DNA from: Candidatus Kapaibacterium sp.
Lineage (GTDB): Bacteria; Bacteroidota; Ignavibacteria; Kapaibacteriales; UBA4661
DNA: 64,000 nucleotides
Assembly (NCBI GenBank): GCA_025455065.1
Contig: JALONG010000035.1
Span: forward strand, 1 to 64,000
Direction of reading: 5' to 3'
Every line of letters begins with the position of its first letter. The first letter of the stretch is position 1. The notes beneath the pieces are model-generated. The model ran no database searches, was not told the origin of the DNA, and worked only from the letters and a program-made list of their open reading frames with translations. Positions 1-64,000 of the stretch are shown here, one piece after another. The translations under genes were made by a program, and so were the position numbers.

Positions 1-99
1 ACAAAAGTAAGCACAAGCACAAAAGTAAGCACAAGCACAAAAGTAAGCACAAGCACAAAAGTAAGCACAAGCACAAAAGTAAGCACAAGCACAAAAGTA
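1..99. repeat. 18-bp tandem repeat, five full copies plus a half
   Basis: The unit ACAAAAGTAAGCACAAGC is repeated perfectly five times (1-90) and followed by the first nine bases of a sixth copy. The array starts at the window edge, so its true length is unknown. Since 18 is a multiple of three, the + strand reads as a Thr/Lys/Val/Ser repeat, and this frame stays open until a TGA at 151-153. It could be the tail of a repetitive protein or a non-coding array before the terminator that follows. Confidence 0.9.
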
Positions 100-116
100 T
101 GTCGAAACAGTAACGA

Positions 117-171
117 AAACACCGCTCTCAATCAAGCTACAATGGCGGATTGAGGGCGGTGCTGTTTTTGA
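117..171 (+). terminator. Rho-independent terminator
   Basis: ACCGCTCTCAATC (121-133) pairs with GATTGAGGGCGGT (148-160) with one mismatch. A-rich sequence lies on the left and a T-run on the right (166-169). It would end a transcript entering from the left edge. Confidence 0.75.
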
Positions 172-316
172 AATAATACCAATTTGAGTTGATAACTGTG
201 CAAAAAAATCCGGCTTCAGTGGCACAGACATTCTTGTCTGTGCGAGTATTGGTGCTGCTTCCAGAGAAAAGCATTGAAAAAATAATGCACAATCCTCAAC
301 GTAAATTGGTATAATT
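172..316. mobile_element. Possible MITE with about 30-bp imperfect terminal inverted repeats
   Basis: The left end (172-201) and the reverse complement of the right end (287-316) agree at roughly three quarters of positions, including an uninterrupted ATACCAATTT. The 145-bp element has no coding capacity and carries an internal hairpin (GCACAGACA at 222-230 against TGTCTGTGC at 235-243). This fits a miniature inverted-repeat element, but no second copy is seen in the window and no clear target duplication is visible. Confidence 0.45.
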
Positions 317-331
317 CGGGCATACAAACAA

Positions 332-1060
332 TTACAAATCCCCGCCTTGCGGGCGTAAGACAATTTCTTCCGGCATGATACGCTGAGGCAATTCAAGCGT
401 GGTAACAAGCGCTGTGGCGATGTCTTCGGGTTGCATCATACGGGCGCGAAATTCCTCGCGGTTAGCCGGACTCCAAATGTCGGTTTCAGTTGCGCCGACG
501 AATAAATCTATGACTTTAATGCCCGAACCGCGTAATTCTTCGCGCATGACACGATTTGCCGCCATGAGTGCCGCCTTCGATGCCGCATAAATACTTGCTC
601 CGTTAAAAATTTTGATTGCCGCTACCGAATTCAAACTCACGATCACCCCCGAACCGCGTTCTTGCATACCCCGCGCGGCTGCTTGTGCGCAAAGGAACGC
701 ACCTTTGATATTTGCGTCCAGCGAAAGGCTGATTTCTTCCAGCGTCAGGTCGAGAAACGGCTTAAATATGCCAATTCCGGCATTATTGATAAGCATATCC
801 ACACCGCCAAACTGCTCATGAATCAGCTTCCATGCGGCTTGCACAGATTCCGGCTTGGTAACGTCGCACGGCACGATAAGCGGCTCTGCGCTGCTTCCAC
901 TCACGGAGCGCACTTGCTGTGCGGCTTTGAGCAAATCTTCGCGGTTGCGGGAAGAAAGAATAAGCCGTGTTCCTTTTTCGGCAAGCGCAATCGCACTCGC
1001 CAAGCCGATTCCCCGACTGCCGCCGGTTATCCAAACAATTTTATTCAGTAATGAAGTCAT
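332..1060 (-). CDS. Short-chain dehydrogenase/reductase (SDR)
   Basis: This 242-residue protein is a classical SDR, an NAD(P)-dependent oxidoreductase. It has the cofactor motif TGGSRGIG (residues 12-19), NNAG (92-95), a catalytic Ser near 145 and YxxxK at Tyr158/Lys162. The length is standard for the family. The closest general type is 3-ketoacyl reductase-like, but the substrate cannot be read from sequence. Its start codon directly abuts the stop codon of the aminotransferase gene upstream (stop at 1061-1063), so the two are probably translationally coupled and may act in one pathway. Confidence 0.9.
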   Translation of the reverse strand: MTSLLNKIVWITGGSRGIGLASAIALAEKGTRLILSSRNREDLLKAAQQVRSVSGSSAEPLIVPCDVTKPESVQAAWKLIHEQFGGVDMLINNAGIGIFKPFLDLTLEEISLSLDANIKGAFLCAQAAARGMQERGSGVIVSLNSVAAIKIFNGASIYAASKAALMAANRVMREELRGSGIKVIDLFVGATETDIWSPANREEFRARMMQPEDIATALVTTLELPQRIMPEEIVLRPQGGDL

Positions 1061-2203
1061 TTATTCAACTCCCATAAAAATTCGTTGAGCGGCATAAACA
1101 CTGCGTCCTGCCTCAAATTCATGTCCAAGTTTTTGCAAAGCGTATTCGATAGAACCCAACACCGCAAGCATATCGGCTTCGTCGTAATACCCCAAGTGCG
1201 ACGTGCGGAAAACCACGTCTTTGAGCGCATCTTGACCACCGATGACCGTTACACCAAAATCGCTTTTGAGTAGCTTGATAAACTCTTTACGCCCTTTTTC
1301 GGGTAAGTATGCGACGGTAACAGCGTGAGAAGGCGATGTGCCGTAAAGTTGCAGATTGGTTGCCTGCAAACCTGCACGAAGTCCGCGTGAAAGCAGCGTG
1401 TGGCGCTTCCATACATTTTCTACGCCCTCCTTCATCATCATCGCCAAGGCAGGTTCTAAGCCGATGACGAGCGATACAGCAGGAGTCCAAGGAGTAGAGT
1501 TGTCGTGCCATGCTTCGCGGGCTTGCTTCAAATCAAAGTAGAGGCTGCGGGCTGTGACGCTGGCGGCTTTTTTCCATGCACGCTCGGAAAGCGCCACAAA
1601 TGCCAGTCCCGGTGGAATCATCAAGCCTTTTTGCGAACCCGTTATCACCACGTCCAAATCCCATTCGTCCATCCGGCATTCATGCGCACCGATAGACGTG
1701 ATGCCGTCTATGCAAATAAGCGTGTCCGGGGCGACTTCCCGTATAACCCGCGCCATTGCTTGAATGTTGGTATAAGTGCCGGTCGAAGTTTCGCTATGCA
1801 CCAGCCAAATGCAGGCTGCATCGGGGTTTTGCTTCATCACATCGCGCATTTGGTCTTCGCTTATCGCATTGCCCCACGCAATTTCCACATCCACAACGTT
1901 CATGCCGTACACATTCATCATCTTGCCCCAGCGCTCGGCAAACTTCCCGTTGTTGATATTGATGCCCTTTTCGCCTGCTTGGAAGAGCGTCGCAATCGCA
2001 GCTTCGGCTGCACCTGTACCGGATGCGGTCAGCGTCATCACTGGCTGCTTTGTGCAGAAGAGTGTTTGAAGATGAGCATTGATGCGCCCTACAAGGGCGA
2101 CAAATTCAGCATGGCGGTGGTGGATGATTGGCTCTGCCATGCGAAGCATGACGGTTTCCGGTATGGGCGTTGGTCCGGGTGTGAAAAGACGGGGTTTTCG
2201 CAT
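1061..2203 (-). CDS. Class V aminotransferase (alanine-glyoxylate / serine-pyruvate type)
   Basis: This 380-residue PLP enzyme begins with the family hallmark RLFTPGPTPIPE. It contains an SGTGA segment (61-65) that contacts the cofactor phosphate, a cofactor-binding Asp166 (IDGITSIG) and the Schiff-base lysine in SQKGLM (Lys192). Family members transfer amino groups between alanine, serine or ureidoglycine and glyoxylate or pyruvate. The exact donor is not determinable here. It heads a two-gene unit with the SDR gene immediately downstream. Confidence 0.88.
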   Translation of the reverse strand: MRKPRLFTPGPTPIPETVMLRMAEPIIHHRHAEFVALVGRINAHLQTLFCTKQPVMTLTASGTGAAEAAIATLFQAGEKGININNGKFAERWGKMMNVYGMNVVDVEIAWGNAISEDQMRDVMKQNPDAACIWLVHSETSTGTYTNIQAMARVIREVAPDTLICIDGITSIGAHECRMDEWDLDVVITGSQKGLMIPPGLAFVALSERAWKKAASVTARSLYFDLKQAREAWHDNSTPWTPAVSLVIGLEPALAMMMKEGVENVWKRHTLLSRGLRAGLQATNLQLYGTSPSHAVTVAYLPEKGRKEFIKLLKSDFGVTVIGGQDALKDVVFRTSHLGYYDEADMLAVLGSIEYALQKLGHEFEAGRSVYAAQRIFMGVE

Positions 2204-2308
2204 GAGTGGTTTTTAGTTTTTGGTTTTAAGTTGGAAGTTTTTGAAAAGTAAATGCTTACAGGTTTTGACCTGAAAACTCAACACTCAAAACTTCGTAACA
2301 CTGTTTTT

Positions 2309-4189
2309 CTACGCATCGCCGCGCAATTTACGGATTTTCTGCCGAACTTGCTGCAAGAGCGTTGAACGCGGGAAACGCGCAAGAAGATTGGTATAAGTTT
2401 GAATTGCCTCGTCTTTGCGCCCTTGCAGTGCAAGCGCATCGGCTTGGTTCATCATTGCTACGTCGCCTAATGTGCCTTCGGGGAACTGCTCTAAACCTTG
2501 CGCGAAGAGCTTTTGTGCGGCTTCGTAGCGTTTGCGACGAAATTCGATTGTGCCTGCTTTGATAAGCGCCTGTTCCCCGATGACCGCATGAGCCTGATTT
2601 GGCTTGATGCCGCTTGCAAGCGTGGTGTAAGCAGCAAGGGCTTCGTCGAGTTTTTCCTGCTTTTCGGTGAGTTCCGCAGTGGCAAAACGTTTGATTGCAT
2701 CTTCGCCTTCGGGAGTGCGCTTCAAATCAAGGATTCCGAGGCGTTCCAGTGCGTCATTGGCGATGTCGGCATTGGGATTTGAGGCGAGTTTGGAAAAACG
2801 AGGCTGTGCCGAATCAAGATTTCCGGCGAAGTATTCCAATTCCGCCAGACGAAATTCCGCTTCGTCGCACTCGTTTCTCATGCGAGCGAAGGTTTGAAGC
2901 GTGGTGCGGAAGGTTTCGGCGGCTTTGGTGAGTTGGTTTTGTCGGACGTAGAGTTGCCCCAAATCCACCGCGCCGCGTGCGGCAATCGGGAAAGCGCGGT
3001 ATTGCTGGACAAGTCGAATAAACTCTTGTTCGGCGGCATCGGGCTTTTTGAAATTATCCAGCATCATTCGTGCGATGCGGTACTGCGATTCCGCCGCGTA
3101 GGGAGTGCCGTTGTAATCCGCCACCACAGCGCGGTAGCGGCTGATGATAGTGTTCAATTCCTCTTCATTCAAACTTGTTCCTGCGGTTTTTGCATCTTCC
3201 AAGCGGCTTTCCATCGTGCGGGCATAACCGTAAAATGCGGAAAGAGCGTTAGGATTCAAGCGCCCTTTGTCAATCACCAGACCGTAGGCTTTTAGTGCAG
3301 GCTCGTAATAGCGCTCTTGACGGGCTTTTTCGGCAAACATGAGGAGTTCTCTGCCTTGCGCATTCAGCATATTGTCAAGGCGTTGGGTAATGTCCAGCGC
3401 ACGGCTGTAATCCTTGATTTCCCGCAAAAACCAGCCGTAGAGGCGTTGCATGAGAAAATTATTCGGTTCGGCTGCGGCAGTTTTGTCCAGCACATCGCGT
3501 GTTTGCTCTACGCCTTTTTGTGTGATGAGATATGCTGCAATGCGCCCTTGAGCGGTGTTCAGGTTGTTGGTTTGGCGCAAAAACGTGAGCGTTTCTTGCG
3601 CTCCGGCGGTAAAATTGCCGACAGCGCCGTACAGTTGGCTGAGGTCATCGGAAAAAAGCGTTGGAGCGGCAAGGCGCGTTCTGGCTTGTAAGAGCGTCGC
3701 AACGGCAAGTTCAAATGCGCGGTTGGATGCCTGAGAGCGGGCAATCGTCGCAAAGGCTTGTTGCAGAGCGGGTGCGGAGGCTGTTGCTGCTTTCCACGTT
3801 TCTTCGGCTTGCGCGGTTTTGCCTGTTTTCCAGAGAACGTCGCCTTTAAGTGCTTGCAATTCCGTCAAACGGAGCGACGATTGCGCAGCGAAACGGGCAA
3901 TCTGCTCTTCCACCAAAGGCAGCAAGGATGCGGGCTGGTTGAGCGCCGTGAGCGTCCGCACAACACCGTCAAAGTAACTTTGTTGCGATTTATTTGCTTC
4001 GTAGAGTTCCTGATAAATCCTTGATGCGTTCTTGATGTCGCCACTTTGCTCGTAGGATTCCGCTATGCGAAATTTACGCTCGTCGGTGGAAGATTGCGCA
4101 TGGAGAATTGATGTACAAGATATTGCACAGAAAAATAGAATAGCCGTCAAGCAAGGAAATAGACGCTTTGCAACCTGAGAAGTCTTCAT
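2309..4189 (-). CDS. Exported tetratricopeptide-repeat protein
   Basis: The protein has about 626 residues when started at the Met of MKTSQVAKRLF, which gives a clean signal peptide (hydrophobic core FPCLTAILFFCAIS, likely cut after LHA). The reading frame continues 47 codons further upstream, but that part lacks protein-like character. The rest is almost entirely helical TPR-type repeats, including several SQYRIARM-like and AEFRLAELEYFAGN-like segments and a typical C-terminal pair. Such periplasmic TPR proteins act as scaffolds, for example in envelope assembly or gliding/T9SS systems. No enzymatic motif is visible. Confidence 0.8.
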   Translation of the reverse strand: MKTSQVAKRLFPCLTAILFFCAISCTSILHAQSSTDERKFRIAESYEQSGDIKNASRIYQELYEANKSQQSYFDGVVRTLTALNQPASLLPLVEEQIARFAAQSSLRLTELQALKGDVLWKTGKTAQAEETWKAATASAPALQQAFATIARSQASNRAFELAVATLLQARTRLAAPTLFSDDLSQLYGAVGNFTAGAQETLTFLRQTNNLNTAQGRIAAYLITQKGVEQTRDVLDKTAAAEPNNFLMQRLYGWFLREIKDYSRALDITQRLDNMLNAQGRELLMFAEKARQERYYEPALKAYGLVIDKGRLNPNALSAFYGYARTMESRLEDAKTAGTSLNEEELNTIISRYRAVVADYNGTPYAAESQYRIARMMLDNFKKPDAAEQEFIRLVQQYRAFPIAARGAVDLGQLYVRQNQLTKAAETFRTTLQTFARMRNECDEAEFRLAELEYFAGNLDSAQPRFSKLASNPNADIANDALERLGILDLKRTPEGEDAIKRFATAELTEKQEKLDEALAAYTTLASGIKPNQAHAVIGEQALIKAGTIEFRRKRYEAAQKLFAQGLEQFPEGTLGDVAMMNQADALALQGRKDEAIQTYTNLLARFPRSTLLQQVRQKIRKLRGDA

Positions 4190-4286
4190 AAACGTTGTAG
4201 TCGGACATGGAAAAATTGGGAGATGAGAATATGAAGGTAAGATACGCAAAGAAGCGGAAAAAGTTGAAACGTAATGTGCTGTTTTC

Positions 4287-5015
4287 TTACAAACTTGATG
4301 AAGTGTCCAACAATGCCGATAAAACCTCATTTGCCATTGTCAAGCGTTCTTGTATCACGGGACGCATAAACGGGCTTGCATGATGGGCAAAAAAGCGCAT
4401 CATCTTTAGCGTATCCATGCACTCAATAGGCGTTGCGCCCATGTTCATCGCGCCTCTGAGGTGGGAATATAGCTGCGTTTTCCAGCCCAACACTGCCAGA
4501 ACGCCACAAATGGCAAGTTCTCTCATACGCGGAGCGAGTTCGGGGCGTGCGAGCGTTTTTCCGTAGCCTTCCAGAATCATCCACGATGCTAAGTCGGGGC
4601 TTGTTGCAGCGAGATTTTGCCTCATTTTCACGTAAGCACTTGTGTAGATTTGTTCGCACAGAATCGTTCCGCGTTCTTGAAAAAGGTTCAGGGAGATATT
4701 CTCTGCCGGAGGCGGTGTAAAATCACGGTTTGTTTCCCTGCATACAATTCGCAAGACGGCTAACCCTTCCAATGCAGCCGGAAAGCCCGCGAACAGGTAG
4801 GTTTGAAGCAATGCTTCATAGAGCGCTTCATTAGTGGTGTTGTAGGCAAAACTCATCCGTACAATTTCTTTGAGCAATGGTGTTTCATTGAGCGCTGCTG
4901 CTGCGGCGGCGAGGATGAGCGCTTGCTCGTGCGGAAAAAGGACTTCGGATTCTTCCAAAATGTGGTGAAGATGTTCTTCAATGGTCATGTTGCTTGTTGT
5001 CAATACGTCGGACAT
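4287..5015 (-). CDS. Carboxymuconolactone decarboxylase (CMD) family protein
   Basis: The protein has 242 residues when started at MSDVLTTSN; 34 further upstream codons are open but look non-coding. The C-terminal half carries the CMD signature (RMRELAICGVLAVLG, then a LYSHLRGAMNMGATP-type helix). The N-terminal half is a weaker copy of the same helical fold, so it looks like a two-domain member. The AhpD-type CxxC redox pair is absent, which argues against a peroxidase-reductase role. The true substrate is unknown. It is the first gene of the leftward group and is transcribed divergently from the chemotaxis receptor. Confidence 0.75.
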   Translation of the reverse strand: MSDVLTTSNMTIEEHLHHILEESEVLFPHEQALILAAAAAALNETPLLKEIVRMSFAYNTTNEALYEALLQTYLFAGFPAALEGLAVLRIVCRETNRDFTPPPAENISLNLFQERGTILCEQIYTSAYVKMRQNLAATSPDLASWMILEGYGKTLARPELAPRMRELAICGVLAVLGWKTQLYSHLRGAMNMGATPIECMDTLKMMRFFAHHASPFMRPVIQERLTMANEVLSALLDTSSSL

Positions 5016-5407
5016 CGTGAGAATAATAAGGTTTGATGGAGGTTTGCAAGAAAGCTGGGATTGAGCGCCGCGCTCACCTACATTATGTCGTATGCAGTTT
5101 TTGCCGTGCATGAGCATATCATGAGCATAGTGGGCGGCGTAAAACTTTATTAAGCCACAAATCTACAAAAAATCATCGTGGTTGTCGCGGTTGTTTTTTT
5201 GAGCAGTGATAAAGAGAAGAAAGTGTTTAGGTGGCTCAGGTCAAAAAAAAATCACCATTTCACAGGAAATCGCAGGGAAAGATTTGCTCTGTGCATCGGT
5301 CTTTTGTATTTTCGGGCATTGGCTCTTTGCGGAGAGCGTTTTTCGTGTGTACTCAGGCAATTTTTTAAGTAACGATTTTTCTTTTTCATCCTTCTCGCAT
5401 TCGCGTT
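5016..5407. other. Divergent intergenic region, no gene seen
   Basis: This 392-nt gap separates the leftward CMD-family gene from the rightward chemotaxis receptor and should hold both promoters. The short open frames in it lack coding character. I see no strong hairpin and no convincing TAnnTTTG promoter. Confidence 0.5.
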
Positions 5408-7264
5408 ATGGTCAAACTCATACGCTCATCCATCGGCTGGCAGATTGCGCTTGTGGCAACACTCGCTATTGCTGTATTAACGGCATTTAACGTCGTCACT
5501 TCTTCGTTGCAACAGCGTAGAAGCGGTTCGGCGCTTATGGAAGATGAAACCAAAGCTATTGCGCTTGTGGCTGCGACATCGGCTGTGCCGGGCTTGGATT
5601 TTGATAATAGGCAGTCGGTGGCAGATGCCGTTGAGGGAGTCTTGCAGTTGCCGAATTTTAGTTTTATCATCGTGAAAAAGAAGAGTGGCGATAGCATTTA
5701 CGCAAGTGGGTATGAAAAATGTCCTTCGCAATACCGAGAACTCAAGCCGCTTATTGAAAATACGGAAACCGCCTTTTCAAGCGGTACAGATGCGATTGCC
5801 ATCGTACCAATAATGTCGAAAACAAAGGAAAAAATTGGTGAAGTGGTTTTGGGGATTAACAACAAAATTATGACCGAAAGTGTTGCCCGGAGCGTTAGTA
5901 CACTTTCAATAATTGGTATCGGTGGTGCAATTTTGTGTTCCCTCGTAATCTTCCTCTTTGTCCGCCGCGTTGTTGCGGCTATTGGTAAACTGAGCCATGC
6001 CGCGCAAAAAGTGAGCGAAGGAGATTTGAAGCAAAGTGTGGAAAATTCTTCTTTGAACGAAGTAGGTGAACTCAGCCGCGCATTTAACGTTATGGTGGGG
6101 CGTATTCGCCAATCGCAAGAAGACACGTATATGCTGCTTCAACAAACAGCCGCACAAAATGAGAAAATTGAAGAAGCAGCGAACCATGCCCGCGATGAGC
6201 AGGAATACTTGAAAAATCAGGTGGGGCGCATTTCGATTGTGCTTGAAGCCATGTATAACAACGACCTGAGCCATCAGTTGGATGTTCATCGTAAAGATGA
6301 TGTGGGTAAACTTATTTCTGTGCTGAACACGACGATTTTGGGTTTACGCAGAATGATTGCGCAAATCGGTGCTACATCAAGCCGCGTGGCGCGTTCATTT
6401 GAGCAGATTGCGAGCGCTTCGGGCGAAATGGCAAACCGCAGCGTCCAGCAAGCACGGCAGACCGACGAAGTTGTTGCTTCGATTGAGCAGATGACTGCCA
6501 CGATTAACGAAACTGCTCAAAATATCAACAAAACAACGCAACTTGCCAACGACACCATAAAAATTGCGAAAAGCGGTCAGGAAACTGTCATGGGGACAGT
6601 TGAGGGAATGCGTCGTATTGCAGAGATTGTAACCGAAACAACGCAAATGATTGATAAACTCGGTACATCATCGGCGCAAATCGGGGAAATTGTGCAGGTG
6701 ATTGAAGAAATCGCTGACCAGACGAATCTTTTGGCGCTGAATGCAGCGATTGAGGCTGCCCGTGCAGGTGAGGCAGGACGCGGCTTTGCGGTTGTTGCCG
6801 ATGAAGTCCGCAAACTTGCCGAGCGCACACAAAAAGCCACCAAAGAAATCAGCAAAACTATTCGCACAATTCAGCAAGACACAAGCACTGCCGTCGAAGC
6901 AGCACAGTCCGGCGCAGAGCAGGTGCGTTCCGGCATTGACCTTGCAGAAAATGCGGGACAGGCTCTTGAGACCATCGTTTCGAGTATTCGCAAAGTGGGC
7001 GACATGGTATACCAAGTCGCAGCAGCAGCAGAGCAGCAATCGGTTACAGCAGAGCATATCAGCCGGAACATTGATTCTATATCGCAGGTAACGAATACAA
7101 ACTTGCAAATTGTTCAAACTGTCGCAAAAGACACCCGTGAGTTGAACGGTGAAGTAGGCGAGATGCTTGGGACAATAGAACAGTTCTATCTTGGCGAAGA
7201 TATGCACGTAACACAAGGAGTGCTGAAAAGCGGTGAGTCACGCCTTTTAGGACAGAAAAAATAA
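5408..7264 (+). CDS. Methyl-accepting chemotaxis protein
   Basis: This 618-residue inner-membrane chemoreceptor has a transmembrane segment at about 11-31 and a periplasmic sensor of about 130 residues whose type I could not identify. A second transmembrane segment follows at about 164-186, then a HAMP domain and a long coiled-coil signalling domain. The hairpin tip that contacts CheA/CheW is clear ([20 protein letters not shown] near 437-456), followed by [18 protein letters not shown]. No che genes lie nearby, so this is an orphan receptor. A strong hairpin follows the gene. Confidence 0.95.
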
Positions 7265-7284
7265 CCCTGTCGGCACAGCAAGAT

Positions 7285-7330
7285 AACAATAACGGCGCGT
7301 AAAACCTATGGTTGACGCGCCGTTATTGTT
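7285..7330 (+). terminator. Strong hairpin terminator after the chemoreceptor gene
   Basis: AACAATAACGGCGCGT (7285-7300) and ACGCGCCGTTATTGTT (7315-7330) form a perfect 16-bp stem with a 14-nt loop. The outer part of the stem is A/T-rich, so it could work in either direction. Confidence 0.8.
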
Positions 7331-7346
7331 GTAGTCACTCACCCTT

Positions 7347-7470
7347 ATGCATCAAAGTATTGACCATGCGCGGAAAAGTTTTACCGAAGCGGTGCTGGTT
7401 TACAAAAACGAGCGTCCACATTGAGCGTTGAATATGATGACTCCAAGCGTATTTTTTAGCATTTTTTCAC
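7347..7470 (+). pseudogene. Remnant of an IS3-family transposase C-terminus
   Basis: One frame reads ...SFTEAVLVYKNERPH, then a stop, then ALNMMTPSVFF. This matches the typical end of IS3/IS150-type transposases (AVxxYNNERPHxxLxMxTPxxxH) with an in-frame TGA at 7422-7424. Only the last 40 or so codons survive, and no inverted repeats or partner fragment were found. It reads as an old insertion-sequence fossil. Confidence 0.45.
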
Positions 7471-7732
7471 GCCCTCAGATGCAATTCTTGTTGCCCCTTT
7501 TGAGGATGTCACAGGTTTTTTTGAGGAGGGGAAATTTTCAGGTCAGCCTGTTGTTTTATCAACTCCACAGACATCTTTATCAACTCCACAGACATTGTGA
7601 AGCGGAAGATAGGTGATGAACTGAATAGTTCGAGAAAAAGATTGAACGCAACAAAATCCGATTCTTTTTCGTAGTTTTGCTGTTCTGTCATCTTCTGACG
7701 ACTATTCTTTTCTCACTAACCAAGTATTTGGT
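7471..7732. other. Non-coding region with a 21-bp tandem duplication
   Basis: TTTATCAACTCCACAGACAT occurs at 7555-7574 and again at 7576-7595, a 21-bp tandem duplication. Nothing else in the stretch looks like a gene. It probably combines IS debris with the promoter of the following dehydrogenase gene; TAGTTTTG at 7672-7679 resembles a Bacteroidota -7 box, but no partner box sits at the right distance. Confidence 0.5.
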
Positions 7733-9229
7733 ATGATTTCTCGTTCTCCGTTTGGAGATTCCTTTGAATACAGCGTTAATGCTACACAAGAGCAAGAGCG
7801 CCTCACGCAATTTGTTAAAAACTCCCGCAAAACTGTCGTTATCCAAGGCTTAGGCTTTGTCGGAACAGCTATGGCTGCGGCAGTAGCAAATGCCAAAGAC
7901 GCAAGCGGCAATCTCATCTACAACGTTATCGGGGTGGATCTGCCCGATGAAGCGAATTATTGGAAAATTGCCCGTGTGAATAAAGGCTTGGCTTCGGTTG
8001 TTTCCACCGACACCAGTCTTGATGCGGCATACACTACTGCCCACACCAACGGCAATCTTACCGCTACCTTCTCGCCCTTTGCCTACACGCTTGCAGATAT
8101 TGTCGTCATTGACATTCACCTCGACATTAAGAAAAAACAACTCGGCAATGCCCGTGAATACGATTTTACCTTTGAGCGCTACAAAGAAGCCATCAAGACC
8201 GTTGCAGAACGCATTACCAACGACACCCTTGTCCTCATCGAAACAACAGTACCGCCCGGAACGACAGAAAAAGTCCTCAAGCCGATGTTTGAATTGATTG
8301 GTCGTCAGCGCGGCTTAAATACTAGCACCGTGCATCTGGCACATTCCTACGAGCGCGTCATGCCGGGCAAAGAATATCTCAGTTCTATCACGAATTTTTA
8401 TCGTGTTTACTCCGGCACCGACGACGCTGCAAAGCAGGCTACACGGGAGTTTCTGTCGTCATTCATCAACACAAAAGATTTTCCTTTGACCGAACTTCAC
8501 TCCACCACCGCCAGCGAGATGTCGAAGGTGCTGGAAAATTCTTTCCGCGCTATGAACATCGCGTTTATGCAGGAATGGACGGAGTTTGCCGAGGCAGCAG
8601 GTGTAAATATGTTCGATGTGATTCAAGCAATTCGCGTCCGCCCGACGCACCGCAATATCATGGCTCCGGGTTTCGGTGTCGGCGGTTACTGCCTTACCAA
8701 AGACTCGCTCTTGGCGGATTGGTCGTATTCCACGCTTTTTGAGTCTGACAAACGGCTTGGTATCTCGCTTTCCGCGATTGACATTAACGATATGATGCCC
8801 AAACACTCGGTAGAAATGCTGAAAAGTGCCATGCCGGATTTGAAGGGCAAGCATATCACGGTTTTAGGCGTGTCGTATCTGAACGACGTGGCAGACACGC
8901 GCTATTCTCCGGCAGAACTTTTCTACGACCTCTGCACAAAAGAAGGCGCGGTCATGCAACTCCACGACCCGCTTGTGTCCTACTGGGTAGAAAAAGCTAC
9001 GAGCGTACATACCAGCTTAGATGAGCTTGCTCGGTTGAAGCACGATGCAGCAATTTTTGCCGTGCGGCACAGTAATTATCTCGGCATGACGGCAGACCAG
9101 ATTTTATCAGCACTTCCGGGCGTAAGCCTCATACTTGATGCGTTCAATATCATTTCCGAAGCTACGGCACAAAGCCTGCGTGAGCGCGGTGTAAAGGTGC
9201 TTGGTGTTGGGAAAGGGCATTGGAATTAG
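7733..9229 (+). CDS. UDP-glucose/GDP-mannose dehydrogenase family (nucleotide-sugar dehydrogenase)
   Basis: This 498-residue protein has an N-terminal Rossmann motif GLGFVG (39-44), the central helical domain and the catalytic cysteine in GVGGYCLTKD (Cys320). The C-terminal UDP-binding domain begins near ITVLGVSYLNDVADTR. Such enzymes oxidise the C6 hydroxyl of a nucleotide sugar to a uronic acid in two NAD-dependent steps, for capsule, O-antigen or exopolysaccharide. It is somewhat longer than the usual 420-450 residues because of an N-terminal extension of about 30 residues. No other sugar gene flanks it, so the exact sugar is open. Confidence 0.88.
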   Translation: MISRSPFGDSFEYSVNATQEQERLTQFVKNSRKTVVIQGLGFVGTAMAAAVANAKDASGNLIYNVIGVDLPDEANYWKIARVNKGLASVVSTDTSLDAAYTTAHTNGNLTATFSPFAYTLADIVVIDIHLDIKKKQLGNAREYDFTFERYKEAIKTVAERITNDTLVLIETTVPPGTTEKVLKPMFELIGRQRGLNTSTVHLAHSYERVMPGKEYLSSITNFYRVYSGTDDAAKQATREFLSSFINTKDFPLTELHSTTASEMSKVLENSFRAMNIAFMQEWTEFAEAAGVNMFDVIQAIRVRPTHRNIMAPGFGVGGYCLTKDSLLADWSYSTLFESDKRLGISLSAIDINDMMPKHSVEMLKSAMPDLKGKHITVLGVSYLNDVADTRYSPAELFYDLCTKEGAVMQLHDPLVSYWVEKATSVHTSLDELARLKHDAAIFAVRHSNYLGMTADQILSALPGVSLILDAFNIISEATAQSLRERGVKVLGVGKGHWN

Positions 9230-9298
9230 GAGCGTATCTACTAAAAATTGCGAATGAAGACTTGAAAAAAATATCTTGAAACATAAGTAAAAAGCCCA

Positions 9299-10417
9299 AT
9301 GTCAGAAAGAAATCGTCAAAATTATTACCACATAATTGATTGGGCTTTTGCATCGTTTCTATGTGGCTTTGTGCTTGATTTAGTTCTGCCGCCGTCCCTC
9401 ATTTCAATAAGCAGCATAGGAAAACTGCCTTGGTTTCAACCAATAAATAAGTGGATGTATAAAGGGCTATTTATGCTGTGCTGTGCCTTATATTTAGCAT
9501 TCAACCTTGCTATTTTATGTGGCGCTAGATGTAAAAACAGGAAAGATGAGCAGTTTATCTGGGGCGCATCTATAGTTGGTGTAATTATAGCAGAATTTGT
9601 TAGCATTGGCATTTTCTTAGATTCGCCTCGTGGCGGAATGGCAGGCGAAATTCTCGCTGCATTATTTGTCGGAGCTATCTTTGTTATTGGCGGGTTAATA
9701 CCTAAAGCAATTTATATCTGGATTGTTAAACAAGGAATAAGAATAGGCTTCCTGCGCCGAAATTCAGAAAAATGGTTTGTGCCACATATCATAGCTTTTG
9801 TTTTATTGATTATAGCTCTAAGCCTAAATTTTTATGTTCTCTCGGCATTCGAGAAAGCCAATGCAGATAAAGAACTAAATACAGCAAAGAGAAACACTAC
9901 TGATTCTCTATCGGCTGTTCAAGCCAAATTTCAAAATAATGAGAATATGTTCAAACATTGGGTAGTACGACCCGACAGTGTGAGAGAATATTCCTATAGA
10001 ATACATCATAAGCGTGGATATTATATTGATTTAGTTAAAGAAGTCAATAAATTAGGAAACCCGATATGTTTGCGAAGAAAAGTCTTCAGCCGAGACAATC
10101 AACAAATATCTGAGGACACAGTCACGATTGCTAAACTTCGTCCCAGCCCGCCAATACCCGATGGAGGCATTACAAGTTTGGTCGCTGTCAATTATCTTTT
10201 CAAATACGACCGTAAAGAGTTTACCCGTGAAGATCTTGTCAAATGGTGTAATAGCGTCATCTTGTCTGGACTTCTCGTTGAAGACGATGCAAGAAATATC
10301 ATGTTTATCGTTGCACAAATTAGCATTTCAGATAAACCTGAGTTCAGATTATCAGAAGACGGCTTACATGAACTCATAAGTCGTTTGGCTATTGCTGCTA
10401 GGCACACTTCATTGTGA
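9299..10417 (+). CDS. Five-helix membrane protein of unknown function
   Basis: I do not recognise this 372-residue protein. It has five predicted membrane segments (about 14-33, 54-76, 87-106, 117-141 and 163-184). A soluble tail of about 190 residues follows, beginning with a short coiled-coil-like stretch (ANADKELNTAKRNTTDSLSAV). Its base and codon usage is more AT-rich than that of its neighbours (many ATA, AAT and TTA codons), which suggests later acquisition. It stands alone between the dehydrogenase gene and purA. Confidence 0.7.
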   Translation: MSERNRQNYYHIIDWAFASFLCGFVLDLVLPPSLISISSIGKLPWFQPINKWMYKGLFMLCCALYLAFNLAILCGARCKNRKDEQFIWGASIVGVIIAEFVSIGIFLDSPRGGMAGEILAALFVGAIFVIGGLIPKAIYIWIVKQGIRIGFLRRNSEKWFVPHIIAFVLLIIALSLNFYVLSAFEKANADKELNTAKRNTTDSLSAVQAKFQNNENMFKHWVVRPDSVREYSYRIHHKRGYYIDLVKEVNKLGNPICLRRKVFSRDNQQISEDTVTIAKLRPSPPIPDGGITSLVAVNYLFKYDRKEFTREDLVKWCNSVILSGLLVEDDARNIMFIVAQISISDKPEFRLSEDGLHELISRLAIAARHTSL

Positions 10418-10469
10418 TATGTTGCTGGTGAACTAATAACAAATAAGTCCTTGAATTGCATCATTTTAA

Positions 10470-11813
<1,344 letters not shown>

Positions 11814-11842
11814 AAGCACATATTTGTTGGTGCATAATTCAC

Positions 11843-12481
11843 CTATAAACGCTCCAAAACCTCATGCGTCTGAAGCCGCACCGATTCAAGTGTTGTGGCA
11901 TTATCAATCACAAAATTTGCCTTCTTCCGTTTTTCTTCAGAAGGAATTTGCGCCAAAATGCGCTTCCGTGCTTCATCTTCGGGGATATTTCGCCCTTCGG
12001 CAAGCCGCTTCACACGGATTTCTTCGGGCGCATCCACAACGATAACTCGGTCGTAAAATTTATCGGCACCCGTTTCAAAGAGCAAGGCACTTTCATTAAA
12101 CACCAACCGATGCCCTGCGCGGAAGTGCTTTGCTGCTTCATCGGCAACGGTTTGCCAAACGGCGGGGTGTACAATACTATTCAAAAGAGTGCGATTGTTC
12201 TCGTGTTCAGCCGTTTCGCCAAATACCAATGCCGACATTTTCAGGCGGTCAAGTCTGCCATCCGGTAAATAGACATCATCGCCAAAAGCCTCACGGATAT
12301 TTGCTTTGACGGCTTCGTTGGTATGCGTAATGTCGCGCCCGATGTCGTCCGCGCTCAAGACGGGATGCCCTGCCTCGCGGATAATCTCGGCAACAGTGCT
12401 TTTTCCACTGCCGATGCCGCCCGTAAGACCGATAAAAACTTGGTTGGGCGATGTTTTGATGTGAAGAAACATATCGTGCAT
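11843..12481 (-). CDS. coaE: Dephospho-CoA kinase
   Basis: This 212-residue kinase performs the last step of coenzyme A synthesis, phosphorylating the 3'-hydroxyl of dephospho-CoA. The Walker A motif GGIGSGKS (21-28) follows FIGLT, the substrate segment LSADDIGR follows, and the LFETGADKFYDRVIVVDAP lid region is typical. An alternative start three codons later (MFLHIK) is possible. It lies 9 bp downstream of the adenine deaminase gene on the same strand and is probably co-transcribed with it. Confidence 0.95.
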   Translation of the reverse strand: MHDMFLHIKTSPNQVFIGLTGGIGSGKSTVAEIIREAGHPVLSADDIGRDITHTNEAVKANIREAFGDDVYLPDGRLDRLKMSALVFGETAEHENNRTLLNSIVHPAVWQTVADEAAKHFRAGHRLVFNESALLFETGADKFYDRVIVVDAPEEIRVKRLAEGRNIPEDEARKRILAQIPSEEKRKKANFVIDNATTLESVRLQTHEVLERL

Positions 12482-12490
12482 TGGAACACC

Positions 12491-14137
12491 TCAAACAACA
12501 AGTGGCGTAAAGGCGAACTTCTGCCCGCTAAACAAGCCTTTGTCGCTCAGTTTCAAATCGGGAATGACCAATAGTGCCATAAACGAAAGTGTCATAAAAG
12601 GCGCATGGAGACTTGAGCCGAGAGCTTTCGCCTTTGCATCAATGCGGGAATACGCCTCGCCAACCTTGTAACCATCTTCATTGGTCATAATCCCTGCTAC
12701 GGGAAGTGGCAGTACATCCACATTGTCGCCATCCACCACACAAATACCACCTTCTGCCTTGATGATTGCATTCACCGCCACAGCAAGCGCTTCATCACTT
12801 GTCCCGACAGCAATGATATTGTGGGAATCATGCCCGACACACGACGCAATCGCACCACGCTTCAAACCGAAGTTTTTGATAAAACACACCGCCGGAGCCG
12901 CGTCGTTGTAGCGATTCACAACAGTCATTTTCAAAATATCTCGTTCAATGTCGCTCTGGATAGTACCATTGCTTGTGTACAGCGTTTCGTGTATTTCGTT
13001 GGTAATAAGCTGACCGTCCAATGCTTCTATCACCCGCACCGTTACGGCATTTTCGGCTGGTATGCGGAAATCGTGTGGGGATTTGGGGGAGCAGCGAAAA
13101 TTGTTCAGAAGTGGCGCAACAACGCGGTTGATGAGGCTTTTTCCCCCGTCAGCAACGCACTCGCCGCCAATAAATGTTCGGAGCGTTTTGAACTCGTGCA
13201 GATTATTCACTTCGATAAAATCCGCAGCATCGCCAACACGCATCAAACCTACGTCCAAGCCATAATGCACGACAGGATTCACCGAAGCGCATTGCAGTAC
13301 GTTCATCACATCGTGCCCCTTTTGCACGGAGCGGCGCACGATTTCGTCCAAGTGGCTCACAGCTAGGTCGTTGGGGTGTTTGTCGTCGCTACAAAACATG
13401 GTTTGTGCGGTGTGGCTGGAAATCAAACTGTGAAGCGCTTCGTAGTTCTTTGCTGCCGAGCCTTCGCGAATGAGAATTTTCATACCATGCTTGACTTTAT
13501 CCAATGCTTCATCAAGCGTAAAACATTCGTGGTCGGTGGAAATTCCGGCGGAAATATATTTTGCTGCGTCTTCGCCGCGCAGACCGGGAGCGTGTCCATC
13601 TACAGGGCGCTTCAATTCATGCGCTATGCGGATTTTCTCCATGACGCTTTCATCACGAAAGAGGACACCCGGGAAATTCATCATTTCGCTGAGATATTTC
13701 AAGCCGTCTTGTTCAAAAAGCTCACGAATATCTGCCGCCGAAACGACTGCCCCTGCGGTCTCGAAGGTTGTTGCGGGAACGCACGAGGGAACACCGAAAT
13801 TGAACTTGAAATTAACGTGCTTGGCATTTTCGACCATATACCGAACTCCCTTTATTCCCAGCACATTGGCGATTTCATGCGGGTCGGAGACCGTTCCAAC
13901 CGTACCATGCACCACTGCCATTCGTGCAAATTCCGACGGCACAAGCATCGAACTTTCTACGTGAACGTGTGCATCCACGTAGCCCGGGAGCAAAAAGGTG
14001 TCGTAGTGCTTGTCGTCATAATCAATCGCAGAAATTTTTCCGTTGGCAATGTGCATCGTTCCGCCGCGAATAGTGCGCTCTAACACATTGACAATCATCC
14101 CGCTACACGAAAACGAAAGGGCATTAAAATTGGACAT
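12491..14137 (-). CDS. ade: Adenine deaminase
   Basis: This 548-residue amidohydrolase converts adenine to hypoxanthine in purine salvage. The metal-binding motif DAHVHVESSM starts at Asp55. It is followed by the family segments GTVGTVSDPHEIANVLG, DGHAPGLRG, STDHECFT and CSDDKHP, and the C-terminal adenine deaminase domain ends in a VVDGDNVDVLPLPVAG-type region. The start is placed at MSNFNAL, because the 23 open codons further upstream overlap an AT-rich promoter-like region. It probably forms a unit with coaE. Confidence 0.95.
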   Translation of the reverse strand: MSNFNALSFSCSGMIVNVLERTIRGGTMHIANGKISAIDYDDKHYDTFLLPGYVDAHVHVESSMLVPSEFARMAVVHGTVGTVSDPHEIANVLGIKGVRYMVENAKHVNFKFNFGVPSCVPATTFETAGAVVSAADIRELFEQDGLKYLSEMMNFPGVLFRDESVMEKIRIAHELKRPVDGHAPGLRGEDAAKYISAGISTDHECFTLDEALDKVKHGMKILIREGSAAKNYEALHSLISSHTAQTMFCSDDKHPNDLAVSHLDEIVRRSVQKGHDVMNVLQCASVNPVVHYGLDVGLMRVGDAADFIEVNNLHEFKTLRTFIGGECVADGGKSLINRVVAPLLNNFRCSPKSPHDFRIPAENAVTVRVIEALDGQLITNEIHETLYTSNGTIQSDIERDILKMTVVNRYNDAAPAVCFIKNFGLKRGAIASCVGHDSHNIIAVGTSDEALAVAVNAIIKAEGGICVVDGDNVDVLPLPVAGIMTNEDGYKVGEAYSRIDAKAKALGSSLHAPFMTLSFMALLVIPDLKLSDKGLFSGQKFAFTPLVV

Positions 14138-14247
14138 AACGAAAATTTTTACGGTGGAATGAAAAATTTTATTTGCAAATATAGTTGCAATCCTGCTATA
14201 TTGCAATTCTGTATTTAATACTTGTTCATAGCAAGTATCAACACTAC

Positions 14248-14322
14248 GGGCGGTTAGCTCAGCTGGTTCAGAGCGCCTGCCTTACAAGCAGGATGTCGGG
14301 GGTTCAAATCCCTCACTGCCCA
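14248..14322 (+). tRNA. tRNA-Val (anticodon UAC)
   Basis: The sequence folds as a normal cloverleaf: acceptor GGGCGGT (14248-14254) pairs with ACTGCCC (14315-14321), with an A discriminator. The anticodon loop CTTACAA sits between CCTGC and GCAGG, giving anticodon TAC. The T-loop GGTTCAAAT is canonical. CCA is not encoded. Confidence 0.96.
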
Positions 14323-14326
14323 CAAA

Positions 14327-14352
14327 AGACCCCGCTTTCGGGGCTTTTTTTT
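14327..14352 (+). terminator. Terminator after tRNA-Val
   Basis: CCCCG and CGGGG flank a short CTTT-like loop (14330-14343), followed by eight T. It lies between the two tRNA genes. Confidence 0.8.
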
Positions 14353-14382
14353 CGACAAAAAGTCTGTTGCCGAATCCTTGAC

Positions 14383-14467
14383 GCAGAAGTGGCGGAACCG
14401 GCAGACGCGCTGGACTCAAAATCCAGTGGGCTTAACACCCGTGTGGGTTCGACTCCCACCTTCTGTA
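14383..14467 (+). tRNA. tRNA-Leu (anticodon CAA)
   Basis: This is an 85-nt class II tRNA with a long variable arm (TGGGCTTAACACCCGTG). The acceptor GCAGAAG (14383-14389) pairs with CTTCTGT (14460-14466). The anticodon loop CTCAAAA gives CAA, reading UUG codons. CCA is not encoded. The gene lies 47 bp upstream of the left attachment repeat of the integrative element. Confidence 0.96.
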
Positions 14468-14471
14468 CATA

Positions 14472-14510
14472 AAACGGCTTGAAACCTAACGTTTCAAGCC
14501 GTTTCTTTTT
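14472..14510 (+). terminator. Terminator after tRNA-Leu
   Basis: AAACGGCTTGAAAC (14472-14485) and GTTTCAAGCCGTTT (14491-14504) form a perfect 14-bp stem followed by CTTTTT. Confidence 0.9.
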
Positions 14511-14513
14511 GAA

Positions 14514-14538
14514 ATACCTAATCAATACCTAAACTTTC
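14514..14538. repeat. attL: Left attachment site (25-bp direct repeat)
   Basis: These 25 bases recur exactly at 48136-48160. The core is itself a near-tandem of ATACCTAATCA and ATACCTAAACT, ending in TTC. On the minus strand it supplies the last codons and the stop (TAG) of the YqaJ-like gene. Confidence 0.85.
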
Positions 14539-15104
14539 TCCATCGCTCCTCCTTTTTCGCCTATTTTCTCCCAAAACGTCTGCGCCGTGTCCCGCATCCG
14601 CTCAATGAGTTCTTCATCACGCACAATCGGCTGCACGTGCAATTTCCAGCCCTTTTCCATCGCACAGACATACCCAAACTTCAGCCCTAACACAAACAAG
14701 TACCACTGCACTTGATACGCTGCCATTGTCCGCTTTTCTCTCGACCAATACTCGCAGTTTTTGATTTCCAAAATGGCGTGAGGTTTGCCCTCGGTAACAC
14801 ACAACAATCGGTCAGGCGTTGCGAGAAAGATTTCATCGCGTTTGTAGAGCCGTTTCGGGTTTATCACCGAAAATTCGGGCTTGAGACATCGAAACTCGCG
14901 CACGATAAACGGTTCAATCCGTTTGCCGATGCGCATTTGTTCGGTTTCGGGAACGTCGTAGTTTTCTACTTTCGAGCGCCGTACATCTTCTGCGGTGGCG
15001 AATGGGCTTACGCCCATGAGCGCAGCAATATCACTGCCTCCGATGCCGCTTCGTCTCTGTTCTCGCCATTTTTTGAGTGAGGTGATTTTGAGTTCTTCGA
15101 GCAT
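14529..15104 (-). CDS. YqaJ-type viral recombinase / lambda-type exonuclease
   Basis: This 191-residue protein belongs to the PD-(D/E)XK nucleases of the YqaJ/lambda exonuclease group, which resect double-stranded DNA ends for phage recombination. It shows the family start RRSGIGGSDIAALMGVSPF (18-36), Glu64 (GKRIEP), Asp98 (ATPDRLL) and the E-x-K pair at Glu113/Lys115. The start is set at MLEELKITS; the longer upstream frame is not protein-like. The ssDNA-binding-like gene further upstream could be its partner. Its stop codon lies inside the attachment core. Confidence 0.85.
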   Translation of the reverse strand: MLEELKITSLKKWREQRRSGIGGSDIAALMGVSPFATAEDVRRSKVENYDVPETEQMRIGKRIEPFIVREFRCLKPEFSVINPKRLYKRDEIFLATPDRLLCVTEGKPHAILEIKNCEYWSREKRTMAAYQVQWYLFVLGLKFGYVCAMEKGWKLHVQPIVRDEELIERMRDTAQTFWEKIGEKGGAMEKV

Positions 15105-15112
15105 AAATTTTG

Positions 15113-15178
15113 AAGGGATAAGGGATGAAGGCGAAGGGATGAGGGCAAGAGATACTGACTTTTCAGCCCTTATCCCTT
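15113..15178. other. Inverted repeat between the YqaJ-like and J-domain genes
   Basis: AAGGGATAAGGG (15113-15124) is the exact reverse complement of CCCTTATCCCTT (15167-15178). The loop is long and itself rich in GGGAT repeats. It may be an attenuator or an RNA-processing site in the leftward transcript. Confidence 0.45.
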
Positions 15179-15216
15179 TGCCCCTGAGCGTTGCGCTCAG
15201 TCCTTCTGCCCTTGAA

Positions 15217-15681
15217 TTAGTGTAGCACTCGTGCAGCAAAATTAGGCGAGACTTTTTCGCTGCCGTATTTGCTGCGAATGTCGTTGATGTCCTGCGCCTC
15301 GCCGCGTGTGCGGGTTGCATACTCCAATGCACGATAAAACCAAAGTTTCTTCACGGGTGCAAAACAAAACCCTTCGCGTTTGAGTGCTTCGCGGTGCGCG
15401 TAGGTGTTGCCACTTACCCACAGCCATTTGCCAATGATTTCGAGTTCCAAGCCCTCCAAGTGTGCAATCGCCGCAATTTTATCGCGGTATAGTAACTCAC
15501 TCGTTTCGGCATCGGTCGAAAAATTAGCGTTCATCACCCGTTTGAGCATTTGGGCATATTCGGCGTTGAGTGCTTGCATTGCTTCGGTACTGCCGCCGCA
15601 ATCGGGATGAAGTTCCTTACACAGCGCATGGTAACGCCGCTTGAGGTCGTCGAGTGTGTGAATATGTTCAAAGTAGTGCAT
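15217..15681 (-). CDS. J-domain protein of phage type
   Basis: This 154-residue protein starts with a short J domain whose HPD motif is at 25-27 (LHPDCGGS), so it should stimulate a DnaK-type chaperone. Its C-terminal half (about 85-130) is a small domain with WLWVSGNTY and REGFCFAPVKKLWFYR, a fusion often seen in phage genomes. A strong Shine-Dalgarno (AAAGGAG) precedes the ATG at 15681 and decides the start over an open stretch 17 codons upstream. It probably helps replication or assembly of the element. Confidence 0.8.
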   Translation of the reverse strand: MHYFEHIHTLDDLKRRYHALCKELHPDCGGSTEAMQALNAEYAQMLKRVMNANFSTDAETSELLYRDKIAAIAHLEGLELEIIGKWLWVSGNTYAHREALKREGFCFAPVKKLWFYRALEYATRTRGEAQDINDIRSKYGSEKVSPNFAARVLH

Positions 15682-15759
15682 CGTTTTTGCTCCTTTCTTG
15701 AAACACCCAAAGCCGCTCCAAATAAGATTCAAAGCGGCTTTTGTGTTCTTTTATGCTTG

Positions 15760-16299
15760 TTAGTAAAGCGGTTTAACTTCGTAAATTTTTGCTTTACCAA
15801 TTTCTACTTTGATGCTTTCGGTGTACGTGATTTCCACAGGCGTACCGCTTGGAATGTGTTCAAACTGTTTGCGCAGCGTAACACCTGCGTTTATCCACAC
15901 CTGTTTTTCATTGTCAATCCACGTAACGCCGATAATTTCTTTGCGCTCGTCGCCTTTGCCTTTGACAATCGTTTTTTCACCCAAATAGACACCGCGCACG
16001 GTCTCACCTTCGGTGGTAAACTCTTTGTACTTGGCATTCATCGAAACGCCGCTCTGCATTGTCTCCAAGCGGGCAAGTGCTTCTTCCATCGCAAGCAGTT
16101 TTTCGGCAGGAATCATCACGGGCGCGGTTGCAAGTTCGGTTTCTTTCTCCACACCGAGAGAATCCACACTGTTCAAAGGCTTTTCTACGCTGGTTTCCAG
16201 CACTTCGCCTGTTGAAGTGTTTACAAGCGTATCATTAACAAGGGCGGTTTCTTCAGAAACAACCGTTTCTTTTGCGAGTTTTTGAGTTTTGGTATTCAT
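15760..16299 (-). CDS. Phage-type protein with C-terminal OB-like domain, possible ssDNA-binding protein
   Basis: The product has 179 residues from MNTKTQKLA; AAGGA lies at the right distance upstream. The first 100 residues are acidic and low in complexity. The last 80 (VRGVYLGEKTIV...GVTWI...GVTLRKQFEHIPSGTPVEITYTE) resemble small beta-barrel phage proteins that are usually encoded beside recombinases. By position, next to a YqaJ-type nuclease, a ssDNA-binding or annealing role is reasonable, but no diagnostic residue proves it. Confidence 0.6.
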   Translation of the reverse strand: MNTKTQKLAKETVVSEETALVNDTLVNTSTGEVLETSVEKPLNSVDSLGVEKETELATAPVMIPAEKLLAMEEALARLETMQSGVSMNAKYKEFTTEGETVRGVYLGEKTIVKGKGDERKEIIGVTWIDNEKQVWINAGVTLRKQFEHIPSGTPVEITYTESIKVEIGKAKIYEVKPLY

Positions 16300-16370
16300 G
16301 GTAATTATCCTTAAAAAAGCCGCTTGCACAAGATGACAAGCGGCAGATGAGAAAAAGTGAAGTGAAAAAA

Positions 16371-16592
16371 TCAACACGGAAAATCTGTCAGCCGCGTAAT
16401 AAGTACGGTGGCTTCCTCAACGGTACAGGAAAGCAAGGAGCAAAGATGCTCACACCTGTAATCACGGTGCGCGTAGCACGGCGTGAGGACAGACACATCG
16501 CACTTCCCTGCTTTGTCAATGCTGGAAAAGTGGAGCGCAACCGTAAAGCCGTCGCGTCGTGCGGCATTGATAGCCGAAAGGAGTTCAGGCAT
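16371..16592 (-). CDS. Small phage-type hypothetical protein
   Basis: I do not recognise this 73-residue product. It contains four cysteines (KCDVS, PCYAH, CEHLC) and a His, which may bind a metal. The ATG at 16592 lies eight bases inside the preceding gene's 3' end, a typical overlap that supports both the gene and this start. Confidence 0.5.
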   Translation of the reverse strand: MPELLSAINAARRDGFTVALHFSSIDKAGKCDVSVLTPCYAHRDYRCEHLCSLLSCTVEEATVLITRLTDFPC

Positions 16593-16953
16593 TGCACACC
16601 TCCCACGCAGCATCATCCAAGCGGCGTACTTCATTATCCCAATCGGGTTCAGGGCTAGCGAAGTTTTCATCACTACCAAAACTCAAAAAATCACTATCGT
16701 AGTACAAGTAATTCAGCCATTCTTGTACGTCCGAACAAAATTTCATCACAAACGCCATTTTCACGCGGTCGCCCGATTTCCAAAATTCTTTCATCGTGCG
16801 AATGCTTTCAAGAGCGTTGTGTAATGCCTGTTCACGCTCAATCTGCGCGAGTTCCTCCAATGTTGGAAGGAACGGTATTTCAGGCATTGCGCCGATGCCA
16901 TGCGGTTCTTCTTGCATAGCTCGGTCAAGAACGATATTTTTGGTGTAACTCAT
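16585..16953 (-). CDS. Acidic hypothetical protein of the element
   Basis: This 122-residue, strongly acidic product ends in SPEPDWDNEVRRLDDAAWEVCNA. Its middle is helical (LEELAQIEREQALHNALESIRTMKEFW). AAGGTG lies 9 bp upstream of the start. It is the second gene of the leftward left-arm unit and overlaps the next small gene by 8 nt. I recognise no family. Confidence 0.6.
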   Translation of the reverse strand: MSYTKNIVLDRAMQEEPHGIGAMPEIPFLPTLEELAQIEREQALHNALESIRTMKEFWKSGDRVKMAFVMKFCSDVQEWLNYLYYDSDFLSFGSDENFASPEPDWDNEVRRLDDAAWEVCNA

Positions 16954-17027
16954 TTTGACACCTTGCAGTTAATAAGTGAGTAAAAATCGGGCTTGTGAGT
17001 GGTCTAAACACTTACAAGCCCCTTGTT

Positions 17028-17522
17028 TTATGCGGGTAAGGTAATAGCAAGCGACGAACTCGTTTCGGAAATCACAGGCGGCAACACATCCACGCCGTTT
17101 TCTTGAATCGGTGTAACGAGTTTTTTCAAAAACTCTTCTCGTGCTTTGAGTGCTGCCTTTGTGCTGTCAAGCTGCGACTGAAGCTGACGATGCACCGCAT
17201 CACGCGAAAAATCCCACACATTTTCTAAGCGTACCGAAAACTTGACACCTGTTTCGGTCGCATGAATACCATTTGCCCGTTGTGCTTCCGCGTGAGCAAG
17301 CGCACCCTGCATGATAGCGGCTTTGAGTGCTTTCAAATACTCCTCTGCGGCTTTGATAGCCACAAGCATCACAAACTTATCGGCATTGGTTCGCATGAAT
17401 CCCGCATAATTGCTTGCGAGTTTGGCAAGAGCGGACTTATTGAGCGGAATAGAGCGCAGAGGCAGAAGTTCGGTAACTTTTGCGCTTTTGCGACGTGCAT
17501 CGGCTTTAGGAATAGTGTTCAT
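17028..17522 (-). CDS. Helical hypothetical protein of the element
   Basis: This 164-residue product starts at MNTIPKADAR with AAAGGAAA upstream. The N-terminus is basic, the middle is Ala/Lys-rich helix (IKAAEEYLKALKAAIMQGALAHAEAQRA), and a coiled-coil-like segment (QLQSQLDSTKAALKAREEFLKKL) lies near residues 115-138. It resembles small DNA-associated phage proteins by composition only. It is the first gene of the leftward module and its promoter should lie next to the T-poor region. Confidence 0.6.
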   Translation of the reverse strand: MNTIPKADARRKSAKVTELLPLRSIPLNKSALAKLASNYAGFMRTNADKFVMLVAIKAAEEYLKALKAAIMQGALAHAEAQRANGIHATETGVKFSVRLENVWDFSRDAVHRQLQSQLDSTKAALKAREEFLKKLVTPIQENGVDVLPPVISETSSSLAITLPA

Positions 17523-17778
17523 AACGTTTCCTTTCGGAAAAACATGAGAAAAATGGTTTATACCTCTCTCGCACCGTTGGGGCTGTACAACGTAAGCACT
17601 TGAACAAAAGAAGCGACAAGTTTTCAAAGAACACAAATAGCGAGAGCAAGAACATCATTTGCCACTACCGAGCGGAAAGCGCACGGCGCGGCGAGGGGCT
17701 GCGCTTTGCGCCACGCGGGGGCGAAACGAGCGAGGCAGGAGCGAGAGTAGTCCCCCAAGCGATTAGCAAACCGCCGCT
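17523..17778. other. GC-rich non-coding region beside the T-poor block
   Basis: The first 100 bp hold the start region of the leftward module. From about 17665 to 17760 the DNA is a GC-rich run with imperfect inverted repeats around GCGCTTTGCGCC. A similar GC-rich stretch lies at about 19560-19640. Such runs occur near mobilisation regions, but no nic site is identifiable. Confidence 0.4.
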
Positions 17779-18736
17779 AAAACAGCGACGGCGCAGGAGA
17801 CAGCAACCACCACCCCGAACCAACCGAGGAAAAACCCCACGAAGGAACACCAAACGGCGCAAAGACCACCACAGGAACACCCAAACCAGCCGCAAACGCT
17901 GCCGAAGCCCACGAACCCGAACCCAAACCACGAAAGCACACCGACGACGACGAGGACGGCACAAGCCCCACAGGACAAGCCGCAGAGGGAAAAACCACAA
18001 AAACACCGCCCCCCGCACGAGACGACGCAGAGGCAACAAACCGCACCAACGCCACAGAGCGCAAGACCAAACGCCCCGCCCACGAGGAAGCAGCAAACGA
18101 AGCCGCCGAAAACACCGAACACCCGCAGACGGAAGCCCGCACGACCGAGTCCACACCCGACGCACAGCCAACACCAACCAACGCACGAGAGGAGACCGCA
18201 CCACACACAGCCGACACACAAGCCGGAACAACCGAGCGCGAACCGGAGAACCCCACCACACCCGCCCCGCCCACAAGGGACAGGACGGAAGCGGGAACGA
18301 GCGGACAAACCGAAGCCGAAGCAAGAGAAGAAAAAGTAGAAGCAACCACAGCGCACCCCCTACAAAACAGAAGAAGAAGAAACAGAACCACGACGGCGAG
18401 CCGCCGACAACAAGCCCAACCACGCGGCAGGAGCAAGAGCCGAACCAAAGGGAACAGCCACACCCGAAGGCAACACCGCAGGAACAGACACCGCCCACAA
18501 CGAACCAACACGGCGCACCACACAGAACAAGCCCACAAACCGCGCAGCACGAGAAGCAAACGCCCGCGCCGCGCCAAACGACGAGAACGAACACACCGCC
18601 ACAAAACCCGACACCGAGCGCGCCGACAAACGGAACGACACGGAAGAACAGCCACGACCAACCAACCACCCCGAAAGGGAAAAAACAGACGGCGCACGAA
18701 GGACACGCGCACCAAAGGGAAAAGAAGAAGAAAGCA
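17779..18736. other. T-desert: 958 nt with four T on the + strand
   Basis: Counting by eye, the only T residues are at 17900, 18150, 18337 and 18361. All other positions are A, C or G, so the minus strand is almost free of A. Stop and start codons need T (on +) or A (on -), so all six frames are nearly open by composition alone. T stays scarce but less extreme up to about 19080. No neighbouring gene shows anything like this. Confidence 0.95.
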
Positions 18737-18777
18737 TAAAAACACCTACAAAAAGAAGTGAAAGAAGAATGAACTGA
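17781..18777 (+). pseudogene. Candidate hydrophilic disordered coding sequence with a frame change at a C5 run
   Basis: Codons counted from 17823 put G at position one in 15 of 39 codons but at positions two and three in 4 and 3. From 18361 the next frame shows 19 of 40 against 7 and 4. This is a coding-like period, with the phase moving by one base near the CCCCC at 18356-18360. The implied product is about 330 residues of Ala, Glu, Thr, Pro, Asn, Arg, Lys and Gln with almost no hydrophobic residue, ending at TGA 18775-18777. No start codon exists: the frame follows a TAA at 17778-17780. It is either a broken gene, a gene read by frameshifting, or a mutational relic. A similarly composed frame resumes at 18928-19176. 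Confidence 0.35.
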
Positions 18778-19282
18778 ACACTACAAAGATACGAGAAAAC
18801 GCAAAGAAAAGCAAGAAAAAAAATACAAAAAGAAAAATAAAAAAATACGAAAACACTTGCACACAACCAGAAAAAAACGAACACACGCACTCCACATCCA
18901 CCGCACCACACACGAACAACAAATGCCATGCTGCCGCAGGCGAAGGCGTATGAGAGCAGCTCAAAAACAAGCATTTGCCAACAAGAAAAGGCAGCGAACA
19001 CGCCGATACATTATGCCGCGCCGCCCGACGCACAACAAGAGCAAGGCACGACGACCGAAAAAAATGCAAGGGCGGCTGCTTTGAGCCGCTCTGTATCACC
19101 CTTGCTTCTTGTTTCGGCGACGTGCTATTTTGTTCCTGCGGAGGGCGTGCCTTCCCGCCCGGATAGGGCAAAATAGTACAACAATGCCGATGATTTGGTA
19201 ATAGAAGATTTGTAGTGTATATTTGCCGATTCGGATGACAAAAATAATCGCTATTTATCACAGACAATCAAAGGCATTTTGT
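18778..19282. other. T-poor and A-rich stretch, then a nested inverted repeat upstream of the RHH/MobC-like gene
   Basis: 18778-18870 is very A-rich on +. 18900-19080 remains T-poor. At 19122-19136 and 19166-19179 lie arms GTGCTATTTTGTTCC and GGGCAAAATAGTAC, complementary apart from three mismatches, enclosing a second stem GGGCG/CGCCC (19143-19147 and 19156-19160). This could be a cruciform such as an oriT or a regulatory site. Convincing genes were not found. Confidence 0.5.
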
Positions 19283-19507
19283 ATGGCAAAATTAGGTCGG
19301 AAACCCCGCTCTGAAGATGGCTCGGCTCGTGTGATTACGGTCCGGCTTACCGAAGAAGAATATGCACGGTTAATGAAAGAATCCGAAGAGGCAGGCTTGG
19401 GCATTTCCCAACTCATGCGGGCGCGGTCATTAGAAACGCCCGACGCTATCAATCAAAAATATCGGGAATTGAAAGAGGCAGTTGCAATGGTCTTGGCAAA
19501 GTTTTGA
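19283..19507 (+). CDS. RHH-type DNA-binding protein, MobC-like
   Basis: This 74-residue protein starts at MAKLGRKPRSEDG. The segment VITVRLTEEEYARLMKESEEAGLGISQLMRARSL is the ribbon-helix-helix pattern seen in MobC-type relaxosome proteins and in small repressors. No relaxase follows, so a transcriptional role, perhaps on the nested inverted repeat just upstream, is as likely as mobilisation. It lies 168 bp before the caspase-like gene in the same direction. Confidence 0.6.
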   Translation: MAKLGRKPRSEDGSARVITVRLTEEEYARLMKESEEAGLGISQLMRARSLETPDAINQKYRELKEAVAMVLAKF

Positions 19508-19675
19508 GAATATGCTTTAAACGAAATTGTTTTGGTACTCATCTAATCTGTTCACTGCCGAGGAGAGCGCAGCGAAGGACGCGGAGCAGCCGCGCCCGTA
19601 GTTTGCGCACCGACGAGGCAGATTGTCGCGTGTGTCATCTCCACCATTATGTTATTCTCAAAACATCAAAAGTCT

Positions 19676-20416
19676 ATGACAAGAAGAAAAGCGATTATCA
19701 TTACAAGCCCCGGTTCGTCTCCAAATCATCCCAAATATCTTGCCGGAGCATTGAAAGACGCTCATCACGTTCTGGCATATTTGCTCTCCCCTGTCGGTGG
19801 TACGTGGTTTCGGGAGGAAATTCGAGTTTTGCAAAATCCAAACGCCCAAGCCGTGCAACAAGAGTTTGATTGTACAAACGTAGATTTTCTTCTCGTCTAT
19901 TTTGCAGGACATGGTTTTCACGACGGAACTCAAACAATGCTTCAGATGAATGAGCATGAGGCACTTGGGGAAAGAACCTTATCGGGATGTGCGAAACGTC
20001 AATTAACCATCATTGATGCTTGCCGCACACAAGTTCGTGTCGGCGGCTTGAGCGACCCCATTACGGAATCACAAAAGCATCCGATAAGCATTGACGCAAA
20101 TGAAGCCCGCGCATGGTTTGACCGTGCAATCAATAACACCCCCAATGAATATCACACGCTCTACGCTTGTAGCGTCGGGCAAACAGCAAAAGAATCTGTG
20201 ATGGAGGGCGGATATTTTACGAATGCCCTCTTGCAATCGGCATGGAACTGGGCTTCCAATCAAAAAGGTGTCCTTGATGCGGGGAGCGCGACGTTTGCAG
20301 CATGGAAGATGATGCAGGCGCGTGGAATTACCCCCGCAATACAGCAGCCTGTTGTGTCAGTCAATCCAATATCCTTACCGTTTGCCGTACATCCAACAAT
20401 ACATGAATTTGCCTAA
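19676..20416 (+). CDS. Caspase-like peptidase (clan CD, C14 family)
   Basis: This 246-residue protein is a stand-alone caspase fold. It opens with RRKAIIITSPG and a KDAHHVLAYLL helix, has the catalytic His in YFAGHGF (His79) and the Cys in IDACR (Cys116), then a YACSVGQTAKE segment and a GYFTNALLQ segment typical of the p10-like half. A start nine codons earlier is possible. Bacterial caspases often act as effectors in abortive anti-phage systems. No sensor or gasdermin-like partner is visible next door; the small RHH gene is the only close neighbour. Confidence 0.82.
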   Translation: MTRRKAIIITSPGSSPNHPKYLAGALKDAHHVLAYLLSPVGGTWFREEIRVLQNPNAQAVQQEFDCTNVDFLLVYFAGHGFHDGTQTMLQMNEHEALGERTLSGCAKRQLTIIDACRTQVRVGGLSDPITESQKHPISIDANEARAWFDRAINNTPNEYHTLYACSVGQTAKESVMEGGYFTNALLQSAWNWASNQKGVLDAGSATFAAWKMMQARGITPAIQQPVVSVNPISLPFAVHPTIHEFA

Positions 20417-20486
20417 GCAATTTTAGGCGATACCAAGAAATCATTTGCCAGCGCAACATTTTTTTGTAAGTTGCGTTTGAACAATT

Positions 20487-20897
20487 ATGCAATACTTTTC
20501 CAAAATACTGTCCTTTGTGCTTGTAGCACATCTGCTTGTGGCAACAAGCGGACCACCACTCGTGTACCATTTTTGCGGCGAGAAAATGGATAGTGTTGCC
20601 ATCGGTAGTGCCAAAAAATGTGACTGCAATCACGAGGAAAATGCTGATGCTGCCGATTGTTGCGAAAAAGATTGTTGCCACAATGAACTCCACGTCAGCG
20701 AATTTCATCCTAACGGACTTTTGACCGTACCAACCATCGCGCCCGAATCATTGTTTGCGGTGCTGAACATCGTACTTCCCTTTTCTTCTTCTTCGCCTGT
20801 TTCTGAAAAGCATTTGGTCTGCACCATTGCCTTCGATACACACCCTCCTGCCCGAAGTTCGGACATCCCTGTCCTGTTCCGCTCTCTGCTGATTTAA
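20487..20897 (+). CDS. Exported Cys-rich HYC_CC_PP-type protein
   Basis: This 136-residue protein has a signal peptide (SKILSFVLVAHLLVATSG) followed by VYHFCGEKMDSVAIGSAKKCDCN and paired cysteines (CCEKDCC). This is the pattern of the Bacteroidota HYC_CC_PP group, named for its His-Tyr-Cys, Cys-Cys and Pro-Pro motifs; HPPARSSD near the C-terminus supplies the last. Members sit in copper or heavy-metal loci and probably bind metal in the periplasm. It opens the + strand metal block. Confidence 0.75.
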   Translation: MQYFSKILSFVLVAHLLVATSGPPLVYHFCGEKMDSVAIGSAKKCDCNHEENADAADCCEKDCCHNELHVSEFHPNGLLTVPTIAPESLFAVLNIVLPFSSSSPVSEKHLVCTIAFDTHPPARSSDIPVLFRSLLI

Positions 20898-21019
20898 GCC
20901 TCCACCTCCCTTTCTAACCGATGGGCGTATCGTTGTGATATGTTCCCATGCGGTATTTCGTGCTTTGTTCCGATTTGTTTTCTTTTCAACATCGTTCATT
21001 CATTTTTGGAGGCATAATC

Positions 21020-21715
21020 ATGTTCTCTCGTTCACCTATGCTCATGGCATTCATTGCCATACCCCTTGCACTCTTCACGGCATCTGCTCACGGCAATAAG
21101 CCGCATAAAAAAGCTGCTGCCGAAACATCTTCAACGGCAACCACTGTATCTGCCACCGTAACATCGGCGACGGCTTCCGTTTCCAATGCGCACGACGGCG
21201 ACCATAGTAGTCATCATCACGATTCCAAACCCGTCCCAGGAGAAGCCGTACAAGGCGGCTTCCCAACGCTGCATCCACTTGTGGTGCATTTCCCTATCGT
21301 GCTTCTCATGCTTGTTCCGCTTGTGCAAATGGTGAGTTTTTTTACGCTTCGCAAAGAACTTGGCTTTACGACGCTGGCACTGACACTCTTGGGATTCGTT
21401 GCGGCATATCTGGCTTCAACGACCTTTCACGCTCACGTGGACGTTATCAGCGATGCCGCCGAAGCAGTCTTGAAACAGCATGATTTGTATGCCGAATGGA
21501 CGGTGCGCGGTGCAGCTCTGACGCTTTTGCTCAAACTCCTTTCGCAATTTCTCGTGCAGCCCCGTTTTTCACGGTTCACCCTGCCGATAGAAGCACTCGT
21601 GTTGTTGGTGGCGATTGCAACGGCAGTAGCAGTGGGCATTGCAGGTCATCATGGCGCAGAGCTTACGCACATTTACGGCATTGGTCCGCAAGGTAACTTT
21701 TTAGAAACGCACTAA
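21020..21715 (+). CDS. DUF2231-type membrane protein
   Basis: The product has 231 residues from MFSRSPMLMAF; GGAGG at 21009-21013 sets the start. A signal peptide and a Ser/Thr/Ala-rich, His-rich linker (DGDHSSHHHDSK) lead to the DUF2231 signature FPTLHPLVVHFPIVLLM and three further membrane segments. The family occurs in metal and redox loci, possibly as a haem- or metal-linked membrane module. Its exact role is unknown. The His cluster suggests metal contact outside the membrane. Confidence 0.75.
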   Translation: MFSRSPMLMAFIAIPLALFTASAHGNKPHKKAAAETSSTATTVSATVTSATASVSNAHDGDHSSHHHDSKPVPGEAVQGGFPTLHPLVVHFPIVLLMLVPLVQMVSFFTLRKELGFTTLALTLLGFVAAYLASTTFHAHVDVISDAAEAVLKQHDLYAEWTVRGAALTLLLKLLSQFLVQPRFSRFTLPIEALVLLVAIATAVAVGIAGHHGAELTHIYGIGPQGNFLETH

Positions 21716-21723
21716 AATCCTCC

Positions 21724-21804
21724 GGAGTGCGGAATTGTAATTCCGCCTTTTTTAATAGTAATTCCGCCTTTTTTAATAATTGCGGAAATAAATTTCCGCA
21801 CTCC
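21724..21804. repeat. REPIN 1 (REP doublet)
   Basis: Forward REP at 21724-21746 and inverted REP at 21782-21804. Each has the 5' GGAG tag followed by a short hairpin (GCGGAATT/AATTCCGC type). The interval holds a duplicated TTTTTTTAATA-AATTCCGCC segment. Confidence 0.85.
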
Positions 21805-21835
21805 AATTTATCTCATCATCTATCAACAAAACACT

Positions 21836-22225
21836 ATGAAACCCTGTTGTGAAACCAGCGCACCGAAGCGCAAACTCAGCGCAAATGCCCTTCTTGGACT
21901 TTTGGCTTTTGTTCTCGTGAGCATCGCCTTTGTGAGTACCAACGCTTTTGGCGCACAAAAAAAAGAAACGGTCAAGGTCTGGGGTAATTGCGGAATGTGT
22001 AAAAAGACGATTGAAAAATCGCTCAAAGGTGTGGAAGGCATTGAAACGGCAACGTGGGATAAATCCACGAAGATTCTGTCGGTCAGCTACGATGACAGCA
22101 AAATTACGATGAAAAAGATTGAGGAAAAGGTTGCCTCGGCGGGCTACGACACGCAAAATGTCCGTGCCAATGATGCCGCTTACGACAATCTTGCCAAATG
22201 CTGCCATTACGATCGCAAGAAATAA
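21836..22225 (+). CDS. Exported heavy-metal-associated (HMA) domain protein
   Basis: This 129-residue protein has a membrane or signal segment (LLGLLAFVLVSIAFVSTNAFGA, about 20-41) and then one HMA domain with the metal site GNCGMCKK (CxxC). A CCH motif lies near the C-terminus and a CC pair near the start. It should carry soft metal ions such as Cu(I) in the periplasm. The mature CxxC lacks the usual GMTC spacing but keeps both cysteines. It belongs to the + strand metal block. Confidence 0.85.
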   Translation: MKPCCETSAPKRKLSANALLGLLAFVLVSIAFVSTNAFGAQKKETVKVWGNCGMCKKTIEKSLKGVEGIETATWDKSTKILSVSYDDSKITMKKIEEKVASAGYDTQNVRANDAAYDNLAKCCHYDRKK

Positions 22226-22243
22226 CTTCAGTACAACCGACGA

Positions 22244-22301
22244 CGGAGTGCGGAATTCATTCCGTAATAAGCCAAGCCAAGCGAATTGAAATTCGCACTC
22301 C
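22244..22301. repeat. REPIN 2
   Basis: Forward REP at 22244-22264 and inverted REP (variant stem GCGAATT/AATTCGC) at 22281-22301. The loop AATAAGCCAAGCCAA is the same as in REPIN 3. Confidence 0.85.
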
Positions 22302-22330
22302 ATTTTTATCACTCTTTCTTTGAATCACCT

Positions 22331-23398
22331 ATGAATAAATTTCGTGTAATCTCCTGTGCTGCGCTCTTTTGCATTCTTGTATTGGGCATGAATGCTTGCA
22401 GCAACTCTATGGGCAATATGAATATGTCCATGAAAGACCCGACTTCGACCGCGATTGCGCCGATTACTTATGATGCGTTATTTGTGGTCAATGGCGGTAA
22501 CAATTCTGTATCAGTCATTAACACAGAGACAAATACGGTGGTGGCAAATATTGCGTTGCAAAATGCCTCGTTTCCGCATCATCTCTACCTCAGTCCCGAT
22601 AGAACGATGAAGGCTCTGGCTGTTCCCGGCATGGATTTGAGCGCAGGACACACGGGCGGTATGGCTGGCATGATGGGTAGCGTGATGCTCATGGATGCCA
22701 AAACGGGCGCAACAATGAAATCACGGATGCTCGAAGCCATGAATCACAACGCCATTTTCTCGCCCGATGGGAAAGAAATTTGGACAACACAGATGATGGA
22801 TAACGGTACGGTGCTGGTGTTGGATGCAAGTTCACTTGCTACGATGAAGACTATTTCCGTTGGTGCTATGCCCGCCGAAGTTACCTTTTCCCGCGACGGT
22901 AAATATGCCTTTGTCTGCAATGGTGCCTCCAACAATGTTTCGGTGATTGACGTTGCCACAAAAGGTGTCGTCAAAACTATTGCCGTTGGTAAAGACCCTG
23001 TTGGTGCGTGGCAAGGAACAAACAATGTGATGTACGTGGACAATGAGGAAGGCAAAAGTGTTACCGCTATTGATGCGCAGACACTGAACGTTGTTCGCAC
23101 CTACAATCTGGGTTTCACTCCTGCAATGGCAGCAACCGCGCCCAACGGCGAGCTGTGGATTACCGATACGGACAACGGCAAAGTAGTGTTCTATGCTCTT
23201 TCGTCCGATGCAAAACTCGGTGAACTCGCCACAGGCGCAGGCGCACACGCTATTACGTTCTCCGGCGACGGCAAAACTGCCTACATTACCAATCAAAATG
23301 CAGGCAATGTTTCGGTCATTGATGTCGCCACAAAGCGCGTAACAAAAACACTGACGGTAGGTTCAAAGCCCAACGGTGCTATTTGGCGAACAAAATAA
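22331..23398 (+). CDS. YncE-type beta-propeller lipoprotein
   Basis: This 355-residue lipoprotein has a signal peptide with lipobox-like GMNAC near residue 20, a Met-rich linker (NSMGNMNMSMKD), then about seven YVTN-type blades (NNSVSVINTETNTVV, NNVSVIDVATKGVV, GNVSVIDVATKRV). Such propellers bind proteins or ligands outside the inner membrane. The Met-rich segments, also GMAGMMGSVMLM, suit Cu(I)/Ag(I) binding. The start is placed at MNKFRV. Confidence 0.82.
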   Translation: MNKFRVISCAALFCILVLGMNACSNSMGNMNMSMKDPTSTAIAPITYDALFVVNGGNNSVSVINTETNTVVANIALQNASFPHHLYLSPDRTMKALAVPGMDLSAGHTGGMAGMMGSVMLMDAKTGATMKSRMLEAMNHNAIFSPDGKEIWTTQMMDNGTVLVLDASSLATMKTISVGAMPAEVTFSRDGKYAFVCNGASNNVSVIDVATKGVVKTIAVGKDPVGAWQGTNNVMYVDNEEGKSVTAIDAQTLNVVRTYNLGFTPAMAATAPNGELWITDTDNGKVVFYALSSDAKLGELATGAGAHAITFSGDGKTAYITNQNAGNVSVIDVATKRVTKTLTVGSKPNGAIWRTK

Positions 23399-23406
23399 TT
23401 TTTTCA

Positions 23407-23464
23407 CGGAGTGCGGAATTCATTCCGCAATAAGCCAAGCCAAGCGAATTGAAATTCGCACTCC
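23407..23464. repeat. REPIN 3
   Basis: Forward REP at 23407-23428 and inverted variant REP at 23444-23464. It is almost identical over its whole length to REPIN 2, indicating duplication as a unit. Confidence 0.85.
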
Positions 23465-23481
23465 ATCTTTTACAAAACACC

Positions 23482-23931
23482 ATGAAACATATTCTTTCGG
23501 CACTCGCACTCTGCCTTGTGTTCAGTGTTTCGACATTCGCGCAAAGTTCTGACACAGAGGCTTGCAAAACAACACTCAACGCTTACAAACAAGCCATTGA
23601 AAAGTTGGATTCCAAAGGAATGAGCGACTTTTTTACTACCGACGCACAAGTTTTCGAGTCGGGTGGTGTGGAAGGCACATTTGCTCATTATTTGGAGCAT
23701 CATTTAGGACCGGAATTGAAAGAGTTCAAATCCTTCACCTTCAAAGACTATAAAGTCGAAGTGCGCGTAGAAGGACGGTTTGCCTTTGCGGTCGAGACGT
23801 ACAAATATGACATCGTTCTTAAAAGCAAACCGGAAACCATTGCCCGCAAAGGCGTTGCTACCTCTATTCTGCAAAAAACCGAAATGGGCTGGAAAATTCT
23901 ACAAACACATAGTTCATCACGAAAGCCGTAA
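23482..23931 (+). CDS. Exported SnoaL/NTF2-like protein (DUF4440 type)
   Basis: This 149-residue protein has a signal peptide (MKHILSALALCLVFSVSTFAQ) and then an NTF2-like fold (LNAYKQAIEKLDSKGMSDFFTTDAQVFESG, ending KTEMGWKILQTHSS). Secreted members are small ligand-binding or scavenging proteins with no common reaction. It ends 9 bp before the PepSY gene and is surely co-transcribed with it. Confidence 0.78.
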   Translation: MKHILSALALCLVFSVSTFAQSSDTEACKTTLNAYKQAIEKLDSKGMSDFFTTDAQVFESGGVEGTFAHYLEHHLGPELKEFKSFTFKDYKVEVRVEGRFAFAVETYKYDIVLKSKPETIARKGVATSILQKTEMGWKILQTHSSSRKP

Positions 23932-23940
23932 CGAGTACCC

Positions 23941-24693
23941 ATGAAATTTCGCACACTGTGGATTCGCAAAACGCACCGCTACTTGGGTGTTATCATCGGC
24001 ATACAATTCGTGTTTTGGACAGCGAGCGGCTTGTTCTTTGCATGGAACGATATTGATGCCGTGCATGGTGATACGCTCATGGCACACCAACATCCTTCGT
24101 TTTCGCTGGATACGGTGAATGTTGTTCCCTTCGGCACAGCCCTTACCGCACTCAAAAGTAATGTGCTGGAGGCAACCATTGTCCAATCAGTAAGTGTGCG
24201 GGAAATCCTGCACGAACCGATGATAGAATTGCGGTATCTCATCGGCAAAAAAGAGCATTATGCTCTTGTAAACGCCCGAACCGGCGCATTCCGTCCGCCA
24301 ATTACCGCCGAAGAAGCCCGCATGATTGCCGAAGAAGATTTCGCGCCGGAGGCAGCCGTGCAAAGCGTCGAGTATATCACCGACGTTGAGCCGACATCGG
24401 AATACCGCGAGAAACCGCTTCCGGCGTATCGAGTTACGTTTGACCACGAAAGCGGCACACACATTTACATTTCGGCTGAACGCGGTATTGTTACCTCGCG
24501 GCGCAATAGCAGATGGCGAGCATGGGATTTTCTGTGGGCGTTTCACATTCTCGACTTCCAAACCCGCGACAATATCCATAATTGGCTTTTGCGCGGAATG
24601 TCCGCTTTGGCGGTGCTGACGGTTGTAAGCGGTTTTCTCTTGTGGGGATTTACTTCGCCTACACTCCGCAAATGGTTTGCTGCGAAGCCGTAA
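23941..24693 (+). CDS. PepSY-domain membrane protein
   Basis: This 250-residue protein has an N-terminal membrane helix (YLGVIIGIQFVFWTASGLFFAW), an external region with PepSY-like segments (EEARMIAEEDF; LPAYRVTFDHESGTHIYIS) and a C-terminal helix (GMSALAVLTVVSGFLLWGF). Conserved His residues in the helices (RKTHRYLG; WAFHILDF) recall PiuB/PepSY_TM proteins, which serve metal or redox transfer across the inner membrane. Confidence 0.82.
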   Translation: MKFRTLWIRKTHRYLGVIIGIQFVFWTASGLFFAWNDIDAVHGDTLMAHQHPSFSLDTVNVVPFGTALTALKSNVLEATIVQSVSVREILHEPMIELRYLIGKKEHYALVNARTGAFRPPITAEEARMIAEEDFAPEAAVQSVEYITDVEPTSEYREKPLPAYRVTFDHESGTHIYISAERGIVTSRRNSRWRAWDFLWAFHILDFQTRDNIHNWLLRGMSALAVLTVVSGFLLWGFTSPTLRKWFAAKP

Positions 24694-24700
24694 TACAGCC

Positions 24701-24806
24701 GGAGTGCGGAATGTATTCCGCTCTTAATAGTAAAATTTACCAAGCGAATTAAAATTCGCACTCCCGTCGTAATAAAATTTACCAAGCGAACTTCCGTTCG
24801 CACTCC
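24701..24806. repeat. REPIN 4 with an extra inverted REP
   Basis: Forward REP at 24701-24721 and two inverted variant REPs at 24744-24764 and 24786-24806. The segment AATTTACCAAGCGAA precedes both inverted copies, so the right half has been tandemly duplicated. Confidence 0.85.
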
Positions 24807-24829
24807 CAATTTACTCATTGCACAATACC

Positions 24830-25408
24830 ATGCTGAAAACATTGATTTTTCTCGTATTGGCGGCATTGCCCCTCACCGCACAAACGCAACAAACAGGCAG
24901 CACCGCCGCGAATGTCGCTTGCCCTCTGCCCGACAGCGCACAGTTTACCAAAGCGGCAAAAAGCCCGCGTATGACGGCACAAACCACGATTGGCAAAACT
25001 GCTATCACCATAGACTACGGTTCGCCCCGTGTGCGTGGGCGCATGATTTGGGGCGGTTTGATTGCCTTCGGTACAGTCTGGGCAACTGGAGCGCATCATG
25101 CAACGTCCATCACCCTCAGCCGTGATGCGGTTATCGGCGGAAAAATCGTCAAAGCGGGCAAATACGGGCTTTTCACTATTCCCAACAACAACGAGTGGAC
25201 GGTTATCATCAACAAAAACCACGACCAACATTTGGCAGATGATTACGATGAAAAGCTGGACGTTGTTCGCATAAAGGTAACGCCGACACCGCTTGAAAAA
25301 GTGCAGGAAGAATTGAAGTTTAGCGTTGCTGCTTCCGGCATAAACGCAGGAAACATCAGCTTTGCGTGGGATAAACTCACGTGGTCATTCCCGCTCAAAA
25401 CGCTCTAA
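24830..25408 (+). CDS. DUF2911 family exported protein
   Basis: This 192-residue protein has a signal peptide (LIFLVLAALPLTAQTQ) followed by the DUF2911 pattern: ITIDYGSPRVRGRMIWGGLIAFGTVWATGAHHAT, AGKYGLFTIPNNNEWTVIINKN and a final FAWDKLTWSFPL strand. Family members are common in Bacteroidota, of unknown function, and contact neither a known cofactor nor a known substrate. It lies within the metal block but has no metal motif beyond a GAHHAT His pair. Confidence 0.82.
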   Translation: MLKTLIFLVLAALPLTAQTQQTGSTAANVACPLPDSAQFTKAAKSPRMTAQTTIGKTAITIDYGSPRVRGRMIWGGLIAFGTVWATGAHHATSITLSRDAVIGGKIVKAGKYGLFTIPNNNEWTVIINKNHDQHLADDYDEKLDVVRIKVTPTPLEKVQEELKFSVAASGINAGNISFAWDKLTWSFPLKTL

Positions 25409-25414
25409 TTCTAA

Positions 25415-25470
25415 CGGAGTGCGGAATTTATTCCGCAATACTCAATAAAGCGGAATAAATTCCGCACTCC
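25415..25470. repeat. REPIN 5
   Basis: Forward REP 25415-25436 and inverted REP 25450-25470 flank a 13-nt loop. Confidence 0.85.
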
Positions 25471-25483
25471 ACATCAACAAACT

Positions 25484-26047
25484 ATGCACACACTCCACAT
25501 CAAAAACATGGTCTGCGCTCGGTGCGTGAATACCGTGCGTGAAGAATTACGACAGGCTGGTTTGACGGTGCAAAGCATTTCGCTTGGAGAAGCAATCGTG
25601 GAAGGTACAATCAATCACGATACAATCCGCGCCCGCTTGGAGGCACAAGGCTTTGAACTTCTTGAAAATCACACTGCACGATTAGTAGAACAGGTCAAAA
25701 CGGTTGTCATTCAACTTGTTCATTCGGACGCATTGGAAACCATGACGGGGCGCGTTTCGGAATACATTGCCCGCACTGTTGGTAAGGACTACGAGTATGT
25801 GAGCCACTTGTTTTCATCGGTTGAGGCAATGACCATTGAACGCTACGTGATTTTGCAAAAAATTGAGCGTGTGAAAGAACTGCTCATGTATGATGAACTC
25901 ACCTTGAGTGAAATTGCGTATCGGCTTGGATATAGCAGCACCGCGCACGTATCGGCACAGTTCAAAGAAGTTGTCGGAATGTCGCCCACTGCCTTCAAAG
26001 CACTGCGCCGCAAACCCCGCACTGCTCTTGACCGCGTTGGAAAGTAG
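25484..26047 (+). CDS. HMA-like domain fused to an AraC-type helix-turn-helix regulator
   Basis: Residues 1-65 of 187 form a ferredoxin-like HMA domain with a shifted metal motif NMVCARCVNTV (CxxC). The C-terminal half is an AraC DNA-binding domain (LTLSEIAYRLGYSSTAHVSAQFKEVVGMSPTAFKAL, about 138-175). There is no conventional ligand pocket, so metal binding by the HMA part probably controls DNA binding directly. It precedes the CopZ-like and copA genes, whose upstream region has two direct 8-bp repeats 21 bp apart that could be its half-sites. It is the likely copper/silver sensor of the block. Confidence 0.82.
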   Translation: MHTLHIKNMVCARCVNTVREELRQAGLTVQSISLGEAIVEGTINHDTIRARLEAQGFELLENHTARLVEQVKTVVIQLVHSDALETMTGRVSEYIARTVGKDYEYVSHLFSSVEAMTIERYVILQKIERVKELLMYDELTLSEIAYRLGYSSTAHVSAQFKEVVGMSPTAFKALRRKPRTALDRVGK

Positions 26048-26049
26048 CA

Positions 26050-26110
26050 GGAGTGCGGAATTTTAATTCCGCCATGTATCAACACCTGCGGAATTAAAAT
26101 TCCGCACTCC
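26050..26110. repeat. REPIN 6
   Basis: Forward REP 26050-26072 and inverted REP 26088-26110. The stems are longer than in other copies (GCGGAATTTTAATTCCGC). Confidence 0.85.
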
Positions 26111-26122
26111 AAAACAAAAAAT

Positions 26123-26180
26123 TCTGTAACTCTTTTCGGTTTATCTGTAACACGGGAAGCCCCTTCATTCGGTAGTTTTG
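26123..26180 (+). promoter_or_regulatory. Candidate operator and promoter of the copZ-copA unit
   Basis: TCTGTAAC occurs at 26123-26130 and 26144-26151, a direct repeat with a 21-bp period, as expected for two AraC-type subunits on one DNA face. TAGTTTTG at 26173-26180 fits the Bacteroidota -7 box TAnnTTTG. No clear -33 TTG is present, in line with an activated promoter. Confidence 0.45.
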
Positions 26181-26220
26181 AGGTGTACATTTTTTCAACC
26201 ACCTTTTTTGGAGAACAATA

Positions 26221-26505
26221 ATGACACACACATTTGCTATCCCCGGAATGACCTGCTCAGGCTGCGAACGCACCGTTACGCGGGTTTTGAGCGGTATTGA
26301 CGGCGTTACAGGCGTAACAACAGCGTTGCAGCCTTCCCGCGTGGAAATAACTATGTCGCGCCACATCGAAACCGAAACCTTGAACGCCGAACTTGCGAAA
26401 GTCGCCAAAGGAAAATACGTGCTTCTTCAAGATGGAGTGCGGAATTCATTCCGCTCCGAAGAACACACAAGCCACGATTCTTCCACCTGTGCAGTTGCGG
26501 AATAA
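26221..26505 (+). CDS. CopZ-like metallochaperone with a REPIN-encoded tail
   Basis: This 94-residue HMA protein has the metal site GMTCSGCER near residues 9-17, and GGAG lies just before the start. The chaperone domain ends near residue 70 (KGKYVLLQ). The rest, DGVRNSFRSEEHTSHDSSTCAVAE, is the translation of REPIN 7, with stop codon TAA in the second REP. It should deliver Cu(I) to the CopA pump encoded next. Confidence 0.88.
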   Translation: MTHTFAIPGMTCSGCERTVTRVLSGIDGVTGVTTALQPSRVEITMSRHIETETLNAELAKVAKGKYVLLQDGVRNSFRSEEHTSHDSSTCAVAE

Positions 26506-26517
26506 ATTCCGCACTCC
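26434..26517. repeat. REPIN 7, inside the 3' end of the CopZ-like gene
   Basis: Forward REP 26434-26454 and inverted REP 26497-26517. The first REP and the loop are translated, and the gene's stop codon lies within the second REP. Confidence 0.88.
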
Positions 26518-26535
26518 ATTGTTCGGAGATGAATT

Positions 26536-28821
26536 ATGCAAACAGTACAAAACCACTCGACCGTTACCCTCGAAATTACGGGAATGCACTGCGCTTCCTG
26601 TGCGGCATTCGTGGAGGATGCTCTTTCCCAGACGCAAGGTGTAAAGCGGGCTGCGGTAAATCTTGCCAGCGAAAAAGCAACGGTGGAATTTCTACCAACG
26701 ATGGTAAATGTTCACGCCTTAACCGCCGCCGTCGAAAATTCCGGCTACGGCGCACGGGAACTAAAGCACGACACGAACCGTGCCGCCCAAGCCGAAGCCA
26801 CCGAAGAACGTAAACGCAACGAATACGATGCGCTCAAACGCCGCTTCACACTTGCTGCGGTCTTGGCGGCAGTGATTATGCCACTTTCGATGACGATGCT
26901 TGTGCCAAGTGTGGAGCATTGGATTCACCAAGCCATCGGAATGCAAGCATTAAACGGAATGTTGCTTGTACTGACGCTGCCTGTCTTGCTTGTGAGCGGA
27001 CGTGAATTTTACGTTTCGGCATACAACGCTTTTTTGCACCGCATGGCGAATATGGACACACTGATTGCCGTCGGCACGGGTGCAGCGTTTGCGTATAGCG
27101 TTGTTGCGACGCTCTTCCCCGCTCTTTTTGAGCAAAACGGCATTCGTGCTGAAGTGTATTACGACACAACGGCAACGATTATCGCACTTATTCTCTTGGG
27201 AAAAATGCTCGAAGCACGCGCCAAAGGGCAAACTTCCGCCGCTATCAAAAAGCTGATGAACTTGCAGGCAAAAACCGCACGAATCCTCGTCAATGAACAA
27301 GAGCGCGAAGTTTCGATTGATGCCGTCAAGCGCGGCGACGTTGTTGTCGTGCGTCCGGGAGAGCGTATCCCGACGGACGGCGAGATTATCGAAGGTGCGT
27401 CGTCGGTGGATGAATCCATGCTCACAGGCGAAAGTTTGCCCGTTGAAAAAAATGTCGGCGCATCGGTTTTTGGCGGTACAGTAAACAAAACAGGCGCATT
27501 CCGCTTTTGCGCAACCAACGTTGGTGCAGAAACAGCACTCGCGCACATTGTCCGCCTCGTGGAAGAGGCGCAAGGCTCAAAAGCACCGATTCAGCGGCTT
27601 GCTGACAAGATTAGCAGTGTCTTTGTGCCGACAGTCGTTGTGATTTCCCTTCTCACCTTTGTTGTGTGGTTTAATGTGATGCCCGCCGAGACGCGGCTTC
27701 CCTTCGCACTCGTGAACTTTGTTGCGGTGTTAATAATCGCTTGCCCCTGTGCTTTGGGACTTGCAACGCCAACGGCAATCATGGTCGGCACGGGCAAAGG
27801 CGCGGAGCGCGGCATCCTCATTCGCAATGCGGAAAGTTTGGAGAAGGCGCATCAAATCGGAGTTGTGGTGGTGGATAAAACGGGAACGCTGACGCAGGGC
27901 GAACCGTCCGTTACGGATTTTGTGATGCTGAATGATACAATGACGCGGGAAGATGCACTGCAGTACGCCGCTTCGCTCGAACATTATTCCGAACATCCCC
28001 TTGCCTCTGCGATTGTGGATTATGCCGAAGCAGAGAAGGTGGATGCAGTCTTTACGGTGCATGATTTTTTGGCGGTAGAAGGTAAAGGTGCAACAGGCAT
28101 GGTATCGGGCGAAAACGTGGCAATCGGTAACACCAAACTTATGGAGCAGCAAAAGATTATCATGGACAGCGAAGCAACATCGGCAGCCGTGAAACTCCTT
28201 GCTGAGGCAAAAACAACAATGTATGTAGCAGTGAAAGGCGCAATCGTCGCTGTGATAGGCGTTGCCGACACGGTACGCGAGACTTCGCTGGAGGCAGTAC
28301 AGGAGCTGCAAAAACGAGGAATTGAGGTCGTGATGCTCACTGGCGACAACCGCCAAACGGCAGAGGCGATAGCCGCGCAGGTCGGTATTAAGCGCGTATT
28401 TGCTGATGTTTTACCGCATGACAAAGCAAATGCGGTAAAGCAACTGCAAAGCGAAGGCAAAATCGTGGCAATGGTCGGCGACGGCATCAACGACGCGCCC
28501 GCGCTTGCTCAGGCGGATGTGGGCATAGCCATTGGCGCAGGAACGGATATTGCAATGGAAGCCGCTTCCATAACACTTATGCGAAGCGATCTCCTCAGCG
28601 TAGTAAGCGCAATCGAACTCTCGCGCCGCACGATGACAAATATCAAGCAAAATCTCTTTTTTGCGTTTGTTTACAACGTGCTGGGAATACCGCTTGCGGC
28701 TGGGCTGCTGTTCCCTTTTACAGGCTGGCTGTTAAGCCCGATGATTGCGGCAGCAGCAATGGCAATGAGTTCGGTTTCGGTGCTGACAAATGCGCTTCGC
28801 CTCAAAGCGGTGAAGCTATAA
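26536..28821 (+). CDS. copA: Copper/silver-translocating P-type ATPase
   Basis: This 761-residue P1B-ATPase pumps Cu(I) or Ag(I) out of the cytoplasm. It has one HMA domain (GMHCASC, Cys19/Cys22), eight expected membrane helices, the ion-site CPC at 403-405, the phosphorylated Asp447 in [11 protein letters not shown], the HP locus (SEHPLASAI) and the hinge [35 protein letters not shown] and [15 protein letters not shown] near the end are the subclass 1B-1 signatures that specify monovalent copper or silver. It lies 31 bp downstream of the CopZ-like gene. Confidence 0.97.
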
Positions 28822-28827
28822 AACAAT

Positions 28828-28912
28828 CGGAGTGCGGAATTTATTCCGCATTATTTATACGGCGGAATAAATTCCGCACTCCAGTAATCGCGGAATTAAA
28901 TTTCCGCACTCC
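28828..28912. repeat. REPIN 8 with an extra inverted REP
   Basis: Forward REP 28828-28849, inverted REPs at 28862-28882 and 28890-28912. The third copy has the longer stem GCGGAATTAAATTTCCGC. Confidence 0.85.
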
Positions 28913-28927
28913 ACATCCTTTACAACT

Positions 28928-29305
28928 ATGGACACATCTCAAATTCTCGTAACGCTTGGCGGTCTTGGACTGGTGGTATTCGTTGTATGGTATTTCTTTT
29001 TCGGTAAACGCACAAGTACCGCAGCAGCACTTACTGAGAGCGGTGTGCAGGAAATCGCTATCACGGTCAAAGGCGGTTATTCGCCGGACAGTATTGAAGT
29101 CGTGAAGGACAAGCCTGTACGATTGAAATTTTACCGCGACGAAACCTCAAGCTGCTCAGAAGAGCTTGTGTTTGGCGAGTTCAGCCTTCGGCGTGAATTG
29201 CCCGCTTTTGAAACCACCGTGATAGACATACTGCCCACCAAAACAGGCACATTCGAGTTTACCTGCGGCATGAATATGCTGCGCGGCAAACTCATTGTGA
29301 GGTAA
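28928..29305 (+). CDS. Membrane-anchored cupredoxin-domain protein
   Basis: This 125-residue protein has one N-terminal membrane helix (LVTLGGLGLVVFVVWYFFF) and a cupredoxin-like domain: EIAITVKGGYSPDSIEVVKDKPVRLKFYRDETSSCSEELVF, then FEFTCGMNMLRGKLIV. The Cys, Met and CGMNM residues replace part of the usual Cys-His-Met copper site, as in the copper-handling proteins encoded beside CopA in many Bacteroidota. It probably accepts copper on the outer face. Confidence 0.83.
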   Translation: MDTSQILVTLGGLGLVVFVVWYFFFGKRTSTAAALTESGVQEIAITVKGGYSPDSIEVVKDKPVRLKFYRDETSSCSEELVFGEFSLRRELPAFETTVIDILPTKTGTFEFTCGMNMLRGKLIVR

Positions 29306-29310
29306 AAATA

Positions 29311-29377
29311 CGGAGTGCGGAATGTATTCCGCCTCTTCAAAAGAACATTCTACAACGCGGAATAAATTCCGCACTCC
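29311..29377. repeat. REPIN 9
   Basis: Forward REP 29311-29332 and inverted REP 29357-29377 with the loop CTCTTCAAAAGAACATTC. It matches REPIN 12 at all but two positions. Confidence 0.9.
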
Positions 29378-29396
29378 ACCTTTTAACAATAACACC

Positions 29397-30944
29397 ATGA
29401 ACACAACACGAAGAACATTTCTTCACCTCGCGGGCGCCTCTGCACTTGCTCTTGCAAGCGGAAACGTTTTGCAAAGCTGCATGAACTCTATGACAATGGG
29501 CGACATGACTGACATTCCCATCGGTACAGAATCAGGATTGCCCCTCGCAATGCCGCCTGCGTGGAATGGCGGTGGTATCGGTGTGGGAAGTACAACGCTG
29601 AACCTCCAAAACTCTTCTTTTCAAGCGTGGGCAATGGGCGGCTCGGTGCTTGCGCCCACAATTCGCCTTCAAAAAGGGGCAATGTTTTCGGCGCAGCTTC
29701 AAAACCAACTCGCCACAGAAACCAATATCCATTGGCACGGTTTGACCGTTCCCTCCAACATGGACGGACACCCGAAAGATGTTGCCAAAGCCGGTGGTTC
29801 GTTTGCGTACAATTTCCCCGTTCTCGACCGCGCCGGAACGTATTGGTATCACCCGCACCCGCACAAAAACACAGCGCGGCAAACCTATATGGGCATGGCT
29901 GGGTTGTTTATCGTCGAAGACCCCGCAGAACGCGCATTGCAACTGCCGTCGGGCGAATTTGATGTGCCGCTTGTGCTGCAAGATAAACGGTTCTCCCAAC
30001 TCAAACGGTTTGTCTATGCGCCATCCATGAACGACGTTATGACGGGCTATCTGGGCGATACGATGTTTGTGAACGGTGTTCCTGCACCCTATTTGGACGT
30101 GGAAAATGGTTTGTATCGCTTCCGCGTCTTGAACGGTGCGACGGCACGGGTGATGAAATTGGGCTTTGAAAACGGCATGGCGTTTCACGTCATCGGCACA
30201 GACGGCGGCTTGATTGACGCACCGCAGCGCGTTACAAGCGTGATGCTCTCGCCCGGCGAGCGCGTCGAACTTTTGGTGAATTTTGCAGATGTAGCGATGA
30301 ACGGTTCAATCTTGCTGAAATCTATGGAGTTTATGCTTGCCGCTTCCGGCACAGCCTCCGGCACGGGTTCTACGCCGCATGGTGGCATGAGCGGCATGAT
30401 GAGCAGTTACAAACAGGGAACAGAAATGCCCGTGATGCGCTTCAACGTCAAACGCCAAACCTCGCGCCAAATCTCTATTCCCACCGCTCTCACGCCTATT
30501 GAACGTCTGAACGCAGGAGCAGCGACAAAAACACGGACGTTTACACTGAATATGGAAATGATGTCGCTTGAAGGCGGCTCAAGTCCTCACGGCGCAATGA
30601 GCGGCGGCGAAATGATGCGGCATACGATAAACGGTAAACTCTTCGCAATGGAGCGCGTTGATGAAACGGTCGCCTTCGGTACAACCGAAGTGTGGGAATT
30701 TCAAAATAAAGGCGACGAGCCACATCCGATGCACGTTCACGGCACACAGTTTCAGGTGGTATCGCGTTCAAGCGGTGCGCTTACGCCTGTGGATATGGGC
30801 TGGAAAGATACCGTGCTGGTCAATCCAAGCGAAACGGTGCGTATCGTATTGCGCTTCGAGAAGTATCGCGGCTTGTATTTGGTGCATTGTCACAATCTTG
30901 AACACGAAGACGACGGCATGATGCTCAACTTCCAAGTTCAATAA
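29397..30944 (+). CDS. Multicopper oxidase (CopA/CueO type), Tat-exported
   Basis: This 515-residue periplasmic oxidase would convert Cu(I) to the less toxic Cu(II) using oxygen. It has a Tat-like signal (TTRRTFLHLAGA) that may end in a lipobox (LQSC). Copper ligands are seen in HWHG (112-115), YHPHPH, HPMHVHG and HCHNLEHEDDGMM. Met-rich stretches (GGMSGMMSSYKQGTEM) follow the second domain, as in copper-resistance oxidases. The start is set at MNTTRRTF; the frame runs back into REPIN 9. Confidence 0.93.
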   Translation: MNTTRRTFLHLAGASALALASGNVLQSCMNSMTMGDMTDIPIGTESGLPLAMPPAWNGGGIGVGSTTLNLQNSSFQAWAMGGSVLAPTIRLQKGAMFSAQLQNQLATETNIHWHGLTVPSNMDGHPKDVAKAGGSFAYNFPVLDRAGTYWYHPHPHKNTARQTYMGMAGLFIVEDPAERALQLPSGEFDVPLVLQDKRFSQLKRFVYAPSMNDVMTGYLGDTMFVNGVPAPYLDVENGLYRFRVLNGATARVMKLGFENGMAFHVIGTDGGLIDAPQRVTSVMLSPGERVELLVNFADVAMNGSILLKSMEFMLAASGTASGTGSTPHGGMSGMMSSYKQGTEMPVMRFNVKRQTSRQISIPTALTPIERLNAGAATKTRTFTLNMEMMSLEGGSSPHGAMSGGEMMRHTINGKLFAMERVDETVAFGTTEVWEFQNKGDEPHPMHVHGTQFQVVSRSSGALTPVDMGWKDTVLVNPSETVRIVLRFEKYRGLYLVHCHNLEHEDDGMMLNFQVQ

Positions 30945-30952
30945 CGAACAAC

Positions 30953-31007
30953 CGGAGTGCGGAATTTATTCCGCATTATTCTCATTGCGGAATAAATTCC
31001 GCACTCC
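30953..31007. repeat. REPIN 10
   Basis: Forward REP 30953-30974 and inverted REP 30987-31007 between the oxidase and cusA-like genes. Confidence 0.85.
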
Positions 31008-31028
31008 AACAAAAAATGAAAAACTACC

Positions 31029-34000
31029 ATGATTGAAAACATCATCGAATGGAGCGCGAAGAACCGATTTATCGTGTTACTCGCCTACCTCATTATCATC
31101 GGCTTTGGCGTGGTCGCCGTGGCGCGTTTGCCAGTGGATGCCATTCCCGACTTGTCGGAAAACCAAGTTATTGTATTTACCGAATGGATGGGGCGTTCCC
31201 CCGAAGTCGTTGAGAATCAAGTTACCTATCCAATCGTGTCGAATTTACAAGGGCTGCCGCAAGTGAAAGCAGTGCGGGCTTCTTCGATGTTCGGGATGTC
31301 GTTTGTGTTCATCATTTTTGAAGATAATACCGACTTATATTTTTCGCGCAACCGCGTACTGGAGCGGCTGAACGTGATTCAAGCAAAGTTGCCCGCAGGC
31401 GTTACGCCTACACTCGGACCCGACGGAACGGGCGTTGGACACGTGTTTTGGTACACGCTCGAAAGCAAAAATCCTGAGCATCGCTACGATGCAGGAACGC
31501 TCCGCGCTGTGCAAGATTGGTACGTGCGCTATAAACTCGCTGCCGTCGAAGGCGTTGCTGAAGTAGCCAGCATTGGTGGCTTTGTGCGGCAATATCAGGT
31601 GGATATTGACCCCGCGAAACTTCGGGCGTATAACCTCAGCGTGGCGGAAGTCGTGAATTCGCTCCAACGGAGCAATAACGAAGTCGGCGGAAAGCTGCTT
31701 GAAATCAGCGATGCGGAGTATTTCGTGCGCGGACAAGGCTATATCACGTCCAAACAAGACATCGAAAACACGGTCATCCGCACCGCTTCCAATGGCGTTC
31801 CGATAATGATGCGTAACATCGCAACCGTGCAGCTTGGCGGCGACATTCGGCGCGGCGCGATGGACAGAGATGGGCGCGGCGAGTCGGTTGGCGGGATTAT
31901 CGTCATGCGAAGCGGCGAAAATGCTCGTGCTGTGATTGAGCGTGTGAAGCAAAAAATCAACGAGATTTCGCCCGGATTGCCCGATGGCGTAGAGATTTCC
32001 GCTTCCTACGACCGCTCGACCTTGATTGAAGCCGCAGTCGGCACATTAGAACGCGCTTTAATGGAAGCCGCCATCGTTGTTTCGATTATCGTGGGAATTT
32101 TCTTATTGCACTGGCGCAGCATTCTTCGCATCATCATCGAACTGCCGATTGCGGTGTTGATGTCGTTTATCTTGATGTACACTTTCGGCATTACCTCGAA
32201 CATTATGAGTTTGGGCGGCATCATTCTTGCCGTCGGCGTGATTGTGGATTCTTCTATCGTTCTCGTGGAAAATTCGTATCGCAATATCGCGCACGCTATT
32301 CAAGAGAAAGGACACCTCACGGACGAAGAATACAAGCGGCTTTCGATTGATTCGGCGAAACAAGTCGGGCGGGCAATTTTCTTTAGCGACCTCATTATTC
32401 TCGTTTCGTTTCTGCCCGTATTTTTGCTCACGGGGCAAGAAGGCAAGCTCTTCAAACCGCTCGCCTTTACGAAAAGTTTCGCGCTGCTTGCCTCTGCTAT
32501 CGTTGTCATTACACTGATTCCCGTTCTCATGACAATGCTCATGCGCGGCAATTTTAAGCCTGAAGATGCAAATTTCCTGACGCGCTTTTTCAAACGCCTC
32601 TACGAACCGATTATTCATTGGGTGCTGAAATGGCGTAAAACCACGATGGCAATCAACATTCTCGCGCTTCTTGCTACGATTCCGATGATAATGGCAACAG
32701 GCTCGGAGTTTATGCCGCCGCTTGATGAAGGCTCCCTGCTCTATATGCCTGTAACGCTGCCGAATGCTTCTACGCCGGAGGTGAATCGCATTTTGCAGGA
32801 ACAAGACCGTATCATTAAAACCGTGCCGGAGGTGCATCACGTCTTGGGCAAAGCAGGACGCGCCGAAACTGCGACGGACAATGCGCCCGTGAGCATGATT
32901 GAAACGATAATTATGCTGAAGCCCAAAGACCAGTGGCGACCGGGGCTGCGTAAAAAAGATATTATTGCCGAACTCGACAAAAAGCTGCAAATCCCGGGCG
33001 TTCGCAACGGCTGGACGCAGCCGATTATCAACCGCATCAATATGCTTTCTACTGGTGTTCGCACGGATATTGGGTTCAAAATTTACGGTGATAATCTGGA
33101 CACCTTGGAAGAGTACGCTGTGCAAGCCGAGGCAATCCTGAAAACCGTGCCGGGTGCGGCAGATGTGGTCGCAGACCGCGCACAGAGCGGCTACTACCTC
33201 GACATCAGCGTCAAACGCGAGGCAGCAGCGCGGTATGGCGTGAAGATTGCGGACGTGCAAGATATTATCGAAACCGCTATCGGCGGGCAGAACCTAAGCG
33301 TGATTCTGGACGGACGGATGCGCTTCCCAATGCGGATGCGGTTTGCACGGGATTCCCGCGAAAGCATTGATGAATTAGAGCGGCTCATTGTGCCGATTCC
33401 GACACCGTCTTCGGGGCGGGGTGCGGGTTCTGTGATGAACGCAGTAGCAAGTGCAGGTGCGGGTTCCGGCATGGGTGGTGCAGCAAGTAATAGTGCGGGC
33501 GGTATGGGCGGAATGAATTCCGCACTCCCGGTGAGAGGCGTGAGTAATAACGCGCCTTCGGATGCTGCCTATTCCGCTTCCCTGCTTTCAGGCGGTCAAA
33601 CAGCTTCGCAAACCTTTGTGCCGCTTTCCTATCTCGCGGATATTCGCGTGGTGAGCGGACCATCCATGATTAACAGTGAACACGGCTCGCTGCGGGCTGT
33701 CGTGTTTATGAATGCTCGTGGACGCGACATGGGCGGCGTTGTTGAAGACGCACAAAAGACAATCGCAGAAAAACTGAAATTGCCTGCGGGGTATTCGGTG
33801 GAATGGAGCGGACAGTACGAGCATAAAATTCGCGCCGACCGCACCATCAAAATCATTATGCCCGTTGTGTTTCTCATCATTTTTGTTTTGCTGTATTTCA
33901 CGCTTAAAGATTACGTCGAGGCAGGCGTAGTCATGCTGTCCGTACCGTTTGCGCTTATTGGCGGAATGTACATGATTTACGCACTGGGCTACAATTTTTC

Positions 34001-34421
34001 GATTGCCGTGTGGGTAGGGTTTATCGCGCTCTACGGCGTTGCCGTCGAAACGGGCGTAGTAATGGTGGTCTATCTGCACGAGGCGTTAGACAAGCGTTTG
34101 CTTGCCGTGCAGCGCGGAGAACGCGGTGCGCTGACCAATGCGGACATTTATGACGCGGCAGTAGAAGGTTCGGTGCTGCGCCTGCGTCCGAAGCTGATGA
34201 CCGTGCTGACGGCAATGATTGGGCTTGTTCCCGTGATGTGGGCAACAGGCACAGGGGCGGACGTGATGAAACCGCTTACCGCGCCGATGATTGGTGGCTT
34301 GCTGACTTCTGCCGTTCACGTGTTGGTCGTTACCCCTGTTCTTTTTGTGATAATGAAGGAACGTGCCTTGAAAAAGGGAACGCTGGAAGTCTCGAAAATG
34401 GCGGGCTGGATGGGGCATTAA
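31029..34421 (+). CDS. Heavy-metal efflux RND transporter (CusA/CzcA type)
   Basis: This inner-membrane, proton-driven pump exports soft metals through a CusABC tripartite system. The 1130 residues include twelve expected membrane helices, the HME signature GVIVDSSIVLVENSYRN and the end SVPFALIGGMYMIYALGYNFSIAVWVGFIALYGVAVETGVVMVVYL, typical of the monovalent subgroup. About 70-90 residues of Gly/Ser/Ala/Met-rich sequence are inserted at roughly 795-857, longer than in relatives. Part of it (GGMNSALPV) is encoded by a REP half-copy at 33508-33528. Upstream is REPIN 10, downstream REPIN 12 and the RAYT gene. Confidence 0.95.
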   Translation: MIENIIEWSAKNRFIVLLAYLIIIGFGVVAVARLPVDAIPDLSENQVIVFTEWMGRSPEVVENQVTYPIVSNLQGLPQVKAVRASSMFGMSFVFIIFEDNTDLYFSRNRVLERLNVIQAKLPAGVTPTLGPDGTGVGHVFWYTLESKNPEHRYDAGTLRAVQDWYVRYKLAAVEGVAEVASIGGFVRQYQVDIDPAKLRAYNLSVAEVVNSLQRSNNEVGGKLLEISDAEYFVRGQGYITSKQDIENTVIRTASNGVPIMMRNIATVQLGGDIRRGAMDRDGRGESVGGIIVMRSGENARAVIERVKQKINEISPGLPDGVEISASYDRSTLIEAAVGTLERALMEAAIVVSIIVGIFLLHWRSILRIIIELPIAVLMSFILMYTFGITSNIMSLGGIILAVGVIVDSSIVLVENSYRNIAHAIQEKGHLTDEEYKRLSIDSAKQVGRAIFFSDLIILVSFLPVFLLTGQEGKLFKPLAFTKSFALLASAIVVITLIPVLMTMLMRGNFKPEDANFLTRFFKRLYEPIIHWVLKWRKTTMAINILALLATIPMIMATGSEFMPPLDEGSLLYMPVTLPNASTPEVNRILQEQDRIIKTVPEVHHVLGKAGRAETATDNAPVSMIETIIMLKPKDQWRPGLRKKDIIAELDKKLQIPGVRNGWTQPIINRINMLSTGVRTDIGFKIYGDNLDTLEEYAVQAEAILKTVPGAADVVADRAQSGYYLDISVKREAAARYGVKIADVQDIIETAIGGQNLSVILDGRMRFPMRMRFARDSRESIDELERLIVPIPTPSSGRGAGSVMNAVASAGAGSGMGGAASNSAGGMGGMNSALPVRGVSNNAPSDAAYSASLLSGGQTASQTFVPLSYLADIRVVSGPSMINSEHGSLRAVVFMNARGRDMGGVVEDAQKTIAEKLKLPAGYSVEWSGQYEHKIRADRTIKIIMPVVFLIIFVLLYFTLKDYVEAGVVMLSVPFALIGGMYMIYALGYNFSIAVWVGFIALYGVAVETGVVMVVYLHEALDKRLLAVQRGERGALTNADIYDAAVEGSVLRLRPKLMTVLTAMIGLVPVMWATGTGADVMKPLTAPMIGGLLTSAVHVLVVTPVLFVIMKERALKKGTLEVSKMAGWMGH
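33508..33528 (-). repeat. REP half-element inside the cusA-like gene
   Basis: A single inverted REP, GCGGAATGAATTCCGC followed by ACTCC, lies in frame within a Gly-rich insertion. It is the only REP in this block without a partner. Confidence 0.85.
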
Positions 34422-34430
34422 AGAAGAAGC

Positions 34431-34497
34431 CGGAGTGCGGAATTTATTCCGCCTCTTCAAAAGAACATTCTACAACGCGGAATAAATTCCGCACTCT
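34431..34497. repeat. REPIN 12, upstream of the RAYT gene
   Basis: Forward REP 34431-34452 and inverted REP 34477-34497, with the same loop as REPIN 9. The last base of the second GGAG tag is changed (CTCT instead of CTCC on +). Confidence 0.88.
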
Positions 34498-34509
34498 AAT
34501 AGCAAACAG

Positions 34510-35049
34510 ATGCTTAAACGATATGTACATAGACCAGCACACCTGTTCCTTGACGGACAAGCATATTTCATTACCGGAGCAATCTACAAAAAACGCCCGC
34601 TCTTGAAAGATACCAGAATCAAAGAAATGTTGCTTTCTGCTATCCAAACTTCTTTTGCAAAATACGGTTGGGATTTGGAGCATTGGGTCATTCTGGACAA
34701 TCACTATCACCTGCTTGCAAAAAGCAAGTTTGGTGAAGACTTGCCTCTCGTGATAAAGAGCATTCACGGTTCGACGGGTGTTGCTATTTCAAAGACGTGT
34801 TCTTGCGAAAAGCCTATCTGGTACAACTACTGGGATTACTGCCCACGCAATGAGCATGAATACTACACGCGGCTGAATTATTTACTCAACAATCCTATCA
34901 AACACGGTTACGTGGAAAATTTACACGACTACCCACATTCCAGTTTTCACGAGCTTTTCAAGGAATGGGGACGCGAACATCTTGCCGAACAGTTTCGAGC
35001 ATATCCGACCAACACAATCATTGAAGAGGCACAGTATGATGACTTTTAG
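34510..35049 (+). CDS. REP-associated tyrosine transposase (RAYT)
   Basis: This 179-residue Y1-type HUH transposase has the opening RPAHLFLDGQAYFITGAIY, the metal-binding HxH in DNHYHLLAKS (His65/His67) and the likely nucleophile Tyr124 in YLLNNPIKHGYV. Family members recognise REP hairpins carrying a 5' GTAG or GGAG tag and spread them as REPINs. The gene is flanked by REPINs 12 and 13, as is typical. It interrupts the cusA - tolC - cusB order, and its 3' end overlaps the presumed start of the tolC-like gene. Confidence 0.92.
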   Translation: MLKRYVHRPAHLFLDGQAYFITGAIYKKRPLLKDTRIKEMLLSAIQTSFAKYGWDLEHWVILDNHYHLLAKSKFGEDLPLVIKSIHGSTGVAISKTCSCEKPIWYNYWDYCPRNEHEYYTRLNYLLNNPIKHGYVENLHDYPHSSFHELFKEWGREHLAEQFRAYPTNTIIEEAQYDDF

Positions 35050-36469
35050 CATAAGTATTTCTCTTTGCGGAGTGCGGAATTTTAATTCCGTTTTTTTTAC
35101 TATTGCGGAAATAAATTTCCGCACTCCGGTTTTTGTATGGAGTGCGAAATTTATTTCGCTTTTTCTTCTGATATTTTGCGGAATACATTCCGCACTCCGC
35201 GCACAAACACTGGATTCCCTCCTTGCTGAAGCAATGCGAAACAACCCGCAGCTTCGGGCATACAGTTTTACCGTGCAAGCCGCCGAGCATCGGATTGATG
35301 CCGCAGGAGCATTGCCGCCGCCACAAGCGGGCGTTGCGGTGGAACAAGTGCAAGTCGGCAATTTTAACATCGTGAACGGCGCACTCTCAAACAATTTTTA
35401 CGCCTCACAAATGTTCATGCTTGGCGGTAAACTTGGTGCAATGCAAGACATGGAGCGGGCGCGAGTAAAAAATGAACAAGACCGCACAAAAGAATTTGCT
35501 GCAAAACTTCGCTCGGACATTACGACTGCGTACACAATGCTGTGGCGCATAGACCGCCAGCGCGAAATTTACGCCAGCACCGCGACCGTTTTGGAGCGTT
35601 CGATTGAAGTGGCTTCCTCACAGGTACAGGCGGGACGCTTTTCCTACGCCGAAGTGCTGCGTCTGCAAGCGGAAAAATCTCTCGCGCTCTTGAAACAAAC
35701 AACGATTGGCAATGAACGTAAAACCGCGATTGCTATGCTCGCTGCACTTGTAGGGCGCACGAGTACAGCTTCTTTTGATGTTGTTCCTGTTCTTGCAGAA
35801 CGCCGCTTCACGGAAATACAAGCGCGGGAGCGTCTTCAAGCACTTGCCGTCTTGAACCCAACGCTCAAGCGCATGGCGAGCATGATTGCCATGACTGAAG
35901 CGGAGCGGGTTTCCGTCGAAAAAGAGGCAACGCCCGATGTGATGGTGCAAGGTATGATAATGCGAATGCCGCAAGGGATGACGCTTACGGCAAACTCAAC
36001 ACTCTTCACGGGTGCGCTCGAATCACCCTTTGCGTACATCATTCGTGCGCCAAACGCTCCACCCGATTTTATGTACAGCCTCATGGCGCAGGTAACGTTG
36101 CCTTTTGCGCCGTGGTCGTCAGCGAAATACACCGCTAAAGCGCAAGAACTCGCTGCCATAACCCAAGCACAAACCTTAGAGCGTGAGAGCATGACGCTCA
36201 TGCTTTCCGCGCAAATGGAAGAGCAGCTTCAAAAAATGCACACCGCCACACAAACCGCAGAAATTCTTGAAAGCACCGTCATTCCACTTTACGAACGCAC
36301 CTTCGACGCGCAGCTTGCGGGTTTGCAATCGGGGCAAACAAGCATTAGCGGACTGTTGGACACTGAGCGGATGCTCCTGATGAAGCGTGATGACGTGCTG
36401 ATGGCACGAGAGCAATATCACCTTGCGCTGGCGCAGCTTGAATTTCTTCTTGGCGAACCCTTACGATAA
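35036..36469 (+). CDS. TolC/CusC-type outer-membrane factor with REPIN-encoded N-terminus
   Basis: This is the outer-membrane channel of the metal efflux pump. The mature part (QTLDSLLAEAMRNNPQLRAYSFTVQAAEHRI onward) has two outer-membrane efflux repeats with long helices. The only in-frame ATG codons, at 35036 and 35039, lie inside the RAYT gene. The first 55 codons then cross both REPINs of locus 13: residues 11-31 from the first, 35-55 from the second. The hydrophobic core FISLFLLIFCGI and the cleavage region SALRA come from REPIN sequence. A GTG at 35072 is a possible alternative start. Membrane targeting needs testing, but frame and length are intact. Confidence 0.85.
   Translation: MMTFSISISLCGVRNFNSVFFTIAEINFRTPVFVWSAKFISLFLLIFCGIHSALRAQTLDSLLAEAMRNNPQLRAYSFTVQAAEHRIDAAGALPPPQAGVAVEQVQVGNFNIVNGALSNNFYASQMFMLGGKLGAMQDMERARVKNEQDRTKEFAAKLRSDITTAYTMLWRIDRQREIYASTATVLERSIEVASSQVQAGRFSYAEVLRLQAEKSLALLKQTTIGNERKTAIAMLAALVGRTSTASFDVVPVLAERRFTEIQARERLQALAVLNPTLKRMASMIAMTEAERVSVEKEATPDVMVQGMIMRMPQGMTLTANSTLFTGALESPFAYIIRAPNAPPDFMYSLMAQVTLPFAPWSSAKYTAKAQELAAITQAQTLERESMTLMLSAQMEEQLQKMHTATQTAEILESTVIPLYERTFDAQLAGLQSGQTSISGLLDTERMLLMKRDDVLMAREQYHLALAQLEFLLGEPLR
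35068..35198. repeat. REPINs 13a and 13b in tandem
   Basis: 13a: forward REP 35068-35090 and inverted REP 35105-35127. 13b: forward variant (GCGAAATTTATTTCGC) 35139-35159 and inverted REP 35178-35198. Both are translated as the start of the TolC-like protein. Confidence 0.9.
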
Positions 36470-36478
36470 CTTTTCAAC

Positions 36479-36548
36479 CGGAGTGCGGAATTTATTCCGC
36501 CACAAAAGCAACTACATTCTATCTATTGCGGAATAAATTCCGCACTCC
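36479..36548. repeat. REPIN 14
   Basis: Forward REP 36479-36500 and inverted REP 36528-36548 between the tolC- and cusB-like genes. It is the last REP seen in the window. Confidence 0.87.
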
Positions 36549-36558
36549 ACATATAACT

Positions 36559-37875
36559 ATGAAATATCTCATCTTTGCCATACTTATTGTTCTGACGGCG
36601 TGTTCACAAAAACAAAGTGGACACGCGGGACACAATGATTCAACTGCCACACAAGCCGCAAAACCCGTCAAATATATTTGTCCGATGCACCCCAACGTAA
36701 CGTCGGACAAAGAAGGTATTTGCCCTATTTGCCAAATGGACTTAGTGCCGGAAAACAGCTCTGAAGCGAAGGAATATGCGGAAGATGAGCATGAAGGACA
36801 CTCTCACGCAGAACACACGATGGGCGAACTTGTCGTAACAGGTCAAAGCCGCGTATTGGCAGACGTGCAAACAGCCGTAGTGCAAAGTGAACCCGTTCAC
36901 CGTACCATTACTGCTATTGGAACGTTGGATTTCGCCGAGCAGAACCGCCGTAGCATCACTGCCCGCGTGGCGGGGCGGATTGAAAAACTGTACGTGAACC
37001 AAACGGGTATGACAGTTCGCAAAGGTCAGGCACTGTTTGAACTGCACAGCCCTGAACTCATGCAAACACAAAACGAATTTATCCTTGCAGTCAAAAATCA
37101 AGCATTGGCAAGTCTGAGTGGTGGCGCTTCTTCCAAGATCGTGGAGCAGATGCGGCAACGCCTGATGATAATGGGCATGACAAGCGAGCAAGTGCAAAAA
37201 CTTGAACAAACGCAAGCCGTACAGATGACCACTACTGTTTACGCGCCTTCTGGTGGCACAGTGATTGAGAAAAAAGTGATTGAAGGAACATTTGTGAATA
37301 TCGGTACGCCGTTGTTTGACGTTGCCGATTTATCACTCCTTTGGAATATGGCAGAACTCTATGAAAACGACGTGGCAGGGGTAAAAATTGGTCAATCGGT
37401 TGCTCTCAAGATACAGACGTACCCTAACGAAACCTTCAAAGGGCGCGTAGCGTTTATTTACCCCGTTGTGAATACAGAATCACGCACCGTGAAAGTTCGC
37501 ATCGAAACGCCCAACCCTCATGGACGGCTGCGTCCAGCGATGTACACCGAAACGCTCTTTACACTCAATAGCGGCACAGGTTTGACGATACCTGATGATG
37601 CGGTGTTGGTAACGGGTAAACAAAATGTTGTCTGGGTGCAGGCACAAGGCGAAACGAACAAGTTTGAAGCACGGCACGTAACAACGGGCGCGAAGTTTGA
37701 TGGGAAAGTGCAGATTTTGTCGGGGCTTTCCGAAGGAGAGAAGGTCGTGGCAAGCGGTGGTTTTTTGCTGGATTCGGAGCGACAACTGCGCGGTGGTACG
37801 GGTGGCGGGCATAATCACGGTGGCGGCGAACCTCCACAAAAAACGAGCGGCTCAATGAATGGGATGAAAATGTAA
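36559..37875 (+). CDS. Efflux RND periplasmic adaptor (CusB type) with heavy-metal-binding domain
   Basis: This 438-residue lipoprotein (lipobox LTAC near residue 14) links the RND pump to the outer-membrane channel. After a His-rich linker comes a heavy-metal-binding domain with YICPMHPNV and GICPICQMDL (about 34-60), then a membrane-fusion core: TARVAGRIEKLYVNQTGMTVRKGQALFELHSPEL, a helical hairpin and two beta-barrel regions. The C-terminus is His/Gly-rich (GGGHNHGGGEPP). The start is MKYLIFAILIV, after REPIN 14. Confidence 0.93.
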   Translation: MKYLIFAILIVLTACSQKQSGHAGHNDSTATQAAKPVKYICPMHPNVTSDKEGICPICQMDLVPENSSEAKEYAEDEHEGHSHAEHTMGELVVTGQSRVLADVQTAVVQSEPVHRTITAIGTLDFAEQNRRSITARVAGRIEKLYVNQTGMTVRKGQALFELHSPELMQTQNEFILAVKNQALASLSGGASSKIVEQMRQRLMIMGMTSEQVQKLEQTQAVQMTTTVYAPSGGTVIEKKVIEGTFVNIGTPLFDVADLSLLWNMAELYENDVAGVKIGQSVALKIQTYPNETFKGRVAFIYPVVNTESRTVKVRIETPNPHGRLRPAMYTETLFTLNSGTGLTIPDDAVLVTGKQNVVWVQAQGETNKFEARHVTTGAKFDGKVQILSGLSEGEKVVASGGFLLDSERQLRGGTGGGHNHGGGEPPQKTSGSMNGMKM

Positions 37876-37887
37876 AAGCCGTTAGCG

Positions 37888-38139
37888 ATGAACCAAGAAC
37901 GCGCCTTAGCAATTATCATTCGCCTCTTGGCTGTGCTGTGTCTGGCGACTATTATCATTGCTGCATCGCTGGTGATAATGGCATTGCGTCCGTCCGTGCA
38001 ACAAACGGTGGAGGCACGAGCATTTGTGCTGCGCGATTCCGCCGGACGTGTGCGGGCGGAACTGAGTGTGGACAAGGATGGTAATGCTGCGCTGATGTTT
38101 GTGGACAGCTTGGGGCGGAAGAAGGTGGTGTTGAAATAG
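37888..38139 (+). CDS. Small single-span membrane protein, ARxFxLRDSxGRVRA type
   Basis: This 83-residue protein has one N-terminal helix (LAVLCLATIIIAASLVIMAL) and a short outer domain VEARAFVLRDSAGRVRAELSVDKDGNAALMFVDSLGRKKVVLK. The outer domain resembles a beta-repeat unit. A paralogue sits at the other end of the element (46733-47020). The function is unknown. Located 12 bp after the adaptor gene, it ends the metal operon. Confidence 0.7.
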   Translation: MNQERALAIIIRLLAVLCLATIIIAASLVIMALRPSVQQTVEARAFVLRDSAGRVRAELSVDKDGNAALMFVDSLGRKKVVLK

Positions 38140-38155
38140 GAAATGCAAGAGGTCA

Positions 38156-38192
38156 TTCAGCAAACCGCTCCGCGAGCGGGCTGCTGAATTTT
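38156..38192 (+). terminator. Terminator at the end of the metal block
   Basis: TTCAGCA (38156-38162) and TGCTGAA (38182-38188) close a stem containing an inner CCGCTC/GAGCGG hairpin, followed by TTTT. Confidence 0.75.
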
Positions 38193-38237
38193 CCAATGAA
38201 CATTTCTCAATAAGTTGAGAGTTGGTGCAATTTTTGC

Positions 38238-38267
38238 TTGTTTTTTCTTGATTGTCATATAACTTTG
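38238..38267 (+). promoter_or_regulatory. Bacteroidota-type promoter of the TIGR04255 cassette
   Basis: TTG at 38238-38240, a 19-bp spacer and TAACTTTG at 38260-38267 match the TTG-N19-TAnnTTTG consensus. The cassette starts 64 bp downstream. Confidence 0.7.
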
Positions 38268-38330
38268 TAGTCCATTTCTACGTCAATAATACTGGTACTC
38301 GTTCGATTTGTTTTTATTTCAACTATCAAT

Positions 38331-39137
38331 ATGACAACGAAACGTGTTTTTCATAGTCATCCCTTATCCGAAGTTGTTTGTGGTGTTACTTTCAAAAATC
38401 TTGTTTTTAACCAAAACAATATTTTTCAAATCCAATCGGAACTATTAAAGACCACATATCCTCTTTGCGAGATTCTACCTCCATTAGGTGATGAACTACT
38501 CCTGCGGGAAGAGAACAGGCTTCAAGTAGAAGTAGAACCTCAAAAGACTGGAGCAGTCCTCTATCGTTTTCGCACCGAGGACCAACGTGGTCTGATTCAG
38601 ATTCAGGGTAATAAGTTCTACTACAACTGGATTCGCCAAAATGCAGAACAAGAGTTTTATCCGGGCTTTGCTGAAATTTTCAAGACATTCCATTCATTAC
38701 TGACCGATATACAAACAATTCTTTCCCGCACAATCGTCAATTCTGTTAAGTCCTGTGAACTTGGCTACCACGATCGGATTGACTGGAAAAAATATGCCGA
38801 TACTGAAAGCATCCACGGTATTTCCCAAATTGTGAATTTCTCTTTGCCAACGTTGCTGACAACAAATGATAATACAGCAGAAGTTTCCAATTTTTCTTCT
38901 CGCTATGTTTCATCATTGCCGCACCTTTACGGCTATTGTACAACTGTTATAGGTACGGATAATATGCCAAGTGGCAGGTTGGGGCTTCGTGTTGAAAATA
39001 GTGTCAGGGGCAACCAGCAAAATTCCGTAGATATGCAAAGCATCAAAGAGTGGTTCGACAAAGCAAATGAGCTTCAAAATTCCCTTTTTTACAACATCTT
39101 TACAGAAAGGGTGCGCGAACAATGGAAACAACAATAA
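38331..39137 (+). CDS. TIGR04255 family protein
   Basis: This 268-residue protein shows the TIGR04255 pattern: a start with HPLSEVVCGVTF, the segment RLQVEVEPQKTGAVLYRFRTEDQRGLIQIQGNKFYYNWI, then LGYHDRIDW and a final VRENSVRG-like part near GLRVENSVRG. The family is sporadic in genomes and often sits in small operons on mobile DNA. Its biochemical function is unknown. It overlaps the next gene by 16 nt. The AT-rich codon use differs from that of the metal block, which suggests separate arrival. Confidence 0.75.
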   Translation: MTTKRVFHSHPLSEVVCGVTFKNLVFNQNNIFQIQSELLKTTYPLCEILPPLGDELLLREENRLQVEVEPQKTGAVLYRFRTEDQRGLIQIQGNKFYYNWIRQNAEQEFYPGFAEIFKTFHSLLTDIQTILSRTIVNSVKSCELGYHDRIDWKKYADTESIHGISQIVNFSLPTLLTTNDNTAEVSNFSSRYVSSLPHLYGYCTTVIGTDNMPSGRLGLRVENSVRGNQQNSVDMQSIKEWFDKANELQNSLFYNIFTERVREQWKQQ

Positions 39138-39808
39138 CAAAAAAGTATTCTTTGGGAGATGAGAATAAAGTTTTATCGTATAACTCCCCTATCGACACTT
39201 TCCTCCAACGTGCGGGGAGAGTGCAACGTAGCACGTCTGTATCGCATAGCCCCCAGATTCATGATATGCCTTTGGGTATAGTTCCACAAGCAGAACCATT
39301 TTTTCTCTCAGAGCGTTCAGAACGCGCAATTTGGCAACCGGTAACATTGCCGAGCAATCCCATAGAGCTACATTGGGATTGGGAAATTTCCAGATTTGCG
39401 GACATCATAGAACGCCGAATTGACTATCTCAATTCATTACGTACACTTCGTGATGATTGGATTTCACTCGACAGCGTTCGCCCTGATAACGAGAGCATTA
39501 CTCGTGCGACTGGTCTTTTGCAATCTCTCCGAGAATTAGTATTTAACTACAATCTTCAAATCCCCAAACTCATTTTAGGACCGATTCCTTCGGGTGGTGT
39601 TTCCATAGAGATTGTGAAAGATGCTGATAATGCTCTTTATGTCAGTATCCCCAACAATCAACAGCTAGTAACCCTTGAAACACAAGAAAATGGATACTTT
39701 AGTGAATATAAAGAAGGTGAAATTTCTCCTGATGAACTCATTGAAGCGGTGAATATTTGCTATCAATCTTTCTTTCGAGATGTATGTACCAACCAAGTTT
39801 GGGCGTAA
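39122..39808 (+). CDS. Second gene of the TIGR04255 cassette, unknown function
   Basis: This 228-residue product has an unstructured first third. A pattern then follows that is commonly seen beside TIGR04255 genes: IDYLNSLRTLRDDWISLDSVRPDNESITRATGLLQSLRE, then PIPSGGVSIEIVKDADNALYVSI. The second part looks like small beta-sheets carrying acidic residues. No catalytic motif is recognisable. Its start overlaps the previous gene and its end overlaps the next, so the three are tightly coupled. Confidence 0.65.
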   Translation: METTITKKYSLGDENKVLSYNSPIDTFLQRAGRVQRSTSVSHSPQIHDMPLGIVPQAEPFFLSERSERAIWQPVTLPSNPIELHWDWEISRFADIIERRIDYLNSLRTLRDDWISLDSVRPDNESITRATGLLQSLRELVFNYNLQIPKLILGPIPSGGVSIEIVKDADNALYVSIPNNQQLVTLETQENGYFSEYKEGEISPDELIEAVNICYQSFFRDVCTNQVWA

Positions 39809-40197
39809 TTGATGATGGTGAAATTCTCTATCGGTATGCTTCACCAAGTGCGTTTCCGGCAGACCAAGAAGAAATACCTCTAAGCATTTTTCAGGATGGA
39901 AAACTTTCATGTGATTGGGAAAAACATCAACCCACACCGGAGAAATCTCTCCGTGTTATAGAAGGCAAAACAAGGCTTGTTTCAATAAATGTTTGCAATG
40001 AAATTCGTCACCCAAGAAATCCCAAGAATGGCGGTAAAATTGAAGTTGAGTGGCACCAAGAAATCATTCATGACCCAATGCCAAGTATTGATAGCCCAAA
40101 CGAACCGGAAAACTATTCGCACTCGCTGATAAAAGGAAAGAAAAAAGCTGCTATTGTTGATGCTATACGAAGAAACTCAACGTGGCGAGATTTGTAA
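39784..40197 (+). CDS. Third gene of the TIGR04255 cassette, unknown function
   Basis: This 137-residue protein starts at MYQPSLGVIDDGEILYRYAS, overlapping the previous gene by 25 nt. LYRY...F..DQEEIPLSIFQDGKLSCDWEKH resembles the third partner of such cassettes. A His-containing IRHPRNPKNGGKIEVEWHQEIIHDPMP segment follows, with a Lys-rich tail. No family or active site is recognised. Confidence 0.65.
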   Translation: MYQPSLGVIDDGEILYRYASPSAFPADQEEIPLSIFQDGKLSCDWEKHQPTPEKSLRVIEGKTRLVSINVCNEIRHPRNPKNGGKIEVEWHQEIIHDPMPSIDSPNEPENYSHSLIKGKKKAAIVDAIRRNSTWRDL

Positions 40198-40200
40198 AAT

Positions 40201-40237
40201 AAAAAGGATGCTGAAAGAGAATTTCAGCATCCTTTTT
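40201..40237. terminator. Bidirectional terminator
   Basis: AAAAAGGATGCTGAAA (40201-40216) and TTTCAGCATCCTTTTT (40222-40237) form a perfect 16-bp stem with A and T runs. It ends both the rightward cassette and the leftward lysis genes. Confidence 0.92.
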
Positions 40238-40435
40238 TCATTCTTTATACACCGTCTTTTCGACATTCTCCAATCTTCGGTCGCGGTCTTCATCGGCTTG
40301 ATGTTTGACGGCAATTTCTGTTTCGATGTGCTGAAGATTCTTCCGAATGGCGAGAATGTCGCCATGCAGTGCCTTCAGGAAATATGCTATCACCGACACT
40401 AAACCTGTGATGATGTACAGTTCAAGTTTGTCCAT
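40238..40435 (-). CDS. Small membrane protein of the lysis module (holin-like)
   Basis: This 65-residue protein has one N-terminal helix (LELYIITGLVSVIAYFLKAL) and a charged, helical tail (NLQHIETEIAVKHQADEDRDRRLENVEKTVY). The size and layout suit a second holin or a spanin-like factor. GGAGG lies 10 nt upstream of the ATG, inside the previous gene. Confidence 0.6.
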   Translation of the reverse strand: MDKLELYIITGLVSVIAYFLKALHGDILAIRKNLQHIETEIAVKHQADEDRDRRLENVEKTVYKE

Positions 40436-40757
40436 GCGTTTTTTCCTCCGCACTCGTTTCGAGGACTTTCCACTCGGCATCCACTTTTACGGGATTGATA
40501 ACCTGTTTGCCCGTGAAAAAGCCGATGATGGCTAAAGCAACGGTTTGAATGGTCTGAAGCGTGGTATCGTCTATCGGCAAGCCGAACATATTCGCCAGAT
40601 ATGCCAACAACGCTGCCAGTGCAGCCGCTGTGGTGAACCAATTTTTGGTTTGAGCAGTTTCAAAGACACGGGAGACTTTCCCGATAAGCGTCGGTGCGCT
40701 CATAATCCACTCAAACACTGATGGAATCTTGATAGTGGTGAGATTAACGGAACTCAT
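40422..40757 (-). CDS. Holin-like phage membrane protein
   Basis: This 111-residue protein has two hydrophobic segments (TTAAALAALLAYLANMFGL and LQTIQTVALAIIGFFTG), a short turn and a charged C-terminus, a class II holin layout. It overlaps the endolysin gene by four bases (ATGA), the usual holin-endolysin arrangement. It would form the pore that releases the lysin. Confidence 0.75.
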   Translation of the reverse strand: MSSVNLTTIKIPSVFEWIMSAPTLIGKVSRVFETAQTKNWFTTAAALAALLAYLANMFGLPIDDTTLQTIQTVALAIIGFFTGKQVINPVKVDAEWKVLETSAEEKTHGQT

Positions 40758-41176
40758 ACTGTTCTCCTTATGGAAATGATTCGGTGTGTAGGGTATGGTG
40801 AAATAGAAACCTTGTTTGACTGATTACCGCCCAAAAGCAAAACGGAATTGTGTTCTCGTCCGGTAAAAAAGCCGACATGACCGAAGGCGGGATTTGTACC
40901 TCGTGAGAGAACGACAATATCACCGCGCCGTGCTTCCTCAAGCGAAATCTCTTTGCCCCATGCGAGAAAACTTCTCGCTCGTGCAGAATTTGTACCTTGA
41001 TACCCTGCTTTTTTCAGGCACCAATTCACAAAACTCGCGCACCACGGCACTTCGTCCGATGTGGCTTTGAGGCTTGTTGTTTGGTGGTATTCGACAATGC
41101 GCTCGTTGTGGTCATCACCATAGATTTCCGCCGTGCCAAGCTCGTGAACGGCGATGTCGAATGCTGCTCTGCTCAT
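40754..41176 (-). CDS. Endolysin of the TIGR02594 (NlpC/P60-CHAP-like) type
   Basis: This 140-residue protein has the family pattern EVPWCASFVNWCLKKAGYQGTNSARARSFLAWGKEI, with the catalytic Cys near 46. It continues with RGDIVVLSRGTNPAFGHVGFFTG, with the catalytic His near 99. It should cut peptidoglycan peptides. No signal peptide is present, so release needs the holin encoded downstream. Confidence 0.85.
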   Translation of the reverse strand: MSRAAFDIAVHELGTAEIYGDDHNERIVEYHQTTSLKATSDEVPWCASFVNWCLKKAGYQGTNSARARSFLAWGKEISLEEARRGDIVVLSRGTNPAFGHVGFFTGREHNSVLLLGGNQSNKVSISPYPTHRIISIRRTV

Positions 41177-41266
41177 GGAATGGTGTGATTGATGAAGAAA
41201 AAAGCCGAAGCCTGTGGTGAAGGGACTTCGGCTCTGTCTTTATGCTTCATGCCGCAGCATCAATGC

Positions 41267-41593
41267 TTATGGCAATGGCAACTGCACAGCACCAACAGCA
41301 GTTTTTGCAGAGGTGAGAGCGTTTTTCACGTTCTCCAATGCCGTGCGGAAGGCAGCATCGGGCGTGAACTGTACTTCCCCTTCGATGCCTTTTGCTACAA
41401 CGATGACTTTGCCATCTGTATCGGCTTGAAGCACGTCAAAGGCAGCAAGCGCATCGGTGCAATTTTTCTCCAAGGTTCCGATAGAGCGCACCGCGCTCAC
41501 GAAATCTTGGAACTCGTCGAACTGACGGTAATTGCCGTTGTCTTGCGTGGCAATTCCTTCCAATTTGGTTACTTGCGATAATGCAACATTCAT
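41267..41593 (-). CDS. Phage-type hypothetical protein, possibly structural
   Basis: This 108-residue protein has a regular helical opening (FDEFQDFVSAVRSIGTLEKNCTDALAAFDVLQAD), a short beta stretch and a small C-terminal helix. It lies between the endolysin gene and the unknown cassette, where phages usually have tail or base-plate genes. I see no known motif. Confidence 0.55.
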   Translation of the reverse strand: MNVALSQVTKLEGIATQDNGNYRQFDEFQDFVSAVRSIGTLEKNCTDALAAFDVLQADTDGKVIVVAKGIEGEVQFTPDAAFRTALENVKNALTSAKTAVGAVQLPLP

Positions 41594-41723
41594 GGCTGCA
41601 TCCTTTCAATAAGTGGTGGTGAATGATGAATTGAACGGCTGCAAAATAACAAGGTGGGAGGCGGCACGGAAGGGATTGAAATAGACCGTTATGGAAGAAA
41701 TATTTGTTGGTAGCGTTATCATC

Positions 41724-41754
41724 TTGGTTAAGTAAGGGTTTCCTTGTAACTTTG
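41724..41754 (+). promoter_or_regulatory. Bacteroidota-type promoter of the second cassette
   Basis: TTGG at 41724-41727, 19 bp spacing and TAACTTTG at 41747-41754 make a near-ideal TTG-N19-TAnnTTTG promoter, facing the three + strand genes that interrupt the leftward phage operon. Confidence 0.72.
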
Positions 41755-41792
41755 TAGCACAGTAACTTTTACCCTACGTTAAAGGTACAACC

Positions 41793-41999
41793 ATGAACAC
41801 CAAAGAAGAATCTACACAGCATAAAGAGGATTCATCTGCTGTTCAGGTAAATGAGTCCAACATTCTGAACAAAGCCGCAGGGCTTGTTGCAAAAACTTTT
41901 GAACATTTGCAACGGCACGAAGAAGAGTTTGACGATACAAAAAAACGCATCTTGCACGAAATCCACAGCAAAGGCAAACGTACCAATGGCATTATATGA
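41793..41999 (+). CDS. Small charged protein, first gene of the second cassette
   Basis: This 68-residue protein is highly charged (EESTQHKEDSS; FEHLQRHEEEFDDTKKRILHEIHSKGKR) and probably helical. It overlaps the next gene by 14 nt, as in toxin-antitoxin-like or tightly regulated pairs. It has no recognised family. Confidence 0.55.
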   Translation: MNTKEESTQHKEDSSAVQVNESNILNKAAGLVAKTFEHLQRHEEEFDDTKKRILHEIHSKGKRTNGII

Positions 42000-42780
42000 C
42001 TTTCTTTACAAAGATATGTCGCGTCTTTCTTCGTATTACGCGCAGATTTTTAGGGGGAAATTACTCAGTGTTGAACAAACACAAGGTTTTGAAACGCAGA
42101 AATCAAGCACCGGCTCAGGTAGTGTAGGACACGTTTCATTTGCCCTTGTGAAAGGAGATATGCAGGCGGCTGAAAAAACTCTCGAACAAAGCAAGAATGT
42201 CAGCGACCCTCACGATATGATTGTAACTGATGTGTTGGCATATCTGCGTTCAGAAAATAAATTCATAGAAAATGTTCTCCAAGCAAAGCACGGCGAACTC
42301 GTTAAGGTGTCTGGTTCGCTTATGTTTGTTGACCGTCATATGGTACAACTCATCAGTACCTCTCTTGATTTTGCCTTCCTCGCAGGTGAGCCTATTGCGG
42401 AGGTCTTTGGGATAGGAAAAAATTCTACGAAAAAAAATCCTCAGCAGGAAAAAGAAGCCATGAAAGCAGTGAAACAATTATTTTCACAGATACCTTTGCA
42501 ATCTGCATTTAGTCTTGAAACTGATGACGGTTGCTCTATTGCAGGCACTCTTAAAGAAGAATGTTTAGAAGAACCAATCTCCAGCTTCATTCTTAAACAT
42601 GGTGGTAGTGAGTTGGCAAATTTTTGGATCATTGGTATCAAAGAATCATCGAACAACGATACGAGAACACGCCCAGCGATATTTGAGGCAGGAAAAAAAA
42701 TGTCTGAAATTATCACCAGCCTCATTTTTCCCTCTCAATCCATCAAAGTTACCCCTTTAGTCATCTATCGTGAGTTGTAG
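41986..42780 (+). CDS. DUF6414-like protein
   Basis: This 264-residue protein starts at MALYDFLYKDMSRLSSYYAQIFRGKLL, like the DUF6414 group (an LYxDxxRISSLYAQLFGG-type start). The middle (DVLAYLRSENKFIENVLQAKHGELVKVSGSLMFVDRHMV) and the end are unremarkable. Family function is unknown; members sit on mobile DNA. The 34 open codons further upstream overlap the small gene and are unlikely to be used. Confidence 0.6.
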   Translation: MALYDFLYKDMSRLSSYYAQIFRGKLLSVEQTQGFETQKSSTGSGSVGHVSFALVKGDMQAAEKTLEQSKNVSDPHDMIVTDVLAYLRSENKFIENVLQAKHGELVKVSGSLMFVDRHMVQLISTSLDFAFLAGEPIAEVFGIGKNSTKKNPQQEKEAMKAVKQLFSQIPLQSAFSLETDDGCSIAGTLKEECLEEPISSFILKHGGSELANFWIIGIKESSNNDTRTRPAIFEAGKKMSEIITSLIFPSQSIKVTPLVIYREL

Positions 42781-42792
42781 GAGCGGTAAATT

Positions 42793-43350
42793 ATGACAAA
42801 TCATTGGAACTACTTTTTAGCATTGGAAGCGGATTTTGGTGTACTATCTCGGTATGTTGAAATTTCACAGCAAAACTATCCTACTTATTCAATTGAAATT
42901 GCCAAACTCTTAATGGCTGCTACTCAAGAATGTGATGTATTGCTGAAACAATTATCTGGATTAACAAGTGGAAATGAACAAGATTATAGAACAGCATTAT
43001 TATTATCAATGCCTAATATCACCAAAATCGGCATCAAGCATATTGCATCTGGCATAGAAGTGCGACCATATAGTTCTTGGTCGTCTAGTCCAGCTACGAC
43101 ACCTACATGGTGGACTGCAAATAATAAAGTCAAACATGAAAGACATAACAAATTTGGTCAAGCCAATATCGAAAATTTGCTTGGGGCTTTTTTCGGTTTA
43201 TACGTTGCCAACCTGATTTTTCACAAGGATGATTTAGACAAATTGGTCATACCTAAATATTTTGAGCCAATAATAGACAACAATGTAATTTCAATCAAAT
43301 CCAACGTATTTCCGCCATCTTACAGAAGCTACACTTTCAAATTATCATAA
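42793..43350 (+). CDS. Third gene of the second cassette, HEPN-like helical protein
   Basis: This 185-residue, largely helical protein has the segment WWTANNKVKHERHNKFGQANIENLLGAFFGLYVANLIFH. It recalls HEPN-related proteins with an NxVKHxR core, although the RNase motif Rx4-6H is not clear. If a toxin, the neighbours could be its antitoxin or sensor. It ends 45 bp before the 3' end of the oppositely oriented phage gene. Confidence 0.5.
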   Translation: MTNHWNYFLALEADFGVLSRYVEISQQNYPTYSIEIAKLLMAATQECDVLLKQLSGLTSGNEQDYRTALLLSMPNITKIGIKHIASGIEVRPYSSWSSSPATTPTWWTANNKVKHERHNKFGQANIENLLGAFFGLYVANLIFHKDDLDKLVIPKYFEPIIDNNVISIKSNVFPPSYRSYTFKLS

Positions 43351-43394
43351 TTAATGCCTTATTGCCTCCGCCATTGCTTGTAGATACTTAACCT

Positions 43395-44111
43395 TTACCC
43401 ACCCACCCTCAACAACTGCGGATTCACCAAATTAAACTTCTGCTGATTCTGCACCTCCTCCACCGCAAAATCTATCACTCGTGCTATCTCGCTCATGGCT
43501 TCGTTGAAGGTTGCGTCTCGTTGTGCTGTCCATTCCTCATTCGGTAAGGCGCGGCGACGGTATTGCAAACTAAAACTTGGGTCGGCAGTGGCGGCTGCCA
43601 CGAGTTCACGGCATTTGTTCGCGGCTTGTGCCATCGAAAGCGTTTGAACGCTGATAAAATCTATATCCCACACGCGGTATGTTCCCCCTGCCGACTTTTG
43701 AATACCATTCAGTTTCGTGAAGTCGCGGATGAGGTATTGCGCATTGCGACGCTGGGGAATGTAGCCGTTTTGCGTCGGACCGGCTGCGGGAAAAACTGTC
43801 TCCCCAAAACCAAACTGCTTGTTCGCTGCATCCAGAAAAACGCCTTGCATCATATTCGTTCCTGCCGGATAGGTGCTGCCGTCAATGTATGACGCACCGG
43901 AATACGTGTTCGGCGCGGCTGGCGAGGTAACTTGCGAGAGCAGTATTTCCCGCGTGTCGAGAACTTGTGCGGGATTTATGCCGTCAAATCGGAAGAACCG
44001 CACACGAAAGCGAAACGGCGGCGTGAATGTACCACCTGCGTTGATGTAGGTGATGTTTGCATCGGCAGCATCGCGCCGAAGAAGCATGGTGAAGTTTTCT
44101 ACGATTGCCAT
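43395..44111 (-). CDS. Phage-type protein, possible structural protein
   Basis: This 238-residue protein is rich in Gly, Asn, Thr and aromatic residues in the first 120 (AGGTFTPPFRFRVRFFRFDGINP; YSGASYIDGSTYPAGTN), like a virion or receptor-binding protein, and helical after that (AQAANKCRELVAAATADPS). It is the only candidate virion gene of the element, but I see no diagnostic motif. It overlaps the DnaA-like gene by 13 nt. Confidence 0.55.
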   Translation of the reverse strand: MAIVENFTMLLRRDAADANITYINAGGTFTPPFRFRVRFFRFDGINPAQVLDTREILLSQVTSPAAPNTYSGASYIDGSTYPAGTNMMQGVFLDAANKQFGFGETVFPAAGPTQNGYIPQRRNAQYLIRDFTKLNGIQKSAGGTYRVWDIDFISVQTLSMAQAANKCRELVAAATADPSFSLQYRRRALPNEEWTAQRDATFNEAMSEIARVIDFAVEEVQNQQKFNLVNPQLLRVGG

Positions 44112-44380
44112 TGGGTTATTTCCTTCAGTTGGTGAACAAGATGTTGGTAGTCAGTATCGGTGATAACAAGGCTTTCATGGGTTTGCACAAAATGAACAAC
44201 CGTGCTGTGCGGTCGGCAGAGTTCCGCAGCAATTTCCCGCACGGAATAGCCCTGCTCCACGAGAATTGCCGAGAGCGCACGGCGCACATCCACAAGACGA
44301 CGAGCGCGTGATTTTGCCTTCAAACGCTGCTCCAAATCAGGGATATTCAGTGATTGTGCTATTTTGGGGTAGTCTAACAT
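44099..44380 (-). CDS. DnaA domain IV-like DNA-binding protein
   Basis: This 93-residue protein is a lone copy of the DnaA C-terminal domain: ARRLVDVRRALSAILVEQGYSVREIAAELCRPHSTVVHFVQTH (about 27-69) matches the DnaA-box-binding helix-turn-helix, with RPHSTVVH in place of the usual DHSTV motif. AAA+ parts are absent. It may bind the element's own origin or compete with host DnaA. It belongs to the leftward early operon. Confidence 0.8.
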   Translation of the reverse strand: MLDYPKIAQSLNIPDLEQRLKAKSRARRLVDVRRALSAILVEQGYSVREIAAELCRPHSTVVHFVQTHESLVITDTDYQHLVHQLKEITQWQS

Positions 44381-44563
44381 TGGGTTTGCATGAAAAATCG
44401 CTTAAAACGGCTGCAAATGCGTAATGGAGCATTGCGTAAATGTACGTGCGCACATGAGCGGAATGTCTGCTTCCGCTCTCGGTTTCGTTTGGTTGCTCCA
44501 AGCCACTCTAAAGAGCTAAAAACGGTACTTTTTTGGCAGTAAAGGGGTGTTTTTGCATGAATT

Positions 44564-44872
44564 TCACCGCAATATCTGGTAGAAATTGACGTGTTTCCTA
44601 CGTTCCCATCGGATGCAGCCTTTTTCCCGCAAACCCGTGAGCAACGATCGTGCAAAGCGAAGCGAGCAGCCGTAATGTTCGGCGAGGGTTTGCTGTTGCA
44701 AACGGCACTCGCCCGCGTCATTGGCATAACTGGCAAGGATGAGGTACATCGCTTTTTCGGCATTGGTCAAACGTACATCGAGAGCGACGGACGTGGCTAC
44801 GGTTGCAAATTCTTTTATCCGTGCCGTTAATGATGTAGCTTTTAATGAGGTTTTACGCGCTGTTTGTGCCAT
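44564..44872 (-). CDS. Winged-helix/HTH replication-type protein
   Basis: This 102-residue basic protein has a helix-turn-helix (NAEKAMYLILASYANDAGECRLQQQTLAEHYGCSLRFARSLLTGLREKGCIRWERR) like phage replication or Rep-type regulators. It overlaps the DUF4373-like gene upstream by 20 nt. It probably binds DNA in replication or transcription control of the element. Confidence 0.7.
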   Translation of the reverse strand: MAQTARKTSLKATSLTARIKEFATVATSVALDVRLTNAEKAMYLILASYANDAGECRLQQQTLAEHYGCSLRFARSLLTGLREKGCIRWERRKHVNFYQILR

Positions 44873-45797
44873 TCGCTTTCCTCACACGTTGGTATTCTTC
44901 AAACGTCAAAAGTGCTTTGTCGCGTAAGTGTTCCGCACGGCTGAAGTCGAGTGAGTCCACCTGAACAGCAGGATTCACGCCGCCTTGTGGCATTTCGACC
45001 GCAACATAGCGTCGTTGCTGTTGGTTGTTTTGCGTGAACATCCGTGCGGGTAATTTCATTGCGTCCGTTGGTCGTGCAAGAGCGCGGAAATCCGCTTCCA
45101 CACTGAATTTCACGATTTTGCGCGGGTCGTAGCCGTTTGCAAAATGCTCCAGAAGCGTTTCCAACTGCGACCGCGCCGCGCCCATGCTTGGCTTTCGCGC
45201 ACTTTCCCACTTTTCCCATTCCTGAGCAAAACCCTTCAATGCTTTCAAAGCCTCCGGCATTTCGACCGTGGTTGCGGGGGTGGGTGGGTGGGTTTTTCTC
45301 CTCTCCTCTACTCTGCTATACTCTTCTCTACTCTGCTCATCGGTAACGGTGTCGCTTGGCTCATGTATCGGCTGCGTAACGGGTACAAGCGGCGGTGTAA
45401 CCGTTACATCGTCGTCATGTACCCTGCTTTTTTTGTTTTGGCGATACTTGCGAACCTTCTCCGCATTTCGCGCCCGCTTTTCGTACATCGGTGCAAGGCG
45501 CTTGATGAGACCGTTGCTGTAAAGCCAACCATCGTGAATGATGAACGCCGCCACTTCCGGGCGAGTCGCCTCTTCGATGAAGGATTGGAACACAGCGCGT
45601 TCACACCCAAACTTCCGAGCATAGACACCGCATTGGAATTCATTCCATTGGATGCGGTTGTCGTTGGCACGAGCCAAAACTTCCAGCATTTTGTTAAAGA
45701 GCGCGTACCCGACAAGCCCAAACTGCGATTCGAGGTAAATCACTTTTTCATCGGCGGACATATCCGCATCGTGTTTGAACCATTCTGCACCGTTCAT
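44853..45797 (-). CDS. Phage replication protein with DUF4373 (Lin1244/Lin1753) N-terminus
   Basis: This 314-residue protein opens with EWFKHDADMSADEKVIYLESQFGLVGYALFNKMLEVL, the DUF4373 pattern. A RKYRQNKKS basic segment, a flexible linker (about 130-175) and a C-terminal helical region follow. Such proteins act as initiators or helicase loaders in phages. Its ATG overlaps the previous gene's stop (ATGA). It has no obvious ATPase motif. Confidence 0.78.
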   Translation of the reverse strand: MNGAEWFKHDADMSADEKVIYLESQFGLVGYALFNKMLEVLARANDNRIQWNEFQCGVYARKFGCERAVFQSFIEEATRPEVAAFIIHDGWLYSNGLIKRLAPMYEKRARNAEKVRKYRQNKKSRVHDDDVTVTPPLVPVTQPIHEPSDTVTDEQSREEYSRVEERRKTHPPTPATTVEMPEALKALKGFAQEWEKWESARKPSMGAARSQLETLLEHFANGYDPRKIVKFSVEADFRALARPTDAMKLPARMFTQNNQQQRRYVAVEMPQGGVNPAVQVDSLDFSRAEHLRDKALLTFEEYQRVRKANGTNSA

Positions 45798-46063
45798 ACT
45801 TGCTCAAAATAATGCCGAAAAATACTGTGAAAATCTTTGCTTGCGTGAAGCGGTCGGGCGTGTTGTCGTGCGGGATTGTTGCTTGCTGCTGCTTGTTCGC
45901 GGGAGTGTAGTGCGGCACGTTCATAATCTTCCATGCGGAAATACTCACGCGAACCGTTGTACTGAAACGGTTTTAGCAAACCGCGCGAACGCAGTGAGTA
46001 CACGACTTTGTACCCAACGCCCAAGGCACGGGCAAGTTGCGGTATGGTGTAGAGTTTATGCAC
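45794..46063 (-). CDS. MerR-like helix-turn-helix protein (possible excisionase)
   Basis: This 89-residue protein reads from a GTG: HKLYTIPQLARALGVGYKVVYSLRSRGLLKPFQYNGSREYFRMEDYERA, a winged-helix pattern of the MerR/excisionase kind. The GTG overlaps the end of the previous gene by 8 nt, which favours it. The frame is open back to an ATG at 46141 without coding character. It could direct excision or early transcription. Confidence 0.65.
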   Translation of the reverse strand: MHKLYTIPQLARALGVGYKVVYSLRSRGLLKPFQYNGSREYFRMEDYERAALHSREQAAASNNPARQHARPLHASKDFHSIFRHYFEQV

Positions 46064-46271
46064 GAGGGGAATCGTGTATGCCGAACACTTTTGCAATCTC
46101 CGCTTCCTGCTCTTGTATTTCGCGCTCAATCTCGGCGGCAATTTTCATCGCTTCCAACTCACGCCGTGCAATGCGCTGTTGAGCCGTTTGGTACTTGATA
46201 CCAAGCCGCTCGGCAACCTTTTTTATCGTCCCGTGACGAAGGCGAATATGAGATAAATGTGGATTTTGCAT
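46056..46271 (-). CDS. Small HTH protein, first gene of the leftward early operon
   Basis: This 71-residue protein has an HTH core (HGTIKKVAERLGIKYQTAQQRIARRELEAMKIAAEIEREIQEQEAEIAKVFG) and an acidic helical end. It lies directly opposite the repressor gene, as a Cro- or CII-like regulator would. Confidence 0.65.
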   Translation of the reverse strand: MQNPHLSHIRLRHGTIKKVAERLGIKYQTAQQRIARRELEAMKIAAEIEREIQEQEAEIAKVFGIHDSPRA

Positions 46272-46273
46272 TG

Positions 46274-46319
46274 TTGTTTTGTCATACTTTTATTATGTTA
46301 CAGTAATACTACAAAACAA
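46274..46319. promoter_or_regulatory. Candidate operator of the lysogeny switch
   Basis: TTGTTTTGT (46274-46282) and ACAAAACAA (46311-46319) are perfect inverted arms, each next to an AATACT/AGTAT-like extension. They lie in the only gap between the leftward early operon and the rightward repressor gene, where promoters of both should be. Confidence 0.5.
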
Positions 46320-46356
46320 ATATAATAAAATTAGCATAAAAAGCAATAATTTTAGA

Positions 46357-46722
46357 ATGAATGATACAAAAGAAATACTTGCGCGGCTTCAGCATTGGGT
46401 ATTTGTGGAGCAACAATGGACCAAAGCGGAATTTGCACGACGTACAGGTATTGCCCCGCAGAACGTAAACAAGTATCTGTCGGGCGAATTGAACATTGAG
46501 AATCTGTACATGGCGTTGCAGGATGCCGGCTGTGATATTCACTGGCTCAAAACAGGCGAACAGCCTACGCCCGATGCGGAAATGGTAAAGATTTTGAAAG
46601 ATGCCGGTATTGATACGCCCGAAAAGCTGAAGGATTTTCTTAAAGTCGAGAGTGTCGTTGAGGATATTACGGCGATTGCTGCCAAGCTGGCTTCCTACAA
46701 ACGTCGAAAGCCCCGACGCTAA
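46357..46722 (+). CDS. XRE-type phage repressor
   Basis: The product has 121 residues from MNDTKEILARLQHWV. The helix-turn-helix is QQWTKAEFARRTGIAPQNVNKYLSGELNIENLYMALQDAGCDIHWLKTGE (about 18-68), with a short C-terminal helix for dimerisation. No peptidase domain is present, so induction does not use RecA-driven self-cleavage. It is transcribed divergently from the early operon and towards the integrase gene, the usual place of a lysogeny repressor. Confidence 0.82.
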   Translation: MNDTKEILARLQHWVFVEQQWTKAEFARRTGIAPQNVNKYLSGELNIENLYMALQDAGCDIHWLKTGEQPTPDAEMVKILKDAGIDTPEKLKDFLKVESVVEDITAIAAKLASYKRRKPRR

Positions 46723-46732
46723 TGCCGTCCCC

Positions 46733-47020
46733 GTGAGCATTGTCCTTGTAGATGTGCGCGAGAAGCAAAGCAAATTGCCTCGTGCAAACTATTCGGTTCG
46801 TGTGAACTATCTGGTGCGCTTTGTTGTCTTGCTTACGGTGATGTGCATGATGCTTGCGCTGTTTTGGCGGCGAGAGACAACGGTGGAGGTTATTGAAGCA
46901 CGGCAGTTTTTGCTGCGTGATAGTAGTGGTAGAGTTCGTGCGGGTTTGGTGCTGGAACACAACGAGCCGACATTATTTTTTGCCGACACGAGCGGTAAAC
47001 GAATTTCAGAATACAAATAA
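46733..47020 (+). CDS. Small single-span membrane protein, paralogue of the metal-block one
   Basis: The 95-residue product starts at a GTG 11 nt after the repressor gene. One helix (YLVRFVVLLTVMCMMLALF) is followed by VEVIEARQFLLRDSSGRVRAGLVLEHNEPTLFFADTSGKRISEYK, whose core is nearly the same as in the 37888-38139 gene. It sits between the repressor and integrase genes, where lysogenic-conversion or superinfection-exclusion genes often lie. The start is uncertain. Confidence 0.65.
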   Translation: MSIVLVDVREKQSKLPRANYSVRVNYLVRFVVLLTVMCMMLALFWRRETTVEVIEARQFLLRDSSGRVRAGLVLEHNEPTLFFADTSGKRISEYK

Positions 47021-47035
47021 CGGAGATATGATTTT

Positions 47036-48154
47036 ATGCCTCGCCCGCGCCGCGAAGATAGATGGACGCATCCGCTATATCGGATTGGTTTTTGCTTGAA
47101 CCATAAGGGAGTCGTGTACACAGAAGTTGGCGGTGTTCGCAGAACAACGGGCTTGGTGTGGCATGAGAAAAATAAAAAAGCAGGATTGCTGGCTTTGGAG
47201 AAACGAATCCAAGAGTATTTGAATCCAAAGCCGATTATTGAAGAAGTTGAGACGATAGAAAAGCCCAAACAGCACACGACCAATAGTGCGTTTGAAGTCT
47301 TTGCAAAGCAGACCTTTCCGACACGCTCAAAAAGCTATCTGTACAACTGGAAGCAGGCAGTGGACTTCCTTTTGCCCACGAATGTTGTGATTACTTTGAC
47401 GGATGAAATTCGGAATTATATGATTGAACAACTTGCAGAATCTGCGTTGCACCCGAATACAAAACGTCAGCATTTATCGTGTATGCAACAGTTCTTTGAT
47501 TTTTGCATCGAAGAAAATTTTTGTGCGCGGAATCCTGTCAAAAAATCAATGTACCCGAAAAAAGTGAAAGCAGATGTAAAACCGTTTACAATAGAAGAGT
47601 TTCAGCGTATCGTAGAATACTTTGAGGCAATGCCTCCTTCGCTCAAAGCTCGTTCCGACACCAACAAAGACAAAAAGCAATTTGTTTTGTTGCTGAAATT
47701 TATTGGTGCAACGGCAATACGAATTAACGAAGCATTGGGTGTATATTGGTCGGACATTACAGAGGAGTACATTTTGATTCATGGGAAAGGCGGACGTGAT
47801 AGAAAGTTTCCACTTGAACCATTTCCCGAAGTGCAGGCAATTTTGAAAGAATGTGAAGCATATCGGGAAGTCAATCGCGGCAAATTGTTCATTTGGACGG
47901 CATATGCCAAACTTGAATTGTGGGTACGTCAGGCATTGGAGGCGTTGGAGATTTCGGGAAACGGTCGCAATTTTCACAGCATCCGCAAGATGCGCGAAAA
48001 TTATTGGATAAAGCAAGAGCGTTTGCCTGCGGATGTGATAGCAGCGATTGTTGGACACACAACCAAAGTACAAACGGAGCATTACATTCAGGCACTTGAA
48101 GTAAATGAGATGAAGACCATTTTGACACAATCCCGATACCTAATCAATACCTAA
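47036..48154 (+). CDS. int: Tyrosine-type integrase
   Basis: This 372-residue recombinase has an N-terminal arm-binding region, a core-binding helical domain (about 85-180) and the catalytic set Arg229 (AIRINEAL), a Lys near 252 (GKGGRDRKFPL), His314-x-x-Arg317, His341 and nucleophile Tyr350 (EHYIQALE). It inserts and excises the element at the 25-bp repeat. Its last codons (RYLINT and stop) lie inside that repeat, so integration leaves the gene intact. Confidence 0.95.
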   Translation: MPRPRREDRWTHPLYRIGFCLNHKGVVYTEVGGVRRTTGLVWHEKNKKAGLLALEKRIQEYLNPKPIIEEVETIEKPKQHTTNSAFEVFAKQTFPTRSKSYLYNWKQAVDFLLPTNVVITLTDEIRNYMIEQLAESALHPNTKRQHLSCMQQFFDFCIEENFCARNPVKKSMYPKKVKADVKPFTIEEFQRIVEYFEAMPPSLKARSDTNKDKKQFVLLLKFIGATAIRINEALGVYWSDITEEYILIHGKGGRDRKFPLEPFPEVQAILKECEAYREVNRGKLFIWTAYAKLELWVRQALEALEISGNGRNFHSIRKMRENYWIKQERLPADVIAAIVGHTTKVQTEHYIQALEVNEMKTILTQSRYLINT

Positions 48155-48160
48155 ACTTTC
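48136..48160. repeat. attR: Right attachment site (25-bp direct repeat)
   Basis: It is identical to 14514-14538. It contains the end of the integrase gene and its TAA (48152-48154). The base on each side differs between the two copies, so 25 bp is the exact shared length. Confidence 0.85.
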
Positions 48161-48325
48161 GTAAAAATTAGGCATCATTTGGAAACTCATGTATTTTAGA
48201 ATCAAGTTTTGGCGCGGTTTTGTCAGGGGTGGTGAAAGTGGATATTGCACCCACCTTCTGTGTGCCAAAACAGCAAAAACTAGTGCTAAACAGTCATTCG
48301 TTTAGCGGTTGTGTTATCCTAACTC

Positions 48326-48346
48326 TTTTAGGACGCGCCCCTAAAA
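48326..48346. terminator. Hairpin downstream of the integrative element
   Basis: TTTTAGG (48326-48332) pairs with CCTAAAA (48340-48346). A second small hairpin AGTGCA/TGCACT (48355-48370) overlaps the stop codon of the following kinase gene. They may stop leftward kinase transcription. Confidence 0.45.
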
Positions 48347-48360
48347 TAGCTACCAGTGCA

Positions 48361-51300
48361 TTATTGCACTAACGAAGCCGGAACTGCCGGTAAATCCACA
48401 ATAAACGCTGCTCCCTGCCCTAATTCACTTTCGCAAGAAACTGTGCCGTGCATAGCTTCTATCATGCGCTTGACAATAGACAACCCCAACCCCGTCGAAT
48501 CTTCGCCGGCTGTCGGGCGGGCAGAAAGTTTAGCGAATTTGCGGAAGAGATTTTCTTTGTCCTGCGGCGTAAGACCCGGACCCTCGTCACGCACTGTAAC
48601 GCGAACACGTCTGCTATCGGGGCGCGTAACGCTGACGAATACATTTTTGTTTGTCGGTGAGTATTTAACGGCATTAGAAACGATGTTTTCCAAGACCTGC
48701 ACAATTAACTGCCCATCCGCCAACACCATGACAGAATCCTGCTCAGAACGGAAGTGGAGTTTGATGCTCTTTGCTTCGGCGCGTTCCCGAAAATCTTCCA
48801 CAACACCTTTCGTTACGGTCGAGATATTGACGTTGCTGATGGTGATGTTGATATGCCCCGTTTCTATCGCATTAACATCCAACAGTTCCGTGATAATCGT
48901 GTGCATCCGCTTCGCGGTGTCTTCAATACGCTGTATTTGATGCCGCATATCCTCAGGCGACATTTTGTCGGAATACGACCGAATCATCGAAGTCGTCATC
49001 ATAATACCCGTCAAAGGATTTTTCAAATCATGCGCGACAATGCCGAGAAATTCATTTTTCTCGTTGTTGAGCTGTACCAATTGAAGATTCTGCTCCTGTA
49101 GTCGAGAGTTGGCAATCTCAATTTCTCCGGCTTGTTCGTCCAAAATCCCCAATTGGCGCTCTATTTCTGAGGTACGCTCTTCCACCATACGCTTCAAAAC
49201 GCGGTTCCGCTTTTCAAGATGTCTCGCCCAATACCTCGCCGTGCCGTACATCAAACCTATAATTGCCAGCCCATACAGCAACCACGCCCACCACCGCGCA
49301 TACCACGCTGGTTGCACACTAAAGCGGTACTGTGTCGGTTCGCTCCACAGAAAGCCCTCTTGCTGGGCGCGAATTTGTAGCAAATACTCACCGCTTGAAA
49401 CGGAAGGATAAATTTCTTCTGCATCATAACGAGCTTCCTTCCATGCGGTATCTGCACCAACAATCTCGCCGTCGCTCCGCACCAAAACAAGCCGTGTTTG
49501 ATAGCGCACTTTTTCTGCGGGATATGCCAATGCGGTAAATTCTGCCTGCAAGTACAAACCGCTTGTATGTTCGCGGTGTTCGCGTCCTATCATTGTACCG
49601 TTTGCCCGTAAGGCAACGATAGTGGGCATTTGGGTTTGGGGAACAAGTTTTGCAAATTGCCGCGAGAGCAGCAAGCCGGAGCGCGTCCCAAGCCACAACT
49701 GCGTTGCCTTGTCAATGACCAAACTCCTGAATCCGGGCGACATCACTGTTTTTTCCAGCCGTAAATCCACTGCAATAATTTGGTTGTGCGTGTACATATA
49801 CACACCGTGGTCGGTTGCAAATATCACGCCACCTTGCGGGGCAATCGTTACTGCAAGCGTGTTCCGGCGAGCAATTTCTCCTGAAAACGGTATCGTGTCT
49901 GCCTTTCTGTTATGATAATGCACAATACCGTAACTTGTTGCTAACCAAACACTAGTGTCGGATTCTGCAACGAGGTCATGTACTGTAAAAGGTTCACGAA
50001 CAGCAAAAGGAAGCCGTACACTAAGATTCTCAAAGCGGTCTTGAGAACGGTTGTAGCGGAAAAGATAATGAGCGCTGTCGCGTCCGCCGACAAAAAGCGT
50101 TCCTTGCTTGGATTCGCGTATGACCGATGCGCCGCCCGTTAATCCGCGTGAAGTGTTGTAGGGTTGCCAAGTTTTATTGTCAGGTGCTTGTGCAAAAAGC
50201 CGTGCATCGGGGTTTTGGCTTAACCACAGTGTACCCTGCGAATCGTTATACAGCGCAAAGTAATAATTTTCGCTTTGTTCTTCTTTGTGAAGCACCGTCC
50301 ATGCCGTACCGCGTATTTCTAGCACATACCCGCCGGATGTAGCGCAGACAATGGTTCCGTCGGCACGCTCTGCAAGTGCGATAATTGCCCCCCAATCGCG
50401 GTCGCTGATGCGGAGAATTTCTTTGTTTGGAGTTGTCGAAAGATAAGGACTAATGCGTAGAACAGCCGCACCGTCGCTAACGAGAATATCCCCGTTTCGT
50501 ACAAGAAGCACTTGCTGAATAAACGGACGGTCGAAGGGTAAATCGGGCTTCAAAAAAGTGTACGGATGCAGCAACGCAATTCCGTCATCGGCACTCACCC
50601 AGACATTTCCGTCACCCGCTACCCGCACATCGTTGATGGTTTTGGAGTCAATGTACGACAAGGCACGAACAATCTTCGTTCCCGCGTTAAAAAAATGCAA
50701 CCCTAAATACCATGTGCCGATATATACATTGCCTGCATAGTCAGCCGCAAAGCAGCTTACATCTCGCAAGGCGCATACTTGCTTCCATGTACGGCGGGAA
50801 TCATTTTTTTCCTCCAGCGATGTTTCGTACACGCCGTTTGTTGTCGCAATCCACACTGTACGTGTTTGCCTGTCGCGGAGCAAAATGGCGCTTACGGAGG
50901 TAAAGTTCGCTTTGCCGACGGGAATTTCTTTGAAGACATCAGCCCCAACATCAAAACGAAACAACCCGTGTCCGCGCTGCGAAGCGGCAAGGATTGTGCC
51001 GTCGGCTTCTTCGGCAAAGGAAAATGTTCGGGTAAAACTGTCGGCAGTGTACCGAGCGCCGAAGGAAAAACGCTTCATTGTACCCTTTCGCAACCGCACA
51101 ATCGCATCGGGTTCGCCCAGCCACAAATCGCCATTGGAAGCCTCAAAGAGCGATTTTGCGTAGAAAAGTGTGGAATCACTGTGCGTTGTGCCGCCGCGCA
51201 AGACTATTGGAAAACGCACAGAGTCTGCATCTTCACGGATTTTCACCAAGCCTAAATCGGTTAAAACCAGAACCTCACCTCTAATTGATTTGAGAAGCGC

Positions 51301-51582
51301 TTTGATATAAGGGCTGGGAAGGTTTTTGTGCAGCGTGGAATGCCGTCCGTCAAAGCGCACCACACCTGCATCCGAAGCCGCCCAGATAAAACCGCGTCCA
51401 TCTTGAACGGTGGATTTGATGAGGTCTGTGGGTAGAACATTGCTCAGATTGTAGGTAACGGCTTGCATATCTATTTGTTGGGCGCTCAGGGGCAAGGCAG
51501 TAGGCAAACTCACAAAGCAGCATACTAAGAGCGCTCGCAGATACGCTCTTTGAGATGAACACAACAACGTAAACAACGGCAT
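48361..51582 (-). CDS. Sensor histidine kinase with two-component-regulator propellers
   Basis: This 1073-residue protein has a signal peptide (ALLVCCFVSLPTALPLSAQQ) and two seven-bladed propellers of the reg_prop type (repeated GxVWxAT and TLWLSQNP units). A Y_Y_Y domain (about 670-740), one membrane helix (WWAWLLYGLAIIGLMYG) and a short coiled coil follow. The kinase core has the H-box AHDLKNPLTGIMMT, an N-box NAVKYSPTNKNV, DEGPGL and GLGLSIVKRM. Receiver and DNA-binding domains are absent, so a separate regulator must exist; none lies nearby. It is paralogous to the next gene. Confidence 0.93.
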   Translation of the reverse strand: MPLFTLLCSSQRAYLRALLVCCFVSLPTALPLSAQQIDMQAVTYNLSNVLPTDLIKSTVQDGRGFIWAASDAGVVRFDGRHSTLHKNLPSPYIKALLKSIRGEVLVLTDLGLVKIREDADSVRFPIVLRGGTTHSDSTLFYAKSLFEASNGDLWLGEPDAIVRLRKGTMKRFSFGARYTADSFTRTFSFAEEADGTILAASQRGHGLFRFDVGADVFKEIPVGKANFTSVSAILLRDRQTRTVWIATTNGVYETSLEEKNDSRRTWKQVCALRDVSCFAADYAGNVYIGTWYLGLHFFNAGTKIVRALSYIDSKTINDVRVAGDGNVWVSADDGIALLHPYTFLKPDLPFDRPFIQQVLLVRNGDILVSDGAAVLRISPYLSTTPNKEILRISDRDWGAIIALAERADGTIVCATSGGYVLEIRGTAWTVLHKEEQSENYYFALYNDSQGTLWLSQNPDARLFAQAPDNKTWQPYNTSRGLTGGASVIRESKQGTLFVGGRDSAHYLFRYNRSQDRFENLSVRLPFAVREPFTVHDLVAESDTSVWLATSYGIVHYHNRKADTIPFSGEIARRNTLAVTIAPQGGVIFATDHGVYMYTHNQIIAVDLRLEKTVMSPGFRSLVIDKATQLWLGTRSGLLLSRQFAKLVPQTQMPTIVALRANGTMIGREHREHTSGLYLQAEFTALAYPAEKVRYQTRLVLVRSDGEIVGADTAWKEARYDAEEIYPSVSSGEYLLQIRAQQEGFLWSEPTQYRFSVQPAWYARWWAWLLYGLAIIGLMYGTARYWARHLEKRNRVLKRMVEERTSEIERQLGILDEQAGEIEIANSRLQEQNLQLVQLNNEKNEFLGIVAHDLKNPLTGIMMTTSMIRSYSDKMSPEDMRHQIQRIEDTAKRMHTIITELLDVNAIETGHINITISNVNISTVTKGVVEDFRERAEAKSIKLHFRSEQDSVMVLADGQLIVQVLENIVSNAVKYSPTNKNVFVSVTRPDSRRVRVTVRDEGPGLTPQDKENLFRKFAKLSARPTAGEDSTGLGLSIVKRMIEAMHGTVSCESELGQGAAFIVDLPAVPASLVQ

Positions 51583-51812
51583 AACAAGGGAAAAGCAACG
51601 GTGGAAAAGCGGAATTGATGTGGCAATGCGTGATAACGAACTGTGCGGGATGACGAAATCTCTCAGAACCTTTCTCTCTTATCTTTCAACTGATAAACGT
51701 AACTTCCGTCACACTCTCAAATCACCGCCTGAACGCCTCAATTTAATGATTTTCTGCACAAAACGAGGAGTTTTTTCTTTTCATACGGCATCATCTATAC
51801 TCCATACTTTCC

Positions 51813-54800
51813 TTAGCTATGCCGTTCATCCAAATCTGCTTGTGATACTTCTACAATCGGCAGTTCAATGGTGAAAGCAGCTCCTTTGCCTAACTCCGTT
51901 TCGCACCAAACGCGCCCGTTCATGGATTCGACAATTTTTTTCACGATAGACAAGCCTAAGCCTGTTGAATGTTCGCCACCGGTTGGTTTAGACGAAAGTT
52001 TCGCAAATTTTTGGAATAACATCGCCTTATCTTCCGAATTTAATCCCGGACCTTCGTCTTGAATTTCCACGCGCACGTGGCGCTCCGGCATCGGTAAATG
52101 CTCAATCGTTTCTGCCTCACGGGTGAAAAGCGTCGGTGCTTGTGCATACTCCGAACTCATCACACTGACATAGACACTTTTGCCGAGCGGCGAGTATTTG
52201 ATAGCGTTGGAAATCAAATTTTCCAGAATTTGCATAAGCGCATTGCGGTCGCACATCATCATAATTTCGTCGGTGTCGTGGTTAAAGTGCAGGGTAATTT
52301 GCTTGTCTTGCGCCCGCAAAAAATAGCCCTCTACGACATCATTGACCACTTCGACGATATTCAACGCCATTGGATTAAACTTAAATCGCCCGCTTTCAAT
52401 AGCGTTAATATCCAGCAAATTCAAGATAGTTTCCTGCATCCGCTTTGCGGTGATGAGAATATGCTCCATTTGGTCTTTTATTTCATCAACCGTCATACGT
52501 GATTGGTACTGCTGAACAATCGAAGCGCTCAGAATAATGCTGGTGAGCGGACTTTTGAGGTCGTGTGCAGCAATGCCCAAAAACTCATTTTTCTCCGTGT
52601 TCAGAGCCATTAAAATATCGTTTTGGCGTGTGATTTCCAGATTCCCCACGGACAATTCTGCCGTGCGCTCGGCGATTGTGCGCTCCAATTCCTGCTGCCG
52701 TGCTTCAATCGTGCGCAAACGCCATTTATAGAGCCAAACACCGCAGAAAACCACAAGGACAAAAGCCGCAATTTTCGCCCAAAGCGTCTGCCACCAATGC
52801 GGATGAATGATAATATGCAACCGTGCGCCTTCTTCGCTGCGTATCCCGTCGTAATTGGTGGAGCGAACGTGCAGCACGTATTCTCCCGCTTCCAAATTTG
52901 TGTAGGTTACTTCGCGCTTTGTGCCGACATCAATCCAATCCGTATCGAAATTTTCCAATTTGCAGTAATAGCGGATTTTTTCCGGCAGCGAAAATGAAAG
53001 CGCTGCAAATTCAAACGCGATAAAACTATCGTCCACCGACAAGTGCAATTCGCGCTTTTCGCTGATAATCGTGTCCGGCGGAGCGGGCTTATTAAACTTT
53101 TTGAACGCCGTCAGCACAACCGGAGGCGAGCGATAGTTTATCTGTACACTATCGGGATGAAACCGCACCAATCCTGCTACACTGCCAAAATAGATATATC
53201 CGGCGCGGTCTTTGAAACACGCATCCTGATTAAACTCCAAACCCGCACGATGACTGACTTCTTCAAACGTGTTGAAAGTGGCGGATTGTGGGTGAAAGCG
53301 GGTAATTCCTTTGCCCGTCGTAAGCCAGATGTAGCCTCGTTCATCGCCAATCACACTATACACAAAACTGTTCGGCAGACCATTTTTTTCCGAAAAGACG
53401 GAAAAACTGCCATTGGCAGGGTCAAATCGGTTAAGACCATTCGCCGTACCTATCCACAAAATGCCTTTTGCATCTTCGTGAATAGAGGAAACTTCATCAC
53501 TGCTGATGGAATTTGCATTACTCGGATTATGGCGAAATGCAGTAAATGTTTGCGAACTACGGTCAAACCGATTCAGCCCACCTCCACGTGTCCCAATCCA
53601 GAGTACACCGCGCTTACTTTCGTACAAACTCCGCACGGCATTGGAACTGATTGCAGTACCTGTTTGCTCGAAAGCCTGACCGTTGCCTGTGCTACGAGAC
53701 GTTGTGAGTGGCGTTGCACGATATGTCGTAAATGTTCCTGCTTGACGGTTCATCATCGCCAAACCGTTGCCTGTTGCCACCCAGAATGTTCCGTCGGCGG
53801 TCTCCAACAGCGAATACACTCTGTCATCGGGTAATGAGGAAGAATGTTGTTCGTCGTGTTTGAAGGACGTAAATGTTCCCGAGGCGCGGTCAAATCGGCA
53901 TAATCCGCCGCCGTTTGTTCCCACCCAGAGTGTTCCCGCACGGTCTTGGGCGAGTGCCCAAACAAGATTGTTACTAATGCTCCGAGGATTATTCGGTGCG
54001 TGTTTGTATGTTGTTATTGCTTCGGAGGGCGGTTGTATTCTGTGTAATCCGTCGGCAAGCGTTCCAAACCAGATATTTCCTTGTTTGTCTTCCAACATTG
54101 ACATAACAATACTTGAGCCGGAGCCGCTATCATTGGTCAAAAATTCAAACCGATATTCGTCCCCGTTAAAATAGCACAATCCCGCACCGTCAGTGCCAAC
54201 CCAGAGAATATTACTACGGTCAGTCATCAACGACAAAACTGCATTGTGGCTTAAACTCTCGCGTTGTGACGGTGAATGGCGCAACAGTTTTGAAACACCG
54301 GTGCGTACATTGATAAGCTGTAAGCCTTCTCCGGCATATCCCGCCCAGAGCAAACCACCCTCGCCCACACAGAGCGTTTGAACTGCTGTGCCTTGTATTG
54401 GTGCGGGGAAAAAACGATTAACAGTTTTTTGAAAACAATCCACCCGATATACACCGGAAGCAGTACCAATCCAAAGCGCATTTGAGGGCTGCGTTTGTTG
54501 CTGCGGTGTCAAAGGACGCAATGAAGCCAAACCTTGTGTTGATGATGTGCCGACGGAAGAATGATTATCCGGCGCAAATGCTCGTATATCCTTGTCCGAA
54601 AGACCTTCTGCCGTGCCGATGCTGCGCCACGAATTTTTCTCAGGATTGAAGCACCAAAGCCCTTTGGGGGTGCCAATCCAGATATTGCCCTGCGCGTCGG
54701 TAAAGAGTGCTTGAATTTGCGGGGATTCCAAAGGACTATTGCCGCGTGTCCAATGGTTTTCGACCTGATTTGATGTAGGATTGACGCGTAAAAGACCGTA

Positions 54801-55346
54801 TCCCGTGCCAACCCAAATTCTTCCGAACTTGTCTTCGGTAAATGCGAAAATATTGGCAATATCAGCCGAAGAAGGCTCTCGTGAAGGGCTTTGTAATGAT
54901 TGTCGGTACAATGAAATTGGTGTAAAACGTCGGGAATACGGATTCATTCGTGCAAGTCCACCACCCAATGTCCCCACCCACAGTGTTCCCGATCGGTCTT
55001 CATAGAGGCTCTGGATGAAATTTTCGGGAAGCGATGCAGAATCACCTGCTTGAGACCGATAAACGGTCATCGTATAACCGTCGTAGCAGTTCAATCCGTT
55101 TTGTGTGCCGAACCACAAGAACCCTCGCCTGTCTTGGCACATTGCCTGCACAGAACTTTGCGATAACCCATGCTGAACAGAAGTACGTTTGAAGCGAACT
55201 TGCTGGGCAAGTGTTTTTTCTATTGAGCAAAATGCTATAAATACAATTAACAAAGAAAGATAGCGGACACGCCGCGCAAACGCGCAATTGGTCTGCACGT
55301 CCGAAAGGCGCACTATACTTGGCGGCATGAAAACGTGATGCTTCAT
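51813..55346 (-). CDS. Sensor histidine kinase with two-component-regulator propellers (paralogue)
   Basis: This 1177-residue protein has the same architecture as its neighbour. It has a signal peptide (LSLLIVFIAFCSIEKTLAQQ), about fourteen well-conserved blades (GxLWVGTxGGGLxRxD repeats), a Y_Y_Y domain, a membrane helix (AAFVLVVFCGVWLYKW) and the kinase motifs HDLKSPLTSIILS, NAIKYSPLGKSV, DEGPGLNSED and GLGLSIVKKI. The two genes are separated by 230 bp and were probably formed by duplication. The ligands are likely periplasmic polysaccharides or other polymers, by analogy only. Confidence 0.93.
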   Translation of the reverse strand: MKHHVFMPPSIVRLSDVQTNCAFARRVRYLSLLIVFIAFCSIEKTLAQQVRFKRTSVQHGLSQSSVQAMCQDRRGFLWFGTQNGLNCYDGYTMTVYRSQAGDSASLPENFIQSLYEDRSGTLWVGTLGGGLARMNPYSRRFTPISLYRQSLQSPSREPSSADIANIFAFTEDKFGRIWVGTGYGLLRVNPTSNQVENHWTRGNSPLESPQIQALFTDAQGNIWIGTPKGLWCFNPEKNSWRSIGTAEGLSDKDIRAFAPDNHSSVGTSSTQGLASLRPLTPQQQTQPSNALWIGTASGVYRVDCFQKTVNRFFPAPIQGTAVQTLCVGEGGLLWAGYAGEGLQLINVRTGVSKLLRHSPSQRESLSHNAVLSLMTDRSNILWVGTDGAGLCYFNGDEYRFEFLTNDSGSGSSIVMSMLEDKQGNIWFGTLADGLHRIQPPSEAITTYKHAPNNPRSISNNLVWALAQDRAGTLWVGTNGGGLCRFDRASGTFTSFKHDEQHSSSLPDDRVYSLLETADGTFWVATGNGLAMMNRQAGTFTTYRATPLTTSRSTGNGQAFEQTGTAISSNAVRSLYESKRGVLWIGTRGGGLNRFDRSSQTFTAFRHNPSNANSISSDEVSSIHEDAKGILWIGTANGLNRFDPANGSFSVFSEKNGLPNSFVYSVIGDERGYIWLTTGKGITRFHPQSATFNTFEEVSHRAGLEFNQDACFKDRAGYIYFGSVAGLVRFHPDSVQINYRSPPVVLTAFKKFNKPAPPDTIISEKRELHLSVDDSFIAFEFAALSFSLPEKIRYYCKLENFDTDWIDVGTKREVTYTNLEAGEYVLHVRSTNYDGIRSEEGARLHIIIHPHWWQTLWAKIAAFVLVVFCGVWLYKWRLRTIEARQQELERTIAERTAELSVGNLEITRQNDILMALNTEKNEFLGIAAHDLKSPLTSIILSASIVQQYQSRMTVDEIKDQMEHILITAKRMQETILNLLDINAIESGRFKFNPMALNIVEVVNDVVEGYFLRAQDKQITLHFNHDTDEIMMMCDRNALMQILENLISNAIKYSPLGKSVYVSVMSSEYAQAPTLFTREAETIEHLPMPERHVRVEIQDEGPGLNSEDKAMLFQKFAKLSSKPTGGEHSTGLGLSIVKKIVESMNGRVWCETELGKGAAFTIELPIVEVSQADLDERHS

Positions 55347-55497
55347 TGTCCCTCAACATCGTCAAAATGGTGGGCAAATCGAAAACAAATGACCTACAAA
55401 TTACAAAAAGTCCGCTAATGTCCGAAGTAATGTTCATCGAAATTTGCTATTTTGCGCACAAACATATTCTCATTCATTATCCCAATACTATGCCCTT

Positions 55498-56421
55498 ATG
55501 CCAGCTTCAAGTCTTTTTCACGAAATATCGGGTTTACCGACCGAACAAAAAAATTCTGAAACAACGCGCATTGACGCTGCTTCAACAGAAGAAATTCTGC
55601 GTCTTATCAACGACAACGACACTCGTGTGCCACTCGCTGTGCGCGATGAACTGCCGACAATTACTGCTGCGGTGGATTGCATCGTCGAGCGCTTCAAACG
55701 TGGCGGGCGCTTGATTTATGCTGGAGCCGGTACGAGTGGGCGTTTGGGCATTGTGGATGCGTCGGAATGCCCACCAACCTACGGTACGCCGCCGGAAATG
55801 GTACAAGCCTTGATTGCAGGCGGGCGTGAGGCTGTTTTTCAAGCACAAGAAGGCGCGGAGGACAAGCCCGAAGCAGGCGCAAGCGACCTTGCTGCGCTTA
55901 ATGTTGCCGAAAACGATGTAGTCTGCGGTATTGCAGCATCAGGCAGAACACCATACGTTTTGGGGGCATTGAAAGAAGCTACACGGCACGGCGCTCCAAC
56001 GATTCTCGTAACAACATCTTCCCGTGAAAAATTAGCAGAACTCGGCATCACGGCTGACTATTTGATTTGCCCGAATGTCGGTCCCGAGGTCATCATGGGT
56101 TCAACACGGATGAAATCCGGCACAGCACAGAAACTTGTCCTCAATATGCTCACAACAGCAGCAATGGTCAGGCTTGGCAAGACATACGGCAATGTGATGA
56201 TTGATTTGCAGATGACCAATGCAAAACTTGTCGAGCGTGCAAAACGGATTGTGATGGACATCACGGGGGCTGATTATGACGAGGCTTCGCGGGTGCTTGA
56301 GCTGACGGGTGGACACGTAAAAACGGCGCTAGTGATGCTGCTTGGTAATCACGACCTCACCACTGCCAAAGAGCGCTTGAATGCGGCAAACGGCTTTGTG
56401 CGCCTTGCCTTGGAGGCTTGA
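55498..56421 (+). CDS. murQ: N-acetylmuramic acid 6-phosphate etherase
   Basis: This 307-residue SIS-domain lyase cleaves the lactyl ether of MurNAc-6-phosphate during peptidoglycan recycling. It carries the signatures AGAGTSGRLGIVDASECPPTYG (83-104), AGGREAVFQAQEGAEDKPEAG and NVGPEVIMGSTRMKSGTAQKLVLNM. The start is placed at MPASSLFHEI. No anmK or nagZ partner is adjacent. Confidence 0.96.
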   Translation: MPASSLFHEISGLPTEQKNSETTRIDAASTEEILRLINDNDTRVPLAVRDELPTITAAVDCIVERFKRGGRLIYAGAGTSGRLGIVDASECPPTYGTPPEMVQALIAGGREAVFQAQEGAEDKPEAGASDLAALNVAENDVVCGIAASGRTPYVLGALKEATRHGAPTILVTTSSREKLAELGITADYLICPNVGPEVIMGSTRMKSGTAQKLVLNMLTTAAMVRLGKTYGNVMIDLQMTNAKLVERAKRIVMDITGADYDEASRVLELTGGHVKTALVMLLGNHDLTTAKERLNAANGFVRLALEA

Positions 56422-56575
56422 TATTTGCTTGGTTGAGCAGCAAATGATGTACGGAATTGTCCACGTTCTTTACCACACTCTGCCGCTTCTCTTCCTTGTC
56501 GGGGCGGCGGAAGTGTAGGCTGGGCAAAAAATTATATCGGCTGATACGACAATAATTTCGGTAAAAACTCGTCAG

Positions 56576-56606
56576 TATATTTGTATGCACAATAGTTGTA
56601 TGCACA
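56576..56606 (+). promoter_or_regulatory. Promoter and operator-like repeats before the marR-type gene
   Basis: TATATTTG at 56576-56583 fits the -7 box. TTGTATGCACA occurs at 56581-56591 and 56596-56606 as an 11-bp direct repeat overlapping and following it, suitable for self-repression. Confidence 0.5.
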
Positions 56607-56636
56607 GTGATTTTTAACAAACAGTGAACAAATGCT

Positions 56637-57095
56637 ATGACCATTGAACAAGAATTGAAAACATCGCGCTTTCAGAACGATATTCAGAAAGCAGAACTCA
56701 ACATCATGTTTACGGCAAGTTGGTTGAAAATGCAAGTAAGTAAACGTTTGAAAGAATATGACCTCACCAATGAACAGTTTAATGTTCTGCGTATTATTCG
56801 CGGACAAGCCCCTCATGCGGTTTGTGTGAAGGACATCACCGAGCGCATGATAGACCGCAATTCCAACACCACAAGGCTTTTGGATAAACTTGCCGAAAAA
56901 GGGTTGATTTGGCGGGAACCATCGGCGGAAGACCGACGAGAATTGTGCATTTCTCTTACCAAAGCAGGGCAACAAGTCCTCAAAAAAATTGACAATAGAG
57001 AAAAGAAGTACACCCCAAACGTTTCAACAGGACTGACTGACCTTGAAGCACAACTCTTGAATATTTTGTTAGATAAACTACGTGAAACGTTGTGA
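56637..57095 (+). CDS. MarR-family regulator
   Basis: This 152-residue winged-helix protein has the recognition part CVKDITERMIDRNSNTTRLLDKLAEKGLIWREPSAEDRRELCISLTKAGQQVL (about 62-115). A Cys in PHAVCVKD (Cys62) might sense oxidants or quinones, as in MhqR-like relatives. It lies upstream of a ring-cleaving dioxygenase gene in the same direction with a palindrome in between, so it likely represses that gene in response to quinones or phenolics. Confidence 0.88.
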   Translation: MTIEQELKTSRFQNDIQKAELNIMFTASWLKMQVSKRLKEYDLTNEQFNVLRIIRGQAPHAVCVKDITERMIDRNSNTTRLLDKLAEKGLIWREPSAEDRRELCISLTKAGQQVLKKIDNREKKYTPNVSTGLTDLEAQLLNILLDKLRETL

Positions 57096-57142
57096 TTTTT
57101 TGAACGTATAATGCTTGTACATACAATAATCATTGCAACAAT

Positions 57143-57156
57143 AAATGTTGCAACAT
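57143..57156. promoter_or_regulatory. Palindromic operator candidate
   Basis: AATGTTGCAACATT is a perfect 14-bp palindrome between the MarR-type gene and the dioxygenase gene, with a half-site ATTGCAACA just before it (57131-57139). Confidence 0.55.
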
Positions 57157-57225
57157 TAAAAAAAAACAATAGCATATCTCTCTCAATACTTCATCAATTT
57201 TTTAGCAGAATCGGAGTTTATTCTC

Positions 57226-58170
57226 ATGGAAACACTCATCAATGGCTTGCACCACGTAACAGCAATCGCAGGAAAACCACAAACCAACGTAGATTTTTAT
57301 GCAGGAATTTTGGGTTTACGCTTCATTAAAAAGACGGTTAATTTTGATGCACCGGACGTTTATCATCTGTATTATGGTGATGAAAACGGCTCACCCGGCA
57401 GCATAATGACCTTCTTCCCCTTTGGACACATTCAGCGTGGACGGCGCGGAAATGGTCAAATGTCCTACACAGCATTCTCCGTTCCCGAAAACTCACTTGG
57501 TTTTTGGATGGAGCGTTTGAAAACATTCAACATCACGCCCGAAAAGCCGCAACAGCGCTTTAATGAAGAGTTTATTCGTTTCGATGATAATGACGGTTTA
57601 GGGATAGAACTTGTAGCTACAAGTAATGATACCCGTCCTGCATGGGTAAGCGGCTCTATACCGCAAGAACACGCCATTCGTGGCTTTTATACGGTTGCGT
57701 TGCAGGAAATAAGCGGCGACCGCACGATTGACCTTTTAACCAATCAAATGCAGCACCGTTTGGTCGCAGAAGAGGGCAATAGAATGAGGTTTGAAGCGGG
57801 TTTGGGCGGTGCAGGAGCGTTTGTGGATATTATCGGCAATCCTGAAGAAAAACGTGGTTTGCAAGGCGCAGGAACGGTTCATCATGTTGCATTTGGCACA
57901 AACAGTGATGATACCTTGCTCGCAATACGTGAGATTCTAGCCGAAAAAGGCTTTGACGTAACGCCCTTGATTGACAGGCAGTATTTTCACTCAATTTATT
58001 TCCGTGAACCGGGTGGAATACTCTTTGAAGTAGCGACTAATCCGCCCGGCTTTACCACCGATGAAAGCAAAGAAGCGCTCGGCACGGCGTTGAAACTGCC
58101 TGAATGGTATGAAGCAAAACGTGATTTGATTGAGCAACATCTTGAACCCTTGGAAATACGCCTGTTGTGA
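57226..58170 (+). CDS. Ring-cleaving dioxygenase of the VOC superfamily (MhqO/LinE type)
   Basis: This 314-residue protein has two vicinal-oxygen-chelate modules (INGLHHVTAIAGKPQTNVDFYAGILGLRFIKKTVNFD; HHVAFGTNSDDTLLAIREIL) with metal ligands expected at His9 or His10, His224 and a Glu in GGILFEVATNPPGF (about 268). It would open hydroquinone or catechol rings in detoxification. By family analogy the neighbouring MarR gene is its regulator. Confidence 0.9.
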   Translation: METLINGLHHVTAIAGKPQTNVDFYAGILGLRFIKKTVNFDAPDVYHLYYGDENGSPGSIMTFFPFGHIQRGRRGNGQMSYTAFSVPENSLGFWMERLKTFNITPEKPQQRFNEEFIRFDDNDGLGIELVATSNDTRPAWVSGSIPQEHAIRGFYTVALQEISGDRTIDLLTNQMQHRLVAEEGNRMRFEAGLGGAGAFVDIIGNPEEKRGLQGAGTVHHVAFGTNSDDTLLAIREILAEKGFDVTPLIDRQYFHSIYFREPGGILFEVATNPPGFTTDESKEALGTALKLPEWYEAKRDLIEQHLEPLEIRLL

Positions 58171-58212
58171 GAGTAAAAAATTTTGCCCGAAATGTATCCG
58201 CACCCCTCCTAC

Positions 58213-58246
58213 AAAAAAGGCTCATCAGCAACGATGAGCCTTTTTT
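58213..58246. terminator. Bidirectional terminator between convergent genes
   Basis: AAAAAAGGCTCATC (58213-58226) and GATGAGCCTTTTTT (58233-58246) form a perfect 14-bp stem. Confidence 0.92.
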
Positions 58247-58268
58247 GATGAAATGTCGTTATGGAATC

Positions 58269-61200
58269 TTACCGCGCAATCAGCATCCGTGCTTGTGCGC
58301 GGAGGTTTTCGCCAATGACCTGCACAATATACACGCCTGTTGGAAGTGACTGTGCGTCAAAGGAGAATTGCGGTTGCGGTGTGTTCAAAAGTGTGGTAAA
58401 TACTTCTTCGCCGCGCATATTCACAACGGAAAGCCGCGCCGCGCCCTGGAAGAAGGGTAATTGTATCATCGCTGTTGCGCTCACAGGATTGGGGGCAATG
58501 CTGAGGATTTGCGCGAACTGTGTCGCGGACTGCATTTGTTCTGCAAGGCTGGTCAAAAGCACGTTTGTGGGTTTTTGCAGAATGAGCGATTTTTCAATCG
58601 CTGCGGGATATTCCGCAAACACTTGTGTTGAAGCCATGCTGAAGCCGGGTTTGTCTGCAATAAGCGTATAAGTACCGTATTCAATCATTCCCGCATCAAA
58701 GCGCCCATGCTTATCGGTGAGCGCTTCGGCAACGATTTCGCCCGTGTTGTTCACAAGGTAAATTGTTGCTCCGGCAACACTTTCTGCCGCCGGACCCGCA
58801 TCATTGCTGACAACGCCGGAAACACTCGCCGCAAGCGCAATAGCAGGGCGACGTGAAGGGAGCGTAATGGTTACGCGCTCCGCAGCCGTTGCCGTTACGT
58901 TGATGCGCGTAGCTTCGCGCCAGCGTGTTGTGGCAATCGTTCCGGCAACGTAATACCCCGACGCAAAATCGCGTTCGCTGTTCGGGAAGGCTTGCAAGAC
59001 GTATTCGCCCGGTGTCAAATTGCGGAAGGTGAACGTTCCTGCGCTGGAAACGGTCTCCGAGCGCACGTCCAGCGAGGCGTATTGCGGGGTGTTGGCGGTG
59101 GTGGCGGTCATAAATGCAATAACTTGTCCCGCAATAGCCGCACCGTTGCTGCCTCTAACGCTGCCCGAAAGCGAATTGCTAAAGGTAGGACGCGCTTCAA
59201 GGGCAAAGTTAATGCCTGTCAAATCGCCGGAAAGCCGCACACGACGTGCTTCAGCGAGATTGAGCGTATTATCGTAATACTGCGGAAGCAAGAGCGCCGA
59301 GGTCGTCGCTGCTGTGGGGCGTGGTTCGTCGGGTAAGGCTCTAAAGGTGTAAATGTATCGGTTATCAAGTTGTGTAATGCGATAGTTTCCTTGCGCGTCG
59401 GTGCGAGTGGTTCTGCGGATGATGCCGCCGTTAATCAAAAGCGGGTCTGCATCGCCGACAACTTCGATTGTTGCCGTCACAGGCGCATTATTGCTGCGCT
59501 GCGTAACTCTGCCGCTCACGGCAAAGAACCGTGCTGCGGGGCGACGCTGGACAACAGCTGCGTAGGACAAGGTGTCTCCGCAGCGAACATTGATGCGGTT
59601 TGCGCGTTCAGGGCTTGTAACGGTTGCAGTGGTGTTTAAGGATGTTCCCGCAAACCACACGTCGTTAAAATCATTACCCGAAAAACTCAGCGTATATGAA
59701 CCTGCACCGATGGGCATGGTAAAAATGCCGTTGCGAATAGTCGCGGTGTAAAAGAAGGGCGAACCGCCCACTGATGCGCCCGTAACGTTAGTGACAAGTG
59801 CGCGAACCGTTCCTGCTGCAATCACTGTTCCGTCAGTTGCCCGCACAACGCCTTGCACAAGAGCGCAAACAACCGCACGGACGTACATCGTAAATGCTTG
59901 ACGCGCTTCGGCAGGGCGCGGTGTGCCATTGGGGAGTTGCGCAATAATTTCAATGCCGAACTCGCCTGCTTGCTGCGGAGTCCAGCGTACCGTACCTGTC
60001 AGCGAATCAATCCGAGCGCCTTCGGGAGCGCGTCCCAGCGAATAGCGGATGCTTGCGGTGGTTGCTGCTGAGGCTGCCGCACGTGCGTTGTAGGTAAATT
60101 CTCGCCCAAGGTCAATAAATACCGAGCCGGGCATCGTGGTAAAACTCACCGTTATGGGCGGTGCTGCGACGTTGATTTGATAGGTTTGCGTTGTTGCGGT
60201 TTGTGCATTGGAAGCAAGAGCCGCACGAATACTTACGGTTACAACGCCATTCGATGCAGGCATCCAGCGAATAGTGCCGAGTGTCGCATCAATCGTCATT
60301 CCTTGCGGTGCATTGTCCAACGAAAAACGGAAAAAGGGGGGTGATGCGGGTTGCAGAGGATTTCCGACAATGCCGCCAAGCCCGGGTGGGAAATTCACGA
60401 CATTCGCAAACCCTACCACAGGCTGATAGGTATATGCCGTACCGACACGTGCTTCCCGTGCGGGTTGGGAGCGGAAAGCAATCGTGGGTTGGCTTACACG
60501 CAAGTTGTACTCTTGCGTAACGGTCTGTGTGGTCGAACCACCGACAACACTTGCACGAATCACAACCCGCACCGTTGCAGTTGTGGGAAGTGTTGCGGGA
60601 GTCCAGCGCACTATGCCGGATGTGGCTTCAATGCTCATTCCTTGCGGTGCTGTCAGGAGAGTGTAATTCATCGGAACACGCTGCTGAACGGGAAGGATAT
60701 TGACACCACCTGCATTTGTGCCGGATGTAACTTGTGTAATACTAACACCGGGCAAAATAGCAATCGCGTTGTAGAAATACGGCTGTCCGACAAATGCGTC
60801 GGCAAGCGGGAAGGAAATGAATACAGGGCGCGGCTCATTCACATTCACCGTAACGTTTTGTGTGCTGCTGGCATTAGCAACGGTTGTCGAAGTCGCAACG
60901 ATGCTAAAGCGCACAGTACCGCTTGCAGGTGGCATCCAGCGCACAGTACCGCGTGTTGCATCAATGGTCATACCCTGCGGCGGATTCACGAGCGTGTAAC
61001 GGATATTGGAAGCGGCTTCACGTGATGGTGCGGGCGCTAAACGGGTATCCACACCGTAATAGGCAAATGCTTGGTAGGTGTACAAAGCGCCGACCGATGC
61101 GGCATTGGGAGGAGTCGTTGTAAAGCGCACGGATGCTTGCGCGGCGCTTGGGGACAGAAATGTAATGAGAAACGTTTGCGTAACATTCTGACTGGCATTT

Positions 61201-61526
61201 GTTGCCATGGCAGCCCGCACAGCAACCCGCGTTTCAACAAGGCTGCTTGCCGTCGTAGTCCAGCGCACAAGACCACTGAGGGAATCAATCGTCATGCCTC
61301 GCGGAGCAGTTGTGAGGCTGTAGCGAATGGCGGCAGACTCTGTGCGCCCGACAGCGCGGGCTTGATAGCGATATTCTTGGTTTACAACGCCAAAAAGCGG
61401 CGGTGTGGAGGTAAAGCGGATAATCGGCACATTTGCCGGTGTGGTTTGTGCTATTGCGCTTTCACAAACGCTTGCACCAAATCCAAACGCTGCGAAGAGT
61501 GCAGCAAGAAAAAGTCGTAGTCGCAT
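58269..61526 (-). CDS. Large surface protein with Ig-like repeats and T9SS sorting domain
   Basis: The product has 1085 residues from MRLRLFLAALFAAFGFGASV, a signal peptide ending near IAQ. About five putative-Ig repeats follow, each with a GxxYTYQ start and an AP(Q/R)GMTIDxxxGxVRWxP end (about 30-560). Then come carboxypeptidase-regulatory-like domains (FAVSGRVTQRSNNAPVTATIEVVG; SLSGSVRGSNGAAIAGQV; SGVVSNDAGPAAESVAGATIYLV). The last 80 residues (IAPNPVSATAMIQL ... LPTGVYIVQVIG) are a type A T9SS sorting domain, so the protein is exported by type IX secretion to the cell surface. The open frame runs 127 codons further upstream through a tRNA on the other strand, so the shorter start is chosen. 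Confidence 0.9.
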   Translation of the reverse strand: MRLRLFLAALFAAFGFGASVCESAIAQTTPANVPIIRFTSTPPLFGVVNQEYRYQARAVGRTESAAIRYSLTTAPRGMTIDSLSGLVRWTTTASSLVETRVAVRAAMATNASQNVTQTFLITFLSPSAAQASVRFTTTPPNAASVGALYTYQAFAYYGVDTRLAPAPSREAASNIRYTLVNPPQGMTIDATRGTVRWMPPASGTVRFSIVATSTTVANASSTQNVTVNVNEPRPVFISFPLADAFVGQPYFYNAIAILPGVSITQVTSGTNAGGVNILPVQQRVPMNYTLLTAPQGMSIEATSGIVRWTPATLPTTATVRVVIRASVVGGSTTQTVTQEYNLRVSQPTIAFRSQPAREARVGTAYTYQPVVGFANVVNFPPGLGGIVGNPLQPASPPFFRFSLDNAPQGMTIDATLGTIRWMPASNGVVTVSIRAALASNAQTATTQTYQINVAAPPITVSFTTMPGSVFIDLGREFTYNARAAASAATTASIRYSLGRAPEGARIDSLTGTVRWTPQQAGEFGIEIIAQLPNGTPRPAEARQAFTMYVRAVVCALVQGVVRATDGTVIAAGTVRALVTNVTGASVGGSPFFYTATIRNGIFTMPIGAGSYTLSFSGNDFNDVWFAGTSLNTTATVTSPERANRINVRCGDTLSYAAVVQRRPAARFFAVSGRVTQRSNNAPVTATIEVVGDADPLLINGGIIRRTTRTDAQGNYRITQLDNRYIYTFRALPDEPRPTAATTSALLLPQYYDNTLNLAEARRVRLSGDLTGINFALEARPTFSNSLSGSVRGSNGAAIAGQVIAFMTATTANTPQYASLDVRSETVSSAGTFTFRNLTPGEYVLQAFPNSERDFASGYYVAGTIATTRWREATRINVTATAAERVTITLPSRRPAIALAASVSGVVSNDAGPAAESVAGATIYLVNNTGEIVAEALTDKHGRFDAGMIEYGTYTLIADKPGFSMASTQVFAEYPAAIEKSLILQKPTNVLLTSLAEQMQSATQFAQILSIAPNPVSATAMIQLPFFQGAARLSVVNMRGEEVFTTLLNTPQPQFSFDAQSLPTGVYIVQVIGENLRAQARMLIAR

Positions 61527-61820
61527 AGCGAAAAATCCTTGTAACAAAAAATTGATAGAATCCCTGCGTGTTCGTTGGAAAGAGAGAATTACGGAATACA
61601 GTGCTGTACGAAATGTGCTAAGAATGTGCGAAAGAACAAAGCTATCGCAATAAAGCAGCGTACAACACAACGTTACAAAAAACAAACCATTACGAAAAAA
61701 GTTACAGCAAAGTACGAAAATAGCAGAGAAAAAAAATTTGCACAAACAGAAACAAACTCGTAAATTTGTAGTCTTGATTCGCCAAAAAATCCACGATTTT
61801 GTGGCAATCACCCCCAAACT

Positions 61821-61906
61821 GCGGAAGTGGCGAAATGGCAGACGCACCATCTTGAGGGGGTGGCGGGAGTACTCCCGTGCGGGTTCAAGTCCCGCCTTCC
61901 GCACCA
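61821..61906 (+). tRNA. tRNA-Leu (anticodon GAG)
   Basis: This is a class II tRNA: acceptor GCGGAAG (61821-61827) pairs with CTTCCGC (61896-61902). The anticodon stem is CCATC/GGTGG around TTGAGGG, anticodon GAG. The variable arm is CGGGAGTACTCCCG. CCA is encoded at 61904-61906, unlike in the other two tRNA genes here. Confidence 0.95.
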
Positions 61907-61915
61907 AAAATAGAG

Positions 61916-61960
61916 AAAAACCCTTGTAAAATCAACACTTTACAAGGGTTTTGTTTTTTT
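61916..61960 (+). terminator. Terminator after tRNA-Leu(GAG)
   Basis: AAACCCTTGTAAA and TTTACAAGGGTTT form the stem (about 61918-61951), followed by a long T-run. Confidence 0.9.
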
Positions 61961-62113
61961 TTAGGAATACCTCACGCATACACAGTCGGTAGAGTAACGC
62001 GGATTCAAGGTTTTTTTTTACCTGCCTCGTTACCATAATTCTTGCGTAGCTGCGCGGAAAATGCGAAATTTCGGTTTATTTCCTCTTTTTCTTTGGATTT
62101 CATTGTTTTGGTC

Positions 62114-64000
62114 ATGAAAAAATTCCTCACATTCCTTGTTGTTGGTATCCTAGCTATTATCGTGGTACTTGCTGCTGTTCCTCTGTTATTCAAAGACCGC
62201 ATTATTCAGTACGTGAAAGAAAAAGCGAATCAAAATTTGACGGCGACGCTAAATTTCAGTGATGTTGATATTTCCCTTCTCAAAAATTTTCCCCGAGCAA
62301 CGGTCATTCTGCAAAATGTCGCCCTCGTCAATGCCGCGCCATTTCTGGGCGACACGCTGTTTTCGGCAAAAGCGATTGATTTCACTGCCGAACCGATTGC
62401 CTATTTCCGCGAAGGCGTTGTGAAAATTCTCGCGCTGCATCTGGATGAACCCCGCATCTATACTCATGTTCTGTCCGAAACCGAGAAAAATTGGCGTATC
62501 ACAAAACCAAGCAACGATGCGGCTTCTGCCAACGATACAAGTTCCATGCGGCTTGCGCTCAAGACGTATTCCGTGAAAAACGGCTATTTCCGCTTTCGCA
62601 GCGAACCTGCTGACCGCGATTTTATCCTCGCCAATATCAACCACGAAGGAAGCGGCGATTTCGCCAACGACATTTTTACGCTGGTTACGCGCACAAGCGC
62701 TTTAACAACGTTTGCACAACGCGGCGCTGTCTATATGAACGCGATAAAAACGGACTTGACCGCAGAAATCGGTGTTGATTTGAAGAAGAATATCTATACC
62801 TTCAAGGAAAACGAACTGACGATGAACGAGTTAAAAGCTGGCTTTGAAGGCTCTTTGGGGTTGCCCGACGACCGCGACGATATTGACCTTGATATTCGAT
62901 TTGCCACACGGGACGGGGATTTCAAAGGGTTTTTGTCCATTATTCCGGCAATGTACTCCGAAAAATTCAAAGACCTGAAAGCAAGCGGTAGCGCCAATTT
63001 ACAGGGATTTGTGAAAGGCGCGTACAACGACAAAGGCTATCCGGCATTTGAAGTTCGCGCCAATGTGCAAAACGGCATTGCCGAGCATCCCAAATTGCCC
63101 TCCGCGCTGAAAGGTGTGATGCTGGATTTTGAAGCAAAAAGTCCGGGCGGTGACCTTGATAACAGCATCATCACCATTCGCCAACTCTCGCTGTTGCTTG
63201 CCGGAAACCCGTTTGATATGACGCTGGAAGTGCGCACACCGCTTTCCGACCCGAATGTCGCTGCGTCGGTCAAAGGGCGCGTGAATCTTGCCGATGCGAA
63301 GCAGCTAGTGGAGTATGAAGCGCTGAACAAGATTCAAAGCGGAGTTGCGGCTATGGACGTGGAATTTCGCGGAAAAATGTCTGCCGTGAAAAACAAGGAA
63401 TATCAGAATTTCAGCGTTTCCGGTACGGCAAGCGTGGAAAATTTCGAGCTTGCTGCCGACAGTATGCAACTGCCGGAAAAAGTCGCCGTGCCGTCTGCTG
63501 CGCTTACCTTCAGCCCGCAAAAAGCCTCACTTTCCAACTGCCGTGTGCTGCTCGGCAAAAGCGATATTGCGCTCGAAGGGCAGTTGGAAAATGTGATAGG
63601 CTACGCGCTCTACGACGATTTGCTCAAAGGCACACTGCGCCTGACTTCGGCATATTTCGATGTTAATCCTTGGATGAAAAACCGCCCCGGTGCTGATTCT
63701 GTGGACAAAGTGCCTCCAACGACCACACCAAAATCCGACACAACCGTGAGCAGCGTGGAACTGCCCGGAAACGTTGATTTCACGATGCAAGCTACGATGA
63801 AACGGCTTCTGTTCTCGAATTTGGATATGCAGGACGCGCAAGGAACGATGATTTTGCGGGATAAAATCTTGCGTTTTGAGAATTTGGGCGTGAAGTTGTT
63901 GGGCGCGAAAATGCTCGCAAACGGGCTTTACAACACGCAAAACCCGCTTCAACCCAAGACCGAATTTTCTTTGCAACTCAGCGATGTCGGCGTAAAAGCG
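62114..64000 (+). CDS. AsmA-family protein, partial at the window end
   Basis: The first 629 codons are present and the frame is open at 64000. An N-terminal membrane helix (FLTFLVVGILAIIVVLAAVPLLF) is followed by the AsmA opening IIQYVKEKANQNLTATLNFSDVDISLLKNFPRATVILQNVALVN and long beta-strand-rich repeats. Bacteroidota members are inner-membrane-anchored periplasmic proteins related to lipid-bridge proteins of the TamB/YhdP kind. A Thr/Ser/Pro linker (VDKVPPTTTPKSDTTVSS) interrupts it near 530-555. Confidence 0.88.
   Translation, partial: MKKFLTFLVVGILAIIVVLAAVPLLFKDRIIQYVKEKANQNLTATLNFSDVDISLLKNFPRATVILQNVALVNAAPFLGDTLFSAKAIDFTAEPIAYFREGVVKILALHLDEPRIYTHVLSETEKNWRITKPSNDAASANDTSSMRLALKTYSVKNGYFRFRSEPADRDFILANINHEGSGDFANDIFTLVTRTSALTTFAQRGAVYMNAIKTDLTAEIGVDLKKNIYTFKENELTMNELKAGFEGSLGLPDDRDDIDLDIRFATRDGDFKGFLSIIPAMYSEKFKDLKASGSANLQGFVKGAYNDKGYPAFEVRANVQNGIAEHPKLPSALKGVMLDFEAKSPGGDLDNSIITIRQLSLLLAGNPFDMTLEVRTPLSDPNVAASVKGRVNLADAKQLVEYEALNKIQSGVAAMDVEFRGKMSAVKNKEYQNFSVSGTASVENFELAADSMQLPEKVAVPSAALTFSPQKASLSNCRVLLGKSDIALEGQLENVIGYALYDDLLKGTLRLTSAYFDVNPWMKNRPGADSVDKVPPTTTPKSDTTVSSVELPGNVDFTMQATMKRLLFSNLDMQDAQGTMILRDKILRFENLGVKLLGAKMLANGLYNTQNPLQPKTEFSLQLSDVGVKA

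Follow-up and report, generated by a model that had tools for sequence, protein, structure and literature searches.

The T-poor block of this locus is almost certainly the template side of two adjacent minus-strand genes of a mobile-element recombination module, encoding a DprA-like Rossmann protein (ORF2) and its conserved partner (ORF1), in which adenine has been excluded at all codon positions, synonymous ones included, and kept out by selection. The adenines that remain are the needed ones (start codon, stop with its ribosome-binding sequence, and one invariant Asp) and very few others.

Of the block's 958 nt, 372 are A, 356 C, 226 G, and 4 T, and the near-absence of T that had first been read from the letters is thereby borne out; four or fewer T's have a log10 P of -114 (about 1e-114) under the local composition, taken as the 25.5% T found outside 17779–18736. 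In a composition scan, proposed along with the original prediction, every other 958-nt segment of the window (the whole 64,000-nt stretch of DNA analyzed) that lies left of 17000 or right of 19500 had at least 155 of each base. On both strands of the 5.6-Mb genome, 535 of the 563 T-free 100-mers fall inside the block, making it nearly unique there; no tandem repeat was found within it, and the other T-free 100-mers of related genomes, among those visible outside the A-depleted family, are tandem or low-complexity repeats. Low T persists, more weakly, beyond the block to ~19080 (29/343). Loss of T through a basecalling or assembly fault, the artefact that had been named as an alternative, is ruled out by conserved homologues in independent assemblies and in complete plasmids. 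GC-rich, T-poor intergenic DNA of like character lies on both sides of the operon (17640–17770 and 19560–19640, plus strand), possibly a dispersed repeat.

Table 1. Features of the A-free operon and of the module around it (window coordinates).
Feature	Coordinates	Strand	Basis or remark
YqaJ-type exonuclease, same module	14529..15254	-	Pfam YqaJ E 3.6e-11
Module gene	15760..16299	-	Related ORF near A-free genes in Competibacteraceae; ORF cluster common to 11 loci including the window; phrog_33004
Next gene downstream, ordinary composition (27% A)	17028..17558	-	Control for substitution spectrum
Hairpin around ORF2 stop, then TTT; terminator-like	17766..17794	-	MFE -16.5 kcal/mol, z -2.4
ORF2, 190 aa, GTG to TAG, DprA-like Rossmann protein	17777..18349	-	AlphaFold2 model, structural matches
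T-free (plus) / A-free (minus) block	17779..18736		4 T/958 nt; edge T's are 18737 (A of minus-strand ATG) and 17778 (A of minus-strand TAG)
Putative coupling junction	18350..18362	-	ORF1 stop overlaps G-rich ribosome-binding-like sequence of ORF2: TAGGGGGTGCGCT, then GTG
ORF1, 125 aa, ATG to TAG	18360..18737	-	Codon-position substitutions, dN/dS, Competibacteraceae relatives
A-poor leader	18738..19080	-	8.5% A on minus strand; 77–88% identity in copies, conserved along with the genes
AGGTG, ribosome-binding-like sequence of ORF1	18743..18747	-	Kept in four copies; putative function
NikA-like ribbon-helix-helix mobilization protein, upstream of leader	19283..19507	+	Pfam NikA-like E 2.8e-8

Homologous T-free blocks, for which a search had been advised at the outset, were found at the DNA level in three congeners (G007, G001, and G006; 77–86% identity) among 41 genomes, with two copies in G007, one in G001, and one in G006 spread over two contigs; the copies are 75–94% identical to one another. 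The two G007 modules (L002 and L006, both on contig C28) lie at ~15.3 kb and 44.6 kb, ~29 kb apart, with ~77% block identity. Alignment of the copies displays hundreds of substitutions, hardly any of which touch a plus-strand T, and indels that are net multiples of three. Third-position substitutions track one minus-strand frame in 18363–18737 and another in 17781–18362 (51 of the 61 substitutions in the ORF1 start region, 18620–18737, are at third codon positions), and the resulting order of variability, third > first > second, agrees with coding on the minus strand but not with coding on the plus strand. The minus frames have dN/dS values of 0.11–0.24 (ORF1) and 0.18–0.43 (ORF2). A disordered protein encoded on the plus strand is ruled out by the same order of variability and by a TAA, conserved in five copies, that closes the plus frame at the block edge. 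Given the codon-position pattern, the dN/dS values, and the fold described below, the minus strand codes, leaving unsupported the earlier suggestion that an unpaired plus-strand RNA is under selection. Nor is the block free of start and stop codons in all six frames, as had been claimed: the minus strand is rich in GTG and TTG, the GTG at 18349 is the likely ORF2 start, and the TAG at 18362–18360 is an internal stop. One copy (L003, from G001) carries an 18-nt in-frame insertion near window position 18083 (CCGCCATCGTTACGATGG), partly palindromic, that adds several T's.

Adenine is avoided in what the genes contain and in how they change. A takes part in only 9 of the 446 substitutions seen across ORF1 and ORF2, versus 149 of 330 in the next gene downstream (17031–17558; three pairwise comparisons, same strains). 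The two genes hold 0.5–0.7% A (ORF2, 0.7%): ORF1 uses the base twice only, in its start and stop codons, and ORF2 four times, once each in ACT, GAC (the Asp that is invariant in the family), GCA, and the stop. A single fourfold-degenerate codon ends in A across the pair, against 15–38% in most codon boxes of the neighbors. Restriction to A-free codons leaves proteins composed almost entirely of F, L, V, S, P, A, G, R, C, and W, and GTG and GCG are among the commonest codons (26 each). A purely protein-level cause is rejected, as it would leave the depletion at synonymous sites unexplained. The original notion of a gene under extreme codon and amino-acid selection is thus supported, in the form of two genes in which the base A itself is selected against, synonymous sites included; among the causes proposed at that stage, it is the only one with support. 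C is also scarce at ORF1/ORF2 third positions (Ala GCC 4% versus 23% in neighbors), a poverty that is not apparent in the Contendobacter copies.

In each of the five copies, the ORF1 stop falls within G-rich sequence (TAGGGGG or TGAGGGG) lying a few nucleotides 5′ of the ORF2 GTG, which suggests that the two genes are probably translationally coupled, and viral contig L060 has the same ORF1/ORF2 junction. We considered a programmed +1 frameshift that would fuse ORF1 and ORF2, in keeping with the conserved ORF1 stop and the +1 shift of frame at that stop (18350–18362, minus strand), but a coupled GTG start after a G-rich ribosome-binding sequence is the simpler account. Two copies carry TTTTTT at the site of the ORF2-stop hairpin; the hairpin itself is absent from those listed by a consensus scan.

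The AlphaFold2 model of ORF2 (built with 23 relatives) is a confidently predicted alpha/beta fold (pLDDT 87.3, pTM 0.84) whose top six VIA-align matches are all DprA structures (Z 9.8–10.3, rmsd 2.6–2.9 Å, 120–123 residues), followed by the DprA-like ShosA (PDB 8zva, Z 9.2) and then ThsA; Foldseek alone returned no match under E 0.001 for the model. Profile scores point weakly the same way: against Pfam DNA_processg_A (DprA/Smf, which loads RecA on ssDNA), the best relative reaches 20.7 bits (gathering cut-off 29.6), and ORF2 of the window has no sequence match. The family shares with DprA/Smf the Rossmann fold, the motifs G-S/T-R, GxAxG[VI]D, and GSG[ST], and a recombination context, but differs in falling below the Pfam cut-off, in its length (about 140–195 aa), in the QLSLF or similar sequence at which many members end, in its location on plasmids and phage-like or integrated elements, and in the nearly A-free coding strand of most members. 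We describe ORF2 as having a DprA-like fold that may work like DprA, without classing it as a DprA; it would bind single-stranded DNA and serve the element by helping a strand-annealing or RecA-type protein to load. The QLSLF-type C-terminus presumably resembles a sliding-clamp binding peptide. ShosA is likewise encoded beside a second gene, although the ShosTA-type pair joins a DprA-like antitoxin to an adjacent toxin, whereas ORF1 has no recognized toxin relation; we know of no compositional oddity in ShosA. ORF1 matched no family in profile searches, and its model was poor (pLDDT 60) and unfit for structure search.

Partner genes across the family encode annealing proteins (Rad52_Rad22, ERF, and the Sak4-like AAA_24) and exonucleases (YqaJ and DUF3799, PD-D/E-XK), and in Synechococcus an ArdC-type anti-restriction gene stands beside the family gene. 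In the window, tRNA-Val and tRNA-Leu (14248–14468, plus strand) lie at the far end of the YqaJ module, with housekeeping genes beyond; this site is a possible integration site of the element. Near the A-free operon, but on the opposite strand, is a caspase-domain gene (Peptidase_C14, 19652–20413, plus strand, Pfam E 3.3e-12).

Across 84,980 species genomes, pattern scanning recovered 23 loci, and viral contigs yielded five more (the E-values of both scans cover candidate stretches only). The family ranges over Kapabacteria, Cyanobacteria, Pseudomonadota, Thermodesulfobacteriota, Bacteroidota, and viral contigs (taxon names as in public records), and is carried by Synechococcus elongatus plasmids, where it is annotated as a hypothetical protein. 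In profile searches it was present in 14/386 genomes of the cyanobacterial phylum, 8/295 of the phylum of the Fluviicola genome (Bacteroidota), 2/274 of the class of the Contendobacter genome, and 2/245 of the window's own class. A tblastn search with ORF2 against plasmids and phages gave no match, probably through low-complexity masking; pattern scans and profiles succeeded. ORF1 has relatives in Competibacteraceae (HMM E about 1e-6), there too upstream of ORF2; a scan of viral contigs with ORF1 found nothing.

Coding-strand A is below 6% (0.2–6%) in 39 of the 50 family sequences, with surroundings at about 14–39%; six more have 10–18%. Five relatives with 23–32% A form one well-supported clade opposite all depleted members, in an unrooted tree with unequal composition and some unsure long branches; judged from this arrangement, the depletion is a property of a single branch and likely had a single origin. 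Persistence over such deep divergence implies that selection maintains the trait. Each of five Competibacteraceae-type loci has a lone A in ORF1, at its stop, and just two in ORF2, at the invariant Asp and at its stop; leaders there hold 0.6–4% A versus 16–28% further upstream, and the 3′ UTRs have none in 228 nt, with 26–38% right after the terminator, such that A-poverty extends from leader to terminator and the trait follows the transcript. Single-gene members have 28% A (22–28%) in the upstream 30 nt, 11% in the first 30 coding bases, and 2–5% in the interior, and Nostoc leaders are A-rich. One locus (L041) contains ~330 extra near-A-free bases between ORF1 and ORF2 (811–1140), ending in TAG, which are perhaps a third A-free gene.

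Since causes at the level of mutation, tRNA, protein, or DNA strand fit poorly, selection on the message remains, and it is selection on the mRNA that fits best. Our leading guess, offered tentatively, is an RNase-proof message: without A, it would escape RNases whose sites contain or prefer that base (e.g., many mRNA interferases of toxin–antitoxin and abortive systems), so that the ORF1–ORF2 pair would still be produced while other messages are cut. Toxin RNases often need A in their site (ACA, UAC, UAH, UACAU, AAAAA; tabulated in PMC5408214). Messages lacking ACA remain translatable under MazF (PMC5408214) and resemble the A-free genes in that a nuclease's recognition sequence is missing with translatability kept; they differ in lacking a single triplet, whether designed out or absent by chance, whereas the A-free genes exclude a whole base, naturally and over deep divergence, with no nuclease known. 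HigB prefers A in the codon (PMC9098466), but is rejected as sole cause because its preference is strongest at codon position 3, whereas all positions avoid A here. Several observations count against an RNase-proof message: the exonuclease and annealing genes of the same elements are not A-depleted, contrary to what a general need for RNase survival predicts; several toxins cut the A-free sites UCCUU, UUCCU, UUU, and GUUGC (PMC5408214); and the window's leader retains 8.5% A. Toxin neighbors are also inconsistent, with a RelE-type pair near the family gene of one Synechococcus plasmid and no toxin consistently adjacent to the A-free genes across loci. Put more generally, it is conceivable, though we would not call it probable, that an undescribed adenine-directed activity, one that destroys RNA and is encountered by the operon's mRNA or by its product, underlies the operon's exclusion of one RNA base in several phyla.

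The second branch of that proposal is self-immunity, which we regard as unlikely but worth weighing: the ORF1–ORF2 pair would itself be directed against adenine in RNA or single-stranded DNA (as nuclease, glycosidase, or deaminase), such that its own message must be A-free. This would be family-bound and require no particular host, in agreement with a trait that tracks one gene family across phyla while the neighbors are normal. Some SLOG-type Rossmann proteins are enzymes with adenine nucleotides as substrates, and the invariant Asp together with the RS, CP, and GSG[ST]W motifs could build an active site. Relatives with the same motifs (L086 and L088–L091) nevertheless have normal A, and DprA, which the fold matches, binds DNA and lacks such activity. 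The RNase reading accounts for protection of the message, and self-immunity for only one family being affected.

Mutation pressure, through an A-specific mutator or editing with reverse transcription that strips A from the transcribed non-template strand, is improbable. The Competibacteraceae A-free zone, spanning nearly leader to terminator, and the essential nature of the remaining A's (Asp, start, and stop) are what it would produce, but the leaders are not emptied at least as much as the synonymous sites: in the window the leader exceeds the 0.5–0.7% of the genes, opposite to the prediction, and the single-gene members jump to 22–28% just upstream. The specific form raised in the original prediction, A-to-G change on the minus strand, is poorly supported as well, because in several relatives the lost A's have become G, T, and C alike, and not mainly G. 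Diversity-generating retroelements also single out adenine; their target is a short variable repeat, and they depend on a template repeat and a reverse transcriptase, whereas here whole conserved genes are depleted, and the few neighbors scanned included no reverse transcriptase.

Two further causes have little to recommend them. At the tRNA level, A-free codons need no anticodon U, and translation might outlast cleavage of U-containing anticodons; there is a precedent in LshCas13a, which cuts tRNAs with uridine-rich anticodons and halts translation (PMC11042736), and A is avoided at all three codon positions. The tRNAs recovered from the host (a list that may be incomplete) nonetheless include Val-UAC and Val-GAC without Val-CAC or Ala-CGC, so that the heavy use of GTG and GCG would still call on U34 tRNAs, and at some loci leaders and 3′ UTRs are depleted too. 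At the DNA level, a T-free strand, which has no palindromic site with A or T, might aid transfer, replication, or restriction escape of an element carrying mobilization and anti-restriction genes close by; against this slim prospect, depletion tracks reading frames and transcripts rather than DNA blocks, G/C-only sites remain, and the flanking element DNA is ordinary. Least plausible is transcription without ATP, i.e., a message made from GTP, CTP, and UTP during ATP depletion, for although whole Competibacteraceae transcripts are nearly A-free, tRNA charging requires ATP regardless, Kapabacteria leaders contain A, and those of Nostoc are A-rich.

The depletion of A from this gene family in mobile elements of several phyla appears to be unexplained so far; literature searches of partial coverage found nothing on adenine-free genes, in agreement with the initial statement that no element of this kind had been described. 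Base composition is usually a soft, genome-wide tendency, but here one base is almost forbidden in one family, against the surrounding genome, and the protein, still predicted to fold (pLDDT 87), makes do with about ten amino acids and a single invariant Asp. Something in very different hosts must penalize A in these messages. Finding that agent would bring to light either a novel adenine-directed activity, whether exerted by the pair or by a host defense, or a general way for mobile elements to keep one message alive during RNA destruction, and would offer a tool for keeping genes expressed while other mRNA degrades.
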